Below are positions 1-64,000 of a DNA stretch of 64,000 bases, piece by piece. Below the pieces are notes generated by a model. That model had not been told where the DNA came from, ran no database searches, and was given only the letters and a program-made list of their open reading frames with translations. How positions within the stretch are numbered: the first letter of the stretch is position 1; every line of letters starts with the position of its first letter. The DNA lies in assembly GCA_030430385.1 (NCBI GenBank), contig JAUIFO010000001.1:124001-188000 (forward strand), given 5' to 3'. The stretch comes from Bacteroidia bacterium (GTDB lineage Bacteria; Bacteroidota; Bacteroidia; Flavobacteriales; Flavobacteriaceae). A program made the translations under genes and the position numbers.

Positions 1-283
1 TATCACAGCAACTATTAGTGGAAGCACACAGCGTTTATTAGAATTTTATACAGTTATTGGTGATGTAGGATCTGATGCCATTCAAGATTTTTATTACATC
101 AAAGATGGTGTTTACTATCACCCTTATAATCAAGGTGGAAATTTAACAACTGTTACAACTAAAAATAATGGTTCGCGCTTAGAGTTTAGTTTTTCAGGTA
201 CCTTAGTTGGTTATAATGAGCAAACTCAAGAAGAAGTAAGTGTTACTCTAGAATCAGGATCTGCAGTAATTGAACTTGAATAA
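1..283 (+). CDS. C-terminal fragment of an unrecognised protein
   Basis: An open frame enters from the left edge and ends with TAA at 281-283, giving about 93 residues. The visible part is rich in Thr, Ser, Gly and aromatic residues in short beta-strand-like stretches and ends in a Val-Ile-Glu-Leu-Glu tail. No family is recognised. The composition fits a secreted or lipoprotein beta domain, but the signal peptide would lie outside the window. It is followed 18 bases later by a strong terminator. Confidence 0.6.
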   Translation, partial: ITATISGSTQRLLEFYTVIGDVGSDAIQDFYYIKDGVYYHPYNQGGNLTTVTTKNNGSRLEFSFSGTLVGYNEQTQEEVSVTLESGSAVIELE

Positions 284-300
284 AAAATAATGCTTAATAA

Positions 301-331
301 AAAAAACCGAAGTGAAAACTTCGGTTTTTTT
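301..331. terminator. Intrinsic terminator, probably bidirectional
   Basis: The 7-bp stem ccgaagt/acttcgg (307-313 and 318-324) has a GAAA loop and is flanked by an A-run on the left and a T-run on the right. It lies between the rightward gene ending at 283 and the leftward gene ending at 349, so it can serve both. Confidence 0.85.
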
Positions 332-348
332 ATGTCTTAGATTAAAGA

Positions 349-645
349 TTATATTCTAATACCTACTGGTAACATCTTTTTGTATTTTCTGTGTCGTCTA
401 ATAAATTTAGCAATTTCAGGACTAGTAGGAACAACACTTATATTTCGATCTGCTATATTTTCAAAAACTAAAGTCAGAAATTCTTCAGAAAATTCTTCAG
501 ATTTTATAGCATCTGGAATGATTAGTTTGGTTAAGAAAATTTTTCGATCTTGGAGAGCGTACTCAATTTTAGCAAGTTCATTATCTACCTTAAGTTCAAA
601 TTGACGTAAAAAGTCATTGTCAGTCAGTTCTGCTGCTTCAATCAT
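349..645 (-). CDS. Small GNAT-fold protein of the Acetyltransf_CG type, degenerate
   Basis: This 98-residue protein follows the layout of the short YjdJ-like acetyltransferases (Acetyltransf_CG). It has a self-description strand (FELKVDNELAKIEYALQDRK, about 16-35), the LTKLIIP strand, and a C-terminal VVPTSPEIAKFIRRHRKY block (about 71-88) matching the family's 'vvplCpfvakyi..Hpey' motif. The acetyl-CoA pyrophosphate loop, normally RGxGxG, is replaced by an acidic AIKSEEFSEEF segment, so catalysis is doubtful. It stands alone, and a TAnnTTTG box lies upstream on its strand at 711-718. Family membership is inferred from motif order. Confidence 0.65.
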   Translation of the reverse strand: MIEAAELTDNDFLRQFELKVDNELAKIEYALQDRKIFLTKLIIPDAIKSEEFSEEFLTLVFENIADRNISVVPTSPEIAKFIRRHRKYKKMLPVGIRI

Positions 646-697
646 AATAATTTCGTATTTAATTCAATGGTTGGTAGGGTAGAACTATAGATTTATA

Positions 698-718
698 TAG
701 TTTTGTATTGCAAATTTA
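698..718. promoter_or_regulatory. Overlapping divergent -7 boxes
   Basis: TAGTTTTG at 698-705 on the + strand and TAAATTTG on the - strand (711-718) both match the Bacteroidota -7 consensus TAnnTTTG. They face the genes starting at 762 (+) and 645 (-). The - strand start would fall near 704, inside the + strand box, so the two promoters may interfere. The -33 boxes are not clear. Confidence 0.45.
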
Positions 719-761
719 CAAAAAATTAACAAACATTAAAAACCAACGATCTTAAACCCTT

Positions 762-1424
762 ATGAATCAGGAATACATACATGTTTATTTAATGCCAGGA
801 ATGGCTGCAAATCCTTCCATTTTTGAATACATTAAACTTCCTGAAGATCAATTTAAAATACATTGGCTAGAATGGTTTATACCTGAACCTAAGGAATCTC
901 TGGAATCTTATGCCAAACGTATGATTTCTAAAATTGAACATGACAACATTGTGTTGTTAGGTGTGTCCTTTGGTGGGATTTTAGTTCAGGAAATGAGTAA
1001 ACACATGTCGTTGCGGAAACTTTTTGTTGTGTCTAGTGTCAAATCTAAACACGAGCTTCCTAAACGTATGAAATTAATGAAAGTAACAAAAGCGTATAAA
1101 CTATTACCAACGCAATTGGTTAGTAGTATTGATGTTTTAGCAACTTACACGTTTGGTGAAACTATTACTAAGCGCATAGAACTTTATAAAAAATACTTAT
1201 CTGTAAATGATAAGCGTTATTTAGATTGGGCGATTGAAAATGTAATAGAATGGAACCAAGATAGTCCAAACCTTGACGCTATTTACATTCATGGTGATAA
1301 AGATGCTGTTTTTCCTCATTCTTGTCAGGGAAATTGTATCATTATTAAAGGTGGCTCACATATTATGATTATTAACAAGTATAAATGGTTTAATGAAAAT
1401 TTGCCTAAACTAATCTTAAATTAG
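762..1424 (+). CDS. Alpha/beta hydrolase
   Basis: This 220-residue cytoplasmic protein has the hallmarks of an alpha/beta hydrolase. There is a short N-terminal strand with MPGMAAN, a nucleophile elbow GVSFGG at 67-72 (Ser69), an acid residue in HGDKD (177-181) and a catalytic His200 in KGGSH. No signal peptide is seen. The substrate cannot be told; the size and cap region fit small esterases or thioesterases. It precedes the lytic transglycosylase by 46 bases and may share its transcript. Confidence 0.8.
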   Translation: MNQEYIHVYLMPGMAANPSIFEYIKLPEDQFKIHWLEWFIPEPKESLESYAKRMISKIEHDNIVLLGVSFGGILVQEMSKHMSLRKLFVVSSVKSKHELPKRMKLMKVTKAYKLLPTQLVSSIDVLATYTFGETITKRIELYKKYLSVNDKRYLDWAIENVIEWNQDSPNLDAIYIHGDKDAVFPHSCQGNCIIIKGGSHIMIINKYKWFNENLPKLILN

Positions 1425-1470
1425 ATTTGAAACCATTTGTTATATTTTATACATTTATAAAAAAAGATAT

Positions 1471-2424
1471 ATGAAGACTATAAAAAATATTTTAGCAACC
1501 GTAGGTGTTATCTGTATTTCAGGACTTTTCATTTTTTCTGTTCAGAAGGCACCTGTTGAAGAAACAGATGATAATACTGTAAATGATACTAACGATTCAA
1601 GACCTGTAAAGGATTATAATGTATATGCATTGTCTGTTCCCGATTATTTAGAATTTGCTGGTGAAAAAGTACCATTAGATAATCCAGATATTTTAGAACG
1701 AATGGATAGAGAGCTGCTCGTAAATACGTATTGGCAATCTAACGGATTGTTAATGTATAAACGATCGGCAAAGTATTTTCCTATCATTGAACCAATCTTA
1801 AAAAAACATGGTATTCCTGATGACTTTAAATATTTGGCTGTAATTGAAAGCGGACTTACCAATGTTGTGTCGCCTGCAGGAGCGACTGGTGTTTGGCAAA
1901 TAATGAAAGCTACAGGCCGAGAAAATGGTTTAGAAGTTAATGCTAATGTCGATGAGCGTTATCATTTAGAAATGGCTACTGAAGTTGCCTGCAAGTATTT
2001 AAAAAATGCAAAAGAACGCTTAGGCTCTTGGACACTAGCTGCTGCAGCTTATAATGCAGGCAATGCTGGAATCTCTAGACGTTTAAATGATCAAGGTGTT
2101 ACAGGTTACTACGATTTATTATTAGGTGAAGAAACGGGACGCTATGTGTTCAGGATCGTTGCTGTAAAGGAAATTTTAAGCCATCCTGATAAATATGGTT
2201 TTAATTTTGATGACAGTGATTTATATTCAGCAGTACCAACCTACAAAGTTGAAGTTGATACAGTTGTAACCGACTTCTCAAAATTTGCTAAGAACTATGG
2301 TATTAATTATAAAATATTAAAGCTACATAACCCATGGTTAAGAGAAGGCCATCTCAACAATAAATCTAGAAAGAAATATTACATAGAAATTCCTAAAAAA
2401 GGATTCTATTCTACCAATCCTTAG
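1471..2424 (+). CDS. Lytic transglycosylase, MltD-like (SLT domain plus LysM-like tail)
   Basis: A 317-residue envelope protein with an N-terminal hydrophobic anchor or signal segment (about 5-24), a low-complexity Asp/Asn-rich linker, and an SLT (goose-lysozyme-like) domain at about 95-240. The catalytic Glu126 sits in AVIESGL, followed by the family motifs GATGVWQIM and AAAAYNAG. The C-terminal 55 residues (VPTYKVEVDTVVT onward) resemble a LysM peptidoglycan-binding module. It would cleave the MurNAc-GlcNAc bond, giving 1,6-anhydro ends. Its TAG stop is directly followed by the ATG of the next gene, which suggests translational coupling. Confidence 0.9.
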   Translation: MKTIKNILATVGVICISGLFIFSVQKAPVEETDDNTVNDTNDSRPVKDYNVYALSVPDYLEFAGEKVPLDNPDILERMDRELLVNTYWQSNGLLMYKRSAKYFPIIEPILKKHGIPDDFKYLAVIESGLTNVVSPAGATGVWQIMKATGRENGLEVNANVDERYHLEMATEVACKYLKNAKERLGSWTLAAAAYNAGNAGISRRLNDQGVTGYYDLLLGEETGRYVFRIVAVKEILSHPDKYGFNFDDSDLYSAVPTYKVEVDTVVTDFSKFAKNYGINYKILKLHNPWLREGHLNNKSRKKYYIEIPKKGFYSTNP

Positions 2425-3876
2425 ATGTTAGAATATTTTAAGTCAAATATTTGGTCCATAGCATTATTACTTAATTATCTACTAGCAATTTTTGTGGTAG
2501 TTATTATTCTTTTAAAGAACAATAATCCTACAAAAACATTAGCATATATTCTTGTTTTAGCTTTCTTCCCTTTTTTTGGATTGATTGTGTACTACCTTTT
2601 TGGTCAACAATATCGAAAGACCAAAATTTTTAATCGAAAAGATATTGCCAATTCAAAAACAATCAAGCGTTTATCAAGTAATTTATTTGTTAAGCCAAAA
2701 GATCTGTATAATATTAGTAAGCAATTAGACGATAAAATTAAACTCATTAAACTGTTGAAGGCGAGTGAGAAATCGCCTCTAACATTTAATAATGATATTG
2801 AAATTTTAAAGAATGGAGAAGTTAAATTTGAAAGGCTAATTGAAGATTTAAATCAGGCAACGCATTACATTCATCTTGAATATTACATATTGAAAGATGA
2901 TGAAACAGGTACAAAGATTTTAAATATTTTATGTGATAAAAGTAGCTCAGGTGTTAAAGTTAAACTCATTTATGATGATGTTGGCAGTAAATTATCATCA
3001 AAAACCAAACGTAAATTAGATGAAAGTGGTGTAGAACATTATCCTTTTATGCCTGTCATATTCTCAAGTTTAACTGGGAAATCAAATTATAGAAATCACC
3101 GAAAAATTGCTATAATTGATGGTAAGATTGGCTTTGTTGGTGGTGTAAACATTTCAGATGAATATACGAATGCTTGTGATGGCATTTATTGGAGAGATAC
3201 ACATCTTAGAATTTTTGGTGAAGCGGTCAAGGTACTGCAGTTTCATTTTTTAACAAGTTGGGATTTTGTCTCCAAAGGCAAGCTTGACATAACAACAGAT
3301 TATTTTCCTGAGGTTGATTGTTCAAATAATGTTGCAGTTCAAATTGCAGCGAGCGGACCAGACACAAAATGGGCTAATATTATGATAGCAATTCTAACCG
3401 CTATTAATAACGCCGAAGAATACATTTACATTACCACGCCTTACTTTATTCCAAATGACGAAATAATTACAGCATTGCAAATTGCAGCTAAGGTTGGGAT
3501 TGATGTGAGATTAATCCTTCCAAAAAACTCAGATTCTTGGATTGCAAATTATGCTACTAATTCTAATATTGAAGCATTGTTAGAAGCAGGAGTGAAGGTG
3601 TATCGTTACCATAAAGGATTTGTTCATTCAAAAACTTTAGTGATCGATGATATTTTTTCAACAGTTGGTACCTGCAACCTTGATAATAGAAGCTTCGAGA
3701 TTAATTTTGAAATTAATGCATTGATTTATAACAAAGAGCAATCCTTAATTTTGAAGTCCTATTTTATGGAGGATATAAAAGATTCTGACTGCCTAGATTA
3801 TGAATCGTGGAAGTCTCGACCTAAGATTGTAAAACTAAAAGAGTCTTATGCTAGACTTTGGTCACCTTTATTATAA
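2425..3876 (+). CDS. cls: Cardiolipin synthase
   Basis: A 483-residue membrane protein of the usual ClsA length (about 480-490). Two transmembrane helices occupy about 10-30 and 39-60 (PLDc_N region). Two phospholipase-D HKD motifs follow: HRKIAIIDGKIGFVGG beginning at His225, and HSKTLVIDD near residue 400, each followed by the expected Gly-Gly or Asn-rich segment. It joins two phosphatidylglycerol molecules into cardiolipin in the inner membrane. It abuts the lytic transglycosylase gene with no gap, so the two are probably co-expressed. Confidence 0.95.
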   Translation: MLEYFKSNIWSIALLLNYLLAIFVVVIILLKNNNPTKTLAYILVLAFFPFFGLIVYYLFGQQYRKTKIFNRKDIANSKTIKRLSSNLFVKPKDLYNISKQLDDKIKLIKLLKASEKSPLTFNNDIEILKNGEVKFERLIEDLNQATHYIHLEYYILKDDETGTKILNILCDKSSSGVKVKLIYDDVGSKLSSKTKRKLDESGVEHYPFMPVIFSSLTGKSNYRNHRKIAIIDGKIGFVGGVNISDEYTNACDGIYWRDTHLRIFGEAVKVLQFHFLTSWDFVSKGKLDITTDYFPEVDCSNNVAVQIAASGPDTKWANIMIAILTAINNAEEYIYITTPYFIPNDEIITALQIAAKVGIDVRLILPKNSDSWIANYATNSNIEALLEAGVKVYRYHKGFVHSKTLVIDDIFSTVGTCNLDNRSFEINFEINALIYNKEQSLILKSYFMEDIKDSDCLDYESWKSRPKIVKLKESYARLWSPLL

Positions 3877-3883
3877 TATTGTG

Positions 3884-4462
3884 TTAGCGTCTGCTACGTC
3901 TATGCTGTCTTGAAGATGTTGGTTGTCCATATTGTTGCTTTGGAATAGACGTTTTCTTCATTTGTTGCTTGAACATCTTAATTTGATCTGCTAACATATC
4001 ACGTTTATCAAGCTTTTGCGCTTCAGATAATAATTTTTGAGCCTCTTGAGGTCTTCTTTTGCTGAAGGCTATTCCCGCAAGATTTAATTTCGCCATAGCC
4101 AAATCATGATCCATTGATAAGCCTAAACTTATTGCTTTTTTGAAATACTTTTCGGCTTCATTCATATTGGTTTGCGAAAGCATTATGCCATGAAGGTAAT
4201 TGTAGTAGCCTTCTTGCTTTTTGACTAAGGCGCTTGATGGATTCTTAATTTTAGCTAACCACTTCTTGGCACCTTCAAAATCTTGTTTTCTCAAACGCAA
4301 AAATGCAAGTAAAATAAATTCGTTCTTATAATATAAAAACACAAAAATGAGAGCGAGTAATATGTACATGATCCCATTGCCAATATAACCTTCAATAAAC
4401 TGATATATTGCAAATGCAAAAATTGAAATGGCTAGGACTAATTTTATATTTTTGTTGAACAT
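3884..4462 (-). CDS. TPR-containing membrane protein of unknown function
   Basis: A 192-residue protein. Two predicted transmembrane helices (about 7-25 and 29-48) form a hairpin at the N terminus. They are followed by TPR-like helices (for example MNEAEKYFKKAISLGL and RPQEAQKLLSEAQKL) and a basic, Gln/Arg/Ser-rich tail. It is probably an inner-membrane protein with a cytoplasmic TPR scaffold. It converges on the cardiolipin synthase gene with a 7-base gap and diverges from rpmH. No specific family is recognised. Confidence 0.75.
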   Translation of the reverse strand: MFNKNIKLVLAISIFAFAIYQFIEGYIGNGIMYILLALIFVFLYYKNEFILLAFLRLRKQDFEGAKKWLAKIKNPSSALVKKQEGYYNYLHGIMLSQTNMNEAEKYFKKAISLGLSMDHDLAMAKLNLAGIAFSKRRPQEAQKLLSEAQKLDKRDMLADQIKMFKQQMKKTSIPKQQYGQPTSSRQHRRSRR

Positions 4463-4528
4463 TTTTATGATTTAAAAATTGGTTTGCAAAGTTAATAAAA
4501 ACAATTGTAAATATTTTTAATTTTAGGT

Positions 4529-4558
4529 TTGGCAAACTAAAAACTCTTTGTATATTTG
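4529..4558 (+). promoter_or_regulatory. Promoter of rpmH
   Basis: TTG at 4529-4531, a 19-base spacer and TATATTTG at 4551-4558 match the Bacteroidota primary promoter consensus (TTG N17-23 TAnnTTTG). Transcription would start near 4565, giving a leader of roughly 58 bases before rpmH. Confidence 0.75.
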
Positions 4559-4622
4559 CACGCAGTTTTAAGGACAGCTTAAAACACTCAAAAAAGATAA
4601 AAGATTTTAAAAATATAAGACA

Positions 4623-4784
4623 ATGCCTAAAAGAACGTTTCAACCGTCGAAGAGAAAAAGAAGAAACAAACACGGTTTTAGAGAGAGAATGGCTTCTGTA
4701 AACGGAAGAAAAGTTTTAGCTCGTAGAAGAGCTAAAGGAAGAAAGAAATTGTCTGTGTCATCTGAAAATAGACATAAAAGATAA
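4623..4784 (+). CDS. rpmH: 50S ribosomal protein L34
   Basis: This 53-residue, very basic protein starts [20 protein letters not shown] and continues with [20 protein letters not shown], the classic L34 sequence. The C-terminal extension ([13 protein letters not shown]) is typical of flavobacterial versions. It is a component of the large ribosomal subunit. It has a strong promoter upstream and its own terminator, so it forms a single-gene unit. The usual neighbours (rnpA, dnaA) are absent. Confidence 0.97.
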
Positions 4785-4807
4785 TGATTAACAATTGTTA
4801 ATATTTT

Positions 4808-4837
4808 AAAGGTGTTGCTTAGGTGTAACACCTTTTT
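4808..4837 (+). terminator. Intrinsic terminator of rpmH
   Basis: The stem aaaggtgtt/aacaccttt (4808-4816 and 4827-4835) is followed by a T-run up to 4837. It ends the rpmH transcript and lies just before the carB promoter. Confidence 0.85.
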
Positions 4838-4855
4838 TTGTACCCATTTGTTAGC

Positions 4856-4863
4856 TATTTTTG
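4856..4863 (+). promoter_or_regulatory. -7 box of the carB promoter
   Basis: TATTTTTG matches TAnnTTTG and lies 21 bases before the carB ATG, so the leader would be only about 15 bases. The upstream TTG candidates fall in the terminator T-run or at non-optimal spacing. Confidence 0.6.
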
Positions 4864-4884
4864 CAACCATAAAAAAATTGAAAC

Positions 4885-7737
4885 ATGCCTAAAAACGAAA
4901 CATTAAAATCCATTCTTATTATTGGTTCAGGTCCGATTATCATTGGACAAGCCTGCGAATTTGATTATTCAGGATCACAAGCTTTGCGATCTCTTCGTGA
5001 AGATGGAATAGAAACAATTCTTATCAATTCTAATCCTGCAACAATCATGACAGATCCATCAATGGCAGATCATGTGTATTTGTTACCATTGACAACAAAA
5101 TCGATAATAAAGATCCTAAAAGAGCATCCTCAAATAGATGCTGTCTTACCTACAATGGGAGGACAAACGGCTTTAAATCTTTGTATTGAAGCAGATGAAA
5201 AAGGCATATGGGAAGATTTTGGAGTGGAAATCATCGGAGTTAATATTGACGCCATCAATATTACTGAAGATAGAGAGCAATTTCGTGACTTAATGAACAA
5301 AATAGGTGTTGGCATGGCACCTCAAGAAACTGCGACCTCGTTTTTACGAGGTAAAGAAATCGCTCAAGAATTTGGGTTTCCATTGTGTATTAGAGCCTCT
5401 TTTACTTTAGGAGGAGCAGGTGCTTCCATTGTCTATACTGAAGAAGAATTTGATGAAGCTTTAACCAGAGGTTTAGAGATTTCTCCAATTCACGAGGTTA
5501 TGATAGACAAAGCCTTACTGGGTTGGAAGGAATATGAGTTGGAATTGCTACGTGATAAAAATGACAATGTTGTTATCATCTGTACAATTGAAAACATGGA
5601 TCCAATGGGAATTCATACAGGTGATTCCATTACAGTGGCTCCTGCAATGACCTTATCTGATAAAACTTACCAAAAAATGCGTGATATGGCTATCCATATG
5701 ATGCGAAGTATTGGTGATTTTGCTGGTGGATGTAATGTGCAATTTGCTGTAAGTCCTGATGAAAAAGAAGATATTATCGCCATTGAAATTAACCCAAGAG
5801 TATCGCGCTCTTCGGCTTTAGCTAGTAAAGCAACGGGTTACCCAATTGCCAAAATTGCTGCAAAATTAGCTTTGGGTTACACTTTAGATGAATTGAGCAA
5901 TCAAATCACGAAGTCTACATCTGCATTATTTGAACCAACTTTAGACTACGTTATTGTTAAGATTCCTCGTTGGAATTTTGATAAATTCGAAGGCTCTGAT
6001 CGTACACTCGGACTCCAAATGAAAGCGGTTGGAGAGGTAATGGCAATTGGTCGTTCCTTCCAAGAAGCCTTACACAAGGCTACACAGTCTCTAGAGATCA
6101 AACGTAATGGTCTTGGTGCTGATGGAAAAGGATATAAAGATTACCAACAAATCATCGATAAGTTAACACATGCAAGTTGGGATCGTGTATTTGCTATTTA
6201 TGATGCCATTCAAATGGGTATTCCTCTGAGTAGAATCCACGAAATCACTAAAATTGATATGTGGTTCTTAAAGCAGTATGAAGAACTGCATGAACTCGAA
6301 AAGGAGATTTCAAAATTTACTATTGATACTATAGACCGAGAGTTGCTTCTTGAAGCTAAGCAAAAGGGTTATGGAGACCGTCAAATTGCTCACATGCTAA
6401 AATGTTTAGAAAGCCAGGTTTATAACAAACGTGATGAGTTTAAGATCAATCGTGTGTATAAACTTGTTGATACTTGTGCTGCTGAATTTAAAGCACAAAC
6501 ACCATATTATTACTCGACGTTTGAAAATGAGTTAGAAACACCAGATGGTCAGCTATATTCTGCCAATGAAAGTGTAGTTTCTGATAAGAAAAAGATTATT
6601 GTACTAGGTTCTGGACCTAACCGAATCGGACAAGGGATCGAGTTCGATTACTGCTGTGTTCATGGTGTATTGGCAAGTGCTGAATGTGGCTACGAAACCA
6701 TTATGATCAATTGTAACCCAGAAACGGTTTCAACCGACTTCGATATTGCTGATAAGTTATACTTTGAACCTGTGTTTTGGGAACATATTTATGATATCAT
6801 CAGACATGAAAAACCTGAAGGTGTCATTGTTCAACTTGGAGGTCAAACCGCATTAAAACTTGCTGAAAAACTAGATCGTTATGGGATTAAGATTCTAGGA
6901 ACTACCTATCAATCTTTAGATCTAGCTGAAGACAGAGGTAGTTTCTCAACATTATTAAAAGAAAATAACATTCCTTATCCAGAGTTTGATACAGCATCAA
7001 CTGCTGATGAAGCTTTGGCTGTGGCTGACAGACTAGACTTTCCTATTTTAGTTAGACCATCGTATGTACTTGGAGGTCAAGGCATGAAGATTGTAATCAA
7101 TAAACAAGAACTTGAAGAGCATGTTGTAGATTTATTGCGTAAGATCCCAAATAACAAATTACTTTTAGATCATTATTTAGATGGTGCAATTGAAGCTGAA
7201 GCTGATGCTATTTGTGATGGTGAAAATGTATATATCATAGGCATCATGGAACATATCGAGCCTTGTGGTATACATTCTGGTGATAGTAATGCAACGTTAC
7301 CTCCTTTCAATTTGGGTGAATTTGTAATGCAACAAATTAAAGATCATACGCATAAAATTGCGCTAGCACTGAATACTGTTGGTTTGATCAATATTCAATT
7401 TGCAATTAAAGATGATAAAGTTTACATCATTGAAGCCAATCCAAGAGCATCGAGAACAGTACCTTTCATTGCGAAAGCTTATGGCGAACCATACGTAAAT
7501 TATGCAACGAAAGTGATGTTAGGACATAATAAAGTAACCGACTTTGATTTTAATCCAAAATTAGAGGGTTATGCTATTAAACAACCAGTGTTTTCGTTTA
7601 ATAAATTTCCTAACGTTAATAAGAAACTTGGTCCAGAAATGAAGAGTACTGGTGAAAGTATCCTGTTTATTGATAGTTTGAAAGATGATGAATTTTACGA
7701 TCTGTATTCGCGACGAAAAATGTATTTGAGTAAATAA
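4885..7737 (+). CDS. carB: Carbamoyl-phosphate synthase large subunit, short form
   Basis: This 950-residue enzyme makes carbamoyl phosphate from bicarbonate, ammonia (from CarA) and two ATP, for pyrimidine and arginine synthesis. The two homologous halves are plain: the first opens with [20 protein letters not shown] and the second, near residue 570, with [18 protein letters not shown]. Each has its ATP-grasp region. E. coli CarB has about 1073 residues. The present protein stops after the second ATP-grasp half and lacks the C-terminal MGS-like allosteric domain. carA is not adjacent. It has its own promoter after the rpmH terminator. Confidence 0.97.
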
Positions 7738-7810
7738 TCAGCTTTTTTCGATAAACTGCAAGGCTAAATTATTTAAAATTACTAATTTAGCTTTTAACTA
7801 AAGCTATGAT

Positions 7811-8698
7811 ATGAAAACAAAACTACTATTATTAACTTTATTATTGTTCTCAACTGCGATGATTGCTCAGGTTACAGCAAATCAAGTAGATGATTTTGAA
7901 GATGGAACTCGTCAAAGTTGGGAAATAGGAAATCCTGTTTTAGCCGAATCTCTTATTTCACTTCCTGCTGATGGTGGACCTGATGGCGCAGGTGATGGCT
8001 ATTATAGTTTCACAACTACAGGAGCTGGAAATGGTGCAGGAAGTAAATGTTTAGTATATTCTAGAGGAGCGCAATGGTCTGGAGATTTTTTAGCGCAAGG
8101 TATTGTTGCAATCAAAATGGATGTTCGTGCCCTAAATGATGATGTTACCTTAAGATTAGGATTTGCTGAGTTAGATTCATTTCAATTTCCAATTACCCAG
8201 ATTGTCACGACTAACCCAGTTGTTATTACAGCAGGTTCTGGATGGCAACAAGTGACCTTTCCAATTCAACCTTCAGATTTTACAATTGTTGAAAACAGCT
8301 CTGGTCTTACAGCAGCTCAGGTTCTAGCAAGTGTAGGGGAAATGCGTATTTTAAGTAATACATCATTAAGTTGGTTTGGAGAGAATGGATTGAGAACAAT
8401 GGAGTTTAATGATATTACGGCTTCAACTACGCTGAGTACCAATGAAAATGTTCAGGATACTACTGAATTTTCTATTTCTCCTAATCCAGCTACAACGCGT
8501 TTAAATATGAATTTACCGTCTAATTTAAGCAATACAACAATTTCTGTTTTTGATGTGCTTGGTAAGCGTGTTTATTCTAAAGAAGTTGATGCTTTGAGTA
8601 CGGCTACTGTTAATGTTTCTAATTGGAATAGTGGTGTGTATTTGGTAAGAATTTCTTCTGATGAAGGGACACAAACTAAGCGTTTTGTAAAGCAATAG
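7811..8698 (+). CDS. T9SS-secreted protein with a type A sorting domain
   Basis: A 295-residue exported protein. The N-terminal signal peptide (about 1-19, ending AMIAQ) is followed by a beta-rich domain (about 22-205) that opens VDDFEDGTRQSWEIGNP and resembles jelly-roll carbohydrate-binding modules. The last 75 residues are a T9SS type A sorting tail (FSISPNPA, then VFDVLGKRVYS, then SGVYLVRIS, ending KRFVKQ). It should be exported by the type IX system and attached to or released from the cell surface. Ligand unknown. It follows carB by 73 bases. Confidence 0.85.
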   Translation: MKTKLLLLTLLLFSTAMIAQVTANQVDDFEDGTRQSWEIGNPVLAESLISLPADGGPDGAGDGYYSFTTTGAGNGAGSKCLVYSRGAQWSGDFLAQGIVAIKMDVRALNDDVTLRLGFAELDSFQFPITQIVTTNPVVITAGSGWQQVTFPIQPSDFTIVENSSGLTAAQVLASVGEMRILSNTSLSWFGENGLRTMEFNDITASTTLSTNENVQDTTEFSISPNPATTRLNMNLPSNLSNTTISVFDVLGKRVYSKEVDALSTATVNVSNWNSGVYLVRISSDEGTQTKRFVKQ

Positions 8699-8714
8699 TG
8701 AAAAGATAACATAT

Positions 8715-8747
8715 AAAAAAAGCCATCTTGTAGAGATGGCTTTTTTT
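8715..8747. terminator. Bidirectional terminator
   Basis: The stem agccatct/agatggct, with a short TGTAG loop, has an A-run on the left and a T-run on the right. It sits between the convergent T9SS gene and the YceI gene and overlaps the last bases of the latter. Confidence 0.85.
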
Positions 8748-9279
8748 ATTTCTTTAGCAATTCAAAGCTAATTGTTACTTCTATATCCTCACTAATTTTG
8801 TTGCTCACAATTTTTGGAATCTCAATATCAAAGTCTGCAGCTATGGTCTTAAATGAACCATTTACAGTTATTTTGTTTCCGCTTTGCCTAATTTTTACAT
8901 CTGAAATTGAAATATCCTTTGACTTCCCATGAAAACTTAATGAACCAGTTATGACATTAGAATTTTCAATATTCTCTAAGTCAAGGTTCACAATTTTACC
9001 TTTGAAGGTAGCTTTCGGATACGTATCAGATTCAGCATAATTTTCATTAAAGTGTTCTTCCATCAAAGCATTTTTAAAGCGAAATCCTTTCACTAATGCT
9101 AATGCTGCAATATCTCCTGTTTCCGTATTAATGATCGCAGTAACAGATTCATTTTCGGCTTTAACTTCTTCAAATGAAGGTACTGAAGCTTCAAATGTAA
9201 TATGCCCAGTTTTAGTCAGATACTTCTGAGCGTTTAGGTTGAACCCAGTAATAAGGAATAGTATTATAATATATTTCAT
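8746..9279 (-). CDS. YceI-like domain protein
   Basis: A 177-residue exported protein with a signal peptide (about 1-17, ending LNAQ). It matches the YceI family: KYLTKTGHITFEASVPSFEE at the start, then FRFKNALMEEHFNENYAESD and TYPKATFKGKI, and a closing ISFEL strand. YceI proteins are lipocalin-like beta barrels that bind isoprenoid or other amphiphilic ligands in the periplasm. It is the last gene of a leftward cluster with a cytochrome lipoprotein and a DUF5777 barrel, 20 bases after the cytochrome gene. The ligand is not known. Confidence 0.88.
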   Translation of the reverse strand: MKYIIILFLITGFNLNAQKYLTKTGHITFEASVPSFEEVKAENESVTAIINTETGDIAALALVKGFRFKNALMEEHFNENYAESDTYPKATFKGKIVNLDLENIENSNVITGSLSFHGKSKDISISDVKIRQSGNKITVNGSFKTIAADFDIEIPKIVSNKISEDIEVTISFELLKK

Positions 9280-9299
9280 AATGAATAGATTTTAAGGTT

Positions 9300-9662
9300 T
9301 TAATTTTCTAATAAGCCATCTTCCACCCAAGCTATGACCAAATCGATTAAATTTTGTGGTAATCTTGGTCCTCCAAATGGCATAACAAAGCCAAGATCAT
9401 CAGATGAAATTCTTGCAATTAAACCATTGTTTTCAATAGCACTTTTCACTTCAGCATAGTTTGTAAGCGAAATTGGTGCGCCATTAACTGGCGGATTGCT
9501 ATGGCAAGAAATACAATTGTTGTCTATTATTGATTTAATGTCACTGTCGTATGTTACAAGATCAGGAATTGGTGTTGCGTCAATTAAATCGTCTTCACTG
9601 TTATAAGAACAACTTAATGATAACAAAACTGCTAATAGGTATATGATATGTTTGATTTTCAT
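9300..9662 (-). CDS. c-type cytochrome lipoprotein
   Basis: A 120-residue protein with a lipoprotein signal (lipobox ending SLSC, Cys18), so it should be anchored in an envelope membrane. One haem-binding motif CISCH (Cys50, Cys53, His54) is present, with Met94 in FVMPFGG as the probable distal ligand. The short C-terminal helix LIDLVIAWVEDG is typical of small class I cytochromes. It should carry electrons or sense redox state in the periplasm. It lies between the DUF5777 gene (12 bases) and the YceI gene (20 bases), probably in one transcript. Confidence 0.88.
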   Translation of the reverse strand: MKIKHIIYLLAVLLSLSCSYNSEDDLIDATPIPDLVTYDSDIKSIIDNNCISCHSNPPVNGAPISLTNYAEVKSAIENNGLIARISSDDLGFVMPFGGPRLPQNLIDLVIAWVEDGLLEN

Positions 9663-9674
9663 AATCTTAATAAT

Positions 9675-10523
9675 TTAAAAAACACGACTTAAATTAAATC
9701 CGAAATAAATATTTCCATCACTCCAATCTCCAGTTGCTTGACCTAGGAATCCGTTTGTATTCATGGCTTGCGCATTGGTGAAATGCATTTGGAAGACATG
9801 TCCTCCAGTTTCGAGATCCATTCCTATAGATAATGGATTTTTAAATGGAGAATTTGAAGCTCTATTCAAATGCCACCCATAATCTGCATTGAATGACCAT
9901 CGCTTTGATAATTTATAACGAAAACCAGTTCCGATGGCATATTGCGAGTTGTGTTGCTCATCAAATTGAACGAAATTATCATGAAAGAACGTAGGTGCTA
10001 ATTCTATGGAAAGATTTGTATTTATTTTTCTAGAGATTAATAACTGAAATGTGTATCCAAGTCGGTCACTTGATTCTAATTTTGGAAGGTTGTCTTCTTC
10101 TAAAGCTGTGTTGTATAAAATAGAATTGTAACCAACTACAGTGAATGGAAATCCATGGTCTTGCTGTCTTAAAAGACGATATTTGGCTGAAGCTTCATAT
10201 ATTTTTTGAAATGAACTTCTAGAGACACCAATATTAATGGCATCTGTGATCCCATATACAAAGTTAATTCGTGTTACAGCATCATCTAATCCAAAAAACG
10301 TATCAAATCCATTTTTTAGGGTTCCAAATCGGTGTGCAATGACCAAGGTTAACTCCTTTTTAGCGACAAGCTTTGTCGATTCAAAATTAACGATCTTTAA
10401 GCCTTTAAAAGCAGCAGATGTGTACTGATCAGGAACAGAATCTGTGTCAATTTCACTCAATAAGTCTTCTTGCGCGAACCCTAAAAAAGGTGCACAGAAG
10501 ATTATGAAACATAGTATTTTCAT
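9675..10523 (-). CDS. DUF5777-family beta-barrel-like protein
   Basis: A 282-residue protein with a signal peptide (1-17, ending GFAQ). It has alternating beta strands in the outer-membrane style and a terminal aromatic residue (NLSRVF). The segment around 56-110 (ELTLVIAHRFGTLKNGFDTF, then LDDAVTRINFVYGITDAINI) matches what I recall of DUF5777. It probably forms an outer-membrane barrel. The adjacent cytochrome and YceI genes suggest a shared envelope or respiratory role, but none is proven. Confidence 0.7.
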   Translation of the reverse strand: MKILCFIIFCAPFLGFAQEDLLSEIDTDSVPDQYTSAAFKGLKIVNFESTKLVAKKELTLVIAHRFGTLKNGFDTFFGLDDAVTRINFVYGITDAINIGVSRSSFQKIYEASAKYRLLRQQDHGFPFTVVGYNSILYNTALEEDNLPKLESSDRLGYTFQLLISRKINTNLSIELAPTFFHDNFVQFDEQHNSQYAIGTGFRYKLSKRWSFNADYGWHLNRASNSPFKNPLSIGMDLETGGHVFQMHFTNAQAMNTNGFLGQATGDWSDGNIYFGFNLSRVF

Positions 10524-10587
10524 AATATAGATGTTATGTAATTAATGAATTGTTTTAGAAAAGAAGCTTCTAAAATTTCGTAGTGAT

Positions 10588-10620
10588 AACAAGCCAAGAG
10601 CATTGCGCTCTTAGCTTGTT
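10588..10620 (-). other. Intergenic hairpin within the envelope cluster
   Basis: The arms aacaagc.aagagc and gctctt.gcttgtt (one bulge each, about 5-base loop) form a long stem between the T9SS gene (stop at 10635) and the DUF5777 gene (start at 10523). There is no clear U-run on the leftward transcript, so it may be a processing or stabilising stem, or a weak terminator. Confidence 0.6.
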
Positions 10621-10634
10621 TGAAGTAATATTAC

Positions 10635-11396
10635 TTATTGCTTTACAAAGCGTTTTGTTTCAGATTGGTCTCCGTTTGAAAAGTTGATAAGGTACATACC
10701 ACTATTCAATTCAGAAACATCTATTTGAGATGAAATATTTGAATCTAAAGTATCACTAATCACCATTTTTCCAAGCATATCATACACTTTATAATCTAAA
10801 TTTACTTGTCCATTTTGAATATCGATATGTAAAGTATCTTCAGAAGGATTAGGATAGAGTTTTAGATTCAATCCTAAGTTAAATTCATCAACACTTAGTA
10901 GAGAATCCCAAAATTGAAATCCGTTTTGTCCTCCATCACCAATATATTCGTAAGGAGGTGCAGCATCTACAAAAGTTCCAGCGGTCCAGATTCCTTTGTT
11001 TACAGCTACATTTTCTCTGCCAATTCCGCCTCCACCATATTGTACGAAGTCTTCCATAGCAGCTGATGACCCAAAACTAGACGTTGTGTATAAACATACG
11101 TCTGAAGATGTCGTATTCAATGCAGAAGCCATAGTAACCACAACTTCAGCACCTACTGCTAAATTTAAACTTCCACTTACAACAGTACCAGCACCAACTT
11201 GCGTGTAAGCAAATCGTGCACAAAACCAATACGATGAAATGTCTTGTGGATTTGACGGACTCCCATAGTTTCTTAATTTAACAGTACTTGTAGCTGGATC
11301 AACTTCAACTATACGAATTTGAGCATCTGCAGTTTGTGTTGCCATTCCTATGAAACATAGGGATAGTAATGCATTTAAAAAGTAATTTGTTTTCAT
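10635..11396 (-). CDS. T9SS-secreted protein with a lamin-tail-like domain
   Basis: A 253-residue exported protein with a signal peptide (1-25, ending ADAQ). The first domain (about 26-160) opens IRIVEVDPATSTVKLRNYG and has the DISSYW, VVTMAS and DFVQYGG strands seen in lamin-tail (LTD) domains. The C-terminal 80 residues are a T9SS type A sorting tail (LYPNPSEDTL, YDMLGKMVI, SGMYLINFSNG, KRFVKQ). It is therefore a surface or released protein, possibly adhesive. It is encoded between the OB-fold gene and the DUF5777 gene. Confidence 0.82.
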   Translation of the reverse strand: MKTNYFLNALLSLCFIGMATQTADAQIRIVEVDPATSTVKLRNYGSPSNPQDISSYWFCARFAYTQVGAGTVVSGSLNLAVGAEVVVTMASALNTTSSDVCLYTTSSFGSSAAMEDFVQYGGGGIGRENVAVNKGIWTAGTFVDAAPPYEYIGDGGQNGFQFWDSLLSVDEFNLGLNLKLYPNPSEDTLHIDIQNGQVNLDYKVYDMLGKMVISDTLDSNISSQIDVSELNSGMYLINFSNGDQSETKRFVKQ

Positions 11397-11413
11397 AATT
11401 TATGTATTTGTGA

Positions 11414-11821
11414 TTAATTATTCAGCATTATTGTGCATTGATCTAATTTGACTTGTTCTAATAAGTCGTCATAACCAATAACACGTCCTTTTATTTTTAT
11501 AGTTGAGTTTAATGTAATACTCTGATTAATAGTTTTAGAAAACTGACAAAATACTTTATCATCTAAGGTAATCGAATTTGGGTCAGTTTCAGATATTAAT
11601 CCAGAAACTTCAATAGTTTTATTTAAATACGTTGTTTCTGCCTCAGTTATATTTTCTGAAAAATTTGAGCTAATCACCTCAGTATCTAAAACAAAAGCAG
11701 ACGCTTCTGTTTTAATATCTCTATGATCTTGATACATATAGTTATAGGTTAATACAGCAATAACCAGTAACACAATTAGTATAGAGATGATATGTTTTTG
11801 TCTTTTACTCATAATCTTCAA
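11414..11821 (-). CDS. Membrane-anchored OB-fold (tRNA_anti-like) protein
   Basis: A 135-residue protein with one N-terminal transmembrane helix (about 9-26) and a periplasmic domain. The C-terminal 80 residues carry the pattern of the tRNA_anti-like OB fold: YLNKTIEVSGLISETD, then ITLDDKVFCQF, then SITLNSTIKIKGRVIGYDD. These domains occur in envelope proteins next to YceI and DUF5777 genes in flavobacteria. It is the first gene of the leftward cluster, 17 bases upstream of the lamin-tail protein. Function unknown. Confidence 0.72.
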   Translation of the reverse strand: MKIMSKRQKHIISILIVLLVIAVLTYNYMYQDHRDIKTEASAFVLDTEVISSNFSENITEAETTYLNKTIEVSGLISETDPNSITLDDKVFCQFSKTINQSITLNSTIKIKGRVIGYDDLLEQVKLDQCTIMLNN

Positions 11822-11834
11822 CTAGTCTTGATTA

Positions 11835-11862
11835 AAGCTGCTTTAGGTTTTTAAAGCAGCTT
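11835..11862 (-). other. Hairpin between two leftward genes
   Basis: The 11-bp perfect stem aagctgcttta/taaagcagctt has a short loop. It lies between the acidic lipoprotein (stop at 11917) and the OB-fold gene (start at 11821). It lacks a T-run in the leftward direction, so it is either a weak terminator or a regulatory stem. Confidence 0.55.
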
Positions 11863-11916
11863 GTCATCAATTTAAAAAAACCTAATGATTAACTAATTTT
11901 TCTTTTTCATACTATA

Positions 11917-12993
11917 TTATTCACAGGTGTTTCTATAACGTAATCGGTCACTTGTAGTTAACACAAAGTCAACTTTAGCCAATCCAACAGTATTATTTAT
12001 TTCTTGTAATTCCCAACTATTATTACATAGTGGTAATGCAGGAACATCAATAGTCACGATGATGTTATTTTCTGTGCCTTGCATTGACCATGTCCCATAA
12101 ACTGTAGTGGTGTTCCAGTATACAGAAAGAGAGCCATCTTCAAAAAAGTTAAAATTATAACCTTCATAAGCAGAATTATAATCGGTACTTTCTCGTTTTA
12201 ATTTGTCGACATACCAATCTTGACAGCTCGTCAAAATATCAGCCACGAGCACTTGTGTGCAATGATTGCAATCATCATCATCATAGTCATAGTCGTCATC
12301 TTCATCACAACTATTTCTATAGTTTTCAATGGTTGCTCTCAATTGAGGAATAGAATTTATTTCAAGGGTTGAATTATCAAAAAGTTTAACTTCAATTGGA
12401 AAATCAATTGAAACGATTTCTTCTGAAGCAATGGTTTTAACAAACTCATAGAGTTCTTTATCATTAGTAAGTGCTTCATTGCTTAAGTCTTCGGTAATGG
12501 TATTGAAAATTGATGCCGAAATTGGATAGGTGAAATCTAAGCATTCAATATCATAATCGGGTTCATTTTCACCATTACAATCCTGAGATATCGATAAAAG
12601 TTCAACCTCAGAATTCACAAGAACTTCAGTAAAGTCTGGCCTGATAACTGTTATAGGAAACGAAATGTCTAATGTATTAATGTCATCATATTCTTCATCA
12701 AAAATTGATTCAACTAAAGTTAGATCATTACTAGTATTTAATTCTACATTAATAGAATTGGCGATTACAGTAACAGGTAATTTAATACTAAAGCAATTGG
12801 CAATATCCAGAATATTATCGTTAGAACCATCATTTGAAGAAGTGCGCAACATTAAATCTGCAGTTGTAGATTGCGGTTCGATAATATCTTCATTAGGCGT
12901 GTCAATAAATTCAGTTTCTTCCTTTCTGCAAGAACTCAAAGAAAGAGACAGACAAACCAAACAAATGATAAAGATATTAAACGTTTTTTTCAT
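11917..12993 (-). CDS. Acidic repeat lipoprotein of unknown function
   Basis: A 358-residue lipoprotein (lipobox LSSC, Cys22). About three to four repeats of roughly 80-90 residues carry an (I/L)xFPIxV core (KLPVTVI, ISFPITVI, FTYPISASI, IDFPIEVKL), each followed by an acidic stretch. Then comes a very acidic segment (DEDDDYDYDDDDC), a CNHC pair, and a lipocalin-like C-terminal part (FEDGSLSVYWN, YGTWSM). The acidic run could bind calcium or another metal. The gene is divergent from the sigma factor at 13106, so it may belong to that regulon. Confidence 0.75.
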   Translation of the reverse strand: MKKTFNIFIICLVCLSLSLSSCRKEETEFIDTPNEDIIEPQSTTADLMLRTSSNDGSNDNILDIANCFSIKLPVTVIANSINVELNTSNDLTLVESIFDEEYDDINTLDISFPITVIRPDFTEVLVNSEVELLSISQDCNGENEPDYDIECLDFTYPISASIFNTITEDLSNEALTNDKELYEFVKTIASEEIVSIDFPIEVKLFDNSTLEINSIPQLRATIENYRNSCDEDDDYDYDDDDCNHCTQVLVADILTSCQDWYVDKLKRESTDYNSAYEGYNFNFFEDGSLSVYWNTTTVYGTWSMQGTENNIIVTIDVPALPLCNNSWELQEINNTVGLAKVDFVLTTSDRLRYRNTCE

Positions 12994-13105
12994 AATTCAG
13001 CATAAATTAAAATGTCATGCTTTTAATATAAAACAACTTGAGTTTAAAAACTCCTGAAATAAAAAAAATATTTTTTCTATACCTTTAGAACTTAAAATCT
13101 AAATC

Positions 13106-13630
13106 TTGCAAAAAGACCTTCACGAGAATATATGTGAAACCAAAGTTTTTGAATACGTGTATAATACGTATGCAAAAGACGTACACGATTTTTTGTACTA
13201 TAAATATGGCGCTCAAATTAATCCTAATGATAAAACGCAAGATGCCTTTGTAAAACTTTGGGATAATTGTAAAAAAGTAACACTTAGTAAAGCCAGATCA
13301 TTTTTGTTTACAGTTGCTAATAATATGGTTTTGAATGATATCAAACATCAAAAAGTGGTATTAAAGCACCAAAGCATAAAACCAAGATCTCAGACTCACG
13401 AAACACCAGAATTTATTATGGAGCACGACGAGTATCTAAAGCGCTATGAAGCAGTTTTGGCTAGTTTAAGTGACGAGCAACGTGTAGCGTTCTTAATGAA
13501 TAAAGTAGAAGGGAAGACACATAGTGAGATTGCAGCATATTTAGGTGTCACCAAAAAAGTAGTAGAGTATCGAATTTACAGTGCTTTTAAAATACTGAAG
13601 CAAGAATTAGAACATTTTAAAATTAAATAA
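13106..13630 (+). CDS. ECF RNA polymerase sigma-70 factor
   Basis: A 174-residue extracytoplasmic-function sigma factor. Region 2 is at about 17-80 (DFLYYKYGAQINPNDKTQDA, FVKLWDN) and region 4 at about 110-165 (LSDEQRVAFLMNKVEGKTHS, EIAAYLGVTKKVVEYRI). The start is TTG at 13106: an in-frame TAA at 13100-13102 blocks anything upstream, and the next in-frame ATG is far inside region 2. It heads a unit with the FecR anti-sigma factor and TonB receptor downstream, the usual cell-surface signalling set. Confidence 0.92.
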   Translation: MQKDLHENICETKVFEYVYNTYAKDVHDFLYYKYGAQINPNDKTQDAFVKLWDNCKKVTLSKARSFLFTVANNMVLNDIKHQKVVLKHQSIKPRSQTHETPEFIMEHDEYLKRYEAVLASLSDEQRVAFLMNKVEGKTHSEIAAYLGVTKKVVEYRIYSAFKILKQELEHFKIK

Positions 13631-13680
13631 TCAGGAGATTTAAGATTGAAGTTGTTATATAATAGATAGTGTGTTGATAA

Positions 13681-14592
13681 ATGGATAAAGAAACACTCAT
13701 AGAAAAGTGGCTTAATAATGAATTGTCACCTGCCGAAAAGCAAAAGTTCGAGCAAGGTGATGATTTTGCTATGTGTCAATCTATTATTGATACTGCTCAG
13801 CACTTTAAAGCTTCTCAATTTTCTGAACCTGATACTTTTAAAGCGTTTCATGAGCATTATAAATCTAATGAACAAGAGCGTAGTTCGAAATGGTCCTGGA
13901 AGCCGTTTTTGAGAATTGCTAGTGTCATTATTATAGCATTAGGTGTTTATTTTACATTTTTTAATACCAATCAAAAAGAAATTCAAACACTTGCTAGTCA
14001 GCATTCCACAATCGCATTACCAGATAAATCAGAGGTTATTTTAAATGCAGATTCTAAGATCATCTATGATGCTGATGCTTGGTCAAATGAGCGATCACTT
14101 AGTTTGGATGGTGAGGCTTATTTTAAAGTGTCTAAAGGACAAACCTTTGACGTAGTTACAACTCAAGGTACTGTGACTGTTATTGGAACTGAATTTAACG
14201 TGAAAGCGCGACCAAATCATTTTGAGGTAATGTGTTTTGAAGGTGTTGTTAGTGTGACTTCGGGAACGATAACAGAAGAATTAAGAGCAGGAGAAACATT
14301 TAGATTACTGGATACAATGTTTACTCAAGATAAAACGCTTGATAATTTACCACAGTGGACTCAAAACAAGAGTGTATTCAAAGCTTTACCATTAAAGTCT
14401 GTTTTAGCAGAAATGGAGCGTCAATATGATATTAAGATTACAGTGCGAGATGTTGATACAGAACGTTTATTTACAGGTGGATTTATTCATAATGATTTGG
14501 AAAATGCCCTACTATCTGTGACTCAACCTATGAATTTGCACTATACTATCAAATCATCTAAAGCGGTCGTAATCTATGGCAGAAAAAATTAG
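13681..14592 (+). CDS. FecR-family anti-sigma factor
   Basis: A 303-residue single-pass inner-membrane protein. It has a short cytoplasmic N-terminal region (about 1-75) expected to hold the sigma factor, a transmembrane helix at about 77-96, the FecR domain (about 100-200, LSLDGEAYFKVSKG and GTEFNVKARP) and a C-terminal DUF4974-like domain (VFKALPLKSVLAEMERQYDI). It should hold the upstream ECF sigma factor until the TonB receptor signals. Its end overlaps the receptor start by 17 bases. Confidence 0.93.
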   Translation: MDKETLIEKWLNNELSPAEKQKFEQGDDFAMCQSIIDTAQHFKASQFSEPDTFKAFHEHYKSNEQERSSKWSWKPFLRIASVIIIALGVYFTFFNTNQKEIQTLASQHSTIALPDKSEVILNADSKIIYDADAWSNERSLSLDGEAYFKVSKGQTFDVVTTQGTVTVIGTEFNVKARPNHFEVMCFEGVVSVTSGTITEELRAGETFRLLDTMFTQDKTLDNLPQWTQNKSVFKALPLKSVLAEMERQYDIKITVRDVDTERLFTGGFIHNDLENALLSVTQPMNLHYTIKSSKAVVIYGRKN

Positions 14593-16867
14593 AACAGGTT
14601 TTTACTGTATTCTTTTTTTACTGTTTTCATTTGGCATTTCTGCCCAGGAAAGTCAAAATGAAAGACCTCTCAAAGAAGTGTTTAGCTTACTTCAAGACCA
14701 ATATAACATTCAATTTAATTTTGCAGAAGATCAACTAAAGGATGCAACGATAATGCTTCCTCCAAATACTCTAACCTTATCTGAATTACTTGTTTATCTA
14801 GAAGCCAATACGAATTTTACCTTTAGAAATCTTGATGATGCCTTTATTTTGGTTCAGCTTAAAGTAGAACCTTTCGACTTGCAGCAATTAAATGAGGTTG
14901 TGCTTTCCAAATACATTGTAAAAGGAATCAATAAGCTTAACAATGGATCTTATGATATTAATTTTAGCCAACTCGACATTTTACCAGGATTGATTGATAC
15001 TGATGTCTTGCAAGCTGTTCAAGCGTTCCCAGGCATTCAAAGTATTAATGAAACAGTATCTAATATAAATATTAGAGGCGGAACACATGATCAAAACCTG
15101 ATGCTTTGGGATGGTATAAAAATGTATCAATCTGGACATTTTTTTGGTTTGATATCCATGTTCAATCCGCAAATTACGCAACAAGTCAACGTTGTTAAAA
15201 ATGGCACCCAAACGTCTGTAACAGATGGTGTTTCGGGAACTATTGCTATGCAAACCGATTCTAAGATCAATACCAATTTTAAAGGTAATGTTGGACTGAA
15301 TTTTATTGATGCTAACGGATTTGTTGATGTGCCATTGGGACAAAAGTCTTCTTTGCAATTTGCAGTTCGGAAATCCATAAGTGATTTAGCTGAAACACCA
15401 ACGTATACCAACTTTTTTAAACGTATTGCGCAAGATACCGAAGTTGATATGAATGCTAATAATGTGGTTAACTCCAACCAAACTTTCGATTTTTTTGATA
15501 CCTCTTTGCGTTGGATCTATAAGCTTTCTGATAAAGATCAGCTACGTATAAATTTCTTCAATGCTAGTAATGAACTTAGGTTTGATGAAAATGCACAAAT
15601 CATAAATTTTCAAACATCTCGTGAAAGCCGATTGCGTCAAAATAGTATTGCTGGAGGCTTGCAATACAAGCGCTTATGGAACGATTCTTGGCAAACCGCT
15701 TTTGAGATTTATGAAACAGATTACCGATTAAATGCCGTAAATGCCAATATTATTGATGATCAACGGTTTGAACAGGAAAATAAAATATCTGAAACCAGTG
15801 TAAAATTGAAGGCAAACTATAAAGTTAATGACCAACTCGAAGTTTTAAATGGCTATCATTTTGTGGAGACCAAGATTACTAATTTAGATGATGTAGATCA
15901 ACCAAGATTTAGAGCATTAGTGTCTGAAGTTGTACGAACGCATGCATTGTTCTCACAACTAAATCATAAGTCTAAAGACGATCATACAAGCTTTAGTGTT
16001 GGTTTAAGGCACAATTACATCGAAAAGTTCGGAAAACATTTATTGGAGCCAAGATTGTCAGTAACACATCAGTTTTTGGATGATTTCTCTGTTGAGGTTT
16101 TAGGCGAATTTAAACATCAGAATACCTCTCAAGTGATTAACTTTCAGAACGATTTTTTAGGAATTGAAAAACGTCGTTGGCAATTGTCTAATGATAATGA
16201 TATTCCAATTATTCAAAGTAAACAATTATCTGTGGGATTAACTTACAGCAAAAAAGGTTGGTTGGTGAGTATGGATAGTTACTATAAATATGTTGATGGC
16301 ATCACAACACAAAGTCAAGGATTTCAAAATCAGTTTGAATTTGTGAGAGCAAATGGTAGCTATAATGCTTATGGTTTGGATGTTATCTTAAGAAAGCAAA
16401 TCAATACCTTCAACACTTGGTTGAGTTATTCCTACATGAAGAATAACTATGATTTCAAAATTATAGAGCAGTCTTCTTTTCCGAGTAACTTTGATGTGAC
16501 GCATGCAATTTCTTTTGGTTCAATTTATACAATAGATCGATTGAAATTGTCTGCTGGACTTAATTGGCATACAGGACGACCAATTACAAATCCGATTTCT
16601 GCAAATGCAATTACTAATGATGAGATCAATTTTGAAAGTCCTAATTCTAATCGCTTAAAAGACTATTTTAGAGTCGATATTTCTGCAATTTATGATTTTA
16701 AGCTATGGAAGCAAACTAAGGCTAATTTAGGTGTTTCGGTATGGAATGTCCTAGATCGATCCAATCAAATTAATACCTTCTATGGTATTTCAAATAATAG
16801 CGTAAGCGAAACCCTTCAGACCTCATTAGGAATTACACCAAATGCAGTGTTTCGAGTGTATTTTTAA
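14576..16867 (+). CDS. TonB-dependent receptor with a signalling (STN) domain
   Basis: A 763-residue outer-membrane receptor. The signal peptide (about 1-24, ending GISAQ) is followed by an STN/secretin-type signalling domain (about 35-90), then a plug (about 130-240, LQAVQAFPGIQSINETVSNI, NIRGGTHDQNLMLWDGIKMY) and a 22-strand-type barrel ending in Phe (VFRVYF). The STN domain with sigma and FecR upstream indicates a transducer that switches on its own regulon. No SusD-like lipoprotein follows, so iron-type or small-molecule cargo is as likely as glycans. Its 3' end overlaps rmuC by four bases. Confidence 0.9.
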   Translation: MAEKIRTGFYCILFLLFSFGISAQESQNERPLKEVFSLLQDQYNIQFNFAEDQLKDATIMLPPNTLTLSELLVYLEANTNFTFRNLDDAFILVQLKVEPFDLQQLNEVVLSKYIVKGINKLNNGSYDINFSQLDILPGLIDTDVLQAVQAFPGIQSINETVSNINIRGGTHDQNLMLWDGIKMYQSGHFFGLISMFNPQITQQVNVVKNGTQTSVTDGVSGTIAMQTDSKINTNFKGNVGLNFIDANGFVDVPLGQKSSLQFAVRKSISDLAETPTYTNFFKRIAQDTEVDMNANNVVNSNQTFDFFDTSLRWIYKLSDKDQLRINFFNASNELRFDENAQIINFQTSRESRLRQNSIAGGLQYKRLWNDSWQTAFEIYETDYRLNAVNANIIDDQRFEQENKISETSVKLKANYKVNDQLEVLNGYHFVETKITNLDDVDQPRFRALVSEVVRTHALFSQLNHKSKDDHTSFSVGLRHNYIEKFGKHLLEPRLSVTHQFLDDFSVEVLGEFKHQNTSQVINFQNDFLGIEKRRWQLSNDNDIPIIQSKQLSVGLTYSKKGWLVSMDSYYKYVDGITTQSQGFQNQFEFVRANGSYNAYGLDVILRKQINTFNTWLSYSYMKNNYDFKIIEQSSFPSNFDVTHAISFGSIYTIDRLKLSAGLNWHTGRPITNPISANAITNDEINFESPNSNRLKDYFRVDISAIYDFKLWKQTKANLGVSVWNVLDRSNQINTFYGISNNSVSETLQTSLGITPNAVFRVYF

Positions 16868-18201
16868 AATTCGGTTAGCTCGTCTTCTTCAGCACGTTTG
16901 ATAATTGCTTCAGGTAAGGATTTTTTAGCCTTAGCACCCATTTTTTTGAGTTTTTCAACACTTGTAATTAGGTTACCGCGTCCATCAACTAGTTTATTCA
17001 TTGCCGAAGCATAGTCACGCTTTGCATCATCAATCTTTTTACCAACACCGGTTAGATCTTTAACCAAGCCTTCAAATTTATCATAAAGTGCACCAGCTTG
17101 TCTCGCAATTTCAATAGCATTACGTTGTTGCTTTTCGTTGGTCCACATCGTGTCGATCGTTCTTAGAGTTGCCAATAAAGTAGAAGGTGTAACAATAACA
17201 ATATTTTTTTCAAACGCTTTATTGTACAAAGTTGCATCTTCATTTATGGCTACAGCAAACGCAGGTTCAATAGGCACAAAAAGGAGTACAAAGTCTGGTG
17301 ACTCAATATCGTAGAGGTCTTGATAGTTTTTATCTGACAACTGATCGACATGCGTTTTAATGGAATTTAGATGCTGTTTCAAATATAGATCACGCTCATC
17401 ATCATCTGCATTTACCATGCGTTCATAATGGGTTAGAGAGACTTTAGAATCAATTATCATTTTCTTATTATCTGGTAAATGGAGAACAACATCTGGCATT
17501 GCTCGCGTACCATCTTCACGTTGAAAATTCTGTTGCACAAAGTATTCTCTGTCTTTTTCTAGTCCAGATTTTACTAAAACACGCTCTAGTACCAATTCGC
17601 CCCAATTTCCTTGCATTTTACTATCGCCTTTGAGTGCTTTGGTAAGGTTGGTTGCTTCTTTGGTCATTTGCTGATTCAGATCTTTGAGCCCTAAAAGCTG
17701 CTCTTTTAAAGCAGAATGCATACTGATGCTTTCCTTCTGAGTGTCTTCAACTTTTTTCTCAAACCCTTTGATTTTTTCTTGAAGCGGATTTAAGATGTTT
17801 TTTATGTTTTCTTTATTCTGAAGGGTAAACTTTTCAGATTTCTCTTCTAAAATTTTATTGGCAAGTAACTCAAAATCCTTCCGAAGCTGTTCTTGACGCG
17901 CTTCAAGCTCTTCATCACGTTTTAGATTTAGTTGTTGTAAATTTTCGTATTCGGTATTACGACGTGTTAATTCGGTATTTAAAAATTCTTTTTCACGACG
18001 AATCTCATCACGATCACTCTCTAACTTATTGAGATTTAACCTTAAGTCTTCAATGGTATTTGAAAGCTGAAGTTGACGTTCTTCTAAAGTGCTTTGATCA
18101 CCTTTGCTTTTCAGCTTGATAAACAGCATACCAAGATAAGCACCAACAGCTGCAGAAATTAAGATGGTTAATAATATGATAAGTGTGTCGTTCATAAACA
18201 A
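16864..18201 (-). CDS. rmuC: DNA recombination protein RmuC
   Basis: A 445-residue protein with an N-terminal transmembrane helix (about 6-25), a long coiled coil (about 30-190) and the RmuC nuclease-like domain (about 195-400). The domain motifs are KMQGNWGELVLERVLVKSGL, MPDVVLHLPDNKKMIIDSKV and IVTPSTLLATLRTI. RmuC limits inversions at short repeats in E. coli and looks like a restriction-type nuclease. It converges on the TonB receptor gene with a four-base overlap. Confidence 0.94.
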   Translation of the reverse strand: MFMNDTLIILLTILISAAVGAYLGMLFIKLKSKGDQSTLEERQLQLSNTIEDLRLNLNKLESDRDEIRREKEFLNTELTRRNTEYENLQQLNLKRDEELEARQEQLRKDFELLANKILEEKSEKFTLQNKENIKNILNPLQEKIKGFEKKVEDTQKESISMHSALKEQLLGLKDLNQQMTKEATNLTKALKGDSKMQGNWGELVLERVLVKSGLEKDREYFVQQNFQREDGTRAMPDVVLHLPDNKKMIIDSKVSLTHYERMVNADDDERDLYLKQHLNSIKTHVDQLSDKNYQDLYDIESPDFVLLFVPIEPAFAVAINEDATLYNKAFEKNIVIVTPSTLLATLRTIDTMWTNEKQQRNAIEIARQAGALYDKFEGLVKDLTGVGKKIDDAKRDYASAMNKLVDGRGNLITSVEKLKKMGAKAKKSLPEAIIKRAEEDELTEF

Positions 18202-18230
18202 GAATTGTCAGTAATCAAATATAGCGCATT

Positions 18231-18272
18231 TGTCATTCAGAGCAAAGTGAAGCAACTAATAGATTGAGAACT
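18231..18272. repeat. Degenerate copy of a dispersed palindromic repeat
   Basis: The stretch beginning TGTCATTCAGAGCAAAGTGAAG resembles the element at 39216-39255 (TGTCATT..GAGC.AAGT..) but its inverted arms have decayed. It lies in the short gap between rmuC and the ABC ATPase gene. I count it as a weak copy. Confidence 0.45.
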
Positions 18273-19066
18273 TATTTTTTCACTATAAAACGACCTGTAT
18301 TTTGATCAAAAGCGATAAGATCTTTAGGAAATAATTGTTCAAAAACACCTGCTTCAATAAGCTTACAAGGCGTGTTGGTTACAACGGCATCTTCGGTCAT
18401 CACAACCATAGTATCACACAATTGAATGGCGAGATCAATTTCGTGAGAAGAAAATAAAATAGTTTTGTTGGTAGTTTGCGTGATGCGCTGTAGTAATTTT
18501 AAGATATAGGCTTTGTGATACATATCAAGATGTGTTGTTGGCTCATCTAAAATGATAAGATCAGTATTTTGAGCGAGCGATCTGGCAATCATCACTTTTT
18601 GAAGTTGACCATCACTAAGTTCATAACATTTGCGTTTGCTTAAATCAGTAAGATTTGTTTGTTGTAAAGCATTTTCAATAATATCTATATCGTCTTCAGA
18701 AAGTGAGCCAATCCAATTGGTGTAAGGTTGTCTTCCAAGTGCAATGAGTTCAAAAACTGTTAAGTTTTTTGACATAAGTTGCTCAGTGAGCACCAAACTC
18801 ATTGTTTTTGCAAGCTCTGAAGCAGTATAGGATTGAACAGGTTTATCGTTTAATAAAATAGTTCCTTTTAAAGGATCTTGAATTGTAGCTAATGTGCGTA
18901 ATAATGTAGATTTTCCAATACCATTTGCGCCAACTATAGCGATGAGTTCTCCTTTGTTCAAATTCAAATTGATACCTTCTGAAACCCTATAAGTCTTAGA
19001 CTTGGTTTTGTAACCAATATCAAGATCTTTAATTTGAATGATATGTTTAAATGCAGAATTCGCCAT
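18272..19066 (-). CDS. ABC transporter ATP-binding protein (B12/iron-siderophore type)
   Basis: A 264-residue ATPase with Walker A GANGIGKST (about 43-51), signature LSDGQ (the usual second Gly is Asp), and Walker B LIILDEPTTHLD. The FecE/BtuD-like length and order identify it as the energy unit of a FecCD importer. It is the last gene of a leftward three-gene operon, three bases after the permease. A cobalamin riboswitch across the divergent intergenic region favours vitamin B12 as substrate, but haem or siderophore transport cannot be excluded from sequence alone. Confidence 0.9.
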   Translation of the reverse strand: MANSAFKHIIQIKDLDIGYKTKSKTYRVSEGINLNLNKGELIAIVGANGIGKSTLLRTLATIQDPLKGTILLNDKPVQSYTASELAKTMSLVLTEQLMSKNLTVFELIALGRQPYTNWIGSLSEDDIDIIENALQQTNLTDLSKRKCYELSDGQLQKVMIARSLAQNTDLIILDEPTTHLDMYHKAYILKLLQRITQTTNKTILFSSHEIDLAIQLCDTMVVMTEDAVVTNTPCKLIEAGVFEQLFPKDLIAFDQNTGRFIVKK

Positions 19067-19069
19067 TGA

Positions 19070-20092
19070 TTAAAATACCATTTTACGTTGTCTTACGAGT
19101 AACCAAACCACTACAGGAGCTCCAATCAAGGATGTAATTGCATTGATAGGAAGTGTATAATCACTAGTAGGTAATTGTGCCACACAATCACATAGCAACA
19201 TAATGATTGCTCCTAAAAGAAACACTATTGGTAATAAAACTTTATGACTAGAAGTGTTGAACAATTGCCTTGCCATGTGTGGTATGGCTAAACCAATAAA
19301 AGCAATTGGTCCTGCAAATGCAGTGATGGTTCCAGCCAGTAGACTGGTTGCTATAATGATCATCATCCGACTTTGCTTCACATTTAAACCTAAACTTTTT
19401 GCATAATTCTCTCCGAGTAAAAAGGTGTCTAATGCCTTCAGAGATGAAATTGTAATCACAATTCCAAAGAGATAAATGCAAAAGAGTATGACTACTTCAT
19501 TCCAAGTCAAATTGCCAAGACTTCCAAATCCCCAAAAAATATACTGTTGCAATTGTTCAGCAGAACTAAAATAGGAGAGTACGCTTACCACGGCAGCTGT
19601 GATGCTTCCAAACATTAACCCAATAATTAATATAGCCATAGTATCACGAACTTTAGAGGATACTAATAATACAGCTAGCAACACTAAAAAGCTTCCAAGA
19701 CTTGCAGCTATAACCAAGCTCCATTTTGAGATTAGTAACGATGCTAAAGTCCCTCCAAAAATTCCAGAACCTAAAATCACCAAGGCAACTCCTAGACTCG
19801 CACCAGAACTAATGCCAAGTACAAATGGACCAGCAAGAGGATTTCTAAATAAGGTTTGCATCAACAGTCCTGATATTCCTAATCCAGATCCTACAATAAG
19901 GGCTGTAAAGGCTTTTGGAAGTCTATAATGCCTAATAATGTACTGCCAAGAATCATTATCGCTATTACCAAAAACACTTAAAAACACATCGTTTAGTGGA
20001 ATGCTCACTGAACCAAGACTGATGTTCAAAATCAGACATAAAAAGAGTACAATGCTCAATATTAAAAGCGTGTATGTAGATTTAAATTTCAA
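19070..20092 (-). CDS. FecCD-family ABC permease (probable B12 importer)
   Basis: A 340-residue, highly hydrophobic protein with about nine to ten transmembrane helices. It has the FecCD/BtuC motifs LGISGLLMQTLFRNPLAGPF and PIAFIGLAIPHMAR. It forms the membrane channel for the substrate captured by the downstream-listed binding protein and driven by the ATPase. Its start touches the stop of the binding-protein gene, so the operon is tightly coupled. Confidence 0.93.
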   Translation of the reverse strand: MKFKSTYTLLILSIVLFLCLILNISLGSVSIPLNDVFLSVFGNSDNDSWQYIIRHYRLPKAFTALIVGSGLGISGLLMQTLFRNPLAGPFVLGISSGASLGVALVILGSGIFGGTLASLLISKWSLVIAASLGSFLVLLAVLLVSSKVRDTMAILIIGLMFGSITAAVVSVLSYFSSAEQLQQYIFWGFGSLGNLTWNEVVILFCIYLFGIVITISSLKALDTFLLGENYAKSLGLNVKQSRMMIIIATSLLAGTITAFAGPIAFIGLAIPHMARQLFNTSSHKVLLPIVFLLGAIIMLLCDCVAQLPTSDYTLPINAITSLIGAPVVVWLLVRQRKMVF

Positions 20093-21256
20093 TTATTCTA
20101 AAGCTTTAAAGAACGTTGTTTGATACTCTTTTAGCAGTTCTGGATGACAAATTTTAATCATGTCTTTTAATACCAAATCAGGTCTTGAAATTCCGAGTTC
20201 ATAATATAGAACACCTCCAGTTTTACCAGTAGTGTTTGAGAATGAGTAAATTGATCTATTTTGAAATGCATCAAATTGTGTATAATGAGAATTTGCTGCT
20301 TCTAGAGCTTCATAACTTGTGTAGTACGACGGACTTAACCATAAATCGGCATTTTGCGCTTTTTCAAAAACAGCTTCAAAACTCAAGGCAACACTTCCAG
20401 ATTCAGTAGTGTTTTGCCATAAGTAATTGGTGTTAGCATCTTTCAGAAACTGTGCTTCAGCACTTGTGCCATTGGGTAAATACCAAACATCCTTATGCAT
20501 CGCACCACATAGCACTGACGGTTTGTTAGTCGATTTTGAAGCAATGGTTTTGGCTTCCAAATAATCACTTTTAATTTGGTTAAAGATGCGTTTCGCTTCA
20601 TTTTCTTTTTCATATAAAGCACCAAAGAACTTGATCCATTCTGCTTTTGCTAAAGGCGATTTTTCAACCCAATCACCATTGTAGATTACAGGAATACCAG
20701 CATTTTTAAGGACTTCTAAACTTTTGCTTGAACCATCTATACCAAAGGCAACCACAACATCTGGTTGCAATTCTAAGAGAACTTCCGTATTTAAACCTTC
20801 ATTACTGCCAAGTTCACGAATGGTACCATTATCAATTCGAGTTCTAGTTTTTTCAGAGGAGACATAATCAGTACCAGGAAAACCTACAAGAGTTTGTTCT
20901 ACACCTAAGAGTTCTAACCCAGGAATATGCGTTGTTGAAGTGACTACAATGCGTTTTACAGGAGTTTGAATGATACCATTAAAATCAGATTCAGTAAGCT
21001 CAGACTGTTTTGATTGTTCTTCAGAAATCAATGCGAACTTGAATGTTTTGTCGGCTTTAGGCCAAGGGTCTTTAATTTCTAGAAGACTTAATTCATTAAA
21101 ATATTTGAGTGAAAACCCTTCAGCATATTGAAGTCCAGGTTTTCCGAAATCTGAGGTCTCTAGAGTGGTTTCCTTTTTACCTTGCTGACAACTAAGGCAT
21201 AAGAGTATTGCAATAACAAATGCTATGTTTTTCAAAATGAATACTATTTTTTTCAA
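20093..21256 (-). CDS. ABC substrate-binding lipoprotein (BtuF-like)
   Basis: A 387-residue lipoprotein (lipobox CLSC, Cys23) with the class III periplasmic-binding fold seen for B12, haem and siderophores. Signals are the IPGLELLGVEQTLVGFPGTD opening lobe and EVLLELQPDVVVAFG. It is the first gene of the leftward importer operon and diverges from the B12 riboswitch and receptor. It is longer than E. coli BtuF (266 residues), with extra N-terminal sequence, as is usual in Bacteroidota. Confidence 0.88.
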   Translation of the reverse strand: MKKIVFILKNIAFVIAILLCLSCQQGKKETTLETSDFGKPGLQYAEGFSLKYFNELSLLEIKDPWPKADKTFKFALISEEQSKQSELTESDFNGIIQTPVKRIVVTSTTHIPGLELLGVEQTLVGFPGTDYVSSEKTRTRIDNGTIRELGSNEGLNTEVLLELQPDVVVAFGIDGSSKSLEVLKNAGIPVIYNGDWVEKSPLAKAEWIKFFGALYEKENEAKRIFNQIKSDYLEAKTIASKSTNKPSVLCGAMHKDVWYLPNGTSAEAQFLKDANTNYLWQNTTESGSVALSFEAVFEKAQNADLWLSPSYYTSYEALEAANSHYTQFDAFQNRSIYSFSNTTGKTGGVLYYELGISRPDLVLKDMIKICHPELLKEYQTTFFKALE

Positions 21257-21302
21257 AAGTAATATTATTTAAGGTTTCAATAGAATCCTTAAACAAAATG
21301 TT

Positions 21303-21310
21303 TAATTTTG
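21303..21310 (+). promoter_or_regulatory. -7 box in front of the cobalamin riboswitch
   Basis: TAATTTTG matches TAnnTTTG. Transcription would begin near 21316, which is the predicted first base of the riboswitch P1 stem, so the two assignments support each other. No TTG stands at the expected -33 spacing. Confidence 0.5.
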
Positions 21311-21313
21311 CGC

Positions 21314-21559
21314 CGAATTTTGGTTTGAATGAAATGCATTCATGTGCTTTTAGTGACGATTCTGAAACGCTTTCCGAATGACATTTTATTCGATTAAAAG
21401 GGAATCTGGTGTAAATCCAGAGCTGTTCCCGCAACTGTAAGTTTATGTCAAACTTGTTTTGACACCTCATTATGTGAGTTATTATTTTCTTCAATACCAC
21501 TGGTTGAAAGACTGGGAAGGTGAAATAGTAAATAACAAGTCAGGAGACCTGCCAAATTC
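21314..21559 (+). ncRNA. Cobalamin (B12) riboswitch
   Basis: The 378-base gap 21257-21634 holds this element. Conserved parts are the GGGAATCTGGTGTAAATCC block (about 21399-21417), CCCGCAACTGTAAG at 21428-21441, a GGGAAGGTG segment near 21513, and the B12 box GTCAGGAGACCTGCC ending at 21553. The 5' GAATTTTGGT (from 21315) can pair with the 3' GCCAAATTC to close P1. It lies upstream of the BtuB-like receptor on the same strand. Bound adenosylcobalamin should repress that gene, probably at translation since no terminator follows. Confidence 0.93.
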
Positions 21560-21634
21560 AAACAAATAAGTCAAACTTTCGGGATAAAAGTTTTGGTGTG
21601 ATAAGTCATACTATTCCGAGTAATTTAAATTACA

Positions 21635-23566
21635 ATGCACAAAAAAACATGGTTTTTTGGTATCCTCACATTTGGTATATCATTATTTGGTTTTGCACAA
21701 CAGCAAACCGATTCCTTACAAATTGAACAATTAGATGAAGTGGTTATTACCGATTCTAAATTCAAATTGAAAAAAGAAAATTCTGGTAAAGTGATTACTA
21801 AGATCTCTCAAGAAGATCTAAAAAAACTTCAGGGGAAGTCGATTGCGGAAATTCTAAATACAACCGCAGGAATTGAAATTAATGGAACACGAAGTAATGC
21901 AGCTCAAAGTTTAAGCTACTTTGTAAGAGGTGGTCGTAACAGACAGGTATTAATTTTAATAGATGGTGTTCCTGTGACAGATCCTTCTCAAATTGCTAAC
22001 GATTATGATTTGAGATTATTAAATGCTGATCAGGTTGAACGTATTGAGGTTTTAAAAGGTGCTTCTAGTACTTTGTATGGAACTGGAGCAGCAACAGCTG
22101 TCATCAATATTAAACTAAAGGAGGCTTCAAAAGATGCTGTTGCACTTAATGTAAAAAGTACTTTTGGAACGAATCAATCTCAGAACGATACACATTATGC
22201 TGTTGAAAATATTAGGAATAGTGTCGCTATTAATGGCTCACTTGGTAAGATGACCTATTTGGCGAGTTTCGGACAACAATTTACAGATGGATTGTCTGCT
22301 ATTGAAGAAGGTACAGACGAAGATGCTTTCAATGCTTATAATGGATATTTAAAATTAGGTTATCAATTTTCAGAACAGTTTAAATTCCATACTTCTGTTG
22401 GATTTGATAAGTTTAAAGCCGATTTTGATGATAGTTTTGCATTTGTTGATGCTGATAACCGTTCTATTGCTGAGCAATACAGAATTGGTTTATCTCCAGA
22501 GTATAGTTACAAAAACGGAAGCATAACCCTTAATGCTATATACAATAACGTAGAGCGCGATATTCAGTCGGCATTTCCTACTCAGTTTAAAGCCGAAAGC
22601 TTCGTAGGTGATATTTTTAATCGCTATAATTTTAGTGATAAATTTTATACTGTTTTAGGAATAAATGCTCAGGAAAACACCATTGAAACCTTTGCGATTC
22701 CATTTGGAGCTACTGCGCTTGAGCAATCTATAAATCCAGATGATGCCACGTTTACCATCATAGATCCTTATGCTAATGTTGTTTATGTGTCAGATTTTGG
22801 TTTGAATGTTAATGCAGGAATTAGACTTAACAATCATAGTGAATATGGAAATCATGTAGTGTACAGTTTAAATCCTTCGTTTAAAACAGATGTAAGCTTT
22901 GGATACATCAAAGGATTAGCAAGTTACAGTACAGCTTTTATTGCTCCTTCATTATATCAATTGTTTGAGCCTGCTTACGGAAATTTAGAGCTTGAGCCAG
23001 AAGAGAATGCGACTATTGAAGTAGGAGCAGAGGTTGTTGTTAAGGACAAAGCGACTTTTAGTTTGGTATATTTTAACAGAAAGGAAGAAAATTTTGTTGA
23101 TTTTGTTGACCTCGGAAACTTTGTGTTTCAATACAATAATATTGATGAAGATTTTACTGCTAGTGGTTTTGAATTTGTGGCTAATGTTTCGGTTTCTGAA
23201 AAACTGAAGGTGTTACTTAACGGAACTTACACTAAAGTAGATGATGATTTAAATCTTCGTATTCCTGAAGTAAAAGTAAACGCTACATTAAACTATCAGT
23301 TTTGCGAAAAGACCTTTGCTAGTTTGAATTATCAATACAATGATGAAAGGAATGATGTGTTTTATAACAATACAACCTTTATGAATGAAGAGGTAACTCT
23401 GGATTCTTTCGGACTTTTAGATTTATACATCAGCCGAAAAGTTGCGCAAAATAAAATGACCATTTTTGCAAATGTTACTAATATTCTTAATGAGGATTAT
23501 CAAGAATTGTTTGGGTATTCTTCACTTGGAAGAAATATTAATATCGGATTTAGCTTAAACCTGTAA
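21635..23566 (+). CDS. btuB: TonB-dependent vitamin B12 receptor (BtuB-like)
   Basis: A 643-residue outer-membrane receptor with a signal peptide (1-21, ending GFAQ), a TonB-box region (LDEVVITDSKFKL), a plug at about 50-150 (ILNTTAGIEINGTRSNAAQ, VLILIDGVPVTD, VERIEVLKGASSTLYGTGAA) and a barrel ending in a hydrophobic strand (NINIGFSLNL). E. coli BtuB has 614 residues. The riboswitch directly upstream and the divergent BtuF/FecCD importer support cobalamin or cobinamide uptake. A terminator follows. Confidence 0.9.
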   Translation: MHKKTWFFGILTFGISLFGFAQQQTDSLQIEQLDEVVITDSKFKLKKENSGKVITKISQEDLKKLQGKSIAEILNTTAGIEINGTRSNAAQSLSYFVRGGRNRQVLILIDGVPVTDPSQIANDYDLRLLNADQVERIEVLKGASSTLYGTGAATAVINIKLKEASKDAVALNVKSTFGTNQSQNDTHYAVENIRNSVAINGSLGKMTYLASFGQQFTDGLSAIEEGTDEDAFNAYNGYLKLGYQFSEQFKFHTSVGFDKFKADFDDSFAFVDADNRSIAEQYRIGLSPEYSYKNGSITLNAIYNNVERDIQSAFPTQFKAESFVGDIFNRYNFSDKFYTVLGINAQENTIETFAIPFGATALEQSINPDDATFTIIDPYANVVYVSDFGLNVNAGIRLNNHSEYGNHVVYSLNPSFKTDVSFGYIKGLASYSTAFIAPSLYQLFEPAYGNLELEPEENATIEVGAEVVVKDKATFSLVYFNRKEENFVDFVDLGNFVFQYNNIDEDFTASGFEFVANVSVSEKLKVLLNGTYTKVDDDLNLRIPEVKVNATLNYQFCEKTFASLNYQYNDERNDVFYNNTTFMNEEVTLDSFGLLDLYISRKVAQNKMTIFANVTNILNEDYQELFGYSSLGRNINIGFSLNL

Positions 23567-23570
23567 AATA

Positions 23571-23615
23571 AAAAAGCCACTGGTTATTGAGGTTCTCGAA
23601 ATGCAGTGGCTTTTT
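23571..23615. terminator. Bidirectional terminator after btuB
   Basis: The 12-bp stem aaaaagccactg/cagtggcttttt spans a 21-base loop and has T-runs on both strands. It separates the convergent btuB and S41 peptidase genes. Confidence 0.8.
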
Positions 23616-23635
23616 ATACTTTGATTATCTTTAAC

Positions 23636-25096
23636 TTATTCAAATTGAAGTCGATCTATTGCGATATCTTCAATATTGAGATACAAGCCTTGTTCAAAAG
23701 GTTTAAGATTAGCATCTTTAGTGAGAGGTGTGAGATCTGTTTCAGGTTGTGACAAACGTCCCAAACCTTGAATGTCTATTATTGCAGCTGCTAAAAGTGG
23801 CTCATTAATATCACCAAGTATGCCATAATTTCGAGCAACTTCAGTATATTCAATATCAGCAGGTAAACCATCACTAGGTACAGCTACATTGTTAACGTTT
23901 ATTGAATTAGCTACTAAAGGCTGAATAGCATAAGTATGCGTTGGGTTAATATTGTTAGGAGTAAAACTAGGTGAATCGTAAAGTGTTGTAGACGCTTGCG
24001 TCTTTCCAACGGTATTTTCACCAACTTGTACTACAGTAATGTACTGACTTAAACTATTAATAACTAATTCACTTGCAGAAGCAGAACTTCTAGAAGTAAG
24101 CACATACACTCTATCTAGACCAAGCATATTCAATGGAATTCCGTCATAATTATTTATAAAATTGAAATTTTGATTGGATGACTGTTGTGTTTCATTGTAG
24201 ACCAACTTTGAAAATACTTCGCCATTAAATTGTCCAGTGATCATACTCCCTAATGCGGCTGCAACGTCAATTCTTCCACCAGGATTATATCTTAAGTCTA
24301 ACACCAAGTGATTAATATTGCTTGCTTGAAATTGTCCGAAAGCAGCATTAAGCTCATTCACAAAATTCACATTAAATCCATTATACATAAGATAGCCAAT
24401 ATTTTCACCATCAACTTCAAGAGTTTCTGTTCTGAAAACAGGATTTTCGGTGTACACTTCTTTAACTAAGTTGACACTATCTGAAGTTGATTCAATGGTA
24501 TCATCATCAACTTGAGACGTACCATTATCATTGTAATTTGCTAGATTAAGCGTGTAAGAATTTTGACCTAAGAAGTTTGTGAAATTATCTTCAGTTAAAG
24601 CAACACCATCAACAGCATCAAATAGTTGTCCGCGTAGCAATCCTTTATCATCACCATCACTGCCTGGAAGTACCAATCTCACAACACCAATAATTAGAGA
24701 TGAATTTTGCGGATTGCGATGAAAGTTAAATTCTACACCATTGGTAAGTGATGTTCCTTCTTGACTTTGCTGAAAATTAATATAATTAGAAATTAAAAAG
24801 CTAAAGCGATCAACAGTTTCACGTTCATAGATGAGGTCTTCAAAAATGGTTTCAGGAGCAGCAAACTGGTTCAAATAATCTGCATATTCTGAATCAGAAG
24901 AAAATCTGTTGTTAGCAAGATCAGGAATTTCAGCTTTATATAAATAAGCAGCATTCATTGCTTTCCAAATAAAATCATTGATTTCACTTGCGGTTACAGC
25001 ATTATCGTCTCTGTCTTCAAAACAATTGGTTACCATTAATGCAACCAAAAGGAAAAGACCTAATTTAATAATTTTCATAGCGTATGTGTTTTTCAA
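23636..25096 (-). CDS. S41-family serine peptidase, lipoprotein
   Basis: A 486-residue lipoprotein (lipobox MVTNC, Cys25) of the C-terminal-processing (tail-specific) peptidase family. It has an N-terminal helical part, a PDZ-like region (about 150-200) and the S41 catalytic core: LDLRYNPGGRIDVAAALGS, SRSSASASELVINSL with the nucleophile Ser, and VGKTQAS with the general-base Lys. It should degrade or process envelope proteins. A second in-frame ATG six codons in (25078) gives a more standard signal peptide. It diverges from the ECF sigma operon. Confidence 0.9.
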   Translation of the reverse strand: MKNTYAMKIIKLGLFLLVALMVTNCFEDRDDNAVTASEINDFIWKAMNAAYLYKAEIPDLANNRFSSDSEYADYLNQFAAPETIFEDLIYERETVDRFSFLISNYINFQQSQEGTSLTNGVEFNFHRNPQNSSLIIGVVRLVLPGSDGDDKGLLRGQLFDAVDGVALTEDNFTNFLGQNSYTLNLANYNDNGTSQVDDDTIESTSDSVNLVKEVYTENPVFRTETLEVDGENIGYLMYNGFNVNFVNELNAAFGQFQASNINHLVLDLRYNPGGRIDVAAALGSMITGQFNGEVFSKLVYNETQQSSNQNFNFINNYDGIPLNMLGLDRVYVLTSRSSASASELVINSLSQYITVVQVGENTVGKTQASTTLYDSPSFTPNNINPTHTYAIQPLVANSINVNNVAVPSDGLPADIEYTEVARNYGILGDINEPLLAAAIIDIQGLGRLSQPETDLTPLTKDANLKPFEQGLYLNIEDIAIDRLQFE

Positions 25097-25218
25097 TTTT
25101 TCTTTTCAATAAGTATTGTAGTCTATAAAACTATAAATTTACTTACATTATTGTGAATTAAAAAATTTAATAACCCATTATAACCTATCATTATATTTCG
25201 ATCGGATTGCATAAGTAA

Positions 25219-25246
25219 AGACATCTCGACTGCGTTCGATATGACA
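25219..25246. repeat. Copy of the dispersed palindromic repeat
   Basis: On the - strand it reads TGTCATATCGAACGCAGTCG then AGATGTCT, close to the copy at 39224-39251 (TGTCATTTCGAGCGAAGTCG then AGAAATCT). It lies in the 248-base gap between the S41 peptidase gene and the ECF sigma operon, just upstream of the proposed sigma promoter. Confidence 0.7.
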
Positions 25247-25268
25247 AATAAATTTTTTTGTCCTTTCA

Positions 25269-25294
25269 TGTAACAAAACTTAAACATACTCGTC
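25269..25294 (+). promoter_or_regulatory. Candidate ECF-dependent promoter
   Basis: TGTAACA (25269-25275) and CGTC (25291-25294), 15 bases apart, match the common ECF promoter form (-35 GTAAC, -10 CGTC) and not the housekeeping TTG/TAnnTTTG form. Transcription would start near 25300, about 45 bases before the sigma-factor ATG, which suggests autoregulation. Confidence 0.6.
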
Positions 25295-25344
25295 GTAATG
25301 ACAAGAAGCAGCATAATCAACTGTTTTTTACTAACAACCAAACC

Positions 25345-25854
25345 ATGACACAGACTGATTTTGTAAAATTAGTAATGCCTTTTAAGGATAAAGTCTATCG
25401 CTTAGCGAAACGACTTCTAGTTTCTAATGAAGAAGCTGAAGATGCTACGCAAGAGATTTTAATGAAACTGTGGCGTAACAAAGCGAAAATTGGTGAATAC
25501 AAGAATGTTGAAGCCTTTTCGATGACAATGACAAAGAATTTTTGCTTAGACCGATTAAAATCGAAACAAGCTCAAAATTTAAAAATAGTTCATAGTAATT
25601 ATCAAGATAAGAATGAGTCTTTACAGAAAGAAGTTGAAAACAAAGATAGTGTCGATTGGGTATCGCGAATTATTGAGGAATTACCAGAACAACAAAAAAT
25701 AATATTACAGCTTAGAGATATTGAGGAATATGATTTTGATGAAATTGCGAAAGTAGTAGATATGAATCCAACAGCAATTAGAGTGGCCTTATCGAGAGCG
25801 AGAAAAACAATACGAGAAAAATTAACAAAAACACATAGTTATGGTGTTAAATAG
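25345..25854 (+). CDS. ECF RNA polymerase sigma-70 factor
   Basis: A 169-residue sigma factor starting at the ATG at 25345. The frame is open further upstream, but the extra part overlaps the candidate promoter. Region 2 is at about 8-75 (MPFKDKVYRLAKRLLVSNEE, ATQEILMKLWRNK) and region 4 at about 110-160 (LPEQQKIILQLRDIEEYDFD, EIAKVVDMNPTAIRVALSRA). It heads a rightward operon with a membrane protein and two DUF4252 proteins. The ECF-type promoter upstream fits control by itself. Confidence 0.92.
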   Translation: MTQTDFVKLVMPFKDKVYRLAKRLLVSNEEAEDATQEILMKLWRNKAKIGEYKNVEAFSMTMTKNFCLDRLKSKQAQNLKIVHSNYQDKNESLQKEVENKDSVDWVSRIIEELPEQQKIILQLRDIEEYDFDEIAKVVDMNPTAIRVALSRARKTIREKLTKTHSYGVK

Positions 25855-26383
25855 TATCGAAAATTTATTAGAGAAATACGAAAACGGCGAAACGTCTATT
25901 AAAGAAGAACAGCGTTTAAAAGATTACTTTGCAAGTGATGAGGTAGCGCCACATTTAGAGTCATATCGTGTGATGTTTCAGTATTTCGCTAGCACAAAAC
26001 AAGAACTGTATACCAAGGACGTTCCATTAAAACCTAAGAAGAAAAGTTATATCTATCAATGGATTTCTGTCGCAGCTGTAGTAGTTCTAATGTTAGGAAT
26101 TGCACTTCCTAAAGTGCTTGGAGATGATCCATTAACTGTTGCAGATTTACCTAAAGAAGAACAGATAGTGTATTACCAAGCTCAAGAAGCCTTAGCGATG
26201 TTAGGCGCTAATTTTAACAAAGGTGTATCTAGTGTTAATGCTTTAGGGCTTGTCTCTGAAAACATGAACGAAGGTGTATCTAATATTATAATGGCATCAG
26301 ACAATTTTAGTAAAGGTGTCGAACAAGCGAGTCATGTGAATAAACTCGCAAAAACAACAAGTAAATTAATAAAAAACAAGTAA
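25841..26383 (+). CDS. Putative anti-sigma factor with one membrane helix
   Basis: A 180-residue protein whose start overlaps the sigma gene by 14 bases, a common layout for anti-sigma factors. The N-terminal 65 residues are charged and helical (IENLLEKYENGETSIKEEQR), like the sigma-binding part of such proteins. A transmembrane helix lies at about 70-90 (WISVAAVVVLMLGIALPKV). The C-terminal part has repeated NFNKGVS / NMNEGVS / NFSKGVE motifs of unknown role. The anti-sigma function is inferred from position and topology. Confidence 0.75.
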   Translation: MVLNSIENLLEKYENGETSIKEEQRLKDYFASDEVAPHLESYRVMFQYFASTKQELYTKDVPLKPKKKSYIYQWISVAAVVVLMLGIALPKVLGDDPLTVADLPKEEQIVYYQAQEALAMLGANFNKGVSSVNALGLVSENMNEGVSNIIMASDNFSKGVEQASHVNKLAKTTSKLIKNK

Positions 26384-26404
26384 ACAATTTAAAAACAAGT
26401 AATT

Positions 26405-26977
26405 ATGAAAAATGTAATCGTAATAATAGCCTTTTTAATGTCTTCAGTAATGGTCTCTGCACAAAGTGTATTTGATAAGTTTGAAGATTTAGAAGATGTG
26501 ACATCAGTAGTGGTGAATCAAAAAATGTTCAAAATGTTAGCAACTATGGGAATTGACGTAGATGATCCAGAAATGCAGGGCTATATTGATATGGCCGAAA
26601 GTATTACAAACTTTAAAGTATTTACAACTGGTGACGAGGGTATTTCAGCAGATATGAATGCTACTGTAAAAAAATATCTTAAAAGCTCTAGCATGGAAGA
26701 ATTAATGCGTGTTAAGGATGGTGATCAAACCGTTAACTTTTATGTTAGAGAAGGTAAAGACGAGAACCATGTTAAAGAATTATTGATGTTTGTAAATGGA
26801 ATCAAAGAAATGACGCAAGGTCAAGATATCACAATCAATGGTAAGAAACGTGAAATTGAAACCGTATTGTTGACCTTAACTGGAGATATCGATTTAAGAC
26901 AAATTTCTAAGCTTACAAATCAGATGAATATGCCAGGAGGCGAGCAATTGAAAAAAGCTGGAAAAGATAAAAATTAA
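26405..26977 (+). CDS. DUF4252 domain protein, exported
   Basis: A 190-residue protein with a signal peptide (1-19, ending VSAQ) and a DUF4252 domain: FDKFEDLEDVTSVVVNQKMF, then YIDMAESITNFKVFTTGD, then ELLMFVNGIKEM. The downstream gene encodes a second member of the same family, so this is probably an old tandem duplication. Both are likely outputs of the ECF sigma factor at the head of the operon. Function unknown. Confidence 0.85.
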   Translation: MKNVIVIIAFLMSSVMVSAQSVFDKFEDLEDVTSVVVNQKMFKMLATMGIDVDDPEMQGYIDMAESITNFKVFTTGDEGISADMNATVKKYLKSSSMEELMRVKDGDQTVNFYVREGKDENHVKELLMFVNGIKEMTQGQDITINGKKREIETVLLTLTGDIDLRQISKLTNQMNMPGGEQLKKAGKDKN

Positions 26978-26982
26978 TAACA

Positions 26983-27537
26983 ATGACATCATCAATCAAA
27001 ACCCTAATCACGATGTTGCTCTTGGTTGTAACCTTACAAAGTTGCAACCAAGACCCAACATTACAAACGTACTTTGTAGACCGAGAATTGGCTCCTGGTT
27101 TTACTTCGGTTGACTTGCCTATTAATGTGTTGAATATTAATGAGGAAACGCTTAATGAAGAAGAGCTTGAAGCTTATAAATCAATTGAAAAGCTTAGTGT
27201 TTTAGCCTTTATTCTAGGTGACGAAAAGAATAATGATAAGAAAGATTATGAACTAGAGTTAGCCAAGGTGAGAACCGTTTTAAAAAATCCTAAATACGAA
27301 GAGTTAATGCGTGGCGGAAACGCTATAGATGGAAAATTTGTAGTGAAATTTATTGGTACAGAAGAGAGTATTGAGGAGATCATTTTAATGGGACACTCTA
27401 ACGAAAATGGTTTTGCAGTGGTACGAATTCTAGGTGATGAGATGAATGTCAATAAAATTATGACTTTGTCTAAAGTGTTTGAAAAAGCAGATATAGACAA
27501 TTCGCGACTTGATCAGTTTACCGATTTTTTTAAATAA
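26983..27537 (+). CDS. DUF4252 domain lipoprotein
   Basis: A 184-residue lipoprotein (lipobox LQSC, Cys21) with a diverged DUF4252 domain (FTSVDLPINVLNINEETLNE, IEKLSVLAFILGDEKN, ELMRGGNAIDGKFVVKFIG). It starts five bases after the previous gene's stop. One copy is soluble and the other lipid-anchored, so the pair may act together in the envelope. A terminator follows. Confidence 0.82.
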   Translation: MTSSIKTLITMLLLVVTLQSCNQDPTLQTYFVDRELAPGFTSVDLPINVLNINEETLNEEELEAYKSIEKLSVLAFILGDEKNNDKKDYELELAKVRTVLKNPKYEELMRGGNAIDGKFVVKFIGTEESIEEIILMGHSNENGFAVVRILGDEMNVNKIMTLSKVFEKADIDNSRLDQFTDFFK

Positions 27538-27564
27538 CTAAAATTATTTAAAATGTTAATGGAG

Positions 27565-27597
27565 AATCACCTTGAGGCTTACTTGAGGTGATTTTTA
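27565..27597 (+). terminator. Terminator of the ECF sigma operon
   Basis: The stem AATCACCT/AGGTGATT (27565-27572 and 27586-27593) is followed by a short T-run. It overlaps the 3' end of the convergent 64-residue gene. Confidence 0.75.
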
Positions 27598-27773
27598 TTT
27601 TCAGGATCTTTTACTGCAATCCATACTAAGGCACCAGCAAAAATGCCAAATCCTAAAAATAGTAGTGCTTTTACAATGAGATAGTCTAATACACCAAAAA
27701 CACCAGATAAGAAGAATCCTAAAACTAGAATTCCAGAAAAAACAAGTGCTAATGTATTTCTACTAAAGGTCAT
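27579..27773 (-). CDS. Small two-helix membrane protein
   Basis: A 64-residue protein with two hydrophobic helices (about 7-27 and 32-53) and a polar C-terminal tail (KDPENKNHLK). It begins two bases after the purB stop, so it is very probably co-transcribed with purB. No family is recognised; the pattern resembles small flavobacterial membrane proteins of unknown role. Its last codons form part of the neighbouring terminator. Confidence 0.7.
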   Translation of the reverse strand: MTFSRNTLALVFSGILVLGFFLSGVFGVLDYLIVKALLFLGFGIFAGALVWIAVKDPENKNHLK

Positions 27774-27774
27774 T

Positions 27775-29118
27775 TTAGATACCAGTATAATTACTTGGAC
27801 TGATGGCTTTTAATTCAGATTTAATAGCATCAGAAACCTCTAAGGTATCAATAAAATTTGAAATGGAAGCTTTATTAATAACAGCATTCGTTCTTGTAAG
27901 ACCTTTAAGAGCTTCGTATGGATTAGGATAAGCTTCACGTCTGAGAATTGTTTGAATAGCTTCAGCAACAACAGCCCAATTATTTTCTAAGTCTTCTTCA
28001 AATTTACTAGTATTCAATAGTAATTTATTCAACCCTTTTAAAGTCGATTTAAATCCAATAAGTGTATGACTAAAGGGAACACCAACATTTCTCAAAACAG
28101 TACTATCAGTAAGGTCACGTTGTAGACGAGAAATAGGAAGTTTTGCAGCTAAGTGTTCAAAAATAGCATTAGCAATACCAAGGTTTCCTTCAGAGTTTTC
28201 AAAATCAATAGGATTTACTTTATGCGGCATGGCACTACTACCAACTTCACCTTTCTTTATTTTCTGCTTAAAGTAATCCATAGATACATAGGTCCAAATG
28301 TCACGATCAAGATCAATAATAATGGTGTTGATTCGCTTTAATGCATCAAAAAGTGCAGCCATATGATCGTAATGCTCAATTTGCGTTGTTGGAAACGAAT
28401 GTTGTAGTCCTAATTTTTCTTGTACGAACTGCGTTCCGAAGGCTTTCCAGTCTACATCAGGATAAGCCACTTTATGTGCATTGAAATTACCTGTAGCGCC
28501 ACCAAATTTTGCAGCACTAGGAATATCATTCAACAAATTAAATTGCTCTTCAAGACGCGTTACAAATACATAAATTTCTTTGCCGAGTCGTGTAGGTGAA
28601 GCAGGCTGACCATGCGTTCTGGCAAGCATTGAGATGTCTTTCCATTCTTCAGAAAGTGCTTTGAGTTTCTTTAAAACTTCAAAGTATTCAGGAACATAAA
28701 TATCATTCATTGCATCTTTTATACTCAACGGAATGGCTGTATTATTAATGTCCTGAGATGTTAATCCGAAATGGATAAATTCTTTATACTGACTAAGATT
28801 AAGCTTGTCGAATTGTGCTTTGATAAAATACTCAACAGCCTTTACATCGTGATTGGTTACAGCCTCAATATCTTTAATTGCTTTTGCATCTTCAGAAGAA
28901 AATTCAGAATAGATCGCTCTTAATTTTTGGAAAACAGCGGTGTCAATATCTGCTAATTGCGGAAGCTTTTGTTCGCACAACGCAATAAAATATTCAATTT
29001 CTACTAAAACTCGATATTTAATTAAGGCTTCTTCAGAAAAATAAGAGGCTAAAGTATCTACTTTGCTTCTGTAGCGACCATCAATTGGAGAGATGGCATT
29101 TAATGACGATATAGACAT
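27775..29118 (-). CDS. purB: Adenylosuccinate lyase
   Basis: A 447-residue enzyme of purine synthesis that splits SAICAR and adenylosuccinate, releasing fumarate. The signature loop GEVGSSAMPHKVNPIDFEN (fumarase/aspartase superfamily) lies near residue 280. The N-terminal SPIDGRYRSKVDTLASYFSE and the TSQDINNTAIPLSIKDA motif are standard. The C terminus (ISPSNYTGI) is that of bacterial PurB of the 445-456 residue type. Confidence 0.97.
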   Translation of the reverse strand: MSISSLNAISPIDGRYRSKVDTLASYFSEEALIKYRVLVEIEYFIALCEQKLPQLADIDTAVFQKLRAIYSEFSSEDAKAIKDIEAVTNHDVKAVEYFIKAQFDKLNLSQYKEFIHFGLTSQDINNTAIPLSIKDAMNDIYVPEYFEVLKKLKALSEEWKDISMLARTHGQPASPTRLGKEIYVFVTRLEEQFNLLNDIPSAAKFGGATGNFNAHKVAYPDVDWKAFGTQFVQEKLGLQHSFPTTQIEHYDHMAALFDALKRINTIIIDLDRDIWTYVSMDYFKQKIKKGEVGSSAMPHKVNPIDFENSEGNLGIANAIFEHLAAKLPISRLQRDLTDSTVLRNVGVPFSHTLIGFKSTLKGLNKLLLNTSKFEEDLENNWAVVAEAIQTILRREAYPNPYEALKGLTRTNAVINKASISNFIDTLEVSDAIKSELKAISPSNYTGI

Positions 29119-29294
29119 GTGTCGAGTGTTTTGTTGCTAAATCTTAAAGAGCCCAAAGATAATTCTTTTCGTTGGATGCGAGGCATTTCTATTTATAAGT
29201 TTTTGTGTATTTCTCAAAATTATAAGTTGAAGTTTTCTAATTTTACGTGATAAGATTAAGATAGCTTCTGCGACTCTGAGATATTTAGTAATAC

Positions 29295-30221
29295 ATGTCA
29301 AAACCCATTGAAGATAAATTAGCTAAAATTCCAATAGTGAATCTGTTGGTGAGGTTTTTTAAAAGCATAAAATTAAAGGTGCTTGAAGGGTTGTCACTAT
29401 ACGATTTGTTAGAGTTGTATATCATTGGGATCGTTAAAGGTGCACTCAGCACAAGAGCGAGTGCCATTGCGTACAGTTTTTTTATGGCATTGTTTCCTTC
29501 ATTGTTGTTTGTAATTATTGTAATTCCTTATGTGCCTATTGAAGGATTTAGAGAAGAGTTTTTAAACTTTTTGCAATCATTTTTACCTCCAACAACAACC
29601 GATTTTTTCTATGAAAATATTTTTGAAAACATAAAAGGAGGCGGTTTGATCTCTTCGGTGTTTTTAGTGTCGATATTACTTATGGCAAATGGTGTAAATG
29701 CTGTGTTTTCTGGTTTTGAAAGCTCCTATCACGAGCAACTCACCAGAAATGTATTTAAGCAATACATGTATGCTATGGGAATTGCTCTAATTTTAGCATT
29801 CATGCTTATTTTAACCGTTGCTGTACTTGGGTTTTTTAATATTTATGTTGTTGAAAACATTGTTGAATTAGCACATGTTGAAAACGAAAAAAGCAATAGT
29901 CTTTTAGTGTTTTCTCAATACTTGTTTTTCGTTATTATGGTCTATATGGCTACTGCAACACTTTATTATTTTGGCACTAAAGAAGGCAAGCATTTCAGTT
30001 TCTTTTCTATAGGTGCTTTATTTACAACACTGCTTATCATGTTAACATCGTATTTGTTTGGGATTTACATTGAAAATTTTGGACAATACAATAAATTATA
30101 TGGTTCAATAGGTGCTCTATTAATTCTTATGTTTTACTTTTGGTTAAATGCTAATATATTGCTGTTAGGTTTTGAACTCAATGCTTCATTAGCGAAACTT
30201 CGAAAACACAGAAACATATGA
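29295..30221 (+). CDS. YihY/BrkB-family inner-membrane protein
   Basis: A 308-residue protein with about six transmembrane helices. Motifs include TRASAIAYSFFMALFPSLLF, FLPPTTTDFF, and LYGSIGALLILMFYFWLNAN in the last third. These match the YihY/UPF0761 (BrkB) family. The name 'ribonuclease BN' formerly given to this family was a misassignment. Its role in the envelope is not known. Its stop overlaps the next gene's start by four bases (ATGA). Confidence 0.92.
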   Translation: MSKPIEDKLAKIPIVNLLVRFFKSIKLKVLEGLSLYDLLELYIIGIVKGALSTRASAIAYSFFMALFPSLLFVIIVIPYVPIEGFREEFLNFLQSFLPPTTTDFFYENIFENIKGGGLISSVFLVSILLMANGVNAVFSGFESSYHEQLTRNVFKQYMYAMGIALILAFMLILTVAVLGFFNIYVVENIVELAHVENEKSNSLLVFSQYLFFVIMVYMATATLYYFGTKEGKHFSFFSIGALFTTLLIMLTSYLFGIYIENFGQYNKLYGSIGALLILMFYFWLNANILLLGFELNASLAKLRKHRNI

Positions 30222-30640
30222 GAATTATTGTTTTAGGATTATTGTGCTTAATGTCTTTTTCAATCTCTGCTCAAGAAATTCTAGGGCAATGGAAAAGTAT
30301 AGATGATGATACAGGTAAAGCAAAGTCTATTGTTGAGATCTACGAAGACAATGGAAAGTTGTATGGTAAAATAGTAAAGCTTATCAATCCCAAGCAAGAC
30401 AATCCGCTTTGTGTTGCATGTGAAGGAGAGAACAAAGACAAACCAATTTTAGGAATGGTAATTATTGATGGCTTAACTAAAAATGATGATGTTTTTGATG
30501 GAGGCTCAATTTTGAATCCTGAAAACGGCAAAACCTATAAATGTCGCTTAAAGCTAGATGTCGATACAGGGATGTTACAAGTTAGAGGCTATGTTGGTTT
30601 TTTTTATAAAACACAGTATTGGGTAAGAATTGAAAGTTAG
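30218..30640 (+). CDS. DUF2147 domain protein, exported
   Basis: A 140-residue protein with a signal peptide (1-18, ending SISAQ) and the DUF2147 core: ILGQWKSIDDDTGKAKSIVE, DNGKLYGKIVKLI, and GSILNPENGKTYKCRLKLD. A CVAC pair near residue 65 could form a disulphide. The family is a lipocalin-like periplasmic barrel. The four-base overlap with the BrkB-like gene suggests joint translation. Confidence 0.88.
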   Translation: MRIIVLGLLCLMSFSISAQEILGQWKSIDDDTGKAKSIVEIYEDNGKLYGKIVKLINPKQDNPLCVACEGENKDKPILGMVIIDGLTKNDDVFDGGSILNPENGKTYKCRLKLDVDTGMLQVRGYVGFFYKTQYWVRIES

Positions 30641-30764
30641 CTTTTTAAATAGGTTAATAGCAAGATAATTGTGTTTTTATTGTGCTGGTTGACTTTTCGG
30701 TGTTTACTCTAATCAGAAAAGATTTACCTTTTATTGGGTATTATTCTAAATTAATGGTTTGATT

Positions 30765-30772
30765 TATATTTG
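30765..30772 (+). promoter_or_regulatory. -7 box before the four-repeat gene
   Basis: TATATTTG matches TAnnTTTG. Transcription would start near 30778, leaving a leader of almost 90 bases. No well-spaced TTG is seen. Confidence 0.45.
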
Positions 30773-30865
30773 TACTGTTAATGTTATTGGCTAGTAAGTT
30801 TTCATTTCAATATAATTAAACGATTTCATTCATCTTAATAACTTGATCAACCTTAAACACCAACT

Positions 30866-32542
30866 ATGAAAAATCTAATCTATTTGTTTTGTATTTCTAT
30901 ATTGTTAAGTCCATTATTGTTAATGTCTCAAAACTTCAAGGAAAGTATCAATGCAATAGCGACAAACCTTGAAACAGTTGAAGCTTCTAAAATGCAGTAT
31001 AGTCAAGAACTCAAGGACATATCGTCTGGTTATGCTTTGGCAACCATCACTGAAATAGATGAAAAAGGAAATACCGAAGTTGTTAATTATGAATTTAGTT
31101 TTTCTGATGTAGATATCAATACGGTAAGAACCATTACTAAAAAAGATCTTATCCAGGTGCAATTGTTGACCAAAGGAAAACAAAAATTAATAAAAAAAAT
31201 CGAAGATGGAGGCGATAAAGTAAGTTATGTTGATGAATTGTACATGTATGCTAAAAATATTGACAATGGTCGCGCTATTGTTGAAGCGATAAAGCAAATC
31301 ATCCCTGTCAATGAAGCTATTGAAAAAAATAAATTATCACTAACAACTTATGAAGACCACTTGCAATGGCTCATAGAAAATGTTGCTGAAGTTGATTATC
31401 TTAAAAAGCAGTATGCCCAAAAACTATCTAATGATGGTAAGTTAAATGGTTATGCAAAATTAGAATCTACAGAAAGTGCTAAAAGCAAGTCAAAATCTAT
31501 GGCTTACGAATTTAATTTTGCTGTGTTGAATCCTAACAGTGTGAATTTTAAAATTAGGAGTGACGAATTTTTTATTGAAGTTGAAAATAGAAGAAGTATT
31601 AAAAGTATTAAAACCTTTGAAGAGAACATTCAAGGAAATTTTACCAACAGTTTAGCTTTTTATGCGTCGAGTGTTGAAAACGGAAAGGATATTTACAAAG
31701 TTCTCAAAGCAATTATTCCTCTAGCTGAAGATGCCTTTTTAAAAAGCAAGCCAAATACGGCAACCAAATCAAGTGCAATTGGTTATCTCAATAAAGTTAT
31801 TGCTAGTATCGCTACAGAAGATAAGGCCATATCACAGTCTTTGAAAGATGACTGCGTGACAGATTTTACACAAAAAATTACGACAAGTAAAGGAGAAGAC
31901 GATAATGTTTATACGTTTAATTTTATTGATATTAACAAAGATAATATTGAATACGATTCTCAACAAGATTTGCTTTTTGTCGAATTATTTACTAATCAAA
32001 AGAAGAAATACATCAAACATACCGAAAATGGTGAACTGCAAAATTATAACAATACCATAAAGCTCTATGTTAACTCTATAGAAGAAGCTATGATTGTTCG
32101 AGAAGCGATGCAATCTGTTATAGTGCAATGCAAATCTTCGGTTAAGGATTATGCTAGTCTTTCAGAAGCACAATGTATAAGTCAGCTTTCTCAAGCTGTT
32201 GGTATTGTAAAAATTAATGACGATAATTATGATCAGACTATAGAAGTTATTGACGACGAAGCAAAAATCGTAAAGTTCACTAAGATTTTTTCCAATACTA
32301 AGAAGAGTGAAGAACAGGTTTTTGAATTCGGAACCAAAGACATTAACCCGAAGAGCATTGAAATGATAACTTCAGGTAAAAATGTGATCGTTGAGATGAG
32401 TACCAAATATTTTGAAAAGATTGTGAAAACTTATGAAGATGGAGAAATCAAAAGCTATGGTAATAAAATTAGTATTGAAGCGTCTACTATTGAGAATGCA
32501 AGAGAAATAGTGAGTTTGTTACAAATTATTACGCAAGATTAA
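30866..32542 (+). CDS. Secreted protein of four tandem domains, unknown function
   Basis: A 558-residue protein with a signal peptide (1-21, ending LLMSQ). It consists of four tandem domains of roughly 130 residues. Each opens with a helix, carries a (Y/F)xFxFxDI/LN or FGTKDIN segment, then a basic KKxIKxxExG strand and a YxxSIExAxxIxxAIxxIIP helix (examples at about 112-145, 255-290, 390-420 and 525-556). The repeats are diverged, so the duplication is old. No known family is recognised. It stands alone between DUF2147 and priA. Confidence 0.78.
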   Translation: MKNLIYLFCISILLSPLLLMSQNFKESINAIATNLETVEASKMQYSQELKDISSGYALATITEIDEKGNTEVVNYEFSFSDVDINTVRTITKKDLIQVQLLTKGKQKLIKKIEDGGDKVSYVDELYMYAKNIDNGRAIVEAIKQIIPVNEAIEKNKLSLTTYEDHLQWLIENVAEVDYLKKQYAQKLSNDGKLNGYAKLESTESAKSKSKSMAYEFNFAVLNPNSVNFKIRSDEFFIEVENRRSIKSIKTFEENIQGNFTNSLAFYASSVENGKDIYKVLKAIIPLAEDAFLKSKPNTATKSSAIGYLNKVIASIATEDKAISQSLKDDCVTDFTQKITTSKGEDDNVYTFNFIDINKDNIEYDSQQDLLFVELFTNQKKKYIKHTENGELQNYNNTIKLYVNSIEEAMIVREAMQSVIVQCKSSVKDYASLSEAQCISQLSQAVGIVKINDDNYDQTIEVIDDEAKIVKFTKIFSNTKKSEEQVFEFGTKDINPKSIEMITSGKNVIVEMSTKYFEKIVKTYEDGEIKSYGNKISIEASTIENAREIVSLLQIITQD

Positions 32543-32620
32543 GATCTAAAATTATAAAATCTACCAATCTAAAAGTGAATACTCTTGTTGGTGTTTTGTT
32601 TAAACACTTACCTTTGAGTT

Positions 32621-35074
32621 GTGAGTCATTTCATTAACGTCATATTACCAATTCCTCTAGAAAAGAGCTTCACTTATGCTATTACTGAGGCTGAAGCTAC
32701 GTTTTTAAAACCTGGCATTCGCGTATCTGTACCCTTTGGAAAAAGTAAAATTTATACTGGGATTGTTGATACAGTTCATCACAATGCGCCTTTAGTTTAC
32801 GAGGCTAAGCAAATACATCAGATTTTAGATGAAACACCTTTGGTGACACCTATACAGTTGCAACATTGGAAATGGATTTCAAGTTACTACATGTGTACAG
32901 TAGGAGAGGTAATGCGAGCTGCGTTGCCTAGTGCTTTTATTTTGGAAAGCGAAACAGTTATATACAAGGTTGATAATACCGAAGTTAATGATGAAGCCTT
33001 AAAGGATGATGAGTTTCTAGTTTACGAAGCTTTACATCATCAGTCGTCTTTAAAAATTCAGGACCTTATGGCTATTCTTGATAAAAAGAATGTACTTCCT
33101 GTTATTAAACGACTCCTCGAAAAACAATTGATCAATGTTCAAGAAGAGCTTTATGAAAAGTACAAACCAAAATTAGTACGCTATGTTAAGTTATCTAATC
33201 AGTTTACTTCTGAAGCTGCTCTACAAGATTTATTGCATACGCTAAGTCGCGCTCCTAAGCAACGTGATGTTGTGATGACATTGTTTTCAATTTCTGCAAA
33301 AACAAAGCAGCCTGTAAAGGTATCTGAATTGGTTTCTGAAAGCAATACATCTTCAGCTATTGTTAAGGCTTTAATTGATAAAGAAATTTTAGAAGACTAC
33401 CATATACAAACCGATAGAGTACAATATGAAGGTGATGCAGATTCAGATTTGAAACAACTCAATTCACATCAAAATAAAGCTCTAGATGAAATACAGCAAT
33501 CCTTTGAAAAACAAAATATTACACTATTGCATGGTGTAACATCTTCAGGAAAAACGGAACTCTATGTAAAACTAATTGAAGCACAGTTAAAGACTCAAAA
33601 GCAAACCTTGTATTTGGTTCCAGAGATTGCTTTAACAACACAATTAGTATCGCGATTGCAAGACTATTTTGGAGAAAAGGTTGCGGTGTTTCATAGCAAA
33701 TATTCGTCTAATGAACGTGTAGAGGTTTGGCATAATGTTTTGACCAATTCTCCAAAAGCACAAATTGTCCTTGGAGCGCGTTCGTCTATATTATTACCGT
33801 TTCAAAATTTGGGGTTGGTTATTGTTGATGAAGAGCATGAATCGTCGTATAAACAATTTGATCCTGCGCCTAGATACCATGCTAGAGATGCTGCTATTGT
33901 TTTGGCACAACTATTTAAGGCTAAAACACTTTTAGGTTCTGCAACACCAAGCTTAGAAAGCTATTACAATGCGCAACAGCAAAAGTACGGATTGGTAGAA
34001 CTGAAGTATCGTTTCAACAATGTGCTAATGCCAGAGATCGAGCTTGTTGATCTAAAAGACAAGCACAAGCGAAAACGAATGACAGGTCATTTTAGTGATC
34101 GCTTGATCTTAGAGATGCAAGAGACTTTAAAGGAAGGATATCAAATTATATTGTTTCAGAATAGGAGAGGGTTTTCGCCTATTGTTGAATGTAATACCTG
34201 TGGGCATTCACCGCAATGTCCAAATTGTGATGTGAGTTTAACCTATCATCAGTATCGCAATCAGTTGCGATGTCATTATTGTAGTTATAATGTGGTTATG
34301 CATAAAAATTGTGAAGCCTGCGGAAGCACAGAATTAGATTCAAAGGGTTTTGGTACAGAGCAAGTAGAAGAAGAAGCAAAAGTCTTGTTTCCTAATCATA
34401 ATGTAGCGCGTATGGACTTAGATACGACTAGAGGCAAATATGGTTATGAAAAGATTATCACTGCCTTAGAACAAGGCGAAATCGATATTTTGGTTGGAAC
34501 CCAAATGCTTACCAAAGGTTTAGATTTTAGAAATGTGAAGCTCGTAGGCATTATGAATGCAGATAACATGCTGAATTTTCCAGATTTTAGAGCGCATGAA
34601 CGGAGTTTTCAGTTGATGGCTCAAGTTGCAGGGCGTTCTGGTCGAACGAAAGCAAGAGGTAAGGTACTGATTCAGTCTTACAATCCGTTCCATCGCATAT
34701 TACAGCAAGTCTCAACCAACGATTACGAAACGATGTATGTAGAACAATTAGAAGATCGTTACACTTATAAGTATCCTCCATTGTACAGAATGATTAAAAT
34801 AACCTTTAAGCACAAAGATTATCAGCGGGTTAATGTAGGTGCAGATTGGTTTGCAAAATCACTTCGAACAGTTTTTAAGGACAATGTGTTAGGTCCAGAG
34901 TTTCCGCCTGTGGCTAGAATAAGAAATCAGTATTTAAAACATTTGCTCATAAAAATTCCGCAGCAGCAATCCTTATTAAAAACAAAAGAAGCTATTATTA
35001 AAATAAATAACAGCTTCTCAAGTGTAAAAGATTTTAGAGCGATTAGAGTAATTTTAAATGTCGATAATTACTAA
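32621..35074 (+). CDS. priA: Primosomal protein N' (replication restart helicase)
   Basis: An 817-residue superfamily 2 helicase that reloads the replisome at stalled forks. The start is GTG at 32621 (the N-terminal VILPIPLEKSFTYAI strand requires it). It has the 3'-DNA-binding N-terminal domain, Walker A GVTSSGKTELY (about 305-315), the DEEH box IVDEEHESSYKQFD, and a zinc-binding insert with paired Cys-x2-Cys (CNTCGHSPQCPNC, CHYC, CEAC) near 525-570. Length matches other Bacteroidota PriA (about 815). Confidence 0.96.
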   Translation: MSHFINVILPIPLEKSFTYAITEAEATFLKPGIRVSVPFGKSKIYTGIVDTVHHNAPLVYEAKQIHQILDETPLVTPIQLQHWKWISSYYMCTVGEVMRAALPSAFILESETVIYKVDNTEVNDEALKDDEFLVYEALHHQSSLKIQDLMAILDKKNVLPVIKRLLEKQLINVQEELYEKYKPKLVRYVKLSNQFTSEAALQDLLHTLSRAPKQRDVVMTLFSISAKTKQPVKVSELVSESNTSSAIVKALIDKEILEDYHIQTDRVQYEGDADSDLKQLNSHQNKALDEIQQSFEKQNITLLHGVTSSGKTELYVKLIEAQLKTQKQTLYLVPEIALTTQLVSRLQDYFGEKVAVFHSKYSSNERVEVWHNVLTNSPKAQIVLGARSSILLPFQNLGLVIVDEEHESSYKQFDPAPRYHARDAAIVLAQLFKAKTLLGSATPSLESYYNAQQQKYGLVELKYRFNNVLMPEIELVDLKDKHKRKRMTGHFSDRLILEMQETLKEGYQIILFQNRRGFSPIVECNTCGHSPQCPNCDVSLTYHQYRNQLRCHYCSYNVVMHKNCEACGSTELDSKGFGTEQVEEEAKVLFPNHNVARMDLDTTRGKYGYEKIITALEQGEIDILVGTQMLTKGLDFRNVKLVGIMNADNMLNFPDFRAHERSFQLMAQVAGRSGRTKARGKVLIQSYNPFHRILQQVSTNDYETMYVEQLEDRYTYKYPPLYRMIKITFKHKDYQRVNVGADWFAKSLRTVFKDNVLGPEFPPVARIRNQYLKHLLIKIPQQQSLLKTKEAIIKINNSFSSVKDFRAIRVILNVDNY

Positions 35075-35127
35075 AGTTAAGTTAGGTTAACGTTATAATC
35101 TTCAAACTATAAATAAGCTCTATATCA

Positions 35128-35823
35128 CTAGATATTGTTTAAAGCATCTACAAGTTGGGTTTTCTTGTTTCTACTCAAAGGAATCTCATAAGCGCCAACT
35201 TCAACGTTTTTACTATTAAATCGGTCAACCTTATCTAGGTTTACGATATAAGACTTATGGATTCTTAAAAACTTACCTTCAGGTAATTCCTTTTCAAAAG
35301 CTTTCATTGTAGATAAAACGACTAAGCTATTTTCTTCAGTAACTAGTTTTACATAGTCACCAAGCGCTTCGATCCATTTAATATCTTTGATGTAAACTTT
35401 ACGTTTTTTCAGGTTACTCTTCACAAAGATGTGTTCACCATCGGTTTCGTTAAAATCAAGCTTTAATTTATGTTGCTCAAGGGCTTTTTCTACAGATTGA
35501 TTAAATCGTTCCCTAGTAATAGGTTTCTGTAGGTAGTCTGTTGCATCATAGTTAAAAGCCTTAAACGCGTACTCGGTTTTTCCTGTAACGAAAATAATTT
35601 GGGGTTTGTTGTTGAGTACGTCCAGCAATTCAAAACCATTAAGAACTGGCATCTCAATATCAAGGAAGATCAAATCAACCTTATGAGTGTTAAGTCCATT
35701 TTTGGTTTCTAATGCGCTGCTGTATTCTGCTATAAGGTTAAGAGAGGAATGATTCTCTATTAACTTTACAATCGATAATCGTTGAATCGCAGAATCATCA
35801 ACTACTACACAGTTTAAAGTCAT
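35128..35823 (-). CDS. LytTR-family response regulator
   Basis: A 231-residue response regulator starting at the ATG at 35823 (the frame stays open upstream, but MTLNCVVVDD is the standard receiver start). The receiver domain spans about 1-118 with the phospho-acceptor Asp55 in LIFLDIEMPVLNG and Lys in the FVTGK motif. The LytTR DNA-binding domain is at about 130-231 (IKWIEALGDYVKLVT, FLRIHKSYIVNLDKVDRF). No histidine kinase gene is adjacent, so it is an orphan here. LytTR proteins bind direct repeats spaced about two helical turns. Confidence 0.93.
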   Translation of the reverse strand: MTLNCVVVDDSAIQRLSIVKLIENHSSLNLIAEYSSALETKNGLNTHKVDLIFLDIEMPVLNGFELLDVLNNKPQIIFVTGKTEYAFKAFNYDATDYLQKPITRERFNQSVEKALEQHKLKLDFNETDGEHIFVKSNLKKRKVYIKDIKWIEALGDYVKLVTEENSLVVLSTMKAFEKELPEGKFLRIHKSYIVNLDKVDRFNSKNVEVGAYEIPLSRNKKTQLVDALNNI

Positions 35824-35959
35824 AACATTATTATATTTTAGGTTAAGATATCGACAATAGTACAAAAAATTCGGACAAAAACCAAAAAACATCGGTAAAG
35901 TGTTAATTTTAACAAAATTTTAAGAAAATTATCTTACTAGGATTTTAAGGGCAAAAATG

Positions 35960-35990
35960 TTGCCAAATATATAATTTATAGTTATTTTTG
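35960..35990 (+). promoter_or_regulatory. Promoter of the rpsF-rpsR-rplI operon
   Basis: TTG at 35960-35962, a 20-base spacer and TATTTTTG at 35983-35990 give a near-ideal Bacteroidota promoter. The leader to the rpsF ATG would be about 25 bases. Confidence 0.78.
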
Positions 35991-36021
35991 CACCCATTTT
36001 TAATTATAAACACATATTTAT

Positions 36022-36360
36022 ATGAATCATTATGAAACTGTTTTCATCTTAAATCCCGTTTTATCTGAAGATCAGATAAAGGAAACAGTAAAGAAATATG
36101 AAGATTTTCTTGTTTCTCGAGGTGCTAAGATGATTGCCAAAGAAGATTGGGGCTTAAAGAAGTTAGCGTATCCAATCCAAAACAAAAAGAGTGGTTTTTA
36201 TCACTTATTTGAATACACTGTAGATGGAGAGGTTATCAATCCATTAGAAGTAGAGTTTAGACGTGATGAGCGTTTTATGCGTTACTTAACAGTAAAATTA
36301 GACAAGCATGCAATTGCTTGGGCAGAGAAAAGAAGAACTAGAAACAAACAAAACGCGTAA
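36022..36360 (+). CDS. rpsF: 30S ribosomal protein S6
   Basis: A 112-residue protein with the S6 fold markers [20 protein letters not shown] and [20 protein letters not shown]. It binds 16S rRNA with S18 in the platform of the small subunit. It is the first gene of the conserved rpsF-rpsR-rplI operon, with two bases to rpsR. Confidence 0.98.
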
Positions 36361-36362
36361 TT

Positions 36363-36659
36363 ATGTCTTCAATTGAACAACAAGCAAAAGGAAAAAAAGA
36401 CGGAGAAATTAGATATTTAACTCCGTTAAATATTGATACTTCAAAAGCGAAGAAATATTGTCGTTTTAAGAAATCTGGAATCAAGTATGTTGATTACAAA
36501 GATCCAGACTGGTTATTAGGATTCGTTAATGAGCAAGGTAAAATTTTACCAAGACGTTTAACAGGAACTTCTTTAAAGTATCAAAGAAAAGTATCTGTAG
36601 CTGTAAAACGTGCACGTCACTTAGCGTTATTACCTTACGTAGCAGATTTATTAAAATAA
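36363..36659 (+). CDS. rpsR: 30S ribosomal protein S18
   Basis: A 98-residue basic protein with [20 protein letters not shown] and [20 protein letters not shown], the S18 signatures. The N-terminal extension of about 20 residues is usual in Bacteroidota. It pairs with S6, encoded just upstream. Confidence 0.98.
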
Positions 36660-36672
36660 AATACCAAAACCT

Positions 36673-37122
36673 ATGGAACTTATATTAAAACAAGACGTTG
36701 AAAATTTAGGATTTAAAGACGATATTGTAACAGTTAAGAGCGGTTATGGTAGAAATTTTTTAATTCCTCAAGGACATGCTGTAATGGCTACACCTTCTGC
36801 AAAGAAAGTTTTAGCAGAAACATTAAAGCAAAGAGCATATAAAGAGAAAAGTATTGTTGACGCAGCTCAAAAAACTGCTGAAGCTCTTAAAACATTAGAA
36901 ATTAAGATCGCTTCTAAAGTAGGAACTGGAGACAAATTATTTGGATCGGTTAACAATATTGATTTAGCTAACGCTTTACAACAAGCTGGTCACGAGATCG
37001 ATAAGAAATTTATCTCTATTGCTGGTGGAACTGTAAAACGTTTAGGAAAGTACGACTCTGTTATTAGATTACACAGAGAAGTATCTGTAGATTTACCATT
37101 TGAAGTTGTAGCTGAAGCTTAA
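36673..37122 (+). CDS. rplI: 50S ribosomal protein L9
   Basis: A 149-residue protein with the L9 N-terminal motif MELILKQDVENLGFKDDIVT and VKSGYGRNFLIPQGHAV, a central long helix and a C-terminal RNA-binding domain. Length is standard. It is the last gene of the operon, followed by a terminator. Confidence 0.98.
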   Translation: MELILKQDVENLGFKDDIVTVKSGYGRNFLIPQGHAVMATPSAKKVLAETLKQRAYKEKSIVDAAQKTAEALKTLEIKIASKVGTGDKLFGSVNNIDLANALQQAGHEIDKKFISIAGGTVKRLGKYDSVIRLHREVSVDLPFEVVAEA

Positions 37123-37141
37123 TACTCAAATACATTATAAT

Positions 37142-37173
37142 AAAAGCCTCAGCATATATGTTGAGGCTTTTTC
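37142..37173 (+). terminator. Terminator of the ribosomal protein operon
   Basis: The stem aaaagcctca/tgaggctttt (37142-37151 and 37162-37171) has a 10-base loop and a T-run. It lies between rplI and the next rightward gene. Confidence 0.85.
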
Positions 37174-37191
37174 AATTTTAAAAGTAAACCA

Positions 37192-37671
37192 ATGAAATAC
37201 GCTAGACTTACCAAAGAACAATTTGAAGAGTTGCATCAAGAATTTATTAATTTTTTAGCAACGCAATCCATCACAGCTGAAGAATGGAATACCATCAAAA
37301 CCAATAAGCCAGAAGTGGCTGAGCAGGAATTAGATGTGTTTAGTGATTTAATTTGGGAAGGCGTGTTGTCTAAAGTGGATTATCTAGAACATATTTCGCC
37401 ACAACACATGCATTTATTTCAATGCACTGAAAAGAACATGCGTTTAATTTCCTTAAAATTGAAAACTACCGAAATCGATATTACCACAAAAGAGGGTTAC
37501 AATTGGTTACGTGATAATTTATTGTCTGATGAAGTGGAATTCTTCGCAGCTCAAAAAGACTACTCTGAAGATAAAGGCTTAGATAAGTTCAAACTAATCC
37601 AGGAAGGCGCGCATATTACCAAAGGACAGCTTTTCAATTATTTTGAAAACCTCGTTGGGAAAACAAATTAA
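37192..37671 (+). CDS. Conserved flavobacterial protein (DUF6495-like)
   Basis: A 159-residue soluble, acidic protein: MKYARLTKEQFEELHQEFIN, an EVAEQELDVFSDLIWEGVLS helix, and HLFQCTEKNMRLISLKLK. From memory it matches DUF6495, a family found next to rplI in flavobacteria. No catalytic motif is visible. Its stop overlaps the stop of the convergent small gene by four bases. Confidence 0.65.
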   Translation: MKYARLTKEQFEELHQEFINFLATQSITAEEWNTIKTNKPEVAEQELDVFSDLIWEGVLSKVDYLEHISPQHMHLFQCTEKNMRLISLKLKTTEIDITTKEGYNWLRDNLLSDEVEFFAAQKDYSEDKGLDKFKLIQEGAHITKGQLFNYFENLVGKTN

Positions 37672-37847
37672 AAACCACGACTTTGCTCACGCTGTTGTTG
37701 GTTGCGTTTTTGTTTAATATCTCTTTTTTGTCTATCTACAGATCCAAACTTTTTATGATAAGGTAACACCTTGCCATAATCTTTATCGACATCATCTAAA
37801 AAAAGATTCATGAAAAAGGCTTCTATTTTATCAAAAATATTAGGCAT
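37668..37847 (-). CDS. Small basic protein following the MacB-type permease
   Basis: A 59-residue protein, MPNIFDKIEAFFMNLFLDDV, then DKDYGKVLPYHKKFGSVDRQ and a strongly basic Lys/Arg/Gln-rich end. It starts two bases after the stop of the permease gene, so it should be on the same transcript. The amphipathic N-terminal helix followed by a basic tail could bind membrane or nucleic acid. No family is recognised. Confidence 0.6.
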   Translation of the reverse strand: MPNIFDKIEAFFMNLFLDDVDKDYGKVLPYHKKFGSVDRQKRDIKQKRNQQQREQSRGF

Positions 37848-37849
37848 GT

Positions 37850-39088
37850 TTACTCGTATCGTAAAGATTCAACAGGATCTAATTTTGCAGCTTTCATTGC
37901 AGGTAATAATCCCGATAAAATAGCCACAAAAAAGGTGATTCCAACAGCCCAAGCTATGGCAGCCCAAGGTGTGACAAATTTAAAATCGGCAATCGCTGAA
38001 ATTGCAGAACCCATAGCAATACCTAATATAATTCCTAAAGCACCTCCAAGTTGACCAATAATAATGGTTTCAAATAAAAACTGAAAAGCTATAGTTTTAC
38101 GTTTAGCACCTAAAGATTTTCTAACACCAATCTCTCTAGTACGTTCAGTAACCGAAACCAGCATCATATTAAGTAAGGCAATCGTAGAGCCAAATATGGT
38201 AATCACACTAATAATCCACGCAATGGTTCCTAAAACACCTGTAATGCTTCCTATTCGGTTGATGAGGTCATCACTTCGTTCTAATCCGAAATTATTGTCT
38301 TCAATAGGATTTAATCCTCTAATATTTCTGAATAATAAAATAGCTTCATCCTGAGCGCCTTCTAACATATCCTTTTTATCAGCTTTAATGCTTAAGCTGT
38401 AATTGATATTCGGATTTGTAAAAATAGTTCTCGCTTTTTGCAAAGGAAGAAACACTCTCAAGTCTTGATTGTTTCCGAATGTCGCACCTTTTTCCTTTAA
38501 CACACCAATCACTTTAAACTTAGCACCTCGTATACTTATGGTTTTGTTTATGGGATTCACATCCTTCAATAAGGCTTTCCTCAAATCGCTTCCAATAACG
38601 CACACACTATTGCTGTTTTGTACATCAAAATAATTGAGATCGCGACCTAAGGCTATTTCCAGTCCCGAATTGGTAATGTAGTTTTCATTGACACCTAAAA
38701 CCTGAACTTCAGGATCGGTTTTTTCATTATCATGCTTTACTTCGGCACCAAACGTTCCCACAAAAGAAATGGATGTTTTGGTATAAGGAAAGTTGTATTC
38801 GTCTTCAAACGTTTTTACATCTCTATAACTAATGACTGGATTTATCTTTTGCTTATCATCATTTCTACGTTGCGTATTAAATTCGTAGCGCTGAATATTA
38901 AAAGTATTTGCTCCCATTGAAGAAAAGTCGCTCGAAATGGTGTTTTCGAGCGCAGAAACCAAACTCAAAATACTTACAAGAGCTGTAATTCCGATAGCAA
39001 TAATTAAAATAGTAAGAATAGTGCGAAGGAGCTGACTTTTGATAGCATCAAAAGCTATTCTAATATTTTCTCTAAATAATGAAAACAT
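37850..39088 (-). CDS. MacB/FtsX-family ABC transporter permease
   Basis: A 412-residue membrane protein. I place the start at 39088 (MFSLFRENIRIAFDAIKSQL), the usual opening; the frame extends further but with no family similarity. One transmembrane helix near 20-45 is followed by a large periplasmic MacB-PCD domain (about 50-270) and three C-terminal helices of the FtsX domain (TERTREIGVRKSLGAKRKTI). Such permeases export peptides, lipoproteins or macrolides, or signal mechanically. The partner ATPase is not adjacent. Confidence 0.88.
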   Translation of the reverse strand: MFSLFRENIRIAFDAIKSQLLRTILTILIIAIGITALVSILSLVSALENTISSDFSSMGANTFNIQRYEFNTQRRNDDKQKINPVISYRDVKTFEDEYNFPYTKTSISFVGTFGAEVKHDNEKTDPEVQVLGVNENYITNSGLEIALGRDLNYFDVQNSNSVCVIGSDLRKALLKDVNPINKTISIRGAKFKVIGVLKEKGATFGNNQDLRVFLPLQKARTIFTNPNINYSLSIKADKKDMLEGAQDEAILLFRNIRGLNPIEDNNFGLERSDDLINRIGSITGVLGTIAWIISVITIFGSTIALLNMMLVSVTERTREIGVRKSLGAKRKTIAFQFLFETIIIGQLGGALGIILGIAMGSAISAIADFKFVTPWAAIAWAVGITFFVAILSGLLPAMKAAKLDPVESLRYE

Positions 39089-39215
39089 AAAGTGCTTTAA
39101 AGTTGGTGTTTTACTGTAAGACTGAAAAACCTCAATAAAGTTACTATAAATTTGAAATAACTTTCGATTGCCTCTAAATTTTATAATATTTTTGTGAATT
39201 GAAATGGAGTAGCAC

Positions 39216-39255
39216 CAACAGATTGTCATTTCGAGCGAAGTCGAGAAATCTGTTG
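39216..39255. repeat. Dispersed palindromic repeat, best copy
   Basis: A 40-base element, CAACAGATTGTCATTTCGAG then CGAAGTCGAGAAATCTGTTG, with 9-base perfect inverted ends (CAACAGATT/AATCTGTTG) and an inner TCGA..TCGA. It lies between the permease gene and hisS. A related copy is at 25219-25246 and a weak one at 18231. This form is common in flavobacterial intergenic DNA from memory. Confidence 0.8.
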
Positions 39256-39311
39256 TTAGTCCTCCAACAAGGCAAATGATGTAGTTAATACAGAATTATC
39301 ATTTTTGATAT

Positions 39312-40682
39312 ATGGCACAAAAACCAAGTATTCCAAAAGGTACAAGAGATTTTAATCCTGAAGAAGTTTCAAAGCGAAACTATATTTTTAGTACCATAAA
39401 ACAACAGTTTGAATTGTTTGGATTTCAACCTATTGAAACACCAAGTTTTGAGAATTCTAGTACGTTGATGGGAAAGTATGGCGAAGAAGGGGATCGTTTG
39501 ATCTTTAAGATCTTGAATAGTGGTGATTTTTTGAGTAAAGTTGGTGATGATCTTTATAACACCAAAGATTCTAATAAAATAACCAAACAAATCTCTGAAA
39601 AAGCCTTGCGTTATGACTTAACTGTGCCTTTTGCTCGCTATGTGGTGCAGCATCAAAATGAGATTAACTTTCCGTTTAAGCGCTATCAAATTCAGCCTGT
39701 TTGGCGTGCAGACCGACCTCAAAAAGGACGTTTTAGAGAGTTTTATCAATGTGATGCCGATGTGGTTGGTAGTGATTCACTTTGGCAGGAAGTAGAGTTT
39801 GTGCAATTGTACGACGCTGTATTTTCTAAATTGGGATTACAAGGCGTTACGATCAAGATCAATAATCGTAAAATATTGTCTGGTATAGCTGAAGTGATTG
39901 GTGCCCAAGACAAACTCATCGATTTTACAGTGGCTTTGGATAAGCTCGATAAAATAGGTGAGGAGAAGGTTAAAGAGGAAATGATATCAAAAGGTATTTC
40001 TGAAGAAGGAATCTCTAAATTGCAACCTTTGTTTAGTTTAAAAGGAAGTTTTGCATCACAAATAGCAGAGCTAAAAACCATTTTAAATACTTCTGAAGAA
40101 GGACGAAAAGGGATTGAAGAATTAGAGTTTATTAATGAAGGTATTGAAACTATAGGTTTGCAGACCGCAAAATTGCAATTAGATGTTACCTTAGCTCGTG
40201 GTTTAAATTATTATACAGGTGCTATTTTTGAAGTAGCTGCTCCTGAAGGCGTCAAAATGGGATCTATTGGAGGAGGAGGTCGCTATGACGATCTTACTGG
40301 GATTTTCGGACTGAAAGATATGAGTGGTGTTGGAATTAGTTTTGGTTTGGATCGAATTTATTTAGTACTTGAAGAATTAGGATTATTTCCAGAGACGATA
40401 ACTGAAACTACTAAAGTTTTGTTTATCAATTTTGGAGCGCAAGAAGCTATGGCTTGTATGAAAGCTATTTCCTTTTTAAGATCTAAAGGTATCAAAGCTG
40501 AATTATATCCAGATGCAGCAAAAATGAAAAAGCAGATGTCTTATGCTAATAGTAGAGCTATTCCTTATGTGGTTTTACTTGGTGCTTCTGAAATGGACAA
40601 TAATACCTATACACTAAAGCACATGACATCGGGAGATCAAGAATCACTCTCCTTAGATGAATTAACACAAACACTTCAATAA
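39312..40682 (+). CDS. hisS: Histidyl-tRNA synthetase
   Basis: A 456-residue class II synthetase that charges tRNA-His. The N terminus [20 protein letters not shown] carries the KGTRDF motif 1 region. Motif 2 is [20 protein letters not shown], with the histidine-A loop [14 protein letters not shown] and motif 3 [17 protein letters not shown]. The C-terminal anticodon-binding domain spans about 360-456. The length is standard. Confidence 0.97.
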
Positions 40683-40684
40683 AT

Positions 40685-40716
40685 AAAAAAAGCCTCAATA
40701 ACATTGAGGCTTTTTT
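40685..40716. terminator. Bidirectional terminator after hisS
   Basis: The stem aagcctcaat/attgaggctt has A- and T-runs on the two sides. It lies between the convergent hisS and the giant T9SS gene. Confidence 0.85.
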
Positions 40717-40747
40717 GTAAGTTAAGTTTAAGGTAGATTTGGGTCTA

Positions 40748-43700
40748 TTATTTTACTAAAACTTTCTTGGATACTGAACCGCTACCAGTATGCATTTTCA
40801 CAATATAAGTTCCAGAACTTAAATTCTTAACTTCATATTCAGAATAGTCCCCTTCTGAAATATTATCTATAGTATAAATTGATTGTCCAACAACATTGTA
40901 GACTTCAATTAACTTTACATCTTTATAATTAGGATTCAATAATACTAAGCTTTTTAATTCATTAGAGTAGAATATATCTATAGTGCTTAATTCATTATCA
41001 TCAATTCCTAAAGTTTCATTAGCATCTCTAAAAGTAATTTCAAATCGGTCTAAGTACTCACCAGCAGCAAGGAAGATATCGTAATCACTTTCTCTAAGGT
41101 TATGATACATATTGTTGTCAATATCATGAACAAAAATATCAATATCGTCAGGTACATTTTCAAGAGCATTAATGCTAATGGTGTTAATACCATCTGAATC
41201 GGTCTTTATACCAATAGGATACACAGAGTATTCGTCAGCTTCATCACTACCTTGAATAATGTATTTCCCGCCTTCGATCATCCAGTACATATCGTCCATT
41301 TGAACTTCGTTTACTTTTCCATCGTATCCTAAGTCGACAGCAGTAGAAGCATTAGGATCAATAGTAAGGAGTAATTGACGGTTGATTTCGTTTACTGTAT
41401 AGATACCAATTCTAAATTTCATACGCTCATCAGCTGAAGCGGCTTCGCCATCATCCTGACTAGCATTAGCTTGGCTATTTCTTATAAATACTGAAGTACC
41501 ACTATATGTGCCGTCTTCAATTTCAAAGACACGTTGATCATTTTCAAAAATAATTTGTCCGCCAGTATTTGCATCTACAAAGAATCCTTGTCCTACAGGA
41601 ATAAATTGACCAGGTGTTTTACGAGCAGAACCAGTGTTGCTAACTCCAGGCACAGGAACCCCTAAGGTTACTGATGGTGTACCACCAGATAAGTTCATTT
41701 GTGCATAGCCACCTTGATAATCAGCTAGAATATGGTTTCCGCCTCCCCAATGTTCCCAGAAATATAGCGTACCTGTTGTGACACCTAAGTTATCTGTTAT
41801 AAATTCTACAGCATCAATTGCAGAAGGGTAAGGGTTACCAACTAAGTAGTTGCTATTTGTGCTTAATGTTAATTCTATTTCTCCGTTATTTGGTTTTCCT
41901 CTGAAGATATAGTTTTCATCGTCAGTTATTGGACCAGTACCAGGACCTTTCATTGTAAATCCTTCACCTGCATAAATGCTACCATTACTTCTAACTTGTT
42001 GCCATGAAGAATAATCACCATCAGGAGAATTAGCAAACTTCCAGATCCAGTAATCAGCAATTCTTACTGGCGATGCAGTTCCGTTGTATCCTGTAGTGTT
42101 AAATCCTACATTTTGCATGACATCTGTAAGCGCATATCTATATTCATTGATTTCTTCATCAGTTTCACCAACAGGAGATGACCAATAGTTATACGTATAA
42201 GTATCAGCAGTTCCTTGTTGATCACGTTCTAGTCGTCCAGAACTTGCAACAGTTAAATCACTATTTTCAGTTTGAATTAATTGCGATTCACCTTCTAAAT
42301 CTATAGTTCCAGTAAGGCTTAAGTAGTGTGATACTGTAAGACCGAAACCTAAATTAGTTGTTGCATTAGTTAATCCATCAACTTCTAGAGTATTGCTATC
42401 TACAATAAGTCCTAAAAGCGATCTGTTCTTAGTAAAAGATGGTAAGTCTGTGTTAGAATTAATAGAGACATTATGACTTGTTCTAACAATATTCCAATCA
42501 ATAGTTTGATTACTGTCAACTATAGATGTGGTTCCTGCAGTAGTTTGTACATTTCCATTTGCCCATGTTGTTGCATCATTCCAATTACCAGCTTGCGTAG
42601 TTTCATAAGGAAGTGGTGCAGTTTGACGATCTACAGTATTTAAGTTTCTTAAGGCACCTTGATTTTGGTTGCCAGAAGCGTCTTCAGTATTTGTATAGGT
42701 GTACACAGACATAGGATAGTATCCAGCTAAATCTGACCAAGGGATTGTTCCTACCTCATTTTTAGTAATTGTAGAAGGTAATATATCACCAGACACAAAA
42801 TTACTATTGTCTTCAATTTCTTGGTTCATGATAAAGCGAAGTTGGTCTGGAGTTAATGCTCTGTCCCAAACTCTTACTTCATCAATATTTCCTCTAAAGT
42901 GTTGTGTTGGTGTTCCTTTACCAGCAGCAGCAATGTAGAATGATTCATCAGTGTCTACTGGAGCAGTTTTACCATCATTAATATCTTCAACACCATCAAT
43001 ATAAATTCTAGCAGTAGTACCATTATAGGTTACAGCAACTTGATGCCATTCATCATCTGGGATACTCGTGTTTGAAGTTAGAATTTGATTACTACCATTT
43101 TTCCAATAGATTTGTACAGTATTATCGTTTAATATCCTAAAGTCATATCCATCAGTAAAGGTTGTGTTTCTTTTTGATACGATTGATTTTGTTCCACTAT
43201 CTGCAGCATCTCTTTTAATCCAAGCAGAAATTGTAAATCCAGTTGGATCTAGGTCTAGTGCGTCTTCCATATCAACATAGTCAACAACACCATCAAAATA
43301 GATTGATCTTTCAACAATAATTTGTGGTGCATATCCAAATGTAATATACTTTGTATTGTCAAAATCGTATTCTGTTTCTAAGTTACCGTTTCCATCATCA
43401 GTCATTACTCTGTAATCTGCTGTAGGATCGAATACACCTGTACTTGAGATAAACATATAGTAATTTCCAGGAGGTGTAATATTTCTAATAGCATTTTGAG
43501 GAATTCTAACTTTTACAGTTGGAATGTCTCCACCGTTCTCAACAACTTTCCATACACGTTGCATAGCAGTAAAACTCACATCTGTGGTAAGCGCAGGAGT
43601 AATACCAGCACTCATATTTACAGTAATAGTTGATGAAGCAAGGTTTAGATCTGCACCATTATTACCCCAAACAAGGTATTCTTTGTCATTTAGAGTTGTG

Positions 43701-46700
43701 GCATTATCTGATTGGTTTAAATTGTTTGTATCGTAAATATCAGTTAAACCAAATGTAAGGATCCCTTCAGTTCTTCCGCTTCCATCAGAATCGTTATTAA
43801 CACTTCTAGATTGCTTTTGATTTAATTCAGAAGCATCATCTCTACCAATACCAGCAATATCATAATTGTATCCTGCATTAGCAGACTGATCCCAAATTAC
43901 AGTACCATCACTATCAACATAATCTTGAGAGACACCTTTTGCTCCAAGTGTGATACCATATTTGATTGCTAAATACGATTGAATTCTGTTACGTTCTTGA
44001 GTTAGATTTACATCATCTTTTCTTGCTGAATAGGTGATGACTTCTGCTACTCTAGCGTTAAGAGAAGCTTCCCAACCTTCAGAACGACCAATCCACCATC
44101 TTGCATCATTAGCATTCATATATTCAGCAATGTCATTTTGATAATCTTCAATATCATTTGCATTGTAATATAGTTCTTGTTGTGTGTCAGCAGTATTATT
44201 TCTTGTATTTATAATCCCAACATTGTCATAGCTTCCGCCACCAGTTTGGGCTACACCATATCCATCATTTGGATCGTTGTCATAAGAATCGTATGCATAA
44301 CAAATAACTTCATTGTTAACACGTCCAGTATAATCACCAAAACCAATTCCAGTTGCATCTGTTGCAGCTGACGTAATTTGAGCATCACTACAGAATACAT
44401 CCATAAATCCAAAAGAATTATTAATTGGAGTGTCATCTGGAATAATCACTAAAAAGAGATCTTGTGTGTAGAACCCATAATCACCTGATAAGAATTCTGT
44501 ACTTGTACTGTCATGAGAGTAATCTCCATCTGTTGAAACTGAGGAATATGAATTATCAAATTCGATTACTGGATTAAAGTTTACATTTTTTGTAGTGTTA
44601 TCGTAATATGTTGGTCTTTGATTTGAATTGTTAACCCTAGCATTACTACCTAGTCCTTGATCAATCCAAGACGACACTCTTTGACCACTAGTATAACTTA
44701 GGCCGTCATCAGCTTTAAGCCATAAAGATAAGTCTGCCGTAACTCCACCAGGTGCTACAGTAGGATTTGGTTTGTCTTCAATAGTGAAGTTGTCAATGGC
44801 AATGTCACTATAAATACTTCCGCCTGTTTCAGCTCTAACTCTCAGCTTGATGGTTTGTCCAATATAACTGCTAAGATCAATACTTATAGGAGTGAATGAC
44901 GAATTGGTATTATTGTGATTTTGACCTGAGTAAGTAAATAGTGTGGTTGGAAAATTCAATCCGTTGTCAGTACTTAACTCTACAGCAAATTCTCCTGTTC
45001 CACTCCCAAACATATGGTAAAAGAATGTTAAACGAGGATTAGTTGCACTAGTTAAATCAAAACACGGACTAAATAAAATAGCTTTACTATTTGTATTGCC
45101 ATTTGTTTCAATAAAAGCATAGGAGTTTCCATCTTGAGCTTCATTAGGTCCAGTAAATGAAGTTGGAGTAGAGCCAGAAGTTCTAGACCAATCAAAGTCA
45201 TCCTCTAAGCCTAAAAGACTGATACCTTGTATCCACTGACCGAAGCCAGATTCGAAGCTTTCAGAGTAAGGATAAGAAGAAACCGTAGTGACGCATACAC
45301 CTGCAGTTGTTCCTGTACCTTGAATATTAAAAGTATATGGGTTTTCATCACTGTCATTGTTAACAATACTAACAGTTGCTGTTCTGACACCTGTTGCACT
45401 TGGGTCAAATGTAATTTCAAAAGTCGTGTTATTAGAAGCAGGAACAGAAGCTGATGGACTAGATGTTACAGAGAAATCTCCAGCATTAGCACCAGATAAG
45501 GTAATTGCTCCTACAGTTAAAGCTGTAGTTCCTGTATTTTCAATTGTGAAGGTGTTTGGATTTGTAGATCCTGCTACAGCAATTGCACCAAAGTCGGTAT
45601 CGTCTGCTGCATCTGGGGTTGTATCTCCATCAGCAATTGATGTTCCATTTCCTCTAATATCAATTTCTGGTCCAGGCGCAACACCTGTACCTTGAATATC
45701 AAACGTGTATGGATTTTCATTACTGTCATCATTAGCTATGCTAACAGTAGCTGTTCTTAGACCAGCGGCACTAGGATCGAATGTAATATTGAAAGTTGTT
45801 CCACTTCCACTAGAAATAGGAGTTGTTGGATTTGTTGATACGTAAAAGTCTGCAGCATGAGCTCCAGTGATTGAAATATACGTTGGTCCAGATCCAGTTA
45901 AATTAAGATTAGAACATCCTAAGTTATCAATAACAAAAGCATTAACGTTTGTACCACCAGCGGTATTAACTGTACCAAAATCTGTATCGTCAGTTACACT
46001 AGGAGTTGTGTCACCATCAGTAATTGATGTTCCGTTTCCAGTTATGTCAATTTCAGAACCACCACCTGCGACATTAAAATATTCGGTAGTCCCACCAGAG
46101 TCTGTACCAGCACCATTATCGGTAAGTACGATTGTTCCTCCGGCTGTTACTGTAACATTAGAGGCGCCACCATTCCAACCATCACCATAAGAGTCATACA
46201 TAATGATGTAATAATTGTTTAAATCTGCAATACAGCCTAAGCTAACTGTTGTAGAATAGCTGTTATTACAGCATCCAGAATATCCATTATCAATAGTAGT
46301 AAGCAACACGCCAGACGGATTGTAGACTTCAACTCTATTTTCTGAAGACCAACTAGGCCAGTTTACTGAAACTTCTACGTTAGAATACGTTAGGTTAGTT
46401 CCAGTACCTTGTATATTAAAGTTATATGGGTTTTCGTCACTATCACTATTTACAATAGTAACAGTAGCAGTTCTTACACCTAAAGCACTAGGGTTAAAGG
46501 TTATGTCAAATGGAACACTTCCAAAAGGAGCAACAGAGCCAGGAGGACTGAGTGTTAATGTAAAGTCTGAAGCATGAGCACCAGAAATAGTTACTGAACT
46601 AATAGATAATGCAGGAGAACCGTTATTTTCAATTGTAAATGTATTTACATTAGTGCCAGCGGCAAGATCGACATTACCAAAATCAGTATCATCTGATACA

Positions 46701-47311
46701 TCTGGTGTCGTATCGCCATCAACAATACTCACACCATTACCTGTGATATTAATTTCTGGTCCTGCAGGACTGTAGCCTTCAATTAAAATATCATCGATGT
46801 ATGTATATTCACCGTTAGAACCTGCTGTACTTGAAAATCTAATTCGAGAATTAGAAGCTAAAGTGTGTGAAGCACTATTAATGTTATAGGTGAAGCTGTA
46901 GCTTGCTCCACTACCAACAGTAGTAAAATCTGTACCACGTGTGTAAGTGTAAAGTGTTGTCCAAGAGCTTCCATCATAATATTGAAGTCTAAAACCTTCA
47001 CCATTATCAACTCCAGAAAATTTTGCACAAAAACTTACATCTACATTAATAAACGTAGATAAGTCATAGTTTGGCGATGTCATCCTGTTTGAAAAAGTAG
47101 TGTTGTCTTTGGTATAAATAGAACCATTGCCACTACAAGACCAAGAAGAATTGGTTGATCTTCCTGCGTCTGAACCACCATCGGTCCAACCTTCTAAACC
47201 ACCTTCAAAGCCATGTGAGGCAACAGTAGTTTGCGAATAAGAAAAAAATGTCATTAATAGTAGGCTACATATTATAGCATACTTTACCTGAGGTAATGTA
47301 GAAATTTTCAT
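40748..47311 (-). CDS. Giant multidomain T9SS surface protein
   Basis: A 2187-residue secreted protein. Order: signal peptide (1-26); a jelly-roll-like domain (about 30-180); choice-of-anchor D (Hydin/ASPM-like) repeats at about 184-305, 417-540 and 545-668, each opening xEIxIxGNGxSIxDGDTTP; between the first two a YDSYGDGWNGG domain; a MAM-like domain (about 680-840); a long lectin-like domain opening ADLSLWLKADDGLSYTSGQ (about 855-1230); a LamG domain (about 1335-1500); more beta domains; and a T9SS type A tail (about 2100-2187, VYNVVGQSIYTIDN to KKVLVK). It should be an adhesin or matrix protein. Confidence 0.88.
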   Translation of the reverse strand: MKISTLPQVKYAIICSLLLMTFFSYSQTTVASHGFEGGLEGWTDGGSDAGRSTNSSWSCSGNGSIYTKDNTTFSNRMTSPNYDLSTFINVDVSFCAKFSGVDNGEGFRLQYYDGSSWTTLYTYTRGTDFTTVGSGASYSFTYNINSASHTLASNSRIRFSSTAGSNGEYTYIDDILIEGYSPAGPEINITGNGVSIVDGDTTPDVSDDTDFGNVDLAAGTNVNTFTIENNGSPALSISSVTISGAHASDFTLTLSPPGSVAPFGSVPFDITFNPSALGVRTATVTIVNSDSDENPYNFNIQGTGTNLTYSNVEVSVNWPSWSSENRVEVYNPSGVLLTTIDNGYSGCCNNSYSTTVSLGCIADLNNYYIIMYDSYGDGWNGGASNVTVTAGGTIVLTDNGAGTDSGGTTEYFNVAGGGSEIDITGNGTSITDGDTTPSVTDDTDFGTVNTAGGTNVNAFVIDNLGCSNLNLTGSGPTYISITGAHAADFYVSTNPTTPISSGSGTTFNITFDPSAAGLRTATVSIANDDSNENPYTFDIQGTGVAPGPEIDIRGNGTSIADGDTTPDAADDTDFGAIAVAGSTNPNTFTIENTGTTALTVGAITLSGANAGDFSVTSSPSASVPASNNTTFEITFDPSATGVRTATVSIVNNDSDENPYTFNIQGTGTTAGVCVTTVSSYPYSESFESGFGQWIQGISLLGLEDDFDWSRTSGSTPTSFTGPNEAQDGNSYAFIETNGNTNSKAILFSPCFDLTSATNPRLTFFYHMFGSGTGEFAVELSTDNGLNFPTTLFTYSGQNHNNTNSSFTPISIDLSSYIGQTIKLRVRAETGGSIYSDIAIDNFTIEDKPNPTVAPGGVTADLSLWLKADDGLSYTSGQRVSSWIDQGLGSNARVNNSNQRPTYYDNTTKNVNFNPVIEFDNSYSSVSTDGDYSHDSTSTEFLSGDYGFYTQDLFLVIIPDDTPINNSFGFMDVFCSDAQITSAATDATGIGFGDYTGRVNNEVICYAYDSYDNDPNDGYGVAQTGGGSYDNVGIINTRNNTADTQQELYYNANDIEDYQNDIAEYMNANDARWWIGRSEGWEASLNARVAEVITYSARKDDVNLTQERNRIQSYLAIKYGITLGAKGVSQDYVDSDGTVIWDQSANAGYNYDIAGIGRDDASELNQKQSRSVNNDSDGSGRTEGILTFGLTDIYDTNNLNQSDNATTLNDKEYLVWGNNGADLNLASSTITVNMSAGITPALTTDVSFTAMQRVWKVVENGGDIPTVKVRIPQNAIRNITPPGNYYMFISSTGVFDPTADYRVMTDDGNGNLETEYDFDNTKYITFGYAPQIIVERSIYFDGVVDYVDMEDALDLDPTGFTISAWIKRDAADSGTKSIVSKRNTTFTDGYDFRILNDNTVQIYWKNGSNQILTSNTSIPDDEWHQVAVTYNGTTARIYIDGVEDINDGKTAPVDTDESFYIAAAGKGTPTQHFRGNIDEVRVWDRALTPDQLRFIMNQEIEDNSNFVSGDILPSTITKNEVGTIPWSDLAGYYPMSVYTYTNTEDASGNQNQGALRNLNTVDRQTAPLPYETTQAGNWNDATTWANGNVQTTAGTTSIVDSNQTIDWNIVRTSHNVSINSNTDLPSFTKNRSLLGLIVDSNTLEVDGLTNATTNLGFGLTVSHYLSLTGTIDLEGESQLIQTENSDLTVASSGRLERDQQGTADTYTYNYWSSPVGETDEEINEYRYALTDVMQNVGFNTTGYNGTASPVRIADYWIWKFANSPDGDYSSWQQVRSNGSIYAGEGFTMKGPGTGPITDDENYIFRGKPNNGEIELTLSTNSNYLVGNPYPSAIDAVEFITDNLGVTTGTLYFWEHWGGGNHILADYQGGYAQMNLSGGTPSVTLGVPVPGVSNTGSARKTPGQFIPVGQGFFVDANTGGQIIFENDQRVFEIEDGTYSGTSVFIRNSQANASQDDGEAASADERMKFRIGIYTVNEINRQLLLTIDPNASTAVDLGYDGKVNEVQMDDMYWMIEGGKYIIQGSDEADEYSVYPIGIKTDSDGINTISINALENVPDDIDIFVHDIDNNMYHNLRESDYDIFLAAGEYLDRFEITFRDANETLGIDDNELSTIDIFYSNELKSLVLLNPNYKDVKLIEVYNVVGQSIYTIDNISEGDYSEYEVKNLSSGTYIVKMHTGSGSVSKKVLVK

Positions 47312-47353
47312 AAGCGGTTAAATTTTAGTTTGGGACTAAATAATTTAATAGTA

Positions 47354-47384
47354 CAAATATAGATTGCAACTCTATGAAATGCAA
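47354..47384 (-). promoter_or_regulatory. Promoter of the giant T9SS gene
   Basis: On the - strand, TTG (47382-47384), a 20-base spacer and TATATTTG (47354-47361) match the Bacteroidota consensus. The TTG lies inside the twin-repeat element, so a protein bound there would cover the -33 box. Leader about 35 bases. Confidence 0.65.
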
Positions 47385-47403
47385 AAAAAATCGACGAAAT
47401 GCA
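47372..47403 (-). promoter_or_regulatory. Twin TGCATTTC direct repeat, copy 1
   Basis: Read leftward: TGCATTTCGTCG, eight T's, then GCATTTCATAG. Two GCATTTC units are 20 bases apart. The 32-base block is identical to 49961-49992 except for one base. It starts 60 bases upstream of the ATG. Confidence 0.6.
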
Positions 47404-47438
47404 CAATAATTTTTTAAGTAATTGAAAATCAATTAAAT

Positions 47439-47474
47439 AAAAAAGCTGAAATTTCATACAATTTCAGCTTTTTT
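47439..47474 (-). terminator. Terminator of the M14 peptidase gene
   Basis: The long stem aaaaaagctgaaatt/aatttcagctttttt, with a short loop, gives a T-run in the leftward direction. It lies 21 bases beyond the M14 stop. Confidence 0.85.
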
Positions 47475-47495
47475 AAATGAAAGTAGAATAATGAA

Positions 47496-49889
47496 TTATT
47501 GTTTTATGAGTTGTTTAACGGTAGACTTATTACTTTCATTATCAGATATTTTCAAGAAATAAGATCCTTGAACAATATTTTGAATATCAGTTAAGCTGTA
47601 GGTGCCATTATCGATTAGCACATTAGATAGACTAAGAATGGTTCGACCACTGATATCATATAATTCAATATCAATATTTGAGCTTACCGAACTAGGCATT
47701 TTTATATGAATTGAATTATTAAATGGGTTAGGAAATACACTTACATTGTCTAATGTATTATCTTCAAGACCAAGTGTATCTTCAACAGTAACGACCACTT
47801 CTTTTCTAGCACTTTTGATATCTTCAAGATTCCAGTCATAGAAGAAATAGTAATACGTTAAGTCATTTAAATTGTTATCTTTAATTGTAATAGATCCATT
47901 GGTATATGGATAAGCTGTACCAGCAGTAACATTATTTCTCCATAATCTAAATCCGGTAGACAATTCAGCGCTAACCAATCTTAAATCATTAGCAACAGGA
48001 ATTACAAAGTTGAGTTCAATTTGTTGTACACCAGAATTTTCAACTAGAATAAGTCTTGAATCTAATACATTTCCAGAACCATCTTGAAGTTGTACTTCCA
48101 TTTCACCTGTGTTTTGAGCATTGATGGTTACTTCTTTCAGCATAGCAGATTCAGTTGCATCAAATACTAAGTAACGATCTGTAGTTCCGCCAGCGAAGAA
48201 ACTTCCATTAGCAGAATGGTTTGTAGAACCAACATTTGGTTTCGTAATAACATCCTCAACAAAGTATGATGTTGTTTCAGTAAGGTTAGGAGTCGTATAA
48301 CTAGATCCAGTTGCAAGCGGTGTATTATCATTAGCACTTGCATACCAATTAAGTGTTCCATTACCTGTTGCCGTTAAGGTGGTATTATCATTTTCATTAA
48401 TTGTTACATCACTAGCAATTGGTTCGTTAGTTTCTGCAACCATAGTTACATTTTGAACTGTTTTTACATTATCTGTAATTGAAACAGAAATGGTTTGAGT
48501 CACATAACCAGGTGCTTCAAATGTAACATTATAAGAACCTCCTTTTAAAAGTCGGTAATAATCTCCTAAATCTTTGTTTGAAAATACAAATGAATTTAGG
48601 GCATCATGACCTGCAATAGATACTTTGGCAACAACTGGATTTCCAGATTCGTCTGTAACGATTCCTTGTAAACCATAGTTTACTTGTTTCATGTAATCTA
48701 AAAATGCTTGTCTGTTATAGGTCCAATGGTTATTAATGGCGTTACCTTGAATCCATTTTGTATCCGATAATTCAACGACCACTTCACGACCACTTCTATA
48801 ATAATTCATATAGTCTTGTCTACCACCATAAACGCGGTACCATTCTGCACCATGAGTAACACCTGGGCTAGGATACACATCAGCATCTTCATCATCAATC
48901 ATATAGCCATTAGGGCTATTGTTTTGTGCATGTGTAGCATATTCTACAGAAATATATTCGAACCAATCATGATCTGCATGTTGATCATAAGTATTGTCAT
49001 AAGGATAATTTACTAATTCTGTGCCACCATGAAAGTTGGCAGACATTACAATATTGTGTGCTTCTTCAAACTTCATAAATGCAAGTGTCTCAGGCTCGTA
49101 GTTACCATCATAATGTAAACCTGCTACATTATCAGCATAATTTCTATTAAGGTCTTGTCCGTTAGCATTTGCTCTAATAGGATTTGTTATGGTGTTATTT
49201 CCTGCATTTCTGTAAGCTCCATCAGGATTTGCTAATGGATTGATATAAATCACAGTATTACTAACAATATCTTTTACTTCAGGATCAGAATCATAATTAC
49301 TTAATAAATAATCTGCTAATCGAATCATAAGAGGAAAACCAGCTAATTCATCACCATGCATTGATGAGGTGTACATAAATTCTGGTTCAGCTTCATTAGT
49401 TCCAATATTGTCACTGATCTTTAGCATTAGAAGTTGTCTTCCATTAACAGAGTTTCCAATAGATTCCAGAGAACATAAATTAGGATAGGTTGCAACAAAA
49501 TAATTCATTTTGTCAACGTATTGTGTGTATGTTGGGTATGCATTCCAATCAACATCCCAAGCTTGTGTATCTTCGGTATTATTGATACTCGTAACAAATG
49601 TATTGTCATTATCGTTTACGTAATACGGTAAACCATAATTTAAAAATTGTTGAAAGGTATCTGCATTTGCAAAGGCTTCTATCTCTAGAGTTTGATGATT
49701 GACCTTATGTCCTATAGATAGGAACTCTGATATCTCTTGTACTTGTTGTTCGCTATTTGCAGTAAATACAAAGCAAACTTCTCCACGATCATTAAGATAC
49801 TGTTGGGCTTTTTGTAAGTCGGTAATTTGAGCATGTACGCTTAAACCAATTAGTAAAAGTAGTACAAACAAGAATGTAGTTTTTCTCAT
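47496..49889 (-). CDS. M14-family zinc carboxypeptidase, T9SS-secreted
   Basis: A 797-residue secreted enzyme. After the signal peptide (1-20, ending VHAQ) comes an N-terminal propeptide-like segment. The M14 catalytic domain (about 115-395) has zinc ligands in SSMHGDELAG (HxxE) and SANFHGG, the substrate-binding Arg in DLNRNYADN, and the catalytic Glu in VVVELSDTKW. Then follow a CarboxypepD_reg-like domain (about 405-480), an Ig-like domain, a beta domain and a T9SS type A tail (VSVFPNPFNNS to VKQLIKQ). It should trim C-terminal residues from peptides outside the cell. Confidence 0.93.
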   Translation of the reverse strand: MRKTTFLFVLLLLIGLSVHAQITDLQKAQQYLNDRGEVCFVFTANSEQQVQEISEFLSIGHKVNHQTLEIEAFANADTFQQFLNYGLPYYVNDNDNTFVTSINNTEDTQAWDVDWNAYPTYTQYVDKMNYFVATYPNLCSLESIGNSVNGRQLLMLKISDNIGTNEAEPEFMYTSSMHGDELAGFPLMIRLADYLLSNYDSDPEVKDIVSNTVIYINPLANPDGAYRNAGNNTITNPIRANANGQDLNRNYADNVAGLHYDGNYEPETLAFMKFEEAHNIVMSANFHGGTELVNYPYDNTYDQHADHDWFEYISVEYATHAQNNSPNGYMIDDEDADVYPSPGVTHGAEWYRVYGGRQDYMNYYRSGREVVVELSDTKWIQGNAINNHWTYNRQAFLDYMKQVNYGLQGIVTDESGNPVVAKVSIAGHDALNSFVFSNKDLGDYYRLLKGGSYNVTFEAPGYVTQTISVSITDNVKTVQNVTMVAETNEPIASDVTINENDNTTLTATGNGTLNWYASANDNTPLATGSSYTTPNLTETTSYFVEDVITKPNVGSTNHSANGSFFAGGTTDRYLVFDATESAMLKEVTINAQNTGEMEVQLQDGSGNVLDSRLILVENSGVQQIELNFVIPVANDLRLVSAELSTGFRLWRNNVTAGTAYPYTNGSITIKDNNLNDLTYYYFFYDWNLEDIKSARKEVVVTVEDTLGLEDNTLDNVSVFPNPFNNSIHIKMPSSVSSNIDIELYDISGRTILSLSNVLIDNGTYSLTDIQNIVQGSYFLKISDNESNKSTVKQLIKQ

Positions 49890-49960
49890 CTTAAGTAGGT
49901 GTTTAGGGTAAATTTGGATTTTAATTTGAGGCTAATATATTATTTTTTTTGAATAATCAT

Positions 49961-49992
49961 CTATGAAATGCAAAAAAAATCGATGAAATGCA
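49961..49992 (-). promoter_or_regulatory. Twin TGCATTTC direct repeat, copy 2
   Basis: Same 32-base block as 47372-47403 with one base different (TGCATTTCATCG instead of GTCG). It starts 71 bases upstream of the M14 peptidase ATG. No good TAnnTTTG box stands at the matching distance here. Confidence 0.6.
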
Positions 49993-50060
49993 ATATTTTT
50001 TATGAATACGACTTCAAATAGCATTTCGATAGCTATACATATACTATTGCTTATAAAAGA

Positions 50061-50089
50061 AAAAAGCCTGATGTAAAACATCAAGCTTT
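50061..50089 (-). terminator. Terminator after tRNA-Met
   Basis: The stem aaagcctgatg/catcaagcttt (one G-U pair in the leftward RNA) is followed leftward by a T-run. It ends the tRNA transcript. Confidence 0.7.
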
Positions 50090-50096
50090 CGTATTG

Positions 50097-50170
50097 TAGC
50101 GAGAACGAGATTTGAACTCGTGACCTCCGGGTTATGAATCCGACGCTCTAACCAACTGAGCTACCTCGCC
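50097..50170 (-). tRNA. tRNA-Met (CAT), elongator type
   Basis: A 74-base cloverleaf: acceptor GGCGAGG/TCTCGCT with a G1-U72 wobble, D arm GCTC..GAGC, anticodon loop TTCATAA with anticodon CAT, and a TTCAAAT T-loop (GAGTTCAAATCTC). CCA is not encoded. The anticodon stem has an A-C mismatch at the 31-39 pair and lacks the three G-C pairs of initiators, so it is an elongator Met, or less likely a tRNA-Ile with lysidine. Confidence 0.9.
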
Positions 50171-50301
50171 ATAAATTTGGCTGCAAATATAAAAACAATA
50201 TTAATGTCAGCAAACATTAAATGCCTAAAATATTTTTTTTCCACTTTAGTTTTAAACTCTCAATTATTTGTATATATTGAGCAACATAATAAGACACACA
50301 A

Positions 50302-50691
50302 ATGGAAAAAGTTAAGTTTGAAATGGAGTTTCCAATACATGCATCTCCACAACTTTTATATCAATATATTTCAACGCCTTCAGGTTTATCAGAATGGTTT
50401 GCCGATAATGTAAATTCAAGAGGTGAACTTTTCACTTTTATTTGGGATGGTTCTGAAGAAAAAGCAAAACTGTTAAGTAAGAAAAGTGGCGAGCGTATCA
50501 AGTTCAGATGGATGGCAGATGAAGAAGATGGTGAAACCTATTACTTTGAAATTAGAATTCAAGTCGATGAGATCACTAAAGATGTTTCTATTATTGTTAC
50601 AGATTTTACTGAAGACGATGAGTTGGAAGAAGCTAAGATGCTTTGGGATAATCAAATATCAGATTTGAAACAAGTTTTAGGCTCAGCTTAA
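50302..50691 (+). CDS. START-like (AHSA1-type) domain protein
   Basis: A 129-residue cytoplasmic protein: VKFEMEFPIHASPQLLYQYI, LSEWFADNV, and IKFRWMADEEDGETYYFEIR. This is the helix-grip (START_2/AHSA1-like) fold found widely in Bacteroidota, with an N-terminal strand, a long substrate cavity and the C-terminal helix (LWDNQISDLKQVLGS). It may bind a lipid or act as a co-chaperone. A terminator-like hairpin follows at 50721. Confidence 0.85.
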   Translation: MEKVKFEMEFPIHASPQLLYQYISTPSGLSEWFADNVNSRGELFTFIWDGSEEKAKLLSKKSGERIKFRWMADEEDGETYYFEIRIQVDEITKDVSIIVTDFTEDDELEEAKMLWDNQISDLKQVLGSA

Positions 50692-50713
50692 GACATCACA
50701 CTGTTATAAGTTT

Positions 50714-50721
50714 TATATTTG
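50714..50721 (+). promoter_or_regulatory. -7 box inside the aminotransferase leader
   Basis: TATATTTG matches TAnnTTTG and lies 27 bases before the next ATG. Its last base is the first base of the adjacent hairpin, so the transcript would begin within the hairpin. Confidence 0.55.
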
Positions 50722-50748
50722 TCTCGATTTTTAATCGGGACTTTTTTT
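50721..50748 (+). terminator. Terminator abutting a start codon
   Basis: The stem GTCTCGATT/AATCGGGAC (one G-U pair, three-base loop) is followed by seven T's at 50742-50748, immediately before the ATG at 50749. It should end the START-protein transcript. Confidence 0.75.
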
Positions 50749-51594
50749 ATGATAAATCTTAATGGCAAATTAGACAGCAATTCGCAATTACTTACAAGTG
50801 AAAATAGAGGTTATAAATATGGTGATGCTGTTTTTGAAACCTGTAAAGTTGTGCATGGTTCTATATTATTTTGGGAAGACCATTATTTCAGATTGATGGC
50901 TTCCATGCGTATTATGCGTATGGAAATCCCCATGCATTTTACGATGGAATTTCTTGAAGCAGAGATCCTAAAAACTATTGAAGCCAACGCGTTATCTAAA
51001 GCAACAGCGAGAGTTCGTTTAAATGTAGATAGAGGTGAAGGTGGAAAGTATTTGCCTAATAATGCTTCAGTTTCCTTTAATATCGTTGCTGAGGTGATTG
51101 ATGCTCCATTTTACGTAATCCCAAATCAAAATTCATATACTGTAGACCTTTACAAGGACTTCTTTGTCGCACCAGGATTGTTATCAACCTTAAAAACGAA
51201 TAATAAAGCCATCAATGTTTTGGGTAGTATTTATGCACAAGAAAATGGTTGGGACAATTGCTTAATTATGAACACAAATAAGCAAGTGATTGAAGCCTTG
51301 AATGGCAATTTATTTTTAGTGTCTGGCGAACATATTAAAACACCTCCAATTGATGATGGCTGTTTGAAAGGCATTATGCGTAAACAACTTATTGAAGTCA
51401 TTGCAAATTCAGGAGATTATACCATTGAGGAAGCTTCCATTTCACCATTTGAACTTCAAAAAGCTGATGAGTTATTTATAAGTAATGTGATTGTTGGAAT
51501 TCAGCCTATTTTGAAATACAGAAAGAAATCCTATACAACTAAAGTAACTGAAGATATTTTAAGACGCTTAAATTTAAAGCTTAGATTGTCTTAA
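50749..51594 (+). CDS. Aminotransferase class IV (PabC/BCAT-like fold)
   Basis: A 281-residue PLP enzyme. The start at 50749 (MINLNGKLDSNSQLLTSENR) fits the family, whose Bacteroidota members begin this way. Motifs: RGYKYGDAVFETCKV, the catalytic Lys region LSTLKTNNKAINVLGSIYAQ, and EALNGNLFLVSG for the PLP phosphate. It could be aminodeoxychorismate lyase, branched-chain or D-amino-acid aminotransferase; the ligand pocket does not settle it. It converges on the YqgE gene with a four-base overlap. Confidence 0.88.
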   Translation: MINLNGKLDSNSQLLTSENRGYKYGDAVFETCKVVHGSILFWEDHYFRLMASMRIMRMEIPMHFTMEFLEAEILKTIEANALSKATARVRLNVDRGEGGKYLPNNASVSFNIVAEVIDAPFYVIPNQNSYTVDLYKDFFVAPGLLSTLKTNNKAINVLGSIYAQENGWDNCLIMNTNKQVIEALNGNLFLVSGEHIKTPPIDDGCLKGIMRKQLIEVIANSGDYTIEEASISPFELQKADELFISNVIVGIQPILKYRKKSYTTKVTEDILRRLNLKLRLS

Positions 51595-52151
51595 TTGTAA
51601 CTCGGATTTTCAGGTGCATTAGACCAAAGTAAGTAATCACCTCCAAGCTCCATCATTTTCTCTTTCCAGAATGATCCACAACATTTTCCCATAAGCTCTT
51701 TTTCGTAGATGTTTTCTGAAACAATCCAAGAGTTTGAATGTAATTCATTCTCTAGTTGTTCTGCATCCCAACCTGAATACCCTAAAAAGAAACGAATGTC
51801 AGATTCAGATAATTTGTTTTGTTCTAAAAGCTCTAACACCACTTCAAAATCGCCTCCCCAATAAATACCAAGTGAAATTTCAATGCTATTTGGTATTAAA
51901 TCAGGTACTTGATGTATAAAGTAAAGGTTATCCTGTTCAACAGGACCACCATTAAAAACTTTAAGATTAGAAGTTGTTTCAGGAATGAGATCTGAAAGCG
52001 TATACTCTAAAGGCTTGTTTAAAATAAAACCAATTGAACCTTGAACAGTATGGTCTGCTAATAAGATGACAGATCTGTTAAATGAAATATCTCCAATGAT
52101 GGACGGTTCGGCAATTAGCAAGTTACCTTTTTTGGGCTTTAAAGTAATCAT
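51591..52151 (-). CDS. YqgE/AlgH-family protein
   Basis: A 186-residue protein with the family motifs KGNLLIAEPSIIGDISFNRS, VILLADHTVQGSIGFILNKP, VFNGGPVEQDNLYFIH, and FLGYSGWDAEQLENEL. The function is not settled; AlgH is linked to alginate control in Pseudomonas. It is one of the most conserved Bacteroidota housekeeping families. Confidence 0.95.
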   Translation of the reverse strand: MITLKPKKGNLLIAEPSIIGDISFNRSVILLADHTVQGSIGFILNKPLEYTLSDLIPETTSNLKVFNGGPVEQDNLYFIHQVPDLIPNSIEISLGIYWGGDFEVVLELLEQNKLSESDIRFFLGYSGWDAEQLENELHSNSWIVSENIYEKELMGKCCGSFWKEKMMELGGDYLLWSNAPENPSYN

Positions 52152-52256
52152 AGCTTATGGTTTACATTCTAAATCTAAAACATATTTCTTTAAAAACCAA
52201 TAAATTCTGAAACTAAAGATTATTGAAATAAGGGAAAAGAAAATATGATATAAAGA

Positions 52257-52284
52257 AAAAGCCCACTTTAAAGTGGGCTTTTAA
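52257..52284 (-). terminator. Palindromic terminator of the HU gene
   Basis: A perfect 26-base palindrome (AAAAGCCCACTTT then AAAGTGGGCTTTT, 52257-52282) with no spare loop bases. It gives a T-run leftward and lies 20 bases beyond the HU stop. Confidence 0.82.
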
Positions 52285-52303
52285 TCTATTTTAAGGACTG
52301 CTT

Positions 52304-52576
52304 TTAGTTGATAGCGTTACTTAAATCAGAACCAGCTTTAAACTTTACTACGTTTTTAGCTTTAATTTGGATTGTCTTACCAGTTTGTGGATTTCTTCCT
52401 TCTCTAGCAGATCTTCTAGAAACTGACCAAGAACCAAATCCTACTAAAGATACTCTGTTACCTTTTTGTAAAGATCCTTCAATATCAATTAATAATGAAT
52501 CTAATGCTTTCTTGGCAGCTGCTTTTGTAATTCCTGCATTTTCTGCCATTCCATTGATTAAATCTGTTTTGTTCAT
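52304..52576 (-). CDS. HU-family DNA-binding protein
   Basis: A 90-residue histone-like protein: MNKTDLINGMAENAGITKAA, the VSLVGFGSWSVSRRSARE turn, and GRNPQTGKTIQIKAKNVVKF, which is the DNA-embracing arm with the conserved Arg-Asn-Pro. It bends and packs DNA as a dimer. It is a single-gene unit with its own promoter and a palindromic terminator. Confidence 0.97.
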   Translation of the reverse strand: MNKTDLINGMAENAGITKAAAKKALDSLLIDIEGSLQKGNRVSLVGFGSWSVSRRSAREGRNPQTGKTIQIKAKNVVKFKAGSDLSNAIN

Positions 52577-52636
52577 AAATTTAAATTTTATAATTAATAA
52601 TAATAGTTGGGTTAACCATTTTTGTTAAATCCTCTA

Positions 52637-52666
52637 CAAATTTATATGTAAAATCCACCTACGCAA
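52637..52666 (-). promoter_or_regulatory. Promoter of the HU gene
   Basis: On the - strand, TTG (52664-52666), a 19-base spacer and TAAATTTG (52637-52644) fit the consensus. The leader would be about 55 bases. Confidence 0.72.
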
Positions 52667-52770
52667 GTAATAGCAAGGGAAATCAGGATATTTGTTGATA
52701 ACTTAACACATTTGTTAATAAAGGAAGTGCATTTTATCGGATTTTTTGTAATATCAATATATATAAGGGT

Positions 52771-53724
52771 TTAGAGCATTTTAGCATTTTCTTCAAAATG
52801 ATAACCATTCAATAATGATTTTACATCCATTTTTCGTTTTCCTGGAAGCTGCATTTCTTTAATAATGATGTAACCACCTTGCACTGAAACTTTTATTCCG
52901 TTTTTATAATTGATAATTTTACCAAAATCAAAATTGTGCTGTAACTCCTCTTTTTCAACAGCAAATAATTTAACTGAAACGTTTTCGTCTCCGTTTATAA
53001 GATTGGTCCACGCCGAAGGAAATGGATTTAAACCTCTTATTTTATTGTAAATGGTATCTAAAGGCATTGACCAATCAATCTTACAGTTGTCTTTATTCAA
53101 TTTATATGCTGTTTTCAAATCACCTGTTTTAGGCTGAATTGTGGTTTCAACACGTCCTTCTGCGATTAGCTTTACCGTTTTAAGCACCAAGTCACTTCCA
53201 ATATTCATGAGCTTATCGTGTAAGGTGCCAACAGTTTCTTCAGGAGTAATGTCGATCTCGTCTTGAAGAATCATCGCTCCAGTGTCTATTTTTTCGTCAA
53301 TAAAAAAAGTGGTCACTCCAGTCTTGGTTTCACCATTAATTATTGCCCAATGAATCGGTGCAGCGCCTCTGTAATTTGGAAGTAAGGATGCATGTAAATT
53401 AAAAGTACCATATTGAGGCATATTCCAAACCACTTCAGGAAGCATTCTAAAAGCGACAACAATTTGAAGGTCTGCCTCAAGGCCACGTAGTTTTTCAACA
53501 AAAGATTCCGACTTTAAATTGGTAGGTTGGAGTATAGGTAAGTTCTCTGAAACAGCATACTTCTTAACAGCAGACTCCTTTAATTTTCTTCCACGACCAG
53601 CTGGTTTATCAGGAGCCGTAATGACACCAACAATTTGGTGTTTAGTAGTTACTAAAGCTTTTAAAATGGTCACAGCAAAATCAGGTGTTCCCATAAAAAC
53701 AATTCTTAAGTCTTTTGTCTTCAT
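52771..53724 (-). CDS. fmt: Methionyl-tRNA formyltransferase
   Basis: A 317-residue enzyme that formylates initiator Met-tRNA. Motifs are RIVFMGTPDFAVTILKAL, the folate-site APDKPAGRGRK, and the catalytic Asn-His...Asp core in FNLHASLLPNYRGAAPIHWA and FFIDEKIDTGAM. Its start overlaps the recQ stop by four bases, so it is the last gene of an AAA-recQ-fmt transcript. Confidence 0.97.
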   Translation of the reverse strand: MKTKDLRIVFMGTPDFAVTILKALVTTKHQIVGVITAPDKPAGRGRKLKESAVKKYAVSENLPILQPTNLKSESFVEKLRGLEADLQIVVAFRMLPEVVWNMPQYGTFNLHASLLPNYRGAAPIHWAIINGETKTGVTTFFIDEKIDTGAMILQDEIDITPEETVGTLHDKLMNIGSDLVLKTVKLIAEGRVETTIQPKTGDLKTAYKLNKDNCKIDWSMPLDTIYNKIRGLNPFPSAWTNLINGDENVSVKLFAVEKEELQHNFDFGKIINYKNGIKVSVQGGYIIIKEMQLPGKRKMDVKSLLNGYHFEENAKML

Positions 53725-55619
53725 AATAATGTATAGGTATTTGAAGCTGTTATTTTAATATGTTCATATTCAAGTAGCATTTGTAATGCTTCTATTATAA
53801 TAGGTTTTTCATAAGGTAATTTATCAAGCAATTGTCTTGAACTTAATGGTGTTTCAGTTAACATATCAAGAATGTGTTTCTTGATGAAATCAATATCTTT
53901 TGAGTTAGCTGATTTGTTTTCTGAAAGGCAAACAGAACAGATACCACATGCTTCCTGACTATCTTCTCCAAAGTAGTTCAATAACAACTTACTCTTACAA
54001 GTAGTATTGTTGTTGATATAGTGTAAAACCGAAGTCACTTGTTGGTGTTTAACCTCGTGCTGTTGTTTCACCGTTTTAGAAATCCTATTAATAGTTTTGT
54101 CATCTTCGCGTGGCTGTAAAAACACAACTTCTGAATCTGTATTGAGAAATTTAAAGTCGACAATCTCATCTTTGTGCAACTTGTTTAACACAGAAATAAC
54201 CTCTTTTTCAGAAGATGATGCTTTGTCTGCAATTAAGCTTAGATTAATCGCTAATTGATGCTCAAAGATGCCACCATAGGTTCTTAATATACTTTTTATA
54301 ATACGCTCTAAATTACGGTGCTTTTCAAGATAAGAGAACAACACTGTATTGCTAACAATAAACTGTAGTTTAGATCTGTAATTAAATTGTTGCGTGAGTT
54401 TAATGATACTATTTCTATCTAAGATTTGCAGTGCATTAAATGTTTGTAGCGATTTAAAATTATAGGTTTTGCAAAAGCTATTAAAATTAAAATGATGTGT
54501 TGTTAATTGCCCTTCACCATAAGACACTTGAAAATAATTACAGAGCTTTCGATATACCAATTTTAGATAGTCAATGGTTGGAAGGTTGTTTATAAATTGA
54601 TTTTTTAAACGTGCTTCATCAGAGCGATGTGTCAAGATCACAGCATAGGCATCTTCATTATTTCTACCAGCGCGCCCAGCTTCTTGGTAATAACTTTCAA
54701 TACTTTCAGGTAAATTAATATGTATAACCGTTTTAACATCAGGTTTGTCAATTCCCATTCCGAAGGCAGTAGTTGCAACCATTACACTCTTTTGATTATG
54801 CATCCATTGCGATAATCTGCTTTCTTTCTCTTTGGTTGAAATTCCTCCGTGAAAAAATGTTGAACTAATGCCTTTCGATTCCAAAAATTGATGAATCTCA
54901 ACGGTAAGTTTTCGACTTCTTACATAAATAATAGATGCGCCTTTGTATTGCAGCAAAAGTTGTTCAATATCATAAAGTTTATCCTCGCTGTAACGTACTT
55001 GATACGATATGTTAGATCTCTTAAAAGATGCTTTGAAGACTTTAGGATTGATAAAGTCTAATGCCTGCATTGTGTCTTCAATAACTTGAGGTTGTGCTGA
55101 AGCAGTTAGCGCAATCACATTAACACTAGGATGTAGTTCACGTAATACCGAAATGTTTTGATAAGCTGGTCTAAAGTCGTTTCCCCATTGACTAATGCAA
55201 TGTGCTTCATCAACAGCAATGAGATTGACATTCATTTGTTGAATGCGATGTTGCACGATATCTTGTTGCAAACGTTCAGGCGATAGGTATAAAAATTTGT
55301 AGTTTCCGTAGATGCAATTATCTAAAAGGGTATCTAATTCATTATAACTTATACCACTCGTAAGTGCCATAGCTTTAATGTTTTTGTCCTTTAAGCTTTT
55401 TACTTGATCTTTCATTAAGGCAATAAGTGGCGAAACTACTATGCAAATCCCTTCTTTTATGAGGGCAGGAATTTGAAAGCAAATAGATTTTCCACCTCCA
55501 GTTGGTAACATTGCAAATACATCCTCATTTTCTAAAACAGCGTTGATGATGTCTTCTTGAAGCGGTCTGAAGGAGGTGTGATTCCAATAACGTTCTAATA
55601 TGTGTATTGGATGCGACAT
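53721..55619 (-). CDS. recQ: RecQ-family ATP-dependent DNA helicase
   Basis: A 632-residue 3'-5' helicase. Walker A is MLPTGGGKSICFQIP (about 37-51) and the DEAH box AVDEAHCISQWGNDFRP (about 135-151). Motif VI is YYQEAGRAGRNNEDAY. The zinc-binding cysteines (CKSKLLLNYFGEDSQEACG, ICSVC) lie at about 547-575, then a short winged-helix end. There is no clear HRDC domain. Bacteroidota often carry more than one RecQ; this is the compact form. It starts two bases after the AAA gene ends. Confidence 0.95.
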   Translation of the reverse strand: MSHPIHILERYWNHTSFRPLQEDIINAVLENEDVFAMLPTGGGKSICFQIPALIKEGICIVVSPLIALMKDQVKSLKDKNIKAMALTSGISYNELDTLLDNCIYGNYKFLYLSPERLQQDIVQHRIQQMNVNLIAVDEAHCISQWGNDFRPAYQNISVLRELHPSVNVIALTASAQPQVIEDTMQALDFINPKVFKASFKRSNISYQVRYSEDKLYDIEQLLLQYKGASIIYVRSRKLTVEIHQFLESKGISSTFFHGGISTKEKESRLSQWMHNQKSVMVATTAFGMGIDKPDVKTVIHINLPESIESYYQEAGRAGRNNEDAYAVILTHRSDEARLKNQFINNLPTIDYLKLVYRKLCNYFQVSYGEGQLTTHHFNFNSFCKTYNFKSLQTFNALQILDRNSIIKLTQQFNYRSKLQFIVSNTVLFSYLEKHRNLERIIKSILRTYGGIFEHQLAINLSLIADKASSSEKEVISVLNKLHKDEIVDFKFLNTDSEVVFLQPREDDKTINRISKTVKQQHEVKHQQVTSVLHYINNNTTCKSKLLLNYFGEDSQEACGICSVCLSENKSANSKDIDFIKKHILDMLTETPLSSRQLLDKLPYEKPIIIEALQMLLEYEHIKITASNTYTLL

Positions 55620-55621
55620 CT

Positions 55622-56161
55622 TTATAGGTCTAAATGTTCTAGAATAAAATCTGCTCGCGCTTCAATAGTTGTGAATGGTACATCAATAAGCTCATAGCCA
55701 AATTTAGAGTAAGTGTCCAACAACGCATCGTGAATTTCAATGGCTTGCTCAAAACTTTCATAACGTTCGTTGTCCTTAGTGTAAATATCTTGCCAAGGTG
55801 CTAAAACAAATACTGTATGGTATGCATGTTGCTCACAAGTATCAATAAAACTCTGAGGATACGTACTGTTGGCATAGTGCATGTACGCTAAAACATCTGG
55901 TAAACCTCTATCTAAAAACACAAGGTCACTCTTATGGTTTTCGGCTTCGAGATATTGCTCAGTTCGCGCTTTTAGAAGGAGTTCACTAAACAATAACGGT
56001 TCGGTTAGAAACAATTGTTCAATGCCTTGTTTTCTGGCGTCTAAAATTACTTGTCGAGAAATTTCTTCAAAACAGATGTAATTTCGTTTTATGAGTTCAT
56101 TAATGATAGACGATTTTCCAGTTCCTGGTCCACCAGTGATAACAACTTTTTTCGTATTCAA
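55622..56161 (-). CDS. P-loop ATPase of the AAA_28 (NadR/Ttd14-like) type
   Basis: A 179-residue protein with Walker A GGPGTGKSS (about 9-17), a Walker-B-like LVFLDRGLPDVLAYMHYA (about 80-97) and a lid region. Members are often predicted kinases of nucleotides or small molecules. No substrate is evident. It is the first gene of the leftward AAA-recQ-fmt run and diverges from DUF493. Confidence 0.85.
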   Translation of the reverse strand: MNTKKVVITGGPGTGKSSIINELIKRNYICFEEISRQVILDARKQGIEQLFLTEPLLFSELLLKARTEQYLEAENHKSDLVFLDRGLPDVLAYMHYANSTYPQSFIDTCEQHAYHTVFVLAPWQDIYTKDNERYESFEQAIEIHDALLDTYSKFGYELIDVPFTTIEARADFILEHLDL

Positions 56162-56213
56162 ATTGGCAAGGTTTTGGTTGTAAAATTAACAATAATTAAT
56201 GCAAAGTAAAACG

Positions 56214-56221
56214 TATATTTG
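56214..56221 (+). promoter_or_regulatory. -7 box before the DUF493 gene
   Basis: TATATTTG matches TAnnTTTG and lies 19 bases before the ATG at 56241, so the leader would be very short. No TTG at the right distance is seen. Confidence 0.55.
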
Positions 56222-56240
56222 CCATCGAATAAAAAAAGAT

Positions 56241-56534
56241 ATGAGTTCAGAAAAGAAATCCGAAGCATTTTATAACAAACTAAGAACCCAACTCTATGAA
56301 ACGGCGAGTTGGCCTTCAGAATATCTATACAAATTTATTGTCCCTACTGATGCTTCAAAAATTAACCAAATTGAAGAGCTATTCAATAACTTAGGCGCTG
56401 TTATTACAACTAAAGAATCTGGAAAAGGAACCTATACAAGTGTCTCTGTAAATTTACATATGAAGAATCCTGAAGCAGTTATTGAAAAGTATAAAGAAGT
56501 AGCCGAAAACGTAGAAGGGGTTATTTCACTTTAA
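56241..56534 (+). CDS. DUF493 (YbeD-like) family protein
   Basis: A 97-residue protein starting MSSEKKSEAFYNKLRTQLYE; the frame is open 14 codons upstream but the promoter box lies there. The ferredoxin-like DUF493 core is WPSEYLYKFIVPTDASKINQ, GAVITTKESGKGTYTSVSVN, and ending AENVEGVISL. The E. coli member YbeD has a regulatory ACT-like fold. Function unknown. Confidence 0.88.
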   Translation: MSSEKKSEAFYNKLRTQLYETASWPSEYLYKFIVPTDASKINQIEELFNNLGAVITTKESGKGTYTSVSVNLHMKNPEAVIEKYKEVAENVEGVISL

Positions 56535-56624
56535 TTTTTAGGTTGCTCACTATTTTTTTGTATTTTGCATCCAGATGCAGAATTACTTCGAGCATTAGTT
56601 ACAAACACTACACAAATTTATATT

Positions 56625-57263
56625 TTGATTGACAATTTAGAATACAACACAGAGCGTGAGCATTTAATAATTCCTGAATATGGAAGACATCTTCAAAAGA
56701 TGGTGAATTACGCTAAAGGATTACCTACAAAAGAAGAACGAAATAAAGTTGCAAAAGCAATCATTAGCGTGATGGGTAATTTGCAACCACATCTTAGAGA
56801 TGTGCCAGATTTTCAGCATAAATTATGGGATCAGTTATTTATAATGTCTGATTTTGAATTAGATGCGGAATCGCCTTATCCTATGCCTTCAAAAGAAGAA
56901 TTGTCTGAACGACCAGAACCACTTAAATATCCTCAAAATCATCCTAAATATCGTTTCTACGGAAATAATATCAAGACAATGATTGACGTAGCTAATACAT
57001 GGGAAGATGGTGAGTTAAAAGAAGCTTTAGTGTATACAATTGCTAACCACATGAAGAAGTGTTTTTTAAATTGGAATAAAGACACCGTTGAAGACGAAGT
57101 TATCTTTGAGCACTTGTATGAGTTATCTGGCGGAAATATCAATCTTAAAGGTAACGATGAGGATCTTTCGGATGCGTCTAGTTTATTGCGTAACAAAAAG
57201 AAATTCTCTAACAAGAAATCACATCATAAAAAGAATTCAAACCGAAATAGAAAACGTTACTAA
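56625..57263 (+). CDS. DUF4290 family protein
   Basis: A 212-residue protein with the DUF4290 hallmark run NLEYNTEREHLIIPEYGRHL, VAKAIISVMGNLQPHLRDVP, and DFQHKLWDQLFIMS. I choose the TTG at 56625 because homologues begin M(I/V)xNLEYNT; a longer frame with another TTG at 56565 exists but its extra part looks unrelated. The C-terminal tail is very basic (NKKSHHKKNSNRNRKRY). It lies nine bases before murA in an apparent operon. Role unknown. Confidence 0.85.
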   Translation: MIDNLEYNTEREHLIIPEYGRHLQKMVNYAKGLPTKEERNKVAKAIISVMGNLQPHLRDVPDFQHKLWDQLFIMSDFELDAESPYPMPSKEELSERPEPLKYPQNHPKYRFYGNNIKTMIDVANTWEDGELKEALVYTIANHMKKCFLNWNKDTVEDEVIFEHLYELSGGNINLKGNDEDLSDASSLLRNKKKFSNKKSHHKKNSNRNRKRY

Positions 57264-57272
57264 TTTTAGTTC

Positions 57273-58589
57273 ATGTCTACATTTATTATTGAAGGAGGTC
57301 ATAAGTTAAAAGGAAAGATACAACCTCAAGGTGCAAAAAACGAAGCGTTACAAATCTTATGTGCAGTACTTCTTACCGCAGAAGAAGTTAAAATAGATAA
57401 CATTCCAGATATTATTGATGTAAACAAACTCATAGCTTTACTTAAAAAGCTAGGTGTTAAGATTAATAAACTTGGTAAAGGTTCTTATACTTTTAAAGCC
57501 GATGAGGTCAATTTAAAATATCTCGAATCCGAAGAATTTAAAGAAGATGGAAAGGGTCTAAGAGGTTCTATAATGATTGTCGGACCTTTATTGGGACGTT
57601 TTGGAAAAGGGTACATACCGAAACCTGGAGGTGATAAAATTGGTCGTCGTCGTTTAGATACCCACTTTGAAGGCTTTATTAATTTAGGTGCGAAGTTTAG
57701 ATATAATCGTGAAGAGTATTTCTATGGTGTGGAAGCCGAAAAACTTAAAGGTACCTATATGCTTCTTGATGAGGCTTCGGTTACAGGAACAGCTAACATT
57801 GTGATGGCTGCTGTTTTAGCAGAAGGAACTACCACAATTTATAATGCGGCTTGCGAACCTTATTTACAGCAACTTTGTAAAATGCTCAACAGAATGGGAG
57901 CTAAGATCAGTGGTGTTGGCTCTAATATGTTAATTATTGAAGGTGTTGATAAGTTAGGTGGAACAGATCATAGAATGCTTCCAGATATGATTGAAATTGG
58001 AAGTTGGATCGGACTTGCAGCAATGACCAAAAGTGAATTGACTATTACCAATGTGAGTTGGGACGATCTTGGTCAGATTCCAAATGTTTTTAGAAAAATA
58101 GGAATTACTGTAGAACGTCAAGGTGACAATATTCATATACCTGCTCATAAGGATGGTTACGAGGTGCAAAATTATATTGATGGTTCAATTTTAACCATTG
58201 CTGATGCACCTTGGCCTGGATTTACTCCAGATTTACTAAGTATTGTATTGGTAGTGCTTACTCAAGCTAGAGGAAGTGCTCTTGTACATCAAAAAATGTT
58301 TGAAAGTCGCTTATTCTTTGTCGATAAGTTAATTGATATGGGTGCTAAGATTATTCTTTGTGATCCGCATCGTGCAACAGTAATCGGACATGATTTTAAA
58401 TCGCAGCTTAAAGCTACCACAATGACATCTCCAGATATTAGAGCTGGTGTGTCGCTATTGATTGCTGCATTATCGGCTAAAGGGACATCGACGATTCACA
58501 ATATTGAGCAGATTGATAGAGGTTATGAAAATATTGACGAACGTTTAAGAGCTATTGGTGCGAAAATTACTAGAGTAGAAGGAAATTGA
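57273..58589 (+). CDS. murA: UDP-N-acetylglucosamine 1-carboxyvinyltransferase
   Basis: A 438-residue enzyme of the first committed step of peptidoglycan synthesis, moving enolpyruvate from PEP to UDP-GlcNAc. The two inside-out alpha/beta domains are evident (GGHKLKGKIQPQGAKNEALQ at the start, RLRAIGAKITRVEGN at the end). At the position of the usual catalytic Cys115 (PGGCTIGARPVD in E. coli) this protein has Asp121 (PGGDKIGRRRLD). Length is slightly above E. coli (419). Confidence 0.97.
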   Translation: MSTFIIEGGHKLKGKIQPQGAKNEALQILCAVLLTAEEVKIDNIPDIIDVNKLIALLKKLGVKINKLGKGSYTFKADEVNLKYLESEEFKEDGKGLRGSIMIVGPLLGRFGKGYIPKPGGDKIGRRRLDTHFEGFINLGAKFRYNREEYFYGVEAEKLKGTYMLLDEASVTGTANIVMAAVLAEGTTTIYNAACEPYLQQLCKMLNRMGAKISGVGSNMLIIEGVDKLGGTDHRMLPDMIEIGSWIGLAAMTKSELTITNVSWDDLGQIPNVFRKIGITVERQGDNIHIPAHKDGYEVQNYIDGSILTIADAPWPGFTPDLLSIVLVVLTQARGSALVHQKMFESRLFFVDKLIDMGAKIILCDPHRATVIGHDFKSQLKATTMTSPDIRAGVSLLIAALSAKGTSTIHNIEQIDRGYENIDERLRAIGAKITRVEGN

Positions 58590-58608
58590 AATTTGAAATA
58601 AAGTTCAA

Positions 58609-58644
58609 AAAAAAAGCCTCTGCTAAATAAGCAGAGGCTTTTTT
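58609..58644. terminator. Bidirectional terminator after murA
   Basis: The stem gcctctgc/gcagaggc (58616-58623 and 58631-58638) has an A-run on the left and a T-run on the right. It lies between the convergent murA and SnoaL-like genes. Confidence 0.87.
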
Positions 58645-58645
58645 A

Positions 58646-59008
58646 TTAGTCCATTGAATAGAAAAATTGTTCGCTTGTGATTTTTCCGTCTTTTACTTCC
58701 CAAACACCAACTTCTTCCATTTGCTGTCTGCCACGATCTTTGAAAGTGACATCGAAGGTCATTTTAGAAGTAAAATGATTTCCGGCAACGATGGGTTCAC
58801 TAATGTCTCCACCATGCCATTCTTCAACATTCTCTAACCATTCTTTGTTTTTATTCCATACATTTTGTTTACCGTTGGTAAGTTCATCTGGCATTCCAGA
58901 CATTTCCTTACTAACTACATTATCTGCATATAGCTCATTTACACAGTCAAGGTTTTTGCCTTCTCGGCACATATCTGCCCATTTTTGAGCCACTTCTTTT
59001 GTATTCAT
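58646..59008 (-). CDS. SnoaL-like (NTF2 superfamily) protein
   Basis: A 120-residue protein with the cone-like NTF2 fold: VAQKWADMCREGKNLDCVNE, LYADNVVSKEM, VAGNHFTSKMTFDVTFKDRG, and VWEVKDGKITSEQFFYSMD. Such proteins are small enzymes or binding proteins; no catalytic set is clear. A 77-base gap separates it from the photolyase operon end. Confidence 0.8.
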   Translation of the reverse strand: MNTKEVAQKWADMCREGKNLDCVNELYADNVVSKEMSGMPDELTNGKQNVWNKNKEWLENVEEWHGGDISEPIVAGNHFTSKMTFDVTFKDRGRQQMEEVGVWEVKDGKITSEQFFYSMD

Positions 59009-59085
59009 AGTCGTCGAGTTTTAGATTGTATCTAAATTTAGACAAAAAATGAAAAGGAATACTTTAAAGTAATGTTAATCTTGAA

Positions 59086-60390
59086 TTAATTAAGGGCAGC
59101 TTTGTATGTCTTAAGACAACGCTCTCGCGCCATTTTATGATCTACCATTGGTTTGGCATAAGTGAGTTCTTGATATTCTGGAACCCACTTTTTAATATAG
59201 TCATGGTTTTTGTCAAATTTCTGAATTTGAGATGTGGGATTAAATATTCTAAAATATGGTGCTGCATCAACACCAGAACCAGCAACCCACTGCCAATTTC
59301 CTACATTGCTAGCCATCTCATAGTCGTGAAGTTTTTCAGCAAAATAGGCTTCGCCCCAGCGCCAATCAATTAATAAGTGTTTGCATAAAAAACTTCCAAC
59401 AAGCATGCGTACACGATTGTGCATAAATCCTGTTGCATTTAATTCTCTCATTCCAGCATCAACTAAAGGGTAACCAGTATTTCCTTCGCACCATAGTTTA
59501 AATTCCTCCTCATTATTACGCCATTCAATACGATCGTATTTAGCTTTAAAGGATTGCTCTTTAGTATGAGGAAAATGCCAAAGGATTTGCATAAAAAATT
59601 CACGCCAGATTAATTCTTGCCAAAAAATTTCATTGTCTTCGGCGATGGCTTTTTTTATCATTTTTCTAATGCTAACGGTTCCAAATCTAAGATGTGGTCC
59701 TAATCTTGAAGTGCTATCTTTTGCAGGAAAGTTTCTTGTAGCTTCGTATTCTTGAATTAATGTAGGAGTTACTTTGTAATCATGAATACTTTGTTTTGAA
59801 CTAACAAAGCCAATATCTGATAAACTTAAGTTTGGTAAACGTGAATGCTGTACTAAATTTTTGAGATACTTGTTCGTATCATAGATTTTTAGATCATAGT
59901 TTTTGAATTTTTCTTTCCAAGTTCTCATATAAGGTGTATAAACCACATAAGGATCTCCATCTTTTTTGACGACTTCACTTTTTTCAAAAATGACTTGATC
60001 TTTAAACGTTTTAAAATCAATCCCTTTTGATTCTAGAAATGCTTTGATCTCATCGTCACGTTTTTTGGCATAAGGTTCATAATCATGATTGGTATATACT
60101 GCTGAAATCTGGTATTCATTCACTAAATCTTTATAAATAGCTAATGGTTTTCCATGATATATAGCAATACTGCTGTCAAACTCGTGTTGCAAGGTTTGCC
60201 TCATTTCTTGCAATGATTCATGAATAAAGTTTACTCGAGCATCATTTTCTGGAAGATTTTCTAATATTTCTGAATCAAATATGAATATTGGCATCACTGA
60301 TTCGGAAGCATTCAGGGCTTCAAAAAAGCCTACATTATCATCGAGCCTAAGGTCTCTTCTGAACCAAAAAATAGTTAAAGGTTGTGTCAT
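59086..60390 (-). CDS. phr: Cryptochrome/DNA photolyase
   Basis: A 434-residue class I photolyase. The antenna domain opens TIFWFRRDLRLDDNVGFFEA. The FAD-binding domain has FWQELIWREFFMQILWHFPH (about 245-265) and the NVGNWQWVAGSGVDAAPYFR, IFNPTSQIQKFD core. It repairs UV-made cyclobutane dimers with blue light and FADH-, or acts as a light sensor. It is the last gene of the leftward photoprotection run. The Trp-rich electron path appears present but was not traced residue by residue. Confidence 0.93.
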   Translation of the reverse strand: MTQPLTIFWFRRDLRLDDNVGFFEALNASESVMPIFIFDSEILENLPENDARVNFIHESLQEMRQTLQHEFDSSIAIYHGKPLAIYKDLVNEYQISAVYTNHDYEPYAKKRDDEIKAFLESKGIDFKTFKDQVIFEKSEVVKKDGDPYVVYTPYMRTWKEKFKNYDLKIYDTNKYLKNLVQHSRLPNLSLSDIGFVSSKQSIHDYKVTPTLIQEYEATRNFPAKDSTSRLGPHLRFGTVSIRKMIKKAIAEDNEIFWQELIWREFFMQILWHFPHTKEQSFKAKYDRIEWRNNEEEFKLWCEGNTGYPLVDAGMRELNATGFMHNRVRMLVGSFLCKHLLIDWRWGEAYFAEKLHDYEMASNVGNWQWVAGSGVDAAPYFRIFNPTSQIQKFDKNHDYIKKWVPEYQELTYAKPMVDHKMARERCLKTYKAALN

Positions 60391-60396
60391 TAAGTT

Positions 60397-60864
60397 TTAT
60401 TTAGTGTAAGTTCCGAATAATTCTTCTAATTTCTGCCTTCTGTAATTAAAGATCTCATTTAGTTTTGGTTTCACTAAAAGTGGGTGAGCGAGTTGTCCGA
60501 GTATTCCAAAAGGTAACTTGTAATCTATAATATCTTCCATTTCTACACCACCATCAATAGCTTTAATAAAATGTTTGTGATGCCAAAGAGCATAGGGGCC
60601 AAAACGTTGCTCATCAACAAAATAATGCTTGTCAATAACATGTGTGATTTCTGTTACCCATTTTGTTTTAATCCCTAAAATTGGTGTGACAATGTATTGA
60701 ATAATTTGACCAGCAAACATAGCACGATCTGCTCCAGAGAGTATATGAAATCCCATGTAATCTGGAGTAATGGTTTTTAGATTTTTAGGATCTGATAAAA
60801 AATCCCAAGCGTGGTCAACACTTATTGGCAGGTTTTGTTTGGTATGAAGTCTATAAATTTTCAT
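60397..60864 (-). CDS. SRPBCC (START/helix-grip) family protein
   Basis: A 155-residue protein: KIYRLHTKQNLPISVDHAWD, FLSDPKNLKTITPDYMGFHI, and HYFVDEQRFGPYALWHHKHF. It has the hydrophobic-cavity SRPBCC fold and may bind a lipid or isoprenoid. It is six bases upstream of the photolyase gene and 15 bases downstream of tspO in one transcript. Confidence 0.9.
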   Translation of the reverse strand: MKIYRLHTKQNLPISVDHAWDFLSDPKNLKTITPDYMGFHILSGADRAMFAGQIIQYIVTPILGIKTKWVTEITHVIDKHYFVDEQRFGPYALWHHKHFIKAIDGGVEMEDIIDYKLPFGILGQLAHPLLVKPKLNEIFNYRRQKLEELFGTYTK

Positions 60865-60879
60865 TAAGAGTTTAAAATT

Positions 60880-61341
60880 CTAATTGTAAATAAAAATGTA
60901 GAGGTTTAGTGATGTAGCAATAATCAACCATAGAAAATAAGGTACGATAAGCATAGATTTGATCTTTAAATCCTTGTAATAAGTAACTAAGAACGTAGTG
61001 ATTAAAATGAGAAGCATCACAATATTTATAAGCCCTATTGTAATTAAATGCTGATTAAAAAAAAGATAATTCCATGACGTGTTGATGAGTAATTGAATAC
61101 CAAAAAGTGTAATCACTTGTTTGCTTGGTCGTTCTAAATACAAGTAGGTCATATATATTGAAAAGCAAAACATAATGGTAAACCAAGCTGCACCAAAAAC
61201 CCAACCATCTGGTGTCCAAGGTGCTTTGTTGAGGTCAGCGTACCAAAGGCTCTTAGGACCATTATTCATAAGCCATGAACCTAAACCTAGAGCACCAAAG
61301 TTTAGTATTAAAAAGACAAAGAATAGTTTAAAAGCACGCAT
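60880..61341 (-). CDS. tspO: TspO/MBR family membrane protein
   Basis: A 153-residue protein with five transmembrane helices and the family motifs WYADLNKAPWTPDGWVFGAA and WFTIMFCFSIYMTYLYLE. TspO proteins bind tetrapyrroles and respond to oxidative or light stress. The start overlaps the upstream stop by one base (TAATG), so translation is coupled. No signal peptide beyond the first helix. Confidence 0.95.
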   Translation of the reverse strand: MRAFKLFFVFLILNFGALGLGSWLMNNGPKSLWYADLNKAPWTPDGWVFGAAWFTIMFCFSIYMTYLYLERPSKQVITLFGIQLLINTSWNYLFFNQHLITIGLINIVMLLILITTFLVTYYKDLKIKSMLIVPYFLWLIIATSLNLYIFIYN

Positions 61342-61514
61342 TATAGCTTTTCTAATAATTGTTCCATTTGTGTAAGAATAGCTTGCGCTTCAGCATACTT
61401 TTTATCGCTTTCTGCTCTGTTGGTAGCCGATAACTTATGCCAATCATTCATAAGCTTTTCATATTTATTTTGAAGTTTATCTACTTGTGATACTTTTTTA
61501 AAAATTCCGAACAT
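61341..61514 (-). CDS. Small Lacal_2735-family protein
   Basis: A 57-residue protein, MFGIFKKVSQVDKLQNKYEK, then LMNDWHKLSATNRAESDKKY, AEAQAILTQMEQL. From memory this is the Lacal_2735 family of Bacteroidota, small helical proteins of unknown role. It is too short for most gene-size cutoffs but its tight coupling to tspO (one-base overlap) and to the peroxidase gene (six bases) argues it is real. Confidence 0.85.
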   Translation of the reverse strand: MFGIFKKVSQVDKLQNKYEKLMNDWHKLSATNRAESDKKYAEAQAILTQMEQLLEKL

Positions 61515-61520
61515 ATGACA

Positions 61521-62060
61521 TTATTTTAGATGTTTAATAATTTTTGAACTTGTAGGTAAGGTTATCGAATAATAATAGTCAATGAGTATGCCTTCAGGAT
61601 TGACAAGGTATTTCTGAAAATTCCATTTTACTGTAGAATTCTTTACACCATTCAATTTCTTTTGAGTAAGCCATTGGTACAATGGATGTTGTTGAGAGCC
61701 TGTGACATCTATTTTCTGAGTCATTGGAAAACGAATTCCATAATTTGTCTCGCAAAACGTCGAAATATCACTAGCATTACCAGGCTCTTGATTTCCAAAT
61801 TGATTACAAGGTATACCTACAATTACTAATATATTTTTGAACTGCTCATAAAGATTTTGCAAGTCTTTATATTGTGAAGTAAAGCCACATTTTGAAGCCA
61901 CATTGACAAATAAGATATATTTTCCTTTAAATTCTCCGAGAGATAATGGCTGTCCGTTTAAACGATTAATTTCAATATCATACAATGAGGTTTTGCTTTT
62001 AGGTATTGACCTTGAAGGCTTCGAAAAAGATGTCGTTTTTATTAGTTTAGAAAGATTCAT
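61521..62060 (-). CDS. Glutathione peroxidase-family protein
   Basis: A 179-residue thioredoxin-fold peroxidase. The peroxidatic Cys58 is in NVASKCGFTSQY, with the Gln in CNQFGNQEPG and Trp in WNFQKYLV completing the catalytic triad, and no selenocysteine. An N-terminal extension of about 24 residues is predicted, perhaps a poor signal. Bacterial members usually use thioredoxin. It removes lipid or hydrogen peroxides, consistent with the neighbours. Confidence 0.93.
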   Translation of the reverse strand: MNLSKLIKTTSFSKPSRSIPKSKTSLYDIEINRLNGQPLSLGEFKGKYILFVNVASKCGFTSQYKDLQNLYEQFKNILVIVGIPCNQFGNQEPGNASDISTFCETNYGIRFPMTQKIDVTGSQQHPLYQWLTQKKLNGVKNSTVKWNFQKYLVNPEGILIDYYYSITLPTSSKIIKHLK

Positions 62061-62062
62061 AC

Positions 62063-62746
62063 TTATAATTTAAAACTCACAATTCCACAATCCATCTCAA
62101 ATACTTGTCCTGAAATTGCATTCGATTTTTTAGATAATAAAAAATCAACCATCTCTGCAACCTCTTTAGGTTGTAAGAACTTCTTCATAGGATGGCGCTC
62201 TTTGATATTCTCAATCATTTTATCACTCCTAAGCAATTTAGATGCTAAATCAGTATTTGTTACTGTTGGTGCAATAGCATTAATTCGTAAGGTCGTTGCT
62301 AGTTCTGCACCCAGTGATTTTACTAGACCTTCAACTCCAGATTTAGCTGCAGCTATACTAGAATGAAACGGCATTCCTAATTTTGCTGCTACAGTGCTAA
62401 AAAGAACAATAGAAGGTTGGCTTCCTTTTTTTAAACAATCTAAATACTTTTGAATGGCTTTAACAGCTCCAATAACATTAATTTCATAATCTTCTCTAAA
62501 GTCATCAAGATTGAAGCGGTTAATAGGTTTTAGATTAATACTACCTGGACAATACACAAGACCATCAGCAACATCGATATCAGGTAGTTCTTGGTTTAAA
62601 ATATCGCATTCAAAGTGCGTTAAGTTACTATGCGATTGCTCAGGTTGCGTTCTACTAATATTAATCACTTTGTGGTGTTTAAGTAAAAGTTCAACAACCG
62701 CATTTCCAATACCACGACTGCCTCCAATAACGATAAATGTTTTCAT
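62063..62746 (-). CDS. Atypical short-chain dehydrogenase without the catalytic Tyr
   Basis: A 227-residue SDR-fold protein. The nucleotide-binding GGSRGIG (8-14), Asp49 and the Asn90 region (YEINVIGA) are present. Ser117 is in LFSTVAA. The usual YxxxK reads IAAAK (131-135), so the Tyr is replaced by Ile while Lys135 remains. Preceding residues are MPFHSS. From memory, SDRs in light-response clusters of other bacteria share this PFHxSIAAAK form. It may bind NAD(P)H or a partner instead of acting as a normal dehydrogenase. Confidence 0.88.
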   Translation of the reverse strand: MKTFIVIGGSRGIGNAVVELLLKHHKVINISRTQPEQSHSNLTHFECDILNQELPDIDVADGLVYCPGSINLKPINRFNLDDFREDYEINVIGAVKAIQKYLDCLKKGSQPSIVLFSTVAAKLGMPFHSSIAAAKSGVEGLVKSLGAELATTLRINAIAPTVTNTDLASKLLRSDKMIENIKERHPMKKFLQPKEVAEMVDFLLSKKSNAISGQVFEMDCGIVSFKL

Positions 62747-62755
62747 TAGTTCTGT

Positions 62756-62980
62756 TTAAGCTAAAAGAGGTTTTCCTTTTAGACGTTTTTCAACTTTTCT
62801 TTTGATTGCTGTTAGACGTTTCATTATATCCATAATGTTCTGATCTTTTTTGATTTTATATATCTGATTGAGATCGAGAATTAACGCTTTAGCTTCACGT
62901 GAAATTTTCACACGATCACTCGTTGATAAGGATTTCATTTTTCTCTTTTCAAACTCTAGGGCTTTGCTTATTAAATCCAT
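62756..62980 (-). CDS. Small basic helical protein in the photoprotection operon
   Basis: A 74-residue protein: LISKALEFEKRKMKSLSTSD, RVKISREAKALILDLNQIYK, ending KRLTAIKRKVEKRLKGKPLL. It is almost all helix, rich in Lys and Arg with heptad-like leucines, so a coiled coil or nucleic-acid contact is possible. It starts four bases after folE ends and stops nine bases before the SDR. No family recognised. Confidence 0.8.
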   Translation of the reverse strand: MDLISKALEFEKRKMKSLSTSDRVKISREAKALILDLNQIYKIKKDQNIMDIMKRLTAIKRKVEKRLKGKPLLA

Positions 62981-62984
62981 AATT

Positions 62985-63680
62985 TTAATTATTTATATAG
63001 TTATGTAATTCTTGTATTTTCTCTGGCGTATTAAATTGGCCTCCATAATAGGTTGTGACTGTTGCAGAAGTATCATCTTTGATACCTCTTGACGAAACGC
63101 AAAGATGCTTGGCATCAATAATAACAGCAATGTCTTCAGTGTTTAAAATCGTTTTTAACTCTTCAGCAATTTGATTGGTTAAGCGCTCTTGAACTTGTGG
63201 ACGCTTAGCATAATATTGAACAATTCTGTTAAGCTTTGAAAGCCCAATCACTTTTCCTGAAGAGATATAAGCCACATGAGCTTTTCCAATTATAGGTACA
63301 AAATGATGTTCGCAATTAGAGTAAAAGGTAATATGCTTCTCTACCAACATTTGATTGTATTGGTACTTATTATCAAATAGCGCTACTTTAGGTTTGTTTT
63401 TCGGATTAAGTCCAGAAAAGATTTCGTCAATATACATTTTTGCAACACGCTTAGGTGTACCTTTCAATGAATCATCTGTAAGGTCTAGTCCCATTACATC
63501 CATAATTTCTTCAAAGAGTATAGCAATGCGCTCCTTTTTTTCAGTATCACTCAACTTAAATGCATCAGGTTTCATTGGTGTTTTTAAGCCTGTATACAGA
63601 TGATCGTCTCCTATTTCAGAAATTGAAAAGCCATTGAGTTTGTGGTTGTTTTTTTTAAGATGTAATGTGTTCGTTTCCAT
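62985..63680 (-). CDS. folE: GTP cyclohydrolase I
   Basis: A 231-residue enzyme that makes 7,8-dihydroneopterin triphosphate from GTP, the first step of folate and pterin synthesis. Zinc ligands are in ITFYSNCEHHFVPIIGKAH (Cys, His) and KHLCVSSRGIKDD (Cys). The GLSKLNRIVQYYAKRPQVQE helix is standard. In light-response clusters FolE is thought to supply the pterin or methenyl-folate antenna of photolyase. Confidence 0.96.
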   Translation of the reverse strand: METNTLHLKKNNHKLNGFSISEIGDDHLYTGLKTPMKPDAFKLSDTEKKERIAILFEEIMDVMGLDLTDDSLKGTPKRVAKMYIDEIFSGLNPKNKPKVALFDNKYQYNQMLVEKHITFYSNCEHHFVPIIGKAHVAYISSGKVIGLSKLNRIVQYYAKRPQVQERLTNQIAEELKTILNTEDIAVIIDAKHLCVSSRGIKDDTSATVTTYYGGQFNTPEKIQELHNYINN

Positions 63681-63733
63681 AAGTTGTCTTTTTTTTGTGC
63701 TGTTTCTAATATGTCTTTTAAGAACAAAGCACT

Positions 63734-64000
63734 TTATCGCTTTGAAATTTTATTTTGGGTAATTTGTTTTTGTCTAGAACATTTAAATCTACCCTCAGTA
63801 AATGTTCGTAGTTTTTCGTGTTTTGTTTGTCTTCCTTGAACCCGCTTACGCCACATTTTAAAGCTTTTAGGTTTCATTTCTCTTCGCATTAGATCAATAA
63901 CGTCTTGTTCTTTCAAGCCAAACTGAAATTGTATAGCTTCAAATGACGTTCTGTCTTCCCAAGCCATTTCAATGACTCTATCTATAGCTCTAGCATTTAA
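63734..64000 (-). CDS. TIGR03643-family protein, cut by the window edge
   Basis: The frame continues past an internal Met to the right edge (LNARAIDRVIEMAWEDRTSF), so the start is outside. About 89 residues are visible, including EAIQFQFGLKEQDVIDLMRR and SFKMWRKRVQGRQTKHEKLR, which match TIGR03643 from memory. The family is small, helix-turn-helix-like in look, and typically lies next to photolyase or cryptochrome genes. The basic C terminus (KCSRQKQITQNKISKR) is not conserved in my recollection. Confidence 0.85.
   Translation of the reverse strand, partial: LNARAIDRVIEMAWEDRTSFEAIQFQFGLKEQDVIDLMRREMKPKSFKMWRKRVQGRQTKHEKLRTFTEGRFKCSRQKQITQNKISKR

Follow-up and report, generated by a model that had tools for sequence, protein, structure and literature searches.

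In the 64,000-nucleotide stretch of DNA analysed here (the window), two large genes for proteins with a T9SS export signal are each preceded by nearly the same 32-base block, which raises the question of what this block is and which protein might read it. We propose that an orphan LytTR response regulator (L021), encoded about 12 kb away, uses it as its operator and would govern T9SS-exported surface proteins and also its own gene. On sequence grounds, we put the probability of this reading at roughly 0.7. The features concerned are collected in Table 1.

Table 1. Positions in the window of the repeated blocks, their neighbouring genes and the proposed regulator
Feature	Position	Strand	Remarks
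Putative operator, copy 1	47372..47403	-	two GCATTTC half-sites, 20-bp period, T8 tract
Putative operator, copy 2	49961..49992	-	
TTG within copy 1	47382..47384	-	fits a -33 element
-7 box TATATTTG of copy 1	47354..47361	-	offset +21 from the operator
-7-like box TATATTAG of copy 2	49932..49939	-	offset +32, about one helical turn farther
Target 1 (predicted)	40748..47311	-	2187-aa surface protein; Ig-like, MAM and laminin-G domains; Por_Secre_tail T9SS signal
Target 2 (predicted)	47496..49889	-	M14 zinc carboxypeptidase; Por_Secre_tail T9SS signal
Orphan LytTR response regulator (L021), proposed cognate	35128..35823	-	start set from orthologs; ORF runs to 35892
Degenerate putative operator, regulator promoter	35872..35903	-	same register in 30/30 close orthologs
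-7-like box TACTATTG, regulator gene	35855..35862	-	offset +21, like targets of the first kind

Both 32-base blocks of the preliminary description were recovered, agreeing in 31 of 32 bases, and on the minus strand either of them reads TGCATTTC[G/A]TCGATTTTTTTTGCATTTCATAG. As had been described, each holds the unit GCATTTC twice, the second beginning 20 bases after the first, with eight T in between; 60 and 71 bases, respectively, separate the blocks from the start codons at 47311 and 49889, and a -33-like TTG lies inside the first copy. A search of the window allowing up to 3 mismatches returned 2 matches, which were the blocks themselves, compared to a mean of 0.01 in dinucleotide shuffles (n = 100), with 0 of the 100 shuffles reproducing the blocks. 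These shuffles, together with reversed-pattern controls, exclude a chance origin. The preliminary description had also considered that a recent duplication of the promoter region might explain the pair. The flanks of the two copies are alike in only 37 and 38 of 120 bases (about 31%), and because this is the background level we reject such a duplication. We found no sign of an RNA element at the motif, with no match there when Rfam covariance models were run on the window and seven loci, a Flavo-1-type element included. The only matches at gathering score in this set were one tRNA and one cobalamin riboswitch (RF00174, at window positions 21334-21570).

Genome-wide, the 32-base pattern with up to 3 mismatches was found at 3 places and its reversed version at 0, and a shorter, looser pattern gave 9 places against 1 reversed match. 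A model built from 40 of the 65 scored sites (R2) detected at least 11 places at E < 3e-4 in the 3.2-Mb genome, both blocks included. All R2 counts are lower bounds and its zeros may be misses, since in each genome 150 candidates were scored out of several thousand that a first look had yielded. Besides the blocks, R2 pointed to sites upstream of a second M14 peptidase gene, before a large ORF (L009) and two small proteins (L010 and L011, the latter with a poor second half-site) whose starts all resemble signal peptides, between porX and tsaE, and, with several half-sites, at the gene of a 4Fe-4S mono-cluster protein (PF06902). One of the 11 places, inside the hutH coding sequence, may be due to chance. 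Weaker places (E 0.02-0.05) were located before an ECF sigma gene and before a gene of a 438-aa family whose members in relatives carry full motif sites upstream.

In our own genome, three to four half-sites in a row precede a small 4Fe-4S (Fer4_19) protein gene (L227/L234, contig C25 near 214197). Three genera have the motif in the space that separates porX from tsaE (L003 1501-1532, L048 and L166; the two genes were named by family search in L003 only), and these copies point away from tsaE. A motif or half-motif also lies before an ECF sigma gene, not matched to SigP, and after an ABC transporter in L232 and L049.

Allowing up to 2 mismatches to a strict pattern, we found the motif in 20 of 57 genomes, our own included, and in the family as a whole in 117 of 397 genomes and 84 of 237 genera, while the reversed control gave 0 in both searches. 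Judged by its sequence, the block is a conserved Flavobacteriaceae promoter element. The 66 sites that we collected (7 from our own genome, plus 29 and 30 from the 57-genome and 397-genome searches) gave the consensus TGYATTTCRTCGATnTTTTTTGCATTTYATnGA. The 59 foreign sites are the best matches among the matches listed, some of them mutually orthologous, and are not a random sample; two weak matches of our own genome (L008, which lies within the hutH coding sequence, and L012) were excluded. Conservation extends outside the search patterns: the first G is preceded by a T in 60 of 66 sites, and the second repeat is followed by a G in 47 and an A in 52.

The preliminary description had expected the element to be linked to gene starts rather than to occur at random sites, and this holds: in 55 of the 66 sites a start on the same strand follows within 30-130 bp, compared to 4 of 66 when the opposite strand is read and 302 of 2000 when places are drawn at random. 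By a crude rule, a signal-peptide-like ORF lies downstream of 60 sites, and in 53 cases it starts at a distance of 30-130 bp, while the opposite strand gave 8 of 66 (1 of 66 at that distance) and random places in the window 227 of 2000 (57 of 2000). The six sites lacking such an ORF comprise the porX/tsaE copies (L006, L048 and L166), the ECF sigma gene with its non-ATG start (L049), L141 and L165. Pfam searches of the 60 downstream proteins, many of them cut at the end of the locus, identified HYDIN-type Ig domains in 12, M14 peptidases in 11, InhA-like MAM domains in 7, leucine-rich repeats in 3 and a SprB repeat in 1.

Spacing to the promoter is also constrained. Counted from the final base of TTTTTTG, a TAnnTTTG box is found at exactly +21 in 23 of 66 sites, with a maximum of 3 at any single offset in 500 mononucleotide shuffles, and a TAnnTT[TA]G box is found at +31 or +32 in another register in 14 of 66. 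Counting both registers, which differ by about one helical turn, 37 of 66 sites carry a -7-like box and 29 have neither kind; copy 1 of the window belongs to the first register (+21) and copy 2 to the second (+31/32). The in-register boxes are sigma-A-like. According to the conservation of the sites, the -7 spacing and the placement before genes for exported proteins, co-regulation by one DNA-binding protein, as suggested in the preliminary description, appears probable.

Between the -7 box and the ATG of the first target, at window positions 47309-47345, we also noticed by eye a conserved leader resembling TTAGTCCCAAACTnAAATTTAACCGCTTATG. Comparable leaders, upstream of large surface-protein genes in several genera, are present at L029, L030, L033, L034, L038, L039, L043 and L045, and further at L050, L054, L138, L145, L147 and L157. 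This leader is possibly a translation or RNA-level element.

As for the nature of the binding protein, the half-site is that of a known LytTR operator. The available excerpt of PMC4847170 describes YpdB (annotated PyrR), an E. coli LytTR regulator that is paired with the pyruvate-responsive kinase YpdA and induces yhjX, whose operator consists of GGCATTTCAT twice with a 21-bp period. Our consensus half-site, TGCATTTCAT, is equal to GGCATTTCAT in 9 of 10 bases, as are three of the four half-sites of the window, the distal one of copy 1 (GCATTTCGT) having one further difference and thus 8 of 10. LytTR operators are described in the same excerpt as two repeats of 9-11 nt with spacers of 11-13 nt, with no common consensus among those of AgrA and others, and the GCATTTCAT-like direct repeats found here, with an 11-nt spacer and a 20-bp period, fit this format. 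The match to the YpdB half-site, as far as that excerpt defines it (PMC4847170), argues for the LytTR-type binder that the preliminary description had put forward. Choosing the regulator by similarity of its LytTR domain to that of YpdB was tried and gave no signal: YpdB has 25 of 109 domain residues in common with the protein encoded at 35128, and 18-34 of 109 with the other LytTR proteins.

There are 16 LytTR genes in the genome. The product of the one at 35128 contains a LytTR domain (PF04397, E 5.8e-19) and a receiver domain (PF00072), and no kinase gene was found among its scanned neighbours, which include PriA, ribosomal proteins S6/L9, DUF6495, an FtsX-like permease and histidyl-tRNA synthetase. 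LytTR genes were read in four of seven motif-bearing genomes (4/4 in G176, 8/8 in G141, 6/7 in G073 and 7/8 in G219) and in two of six others (6/8 in G062 and 9/10 in G093). The four of G176 are orthologs of L013, L017, L020 and L021; all eight of G141 were fetched, two of them having no match above the cut-off, and no ortholog of L013 is among them. Hence, L017, L020 and L021 remain, and with orthologs also in G073 and G219 they are 3 of the 16 with orthologs in all four compared motif-bearing genomes. The three are present as well in G062 and G093, which are motif-free by the strict pattern and in which R2 found at least 2 and at least 5 sites, respectively.

Evidence on L021 itself comes from its promoter. 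A motif variant upstream of the gene was initially seen in the same register in seven genera, and the stretch is not coding because it has in-frame stops in several of them. We scored the 220 bp before the ATG in 30 close orthologs from 19 genera, our own gene among them (95-100% identity), and in all 30 the best place was at -77 to -81. Its scores range from 2.7 to 22.8 (7.4 for our own gene); random 232-bp stretches of the window have their median at -33.8 and their 99% level at -13.0, and most target sites score 33-59. The other 15 LytTR promoters of the genome showed no motif-like site, with best scores from -27 to -48. When the paired half-sites were scored without the T tract, 28 of 30 exceeded the random 99% level and 19 of 30 exceeded the best of 2000 random stretches, while single half-sites passed the 99% level in just 2 of 30 and 1 of 30. 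We call the site degenerate because each half-site alone is no better than random. A -7-like box is located at +21 in 28 of the 30 promoters and at +20 in the other 2. The full motif was found at the regulator promoter in 0 of 20 genomes with weaker orthologs, all best scores being below 0. Past the -7-like box, a further leader stretch, TTGTCGATATCTTAACC (window 35840-35862), is conserved in most of the 30 orthologs; it could represent either one more half-site, the third, or a signal in the leader.

The motif and the orthologs of the 35128 gene also tend to occur together. Ignoring kinship among genomes, the strict pattern found the motif in 76 of 124 genomes with an ortholog of at least 86% identity, in 39 of 170 with a weaker match (E 1e-129 to 1e-60), and in 2 of 103 without a match at E 1e-60, these two being of one genus and 84-87% complete. 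In genomes missed by the strict pattern, R2 detected sites in at least 10 of 12 with a high-identity ortholog, at least 7 of 10 with a weaker match and at least 1 of 10 without a match, where the positive genome is 81% complete. G058 and G137 have a high-identity ortholog and no R2 match among the 150 candidates scored, so they may be misses; the LytTR promoter of G058 (L267) keeps the degenerate site all the same. Going by the matches listed, 34 of 55 genomes have a motif site no more than 40 kb from the ortholog, and 30 have one within 25 kb; in 18 of the remaining 21, the listed sites are on contigs other than that of the ortholog. We estimate that chance would give such linkage in about 5% of cases at about two sites per genome. 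This linkage is inherited synteny and not independent evidence. By shared orthologs, linkage and the site at its own promoter, the orphan LytTR at 35128, which the preliminary description had mentioned, appears as the best of the 16 candidates.

One could argue that a different LytTR protein of the same genome, most likely L017 or L020, binds the operator. Their orthologs (75-85% identity) are found in G176, G073, G141 and G219 and are as widespread as those of L021 across the six compared genomes, and the LytTR domain sequences do not tell which protein favours GCATTTCAT. However, no motif-like site precedes either gene in our genome or in six others, the best scores being between -22 and -45, and both genes lie outside the window, whereas L021 has the proximity to listed motif sites given above. 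We therefore consider this alternative unlikely. The histidine kinase and LytTR pair of L022 was considered first because of its adjacency to the motif, as it lies directly before one copy that is followed by a PID-CTERM-like small protein. The same order, with the motif intact or degraded, was observed in L010/L022, L052, L058, L060, L062 and L063 (the PID_CTERM match in L052 is below the cut-off, and the L010 kinase was recognised by eye); the copy in L052 adjoins the pair as it does here, and copies of falling quality follow in L058, L063, L060 and L062. Yet L022 orthologs are common without the motif: in the 30 named genomes searched, motif matches were confined to the 22 whose ortholog is at least 64% identical, and 6 of these 22 had one, about the family rate. 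Moreover, motif-bearing G176, with its four LytTR genes, has no L022 ortholog, and the L022 gene has no upstream site (score -47.6). On these grounds the pair was set aside as the cognate system, a role that we hold to be very improbable.

A binder of another class, for example by a PorX/SigP route, or a promoter feature with no dedicated binder, would agree with the motif copies between porX and tsaE in the three genera and with the control of Porphyromonas T9SS genes by PorXY-SigP, as given in the available part of PMC4800418. Against this, the element looks, by eye, unlike the SigP motif (PMC4800418) and the sigma-ECF CGT box of Flavobacterium psychrophilum (PMC9723704), as given in the available parts of both papers, the in-register -7 box is sigma-A-like, and the half-site equals a known LytTR site. 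We give this explanation little chance. Finally, 32 near-identical bases occurring twice within 2.6 kb could have nothing to do with regulation, the blocks being a dispersed repeat or the result of promoter copying. The background identity of the flanks speaks against it, as does the consistent placement, and it is contradicted by the conservation of the motif across genera, which leaves it a negligible probability.

Regulation by L021, the reading that we prefer, would operate as follows. Each of the two GCATTTCAT-like half-sites would be occupied by one LytTR domain; at a distance of 20 bp (two helical turns), both domains would sit on the same side of the double helix, and the half-site nearer to the promoter would overlap the -33 element. 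The regulator, presumably phosphorylated by a kinase encoded elsewhere, would then recruit RNA polymerase to the sigma-A promoters of the T9SS-exported surface proteins, and would also bind its own promoter, where the site is weaker, with a weaker activation of the gene. The motif, its conservation, placement and spacing, the YpdB half-site match and the degenerate site at the regulator promoter are computed; binding, activation over repression, autoregulation and phosphorylation are what we infer, the activation because of the site placement and the analogy with YpdB.

To our knowledge, how flavobacteria choose their T9SS cargo, adhesins and peptidases among it, is largely open. The LytTR regulator class and its direct-repeat operator architecture are already known, and a search of the open-access literature found no earlier description of this regulon, of its breadth in Flavobacteriaceae or of its assignment to the 35128 gene. 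We lean slightly towards a broader view in which an autoregulated orphan LytTR protein, its gene linked to one of its largest targets, would act in much of the Flavobacteriaceae as a family-level master switch for adhesins and peptidases that the T9SS exports to the surface, using the same half-site as enterobacterial YpdB and separate from PorXY-SigP, which it would touch at the porX-side site. With the operator conserved and a candidate regulator named, a regulon can be predicted in dozens of genera. If true, a LytTR regulator would be central to surface-protein control in environmental bacteria; the class is described as found mainly in pathogens in the available part of PMC4227749.

Among known systems, the closest in its DNA site, going by the available excerpt of PMC4847170, is the YpdB/yhjX operator, also a direct repeat of a GGCATTTCAT-type half-site, with a period of 21 bp there and 20 bp here. 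Unlike YpdA/YpdB, there is no kinase gene among the scanned neighbours of our candidate regulator, and its likely targets are T9SS-exported. The operators of AgrA and other LytTR proteins, as described there, are likewise two direct repeats, while organism and targets differ. With regard to T9SS genes, the promoters described in the available parts of PMC9723704 and PMC4800418 (PorXY-SigP, sigma-54, SM5 and ECF) are mostly those of machinery or gliding operons. The PorY-PorX-SigP route of Porphyromonas gingivalis resembles our case in being a form of T9SS regulation, and one motif copy here adjoins porX, but SigP governs genes for secretion components through another motif (PMC4800418, as far as available), whereas here the genes are mainly those of exported proteins. 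LytTR does not appear in the available part of the Flavobacterium psychrophilum promoter study (PMC9723704). The SM4-SM6 promoters given there are also classes tied to gliding and T9SS genes, but they are sigma-factor motifs near the start site, while the element described here is an upstream direct repeat.
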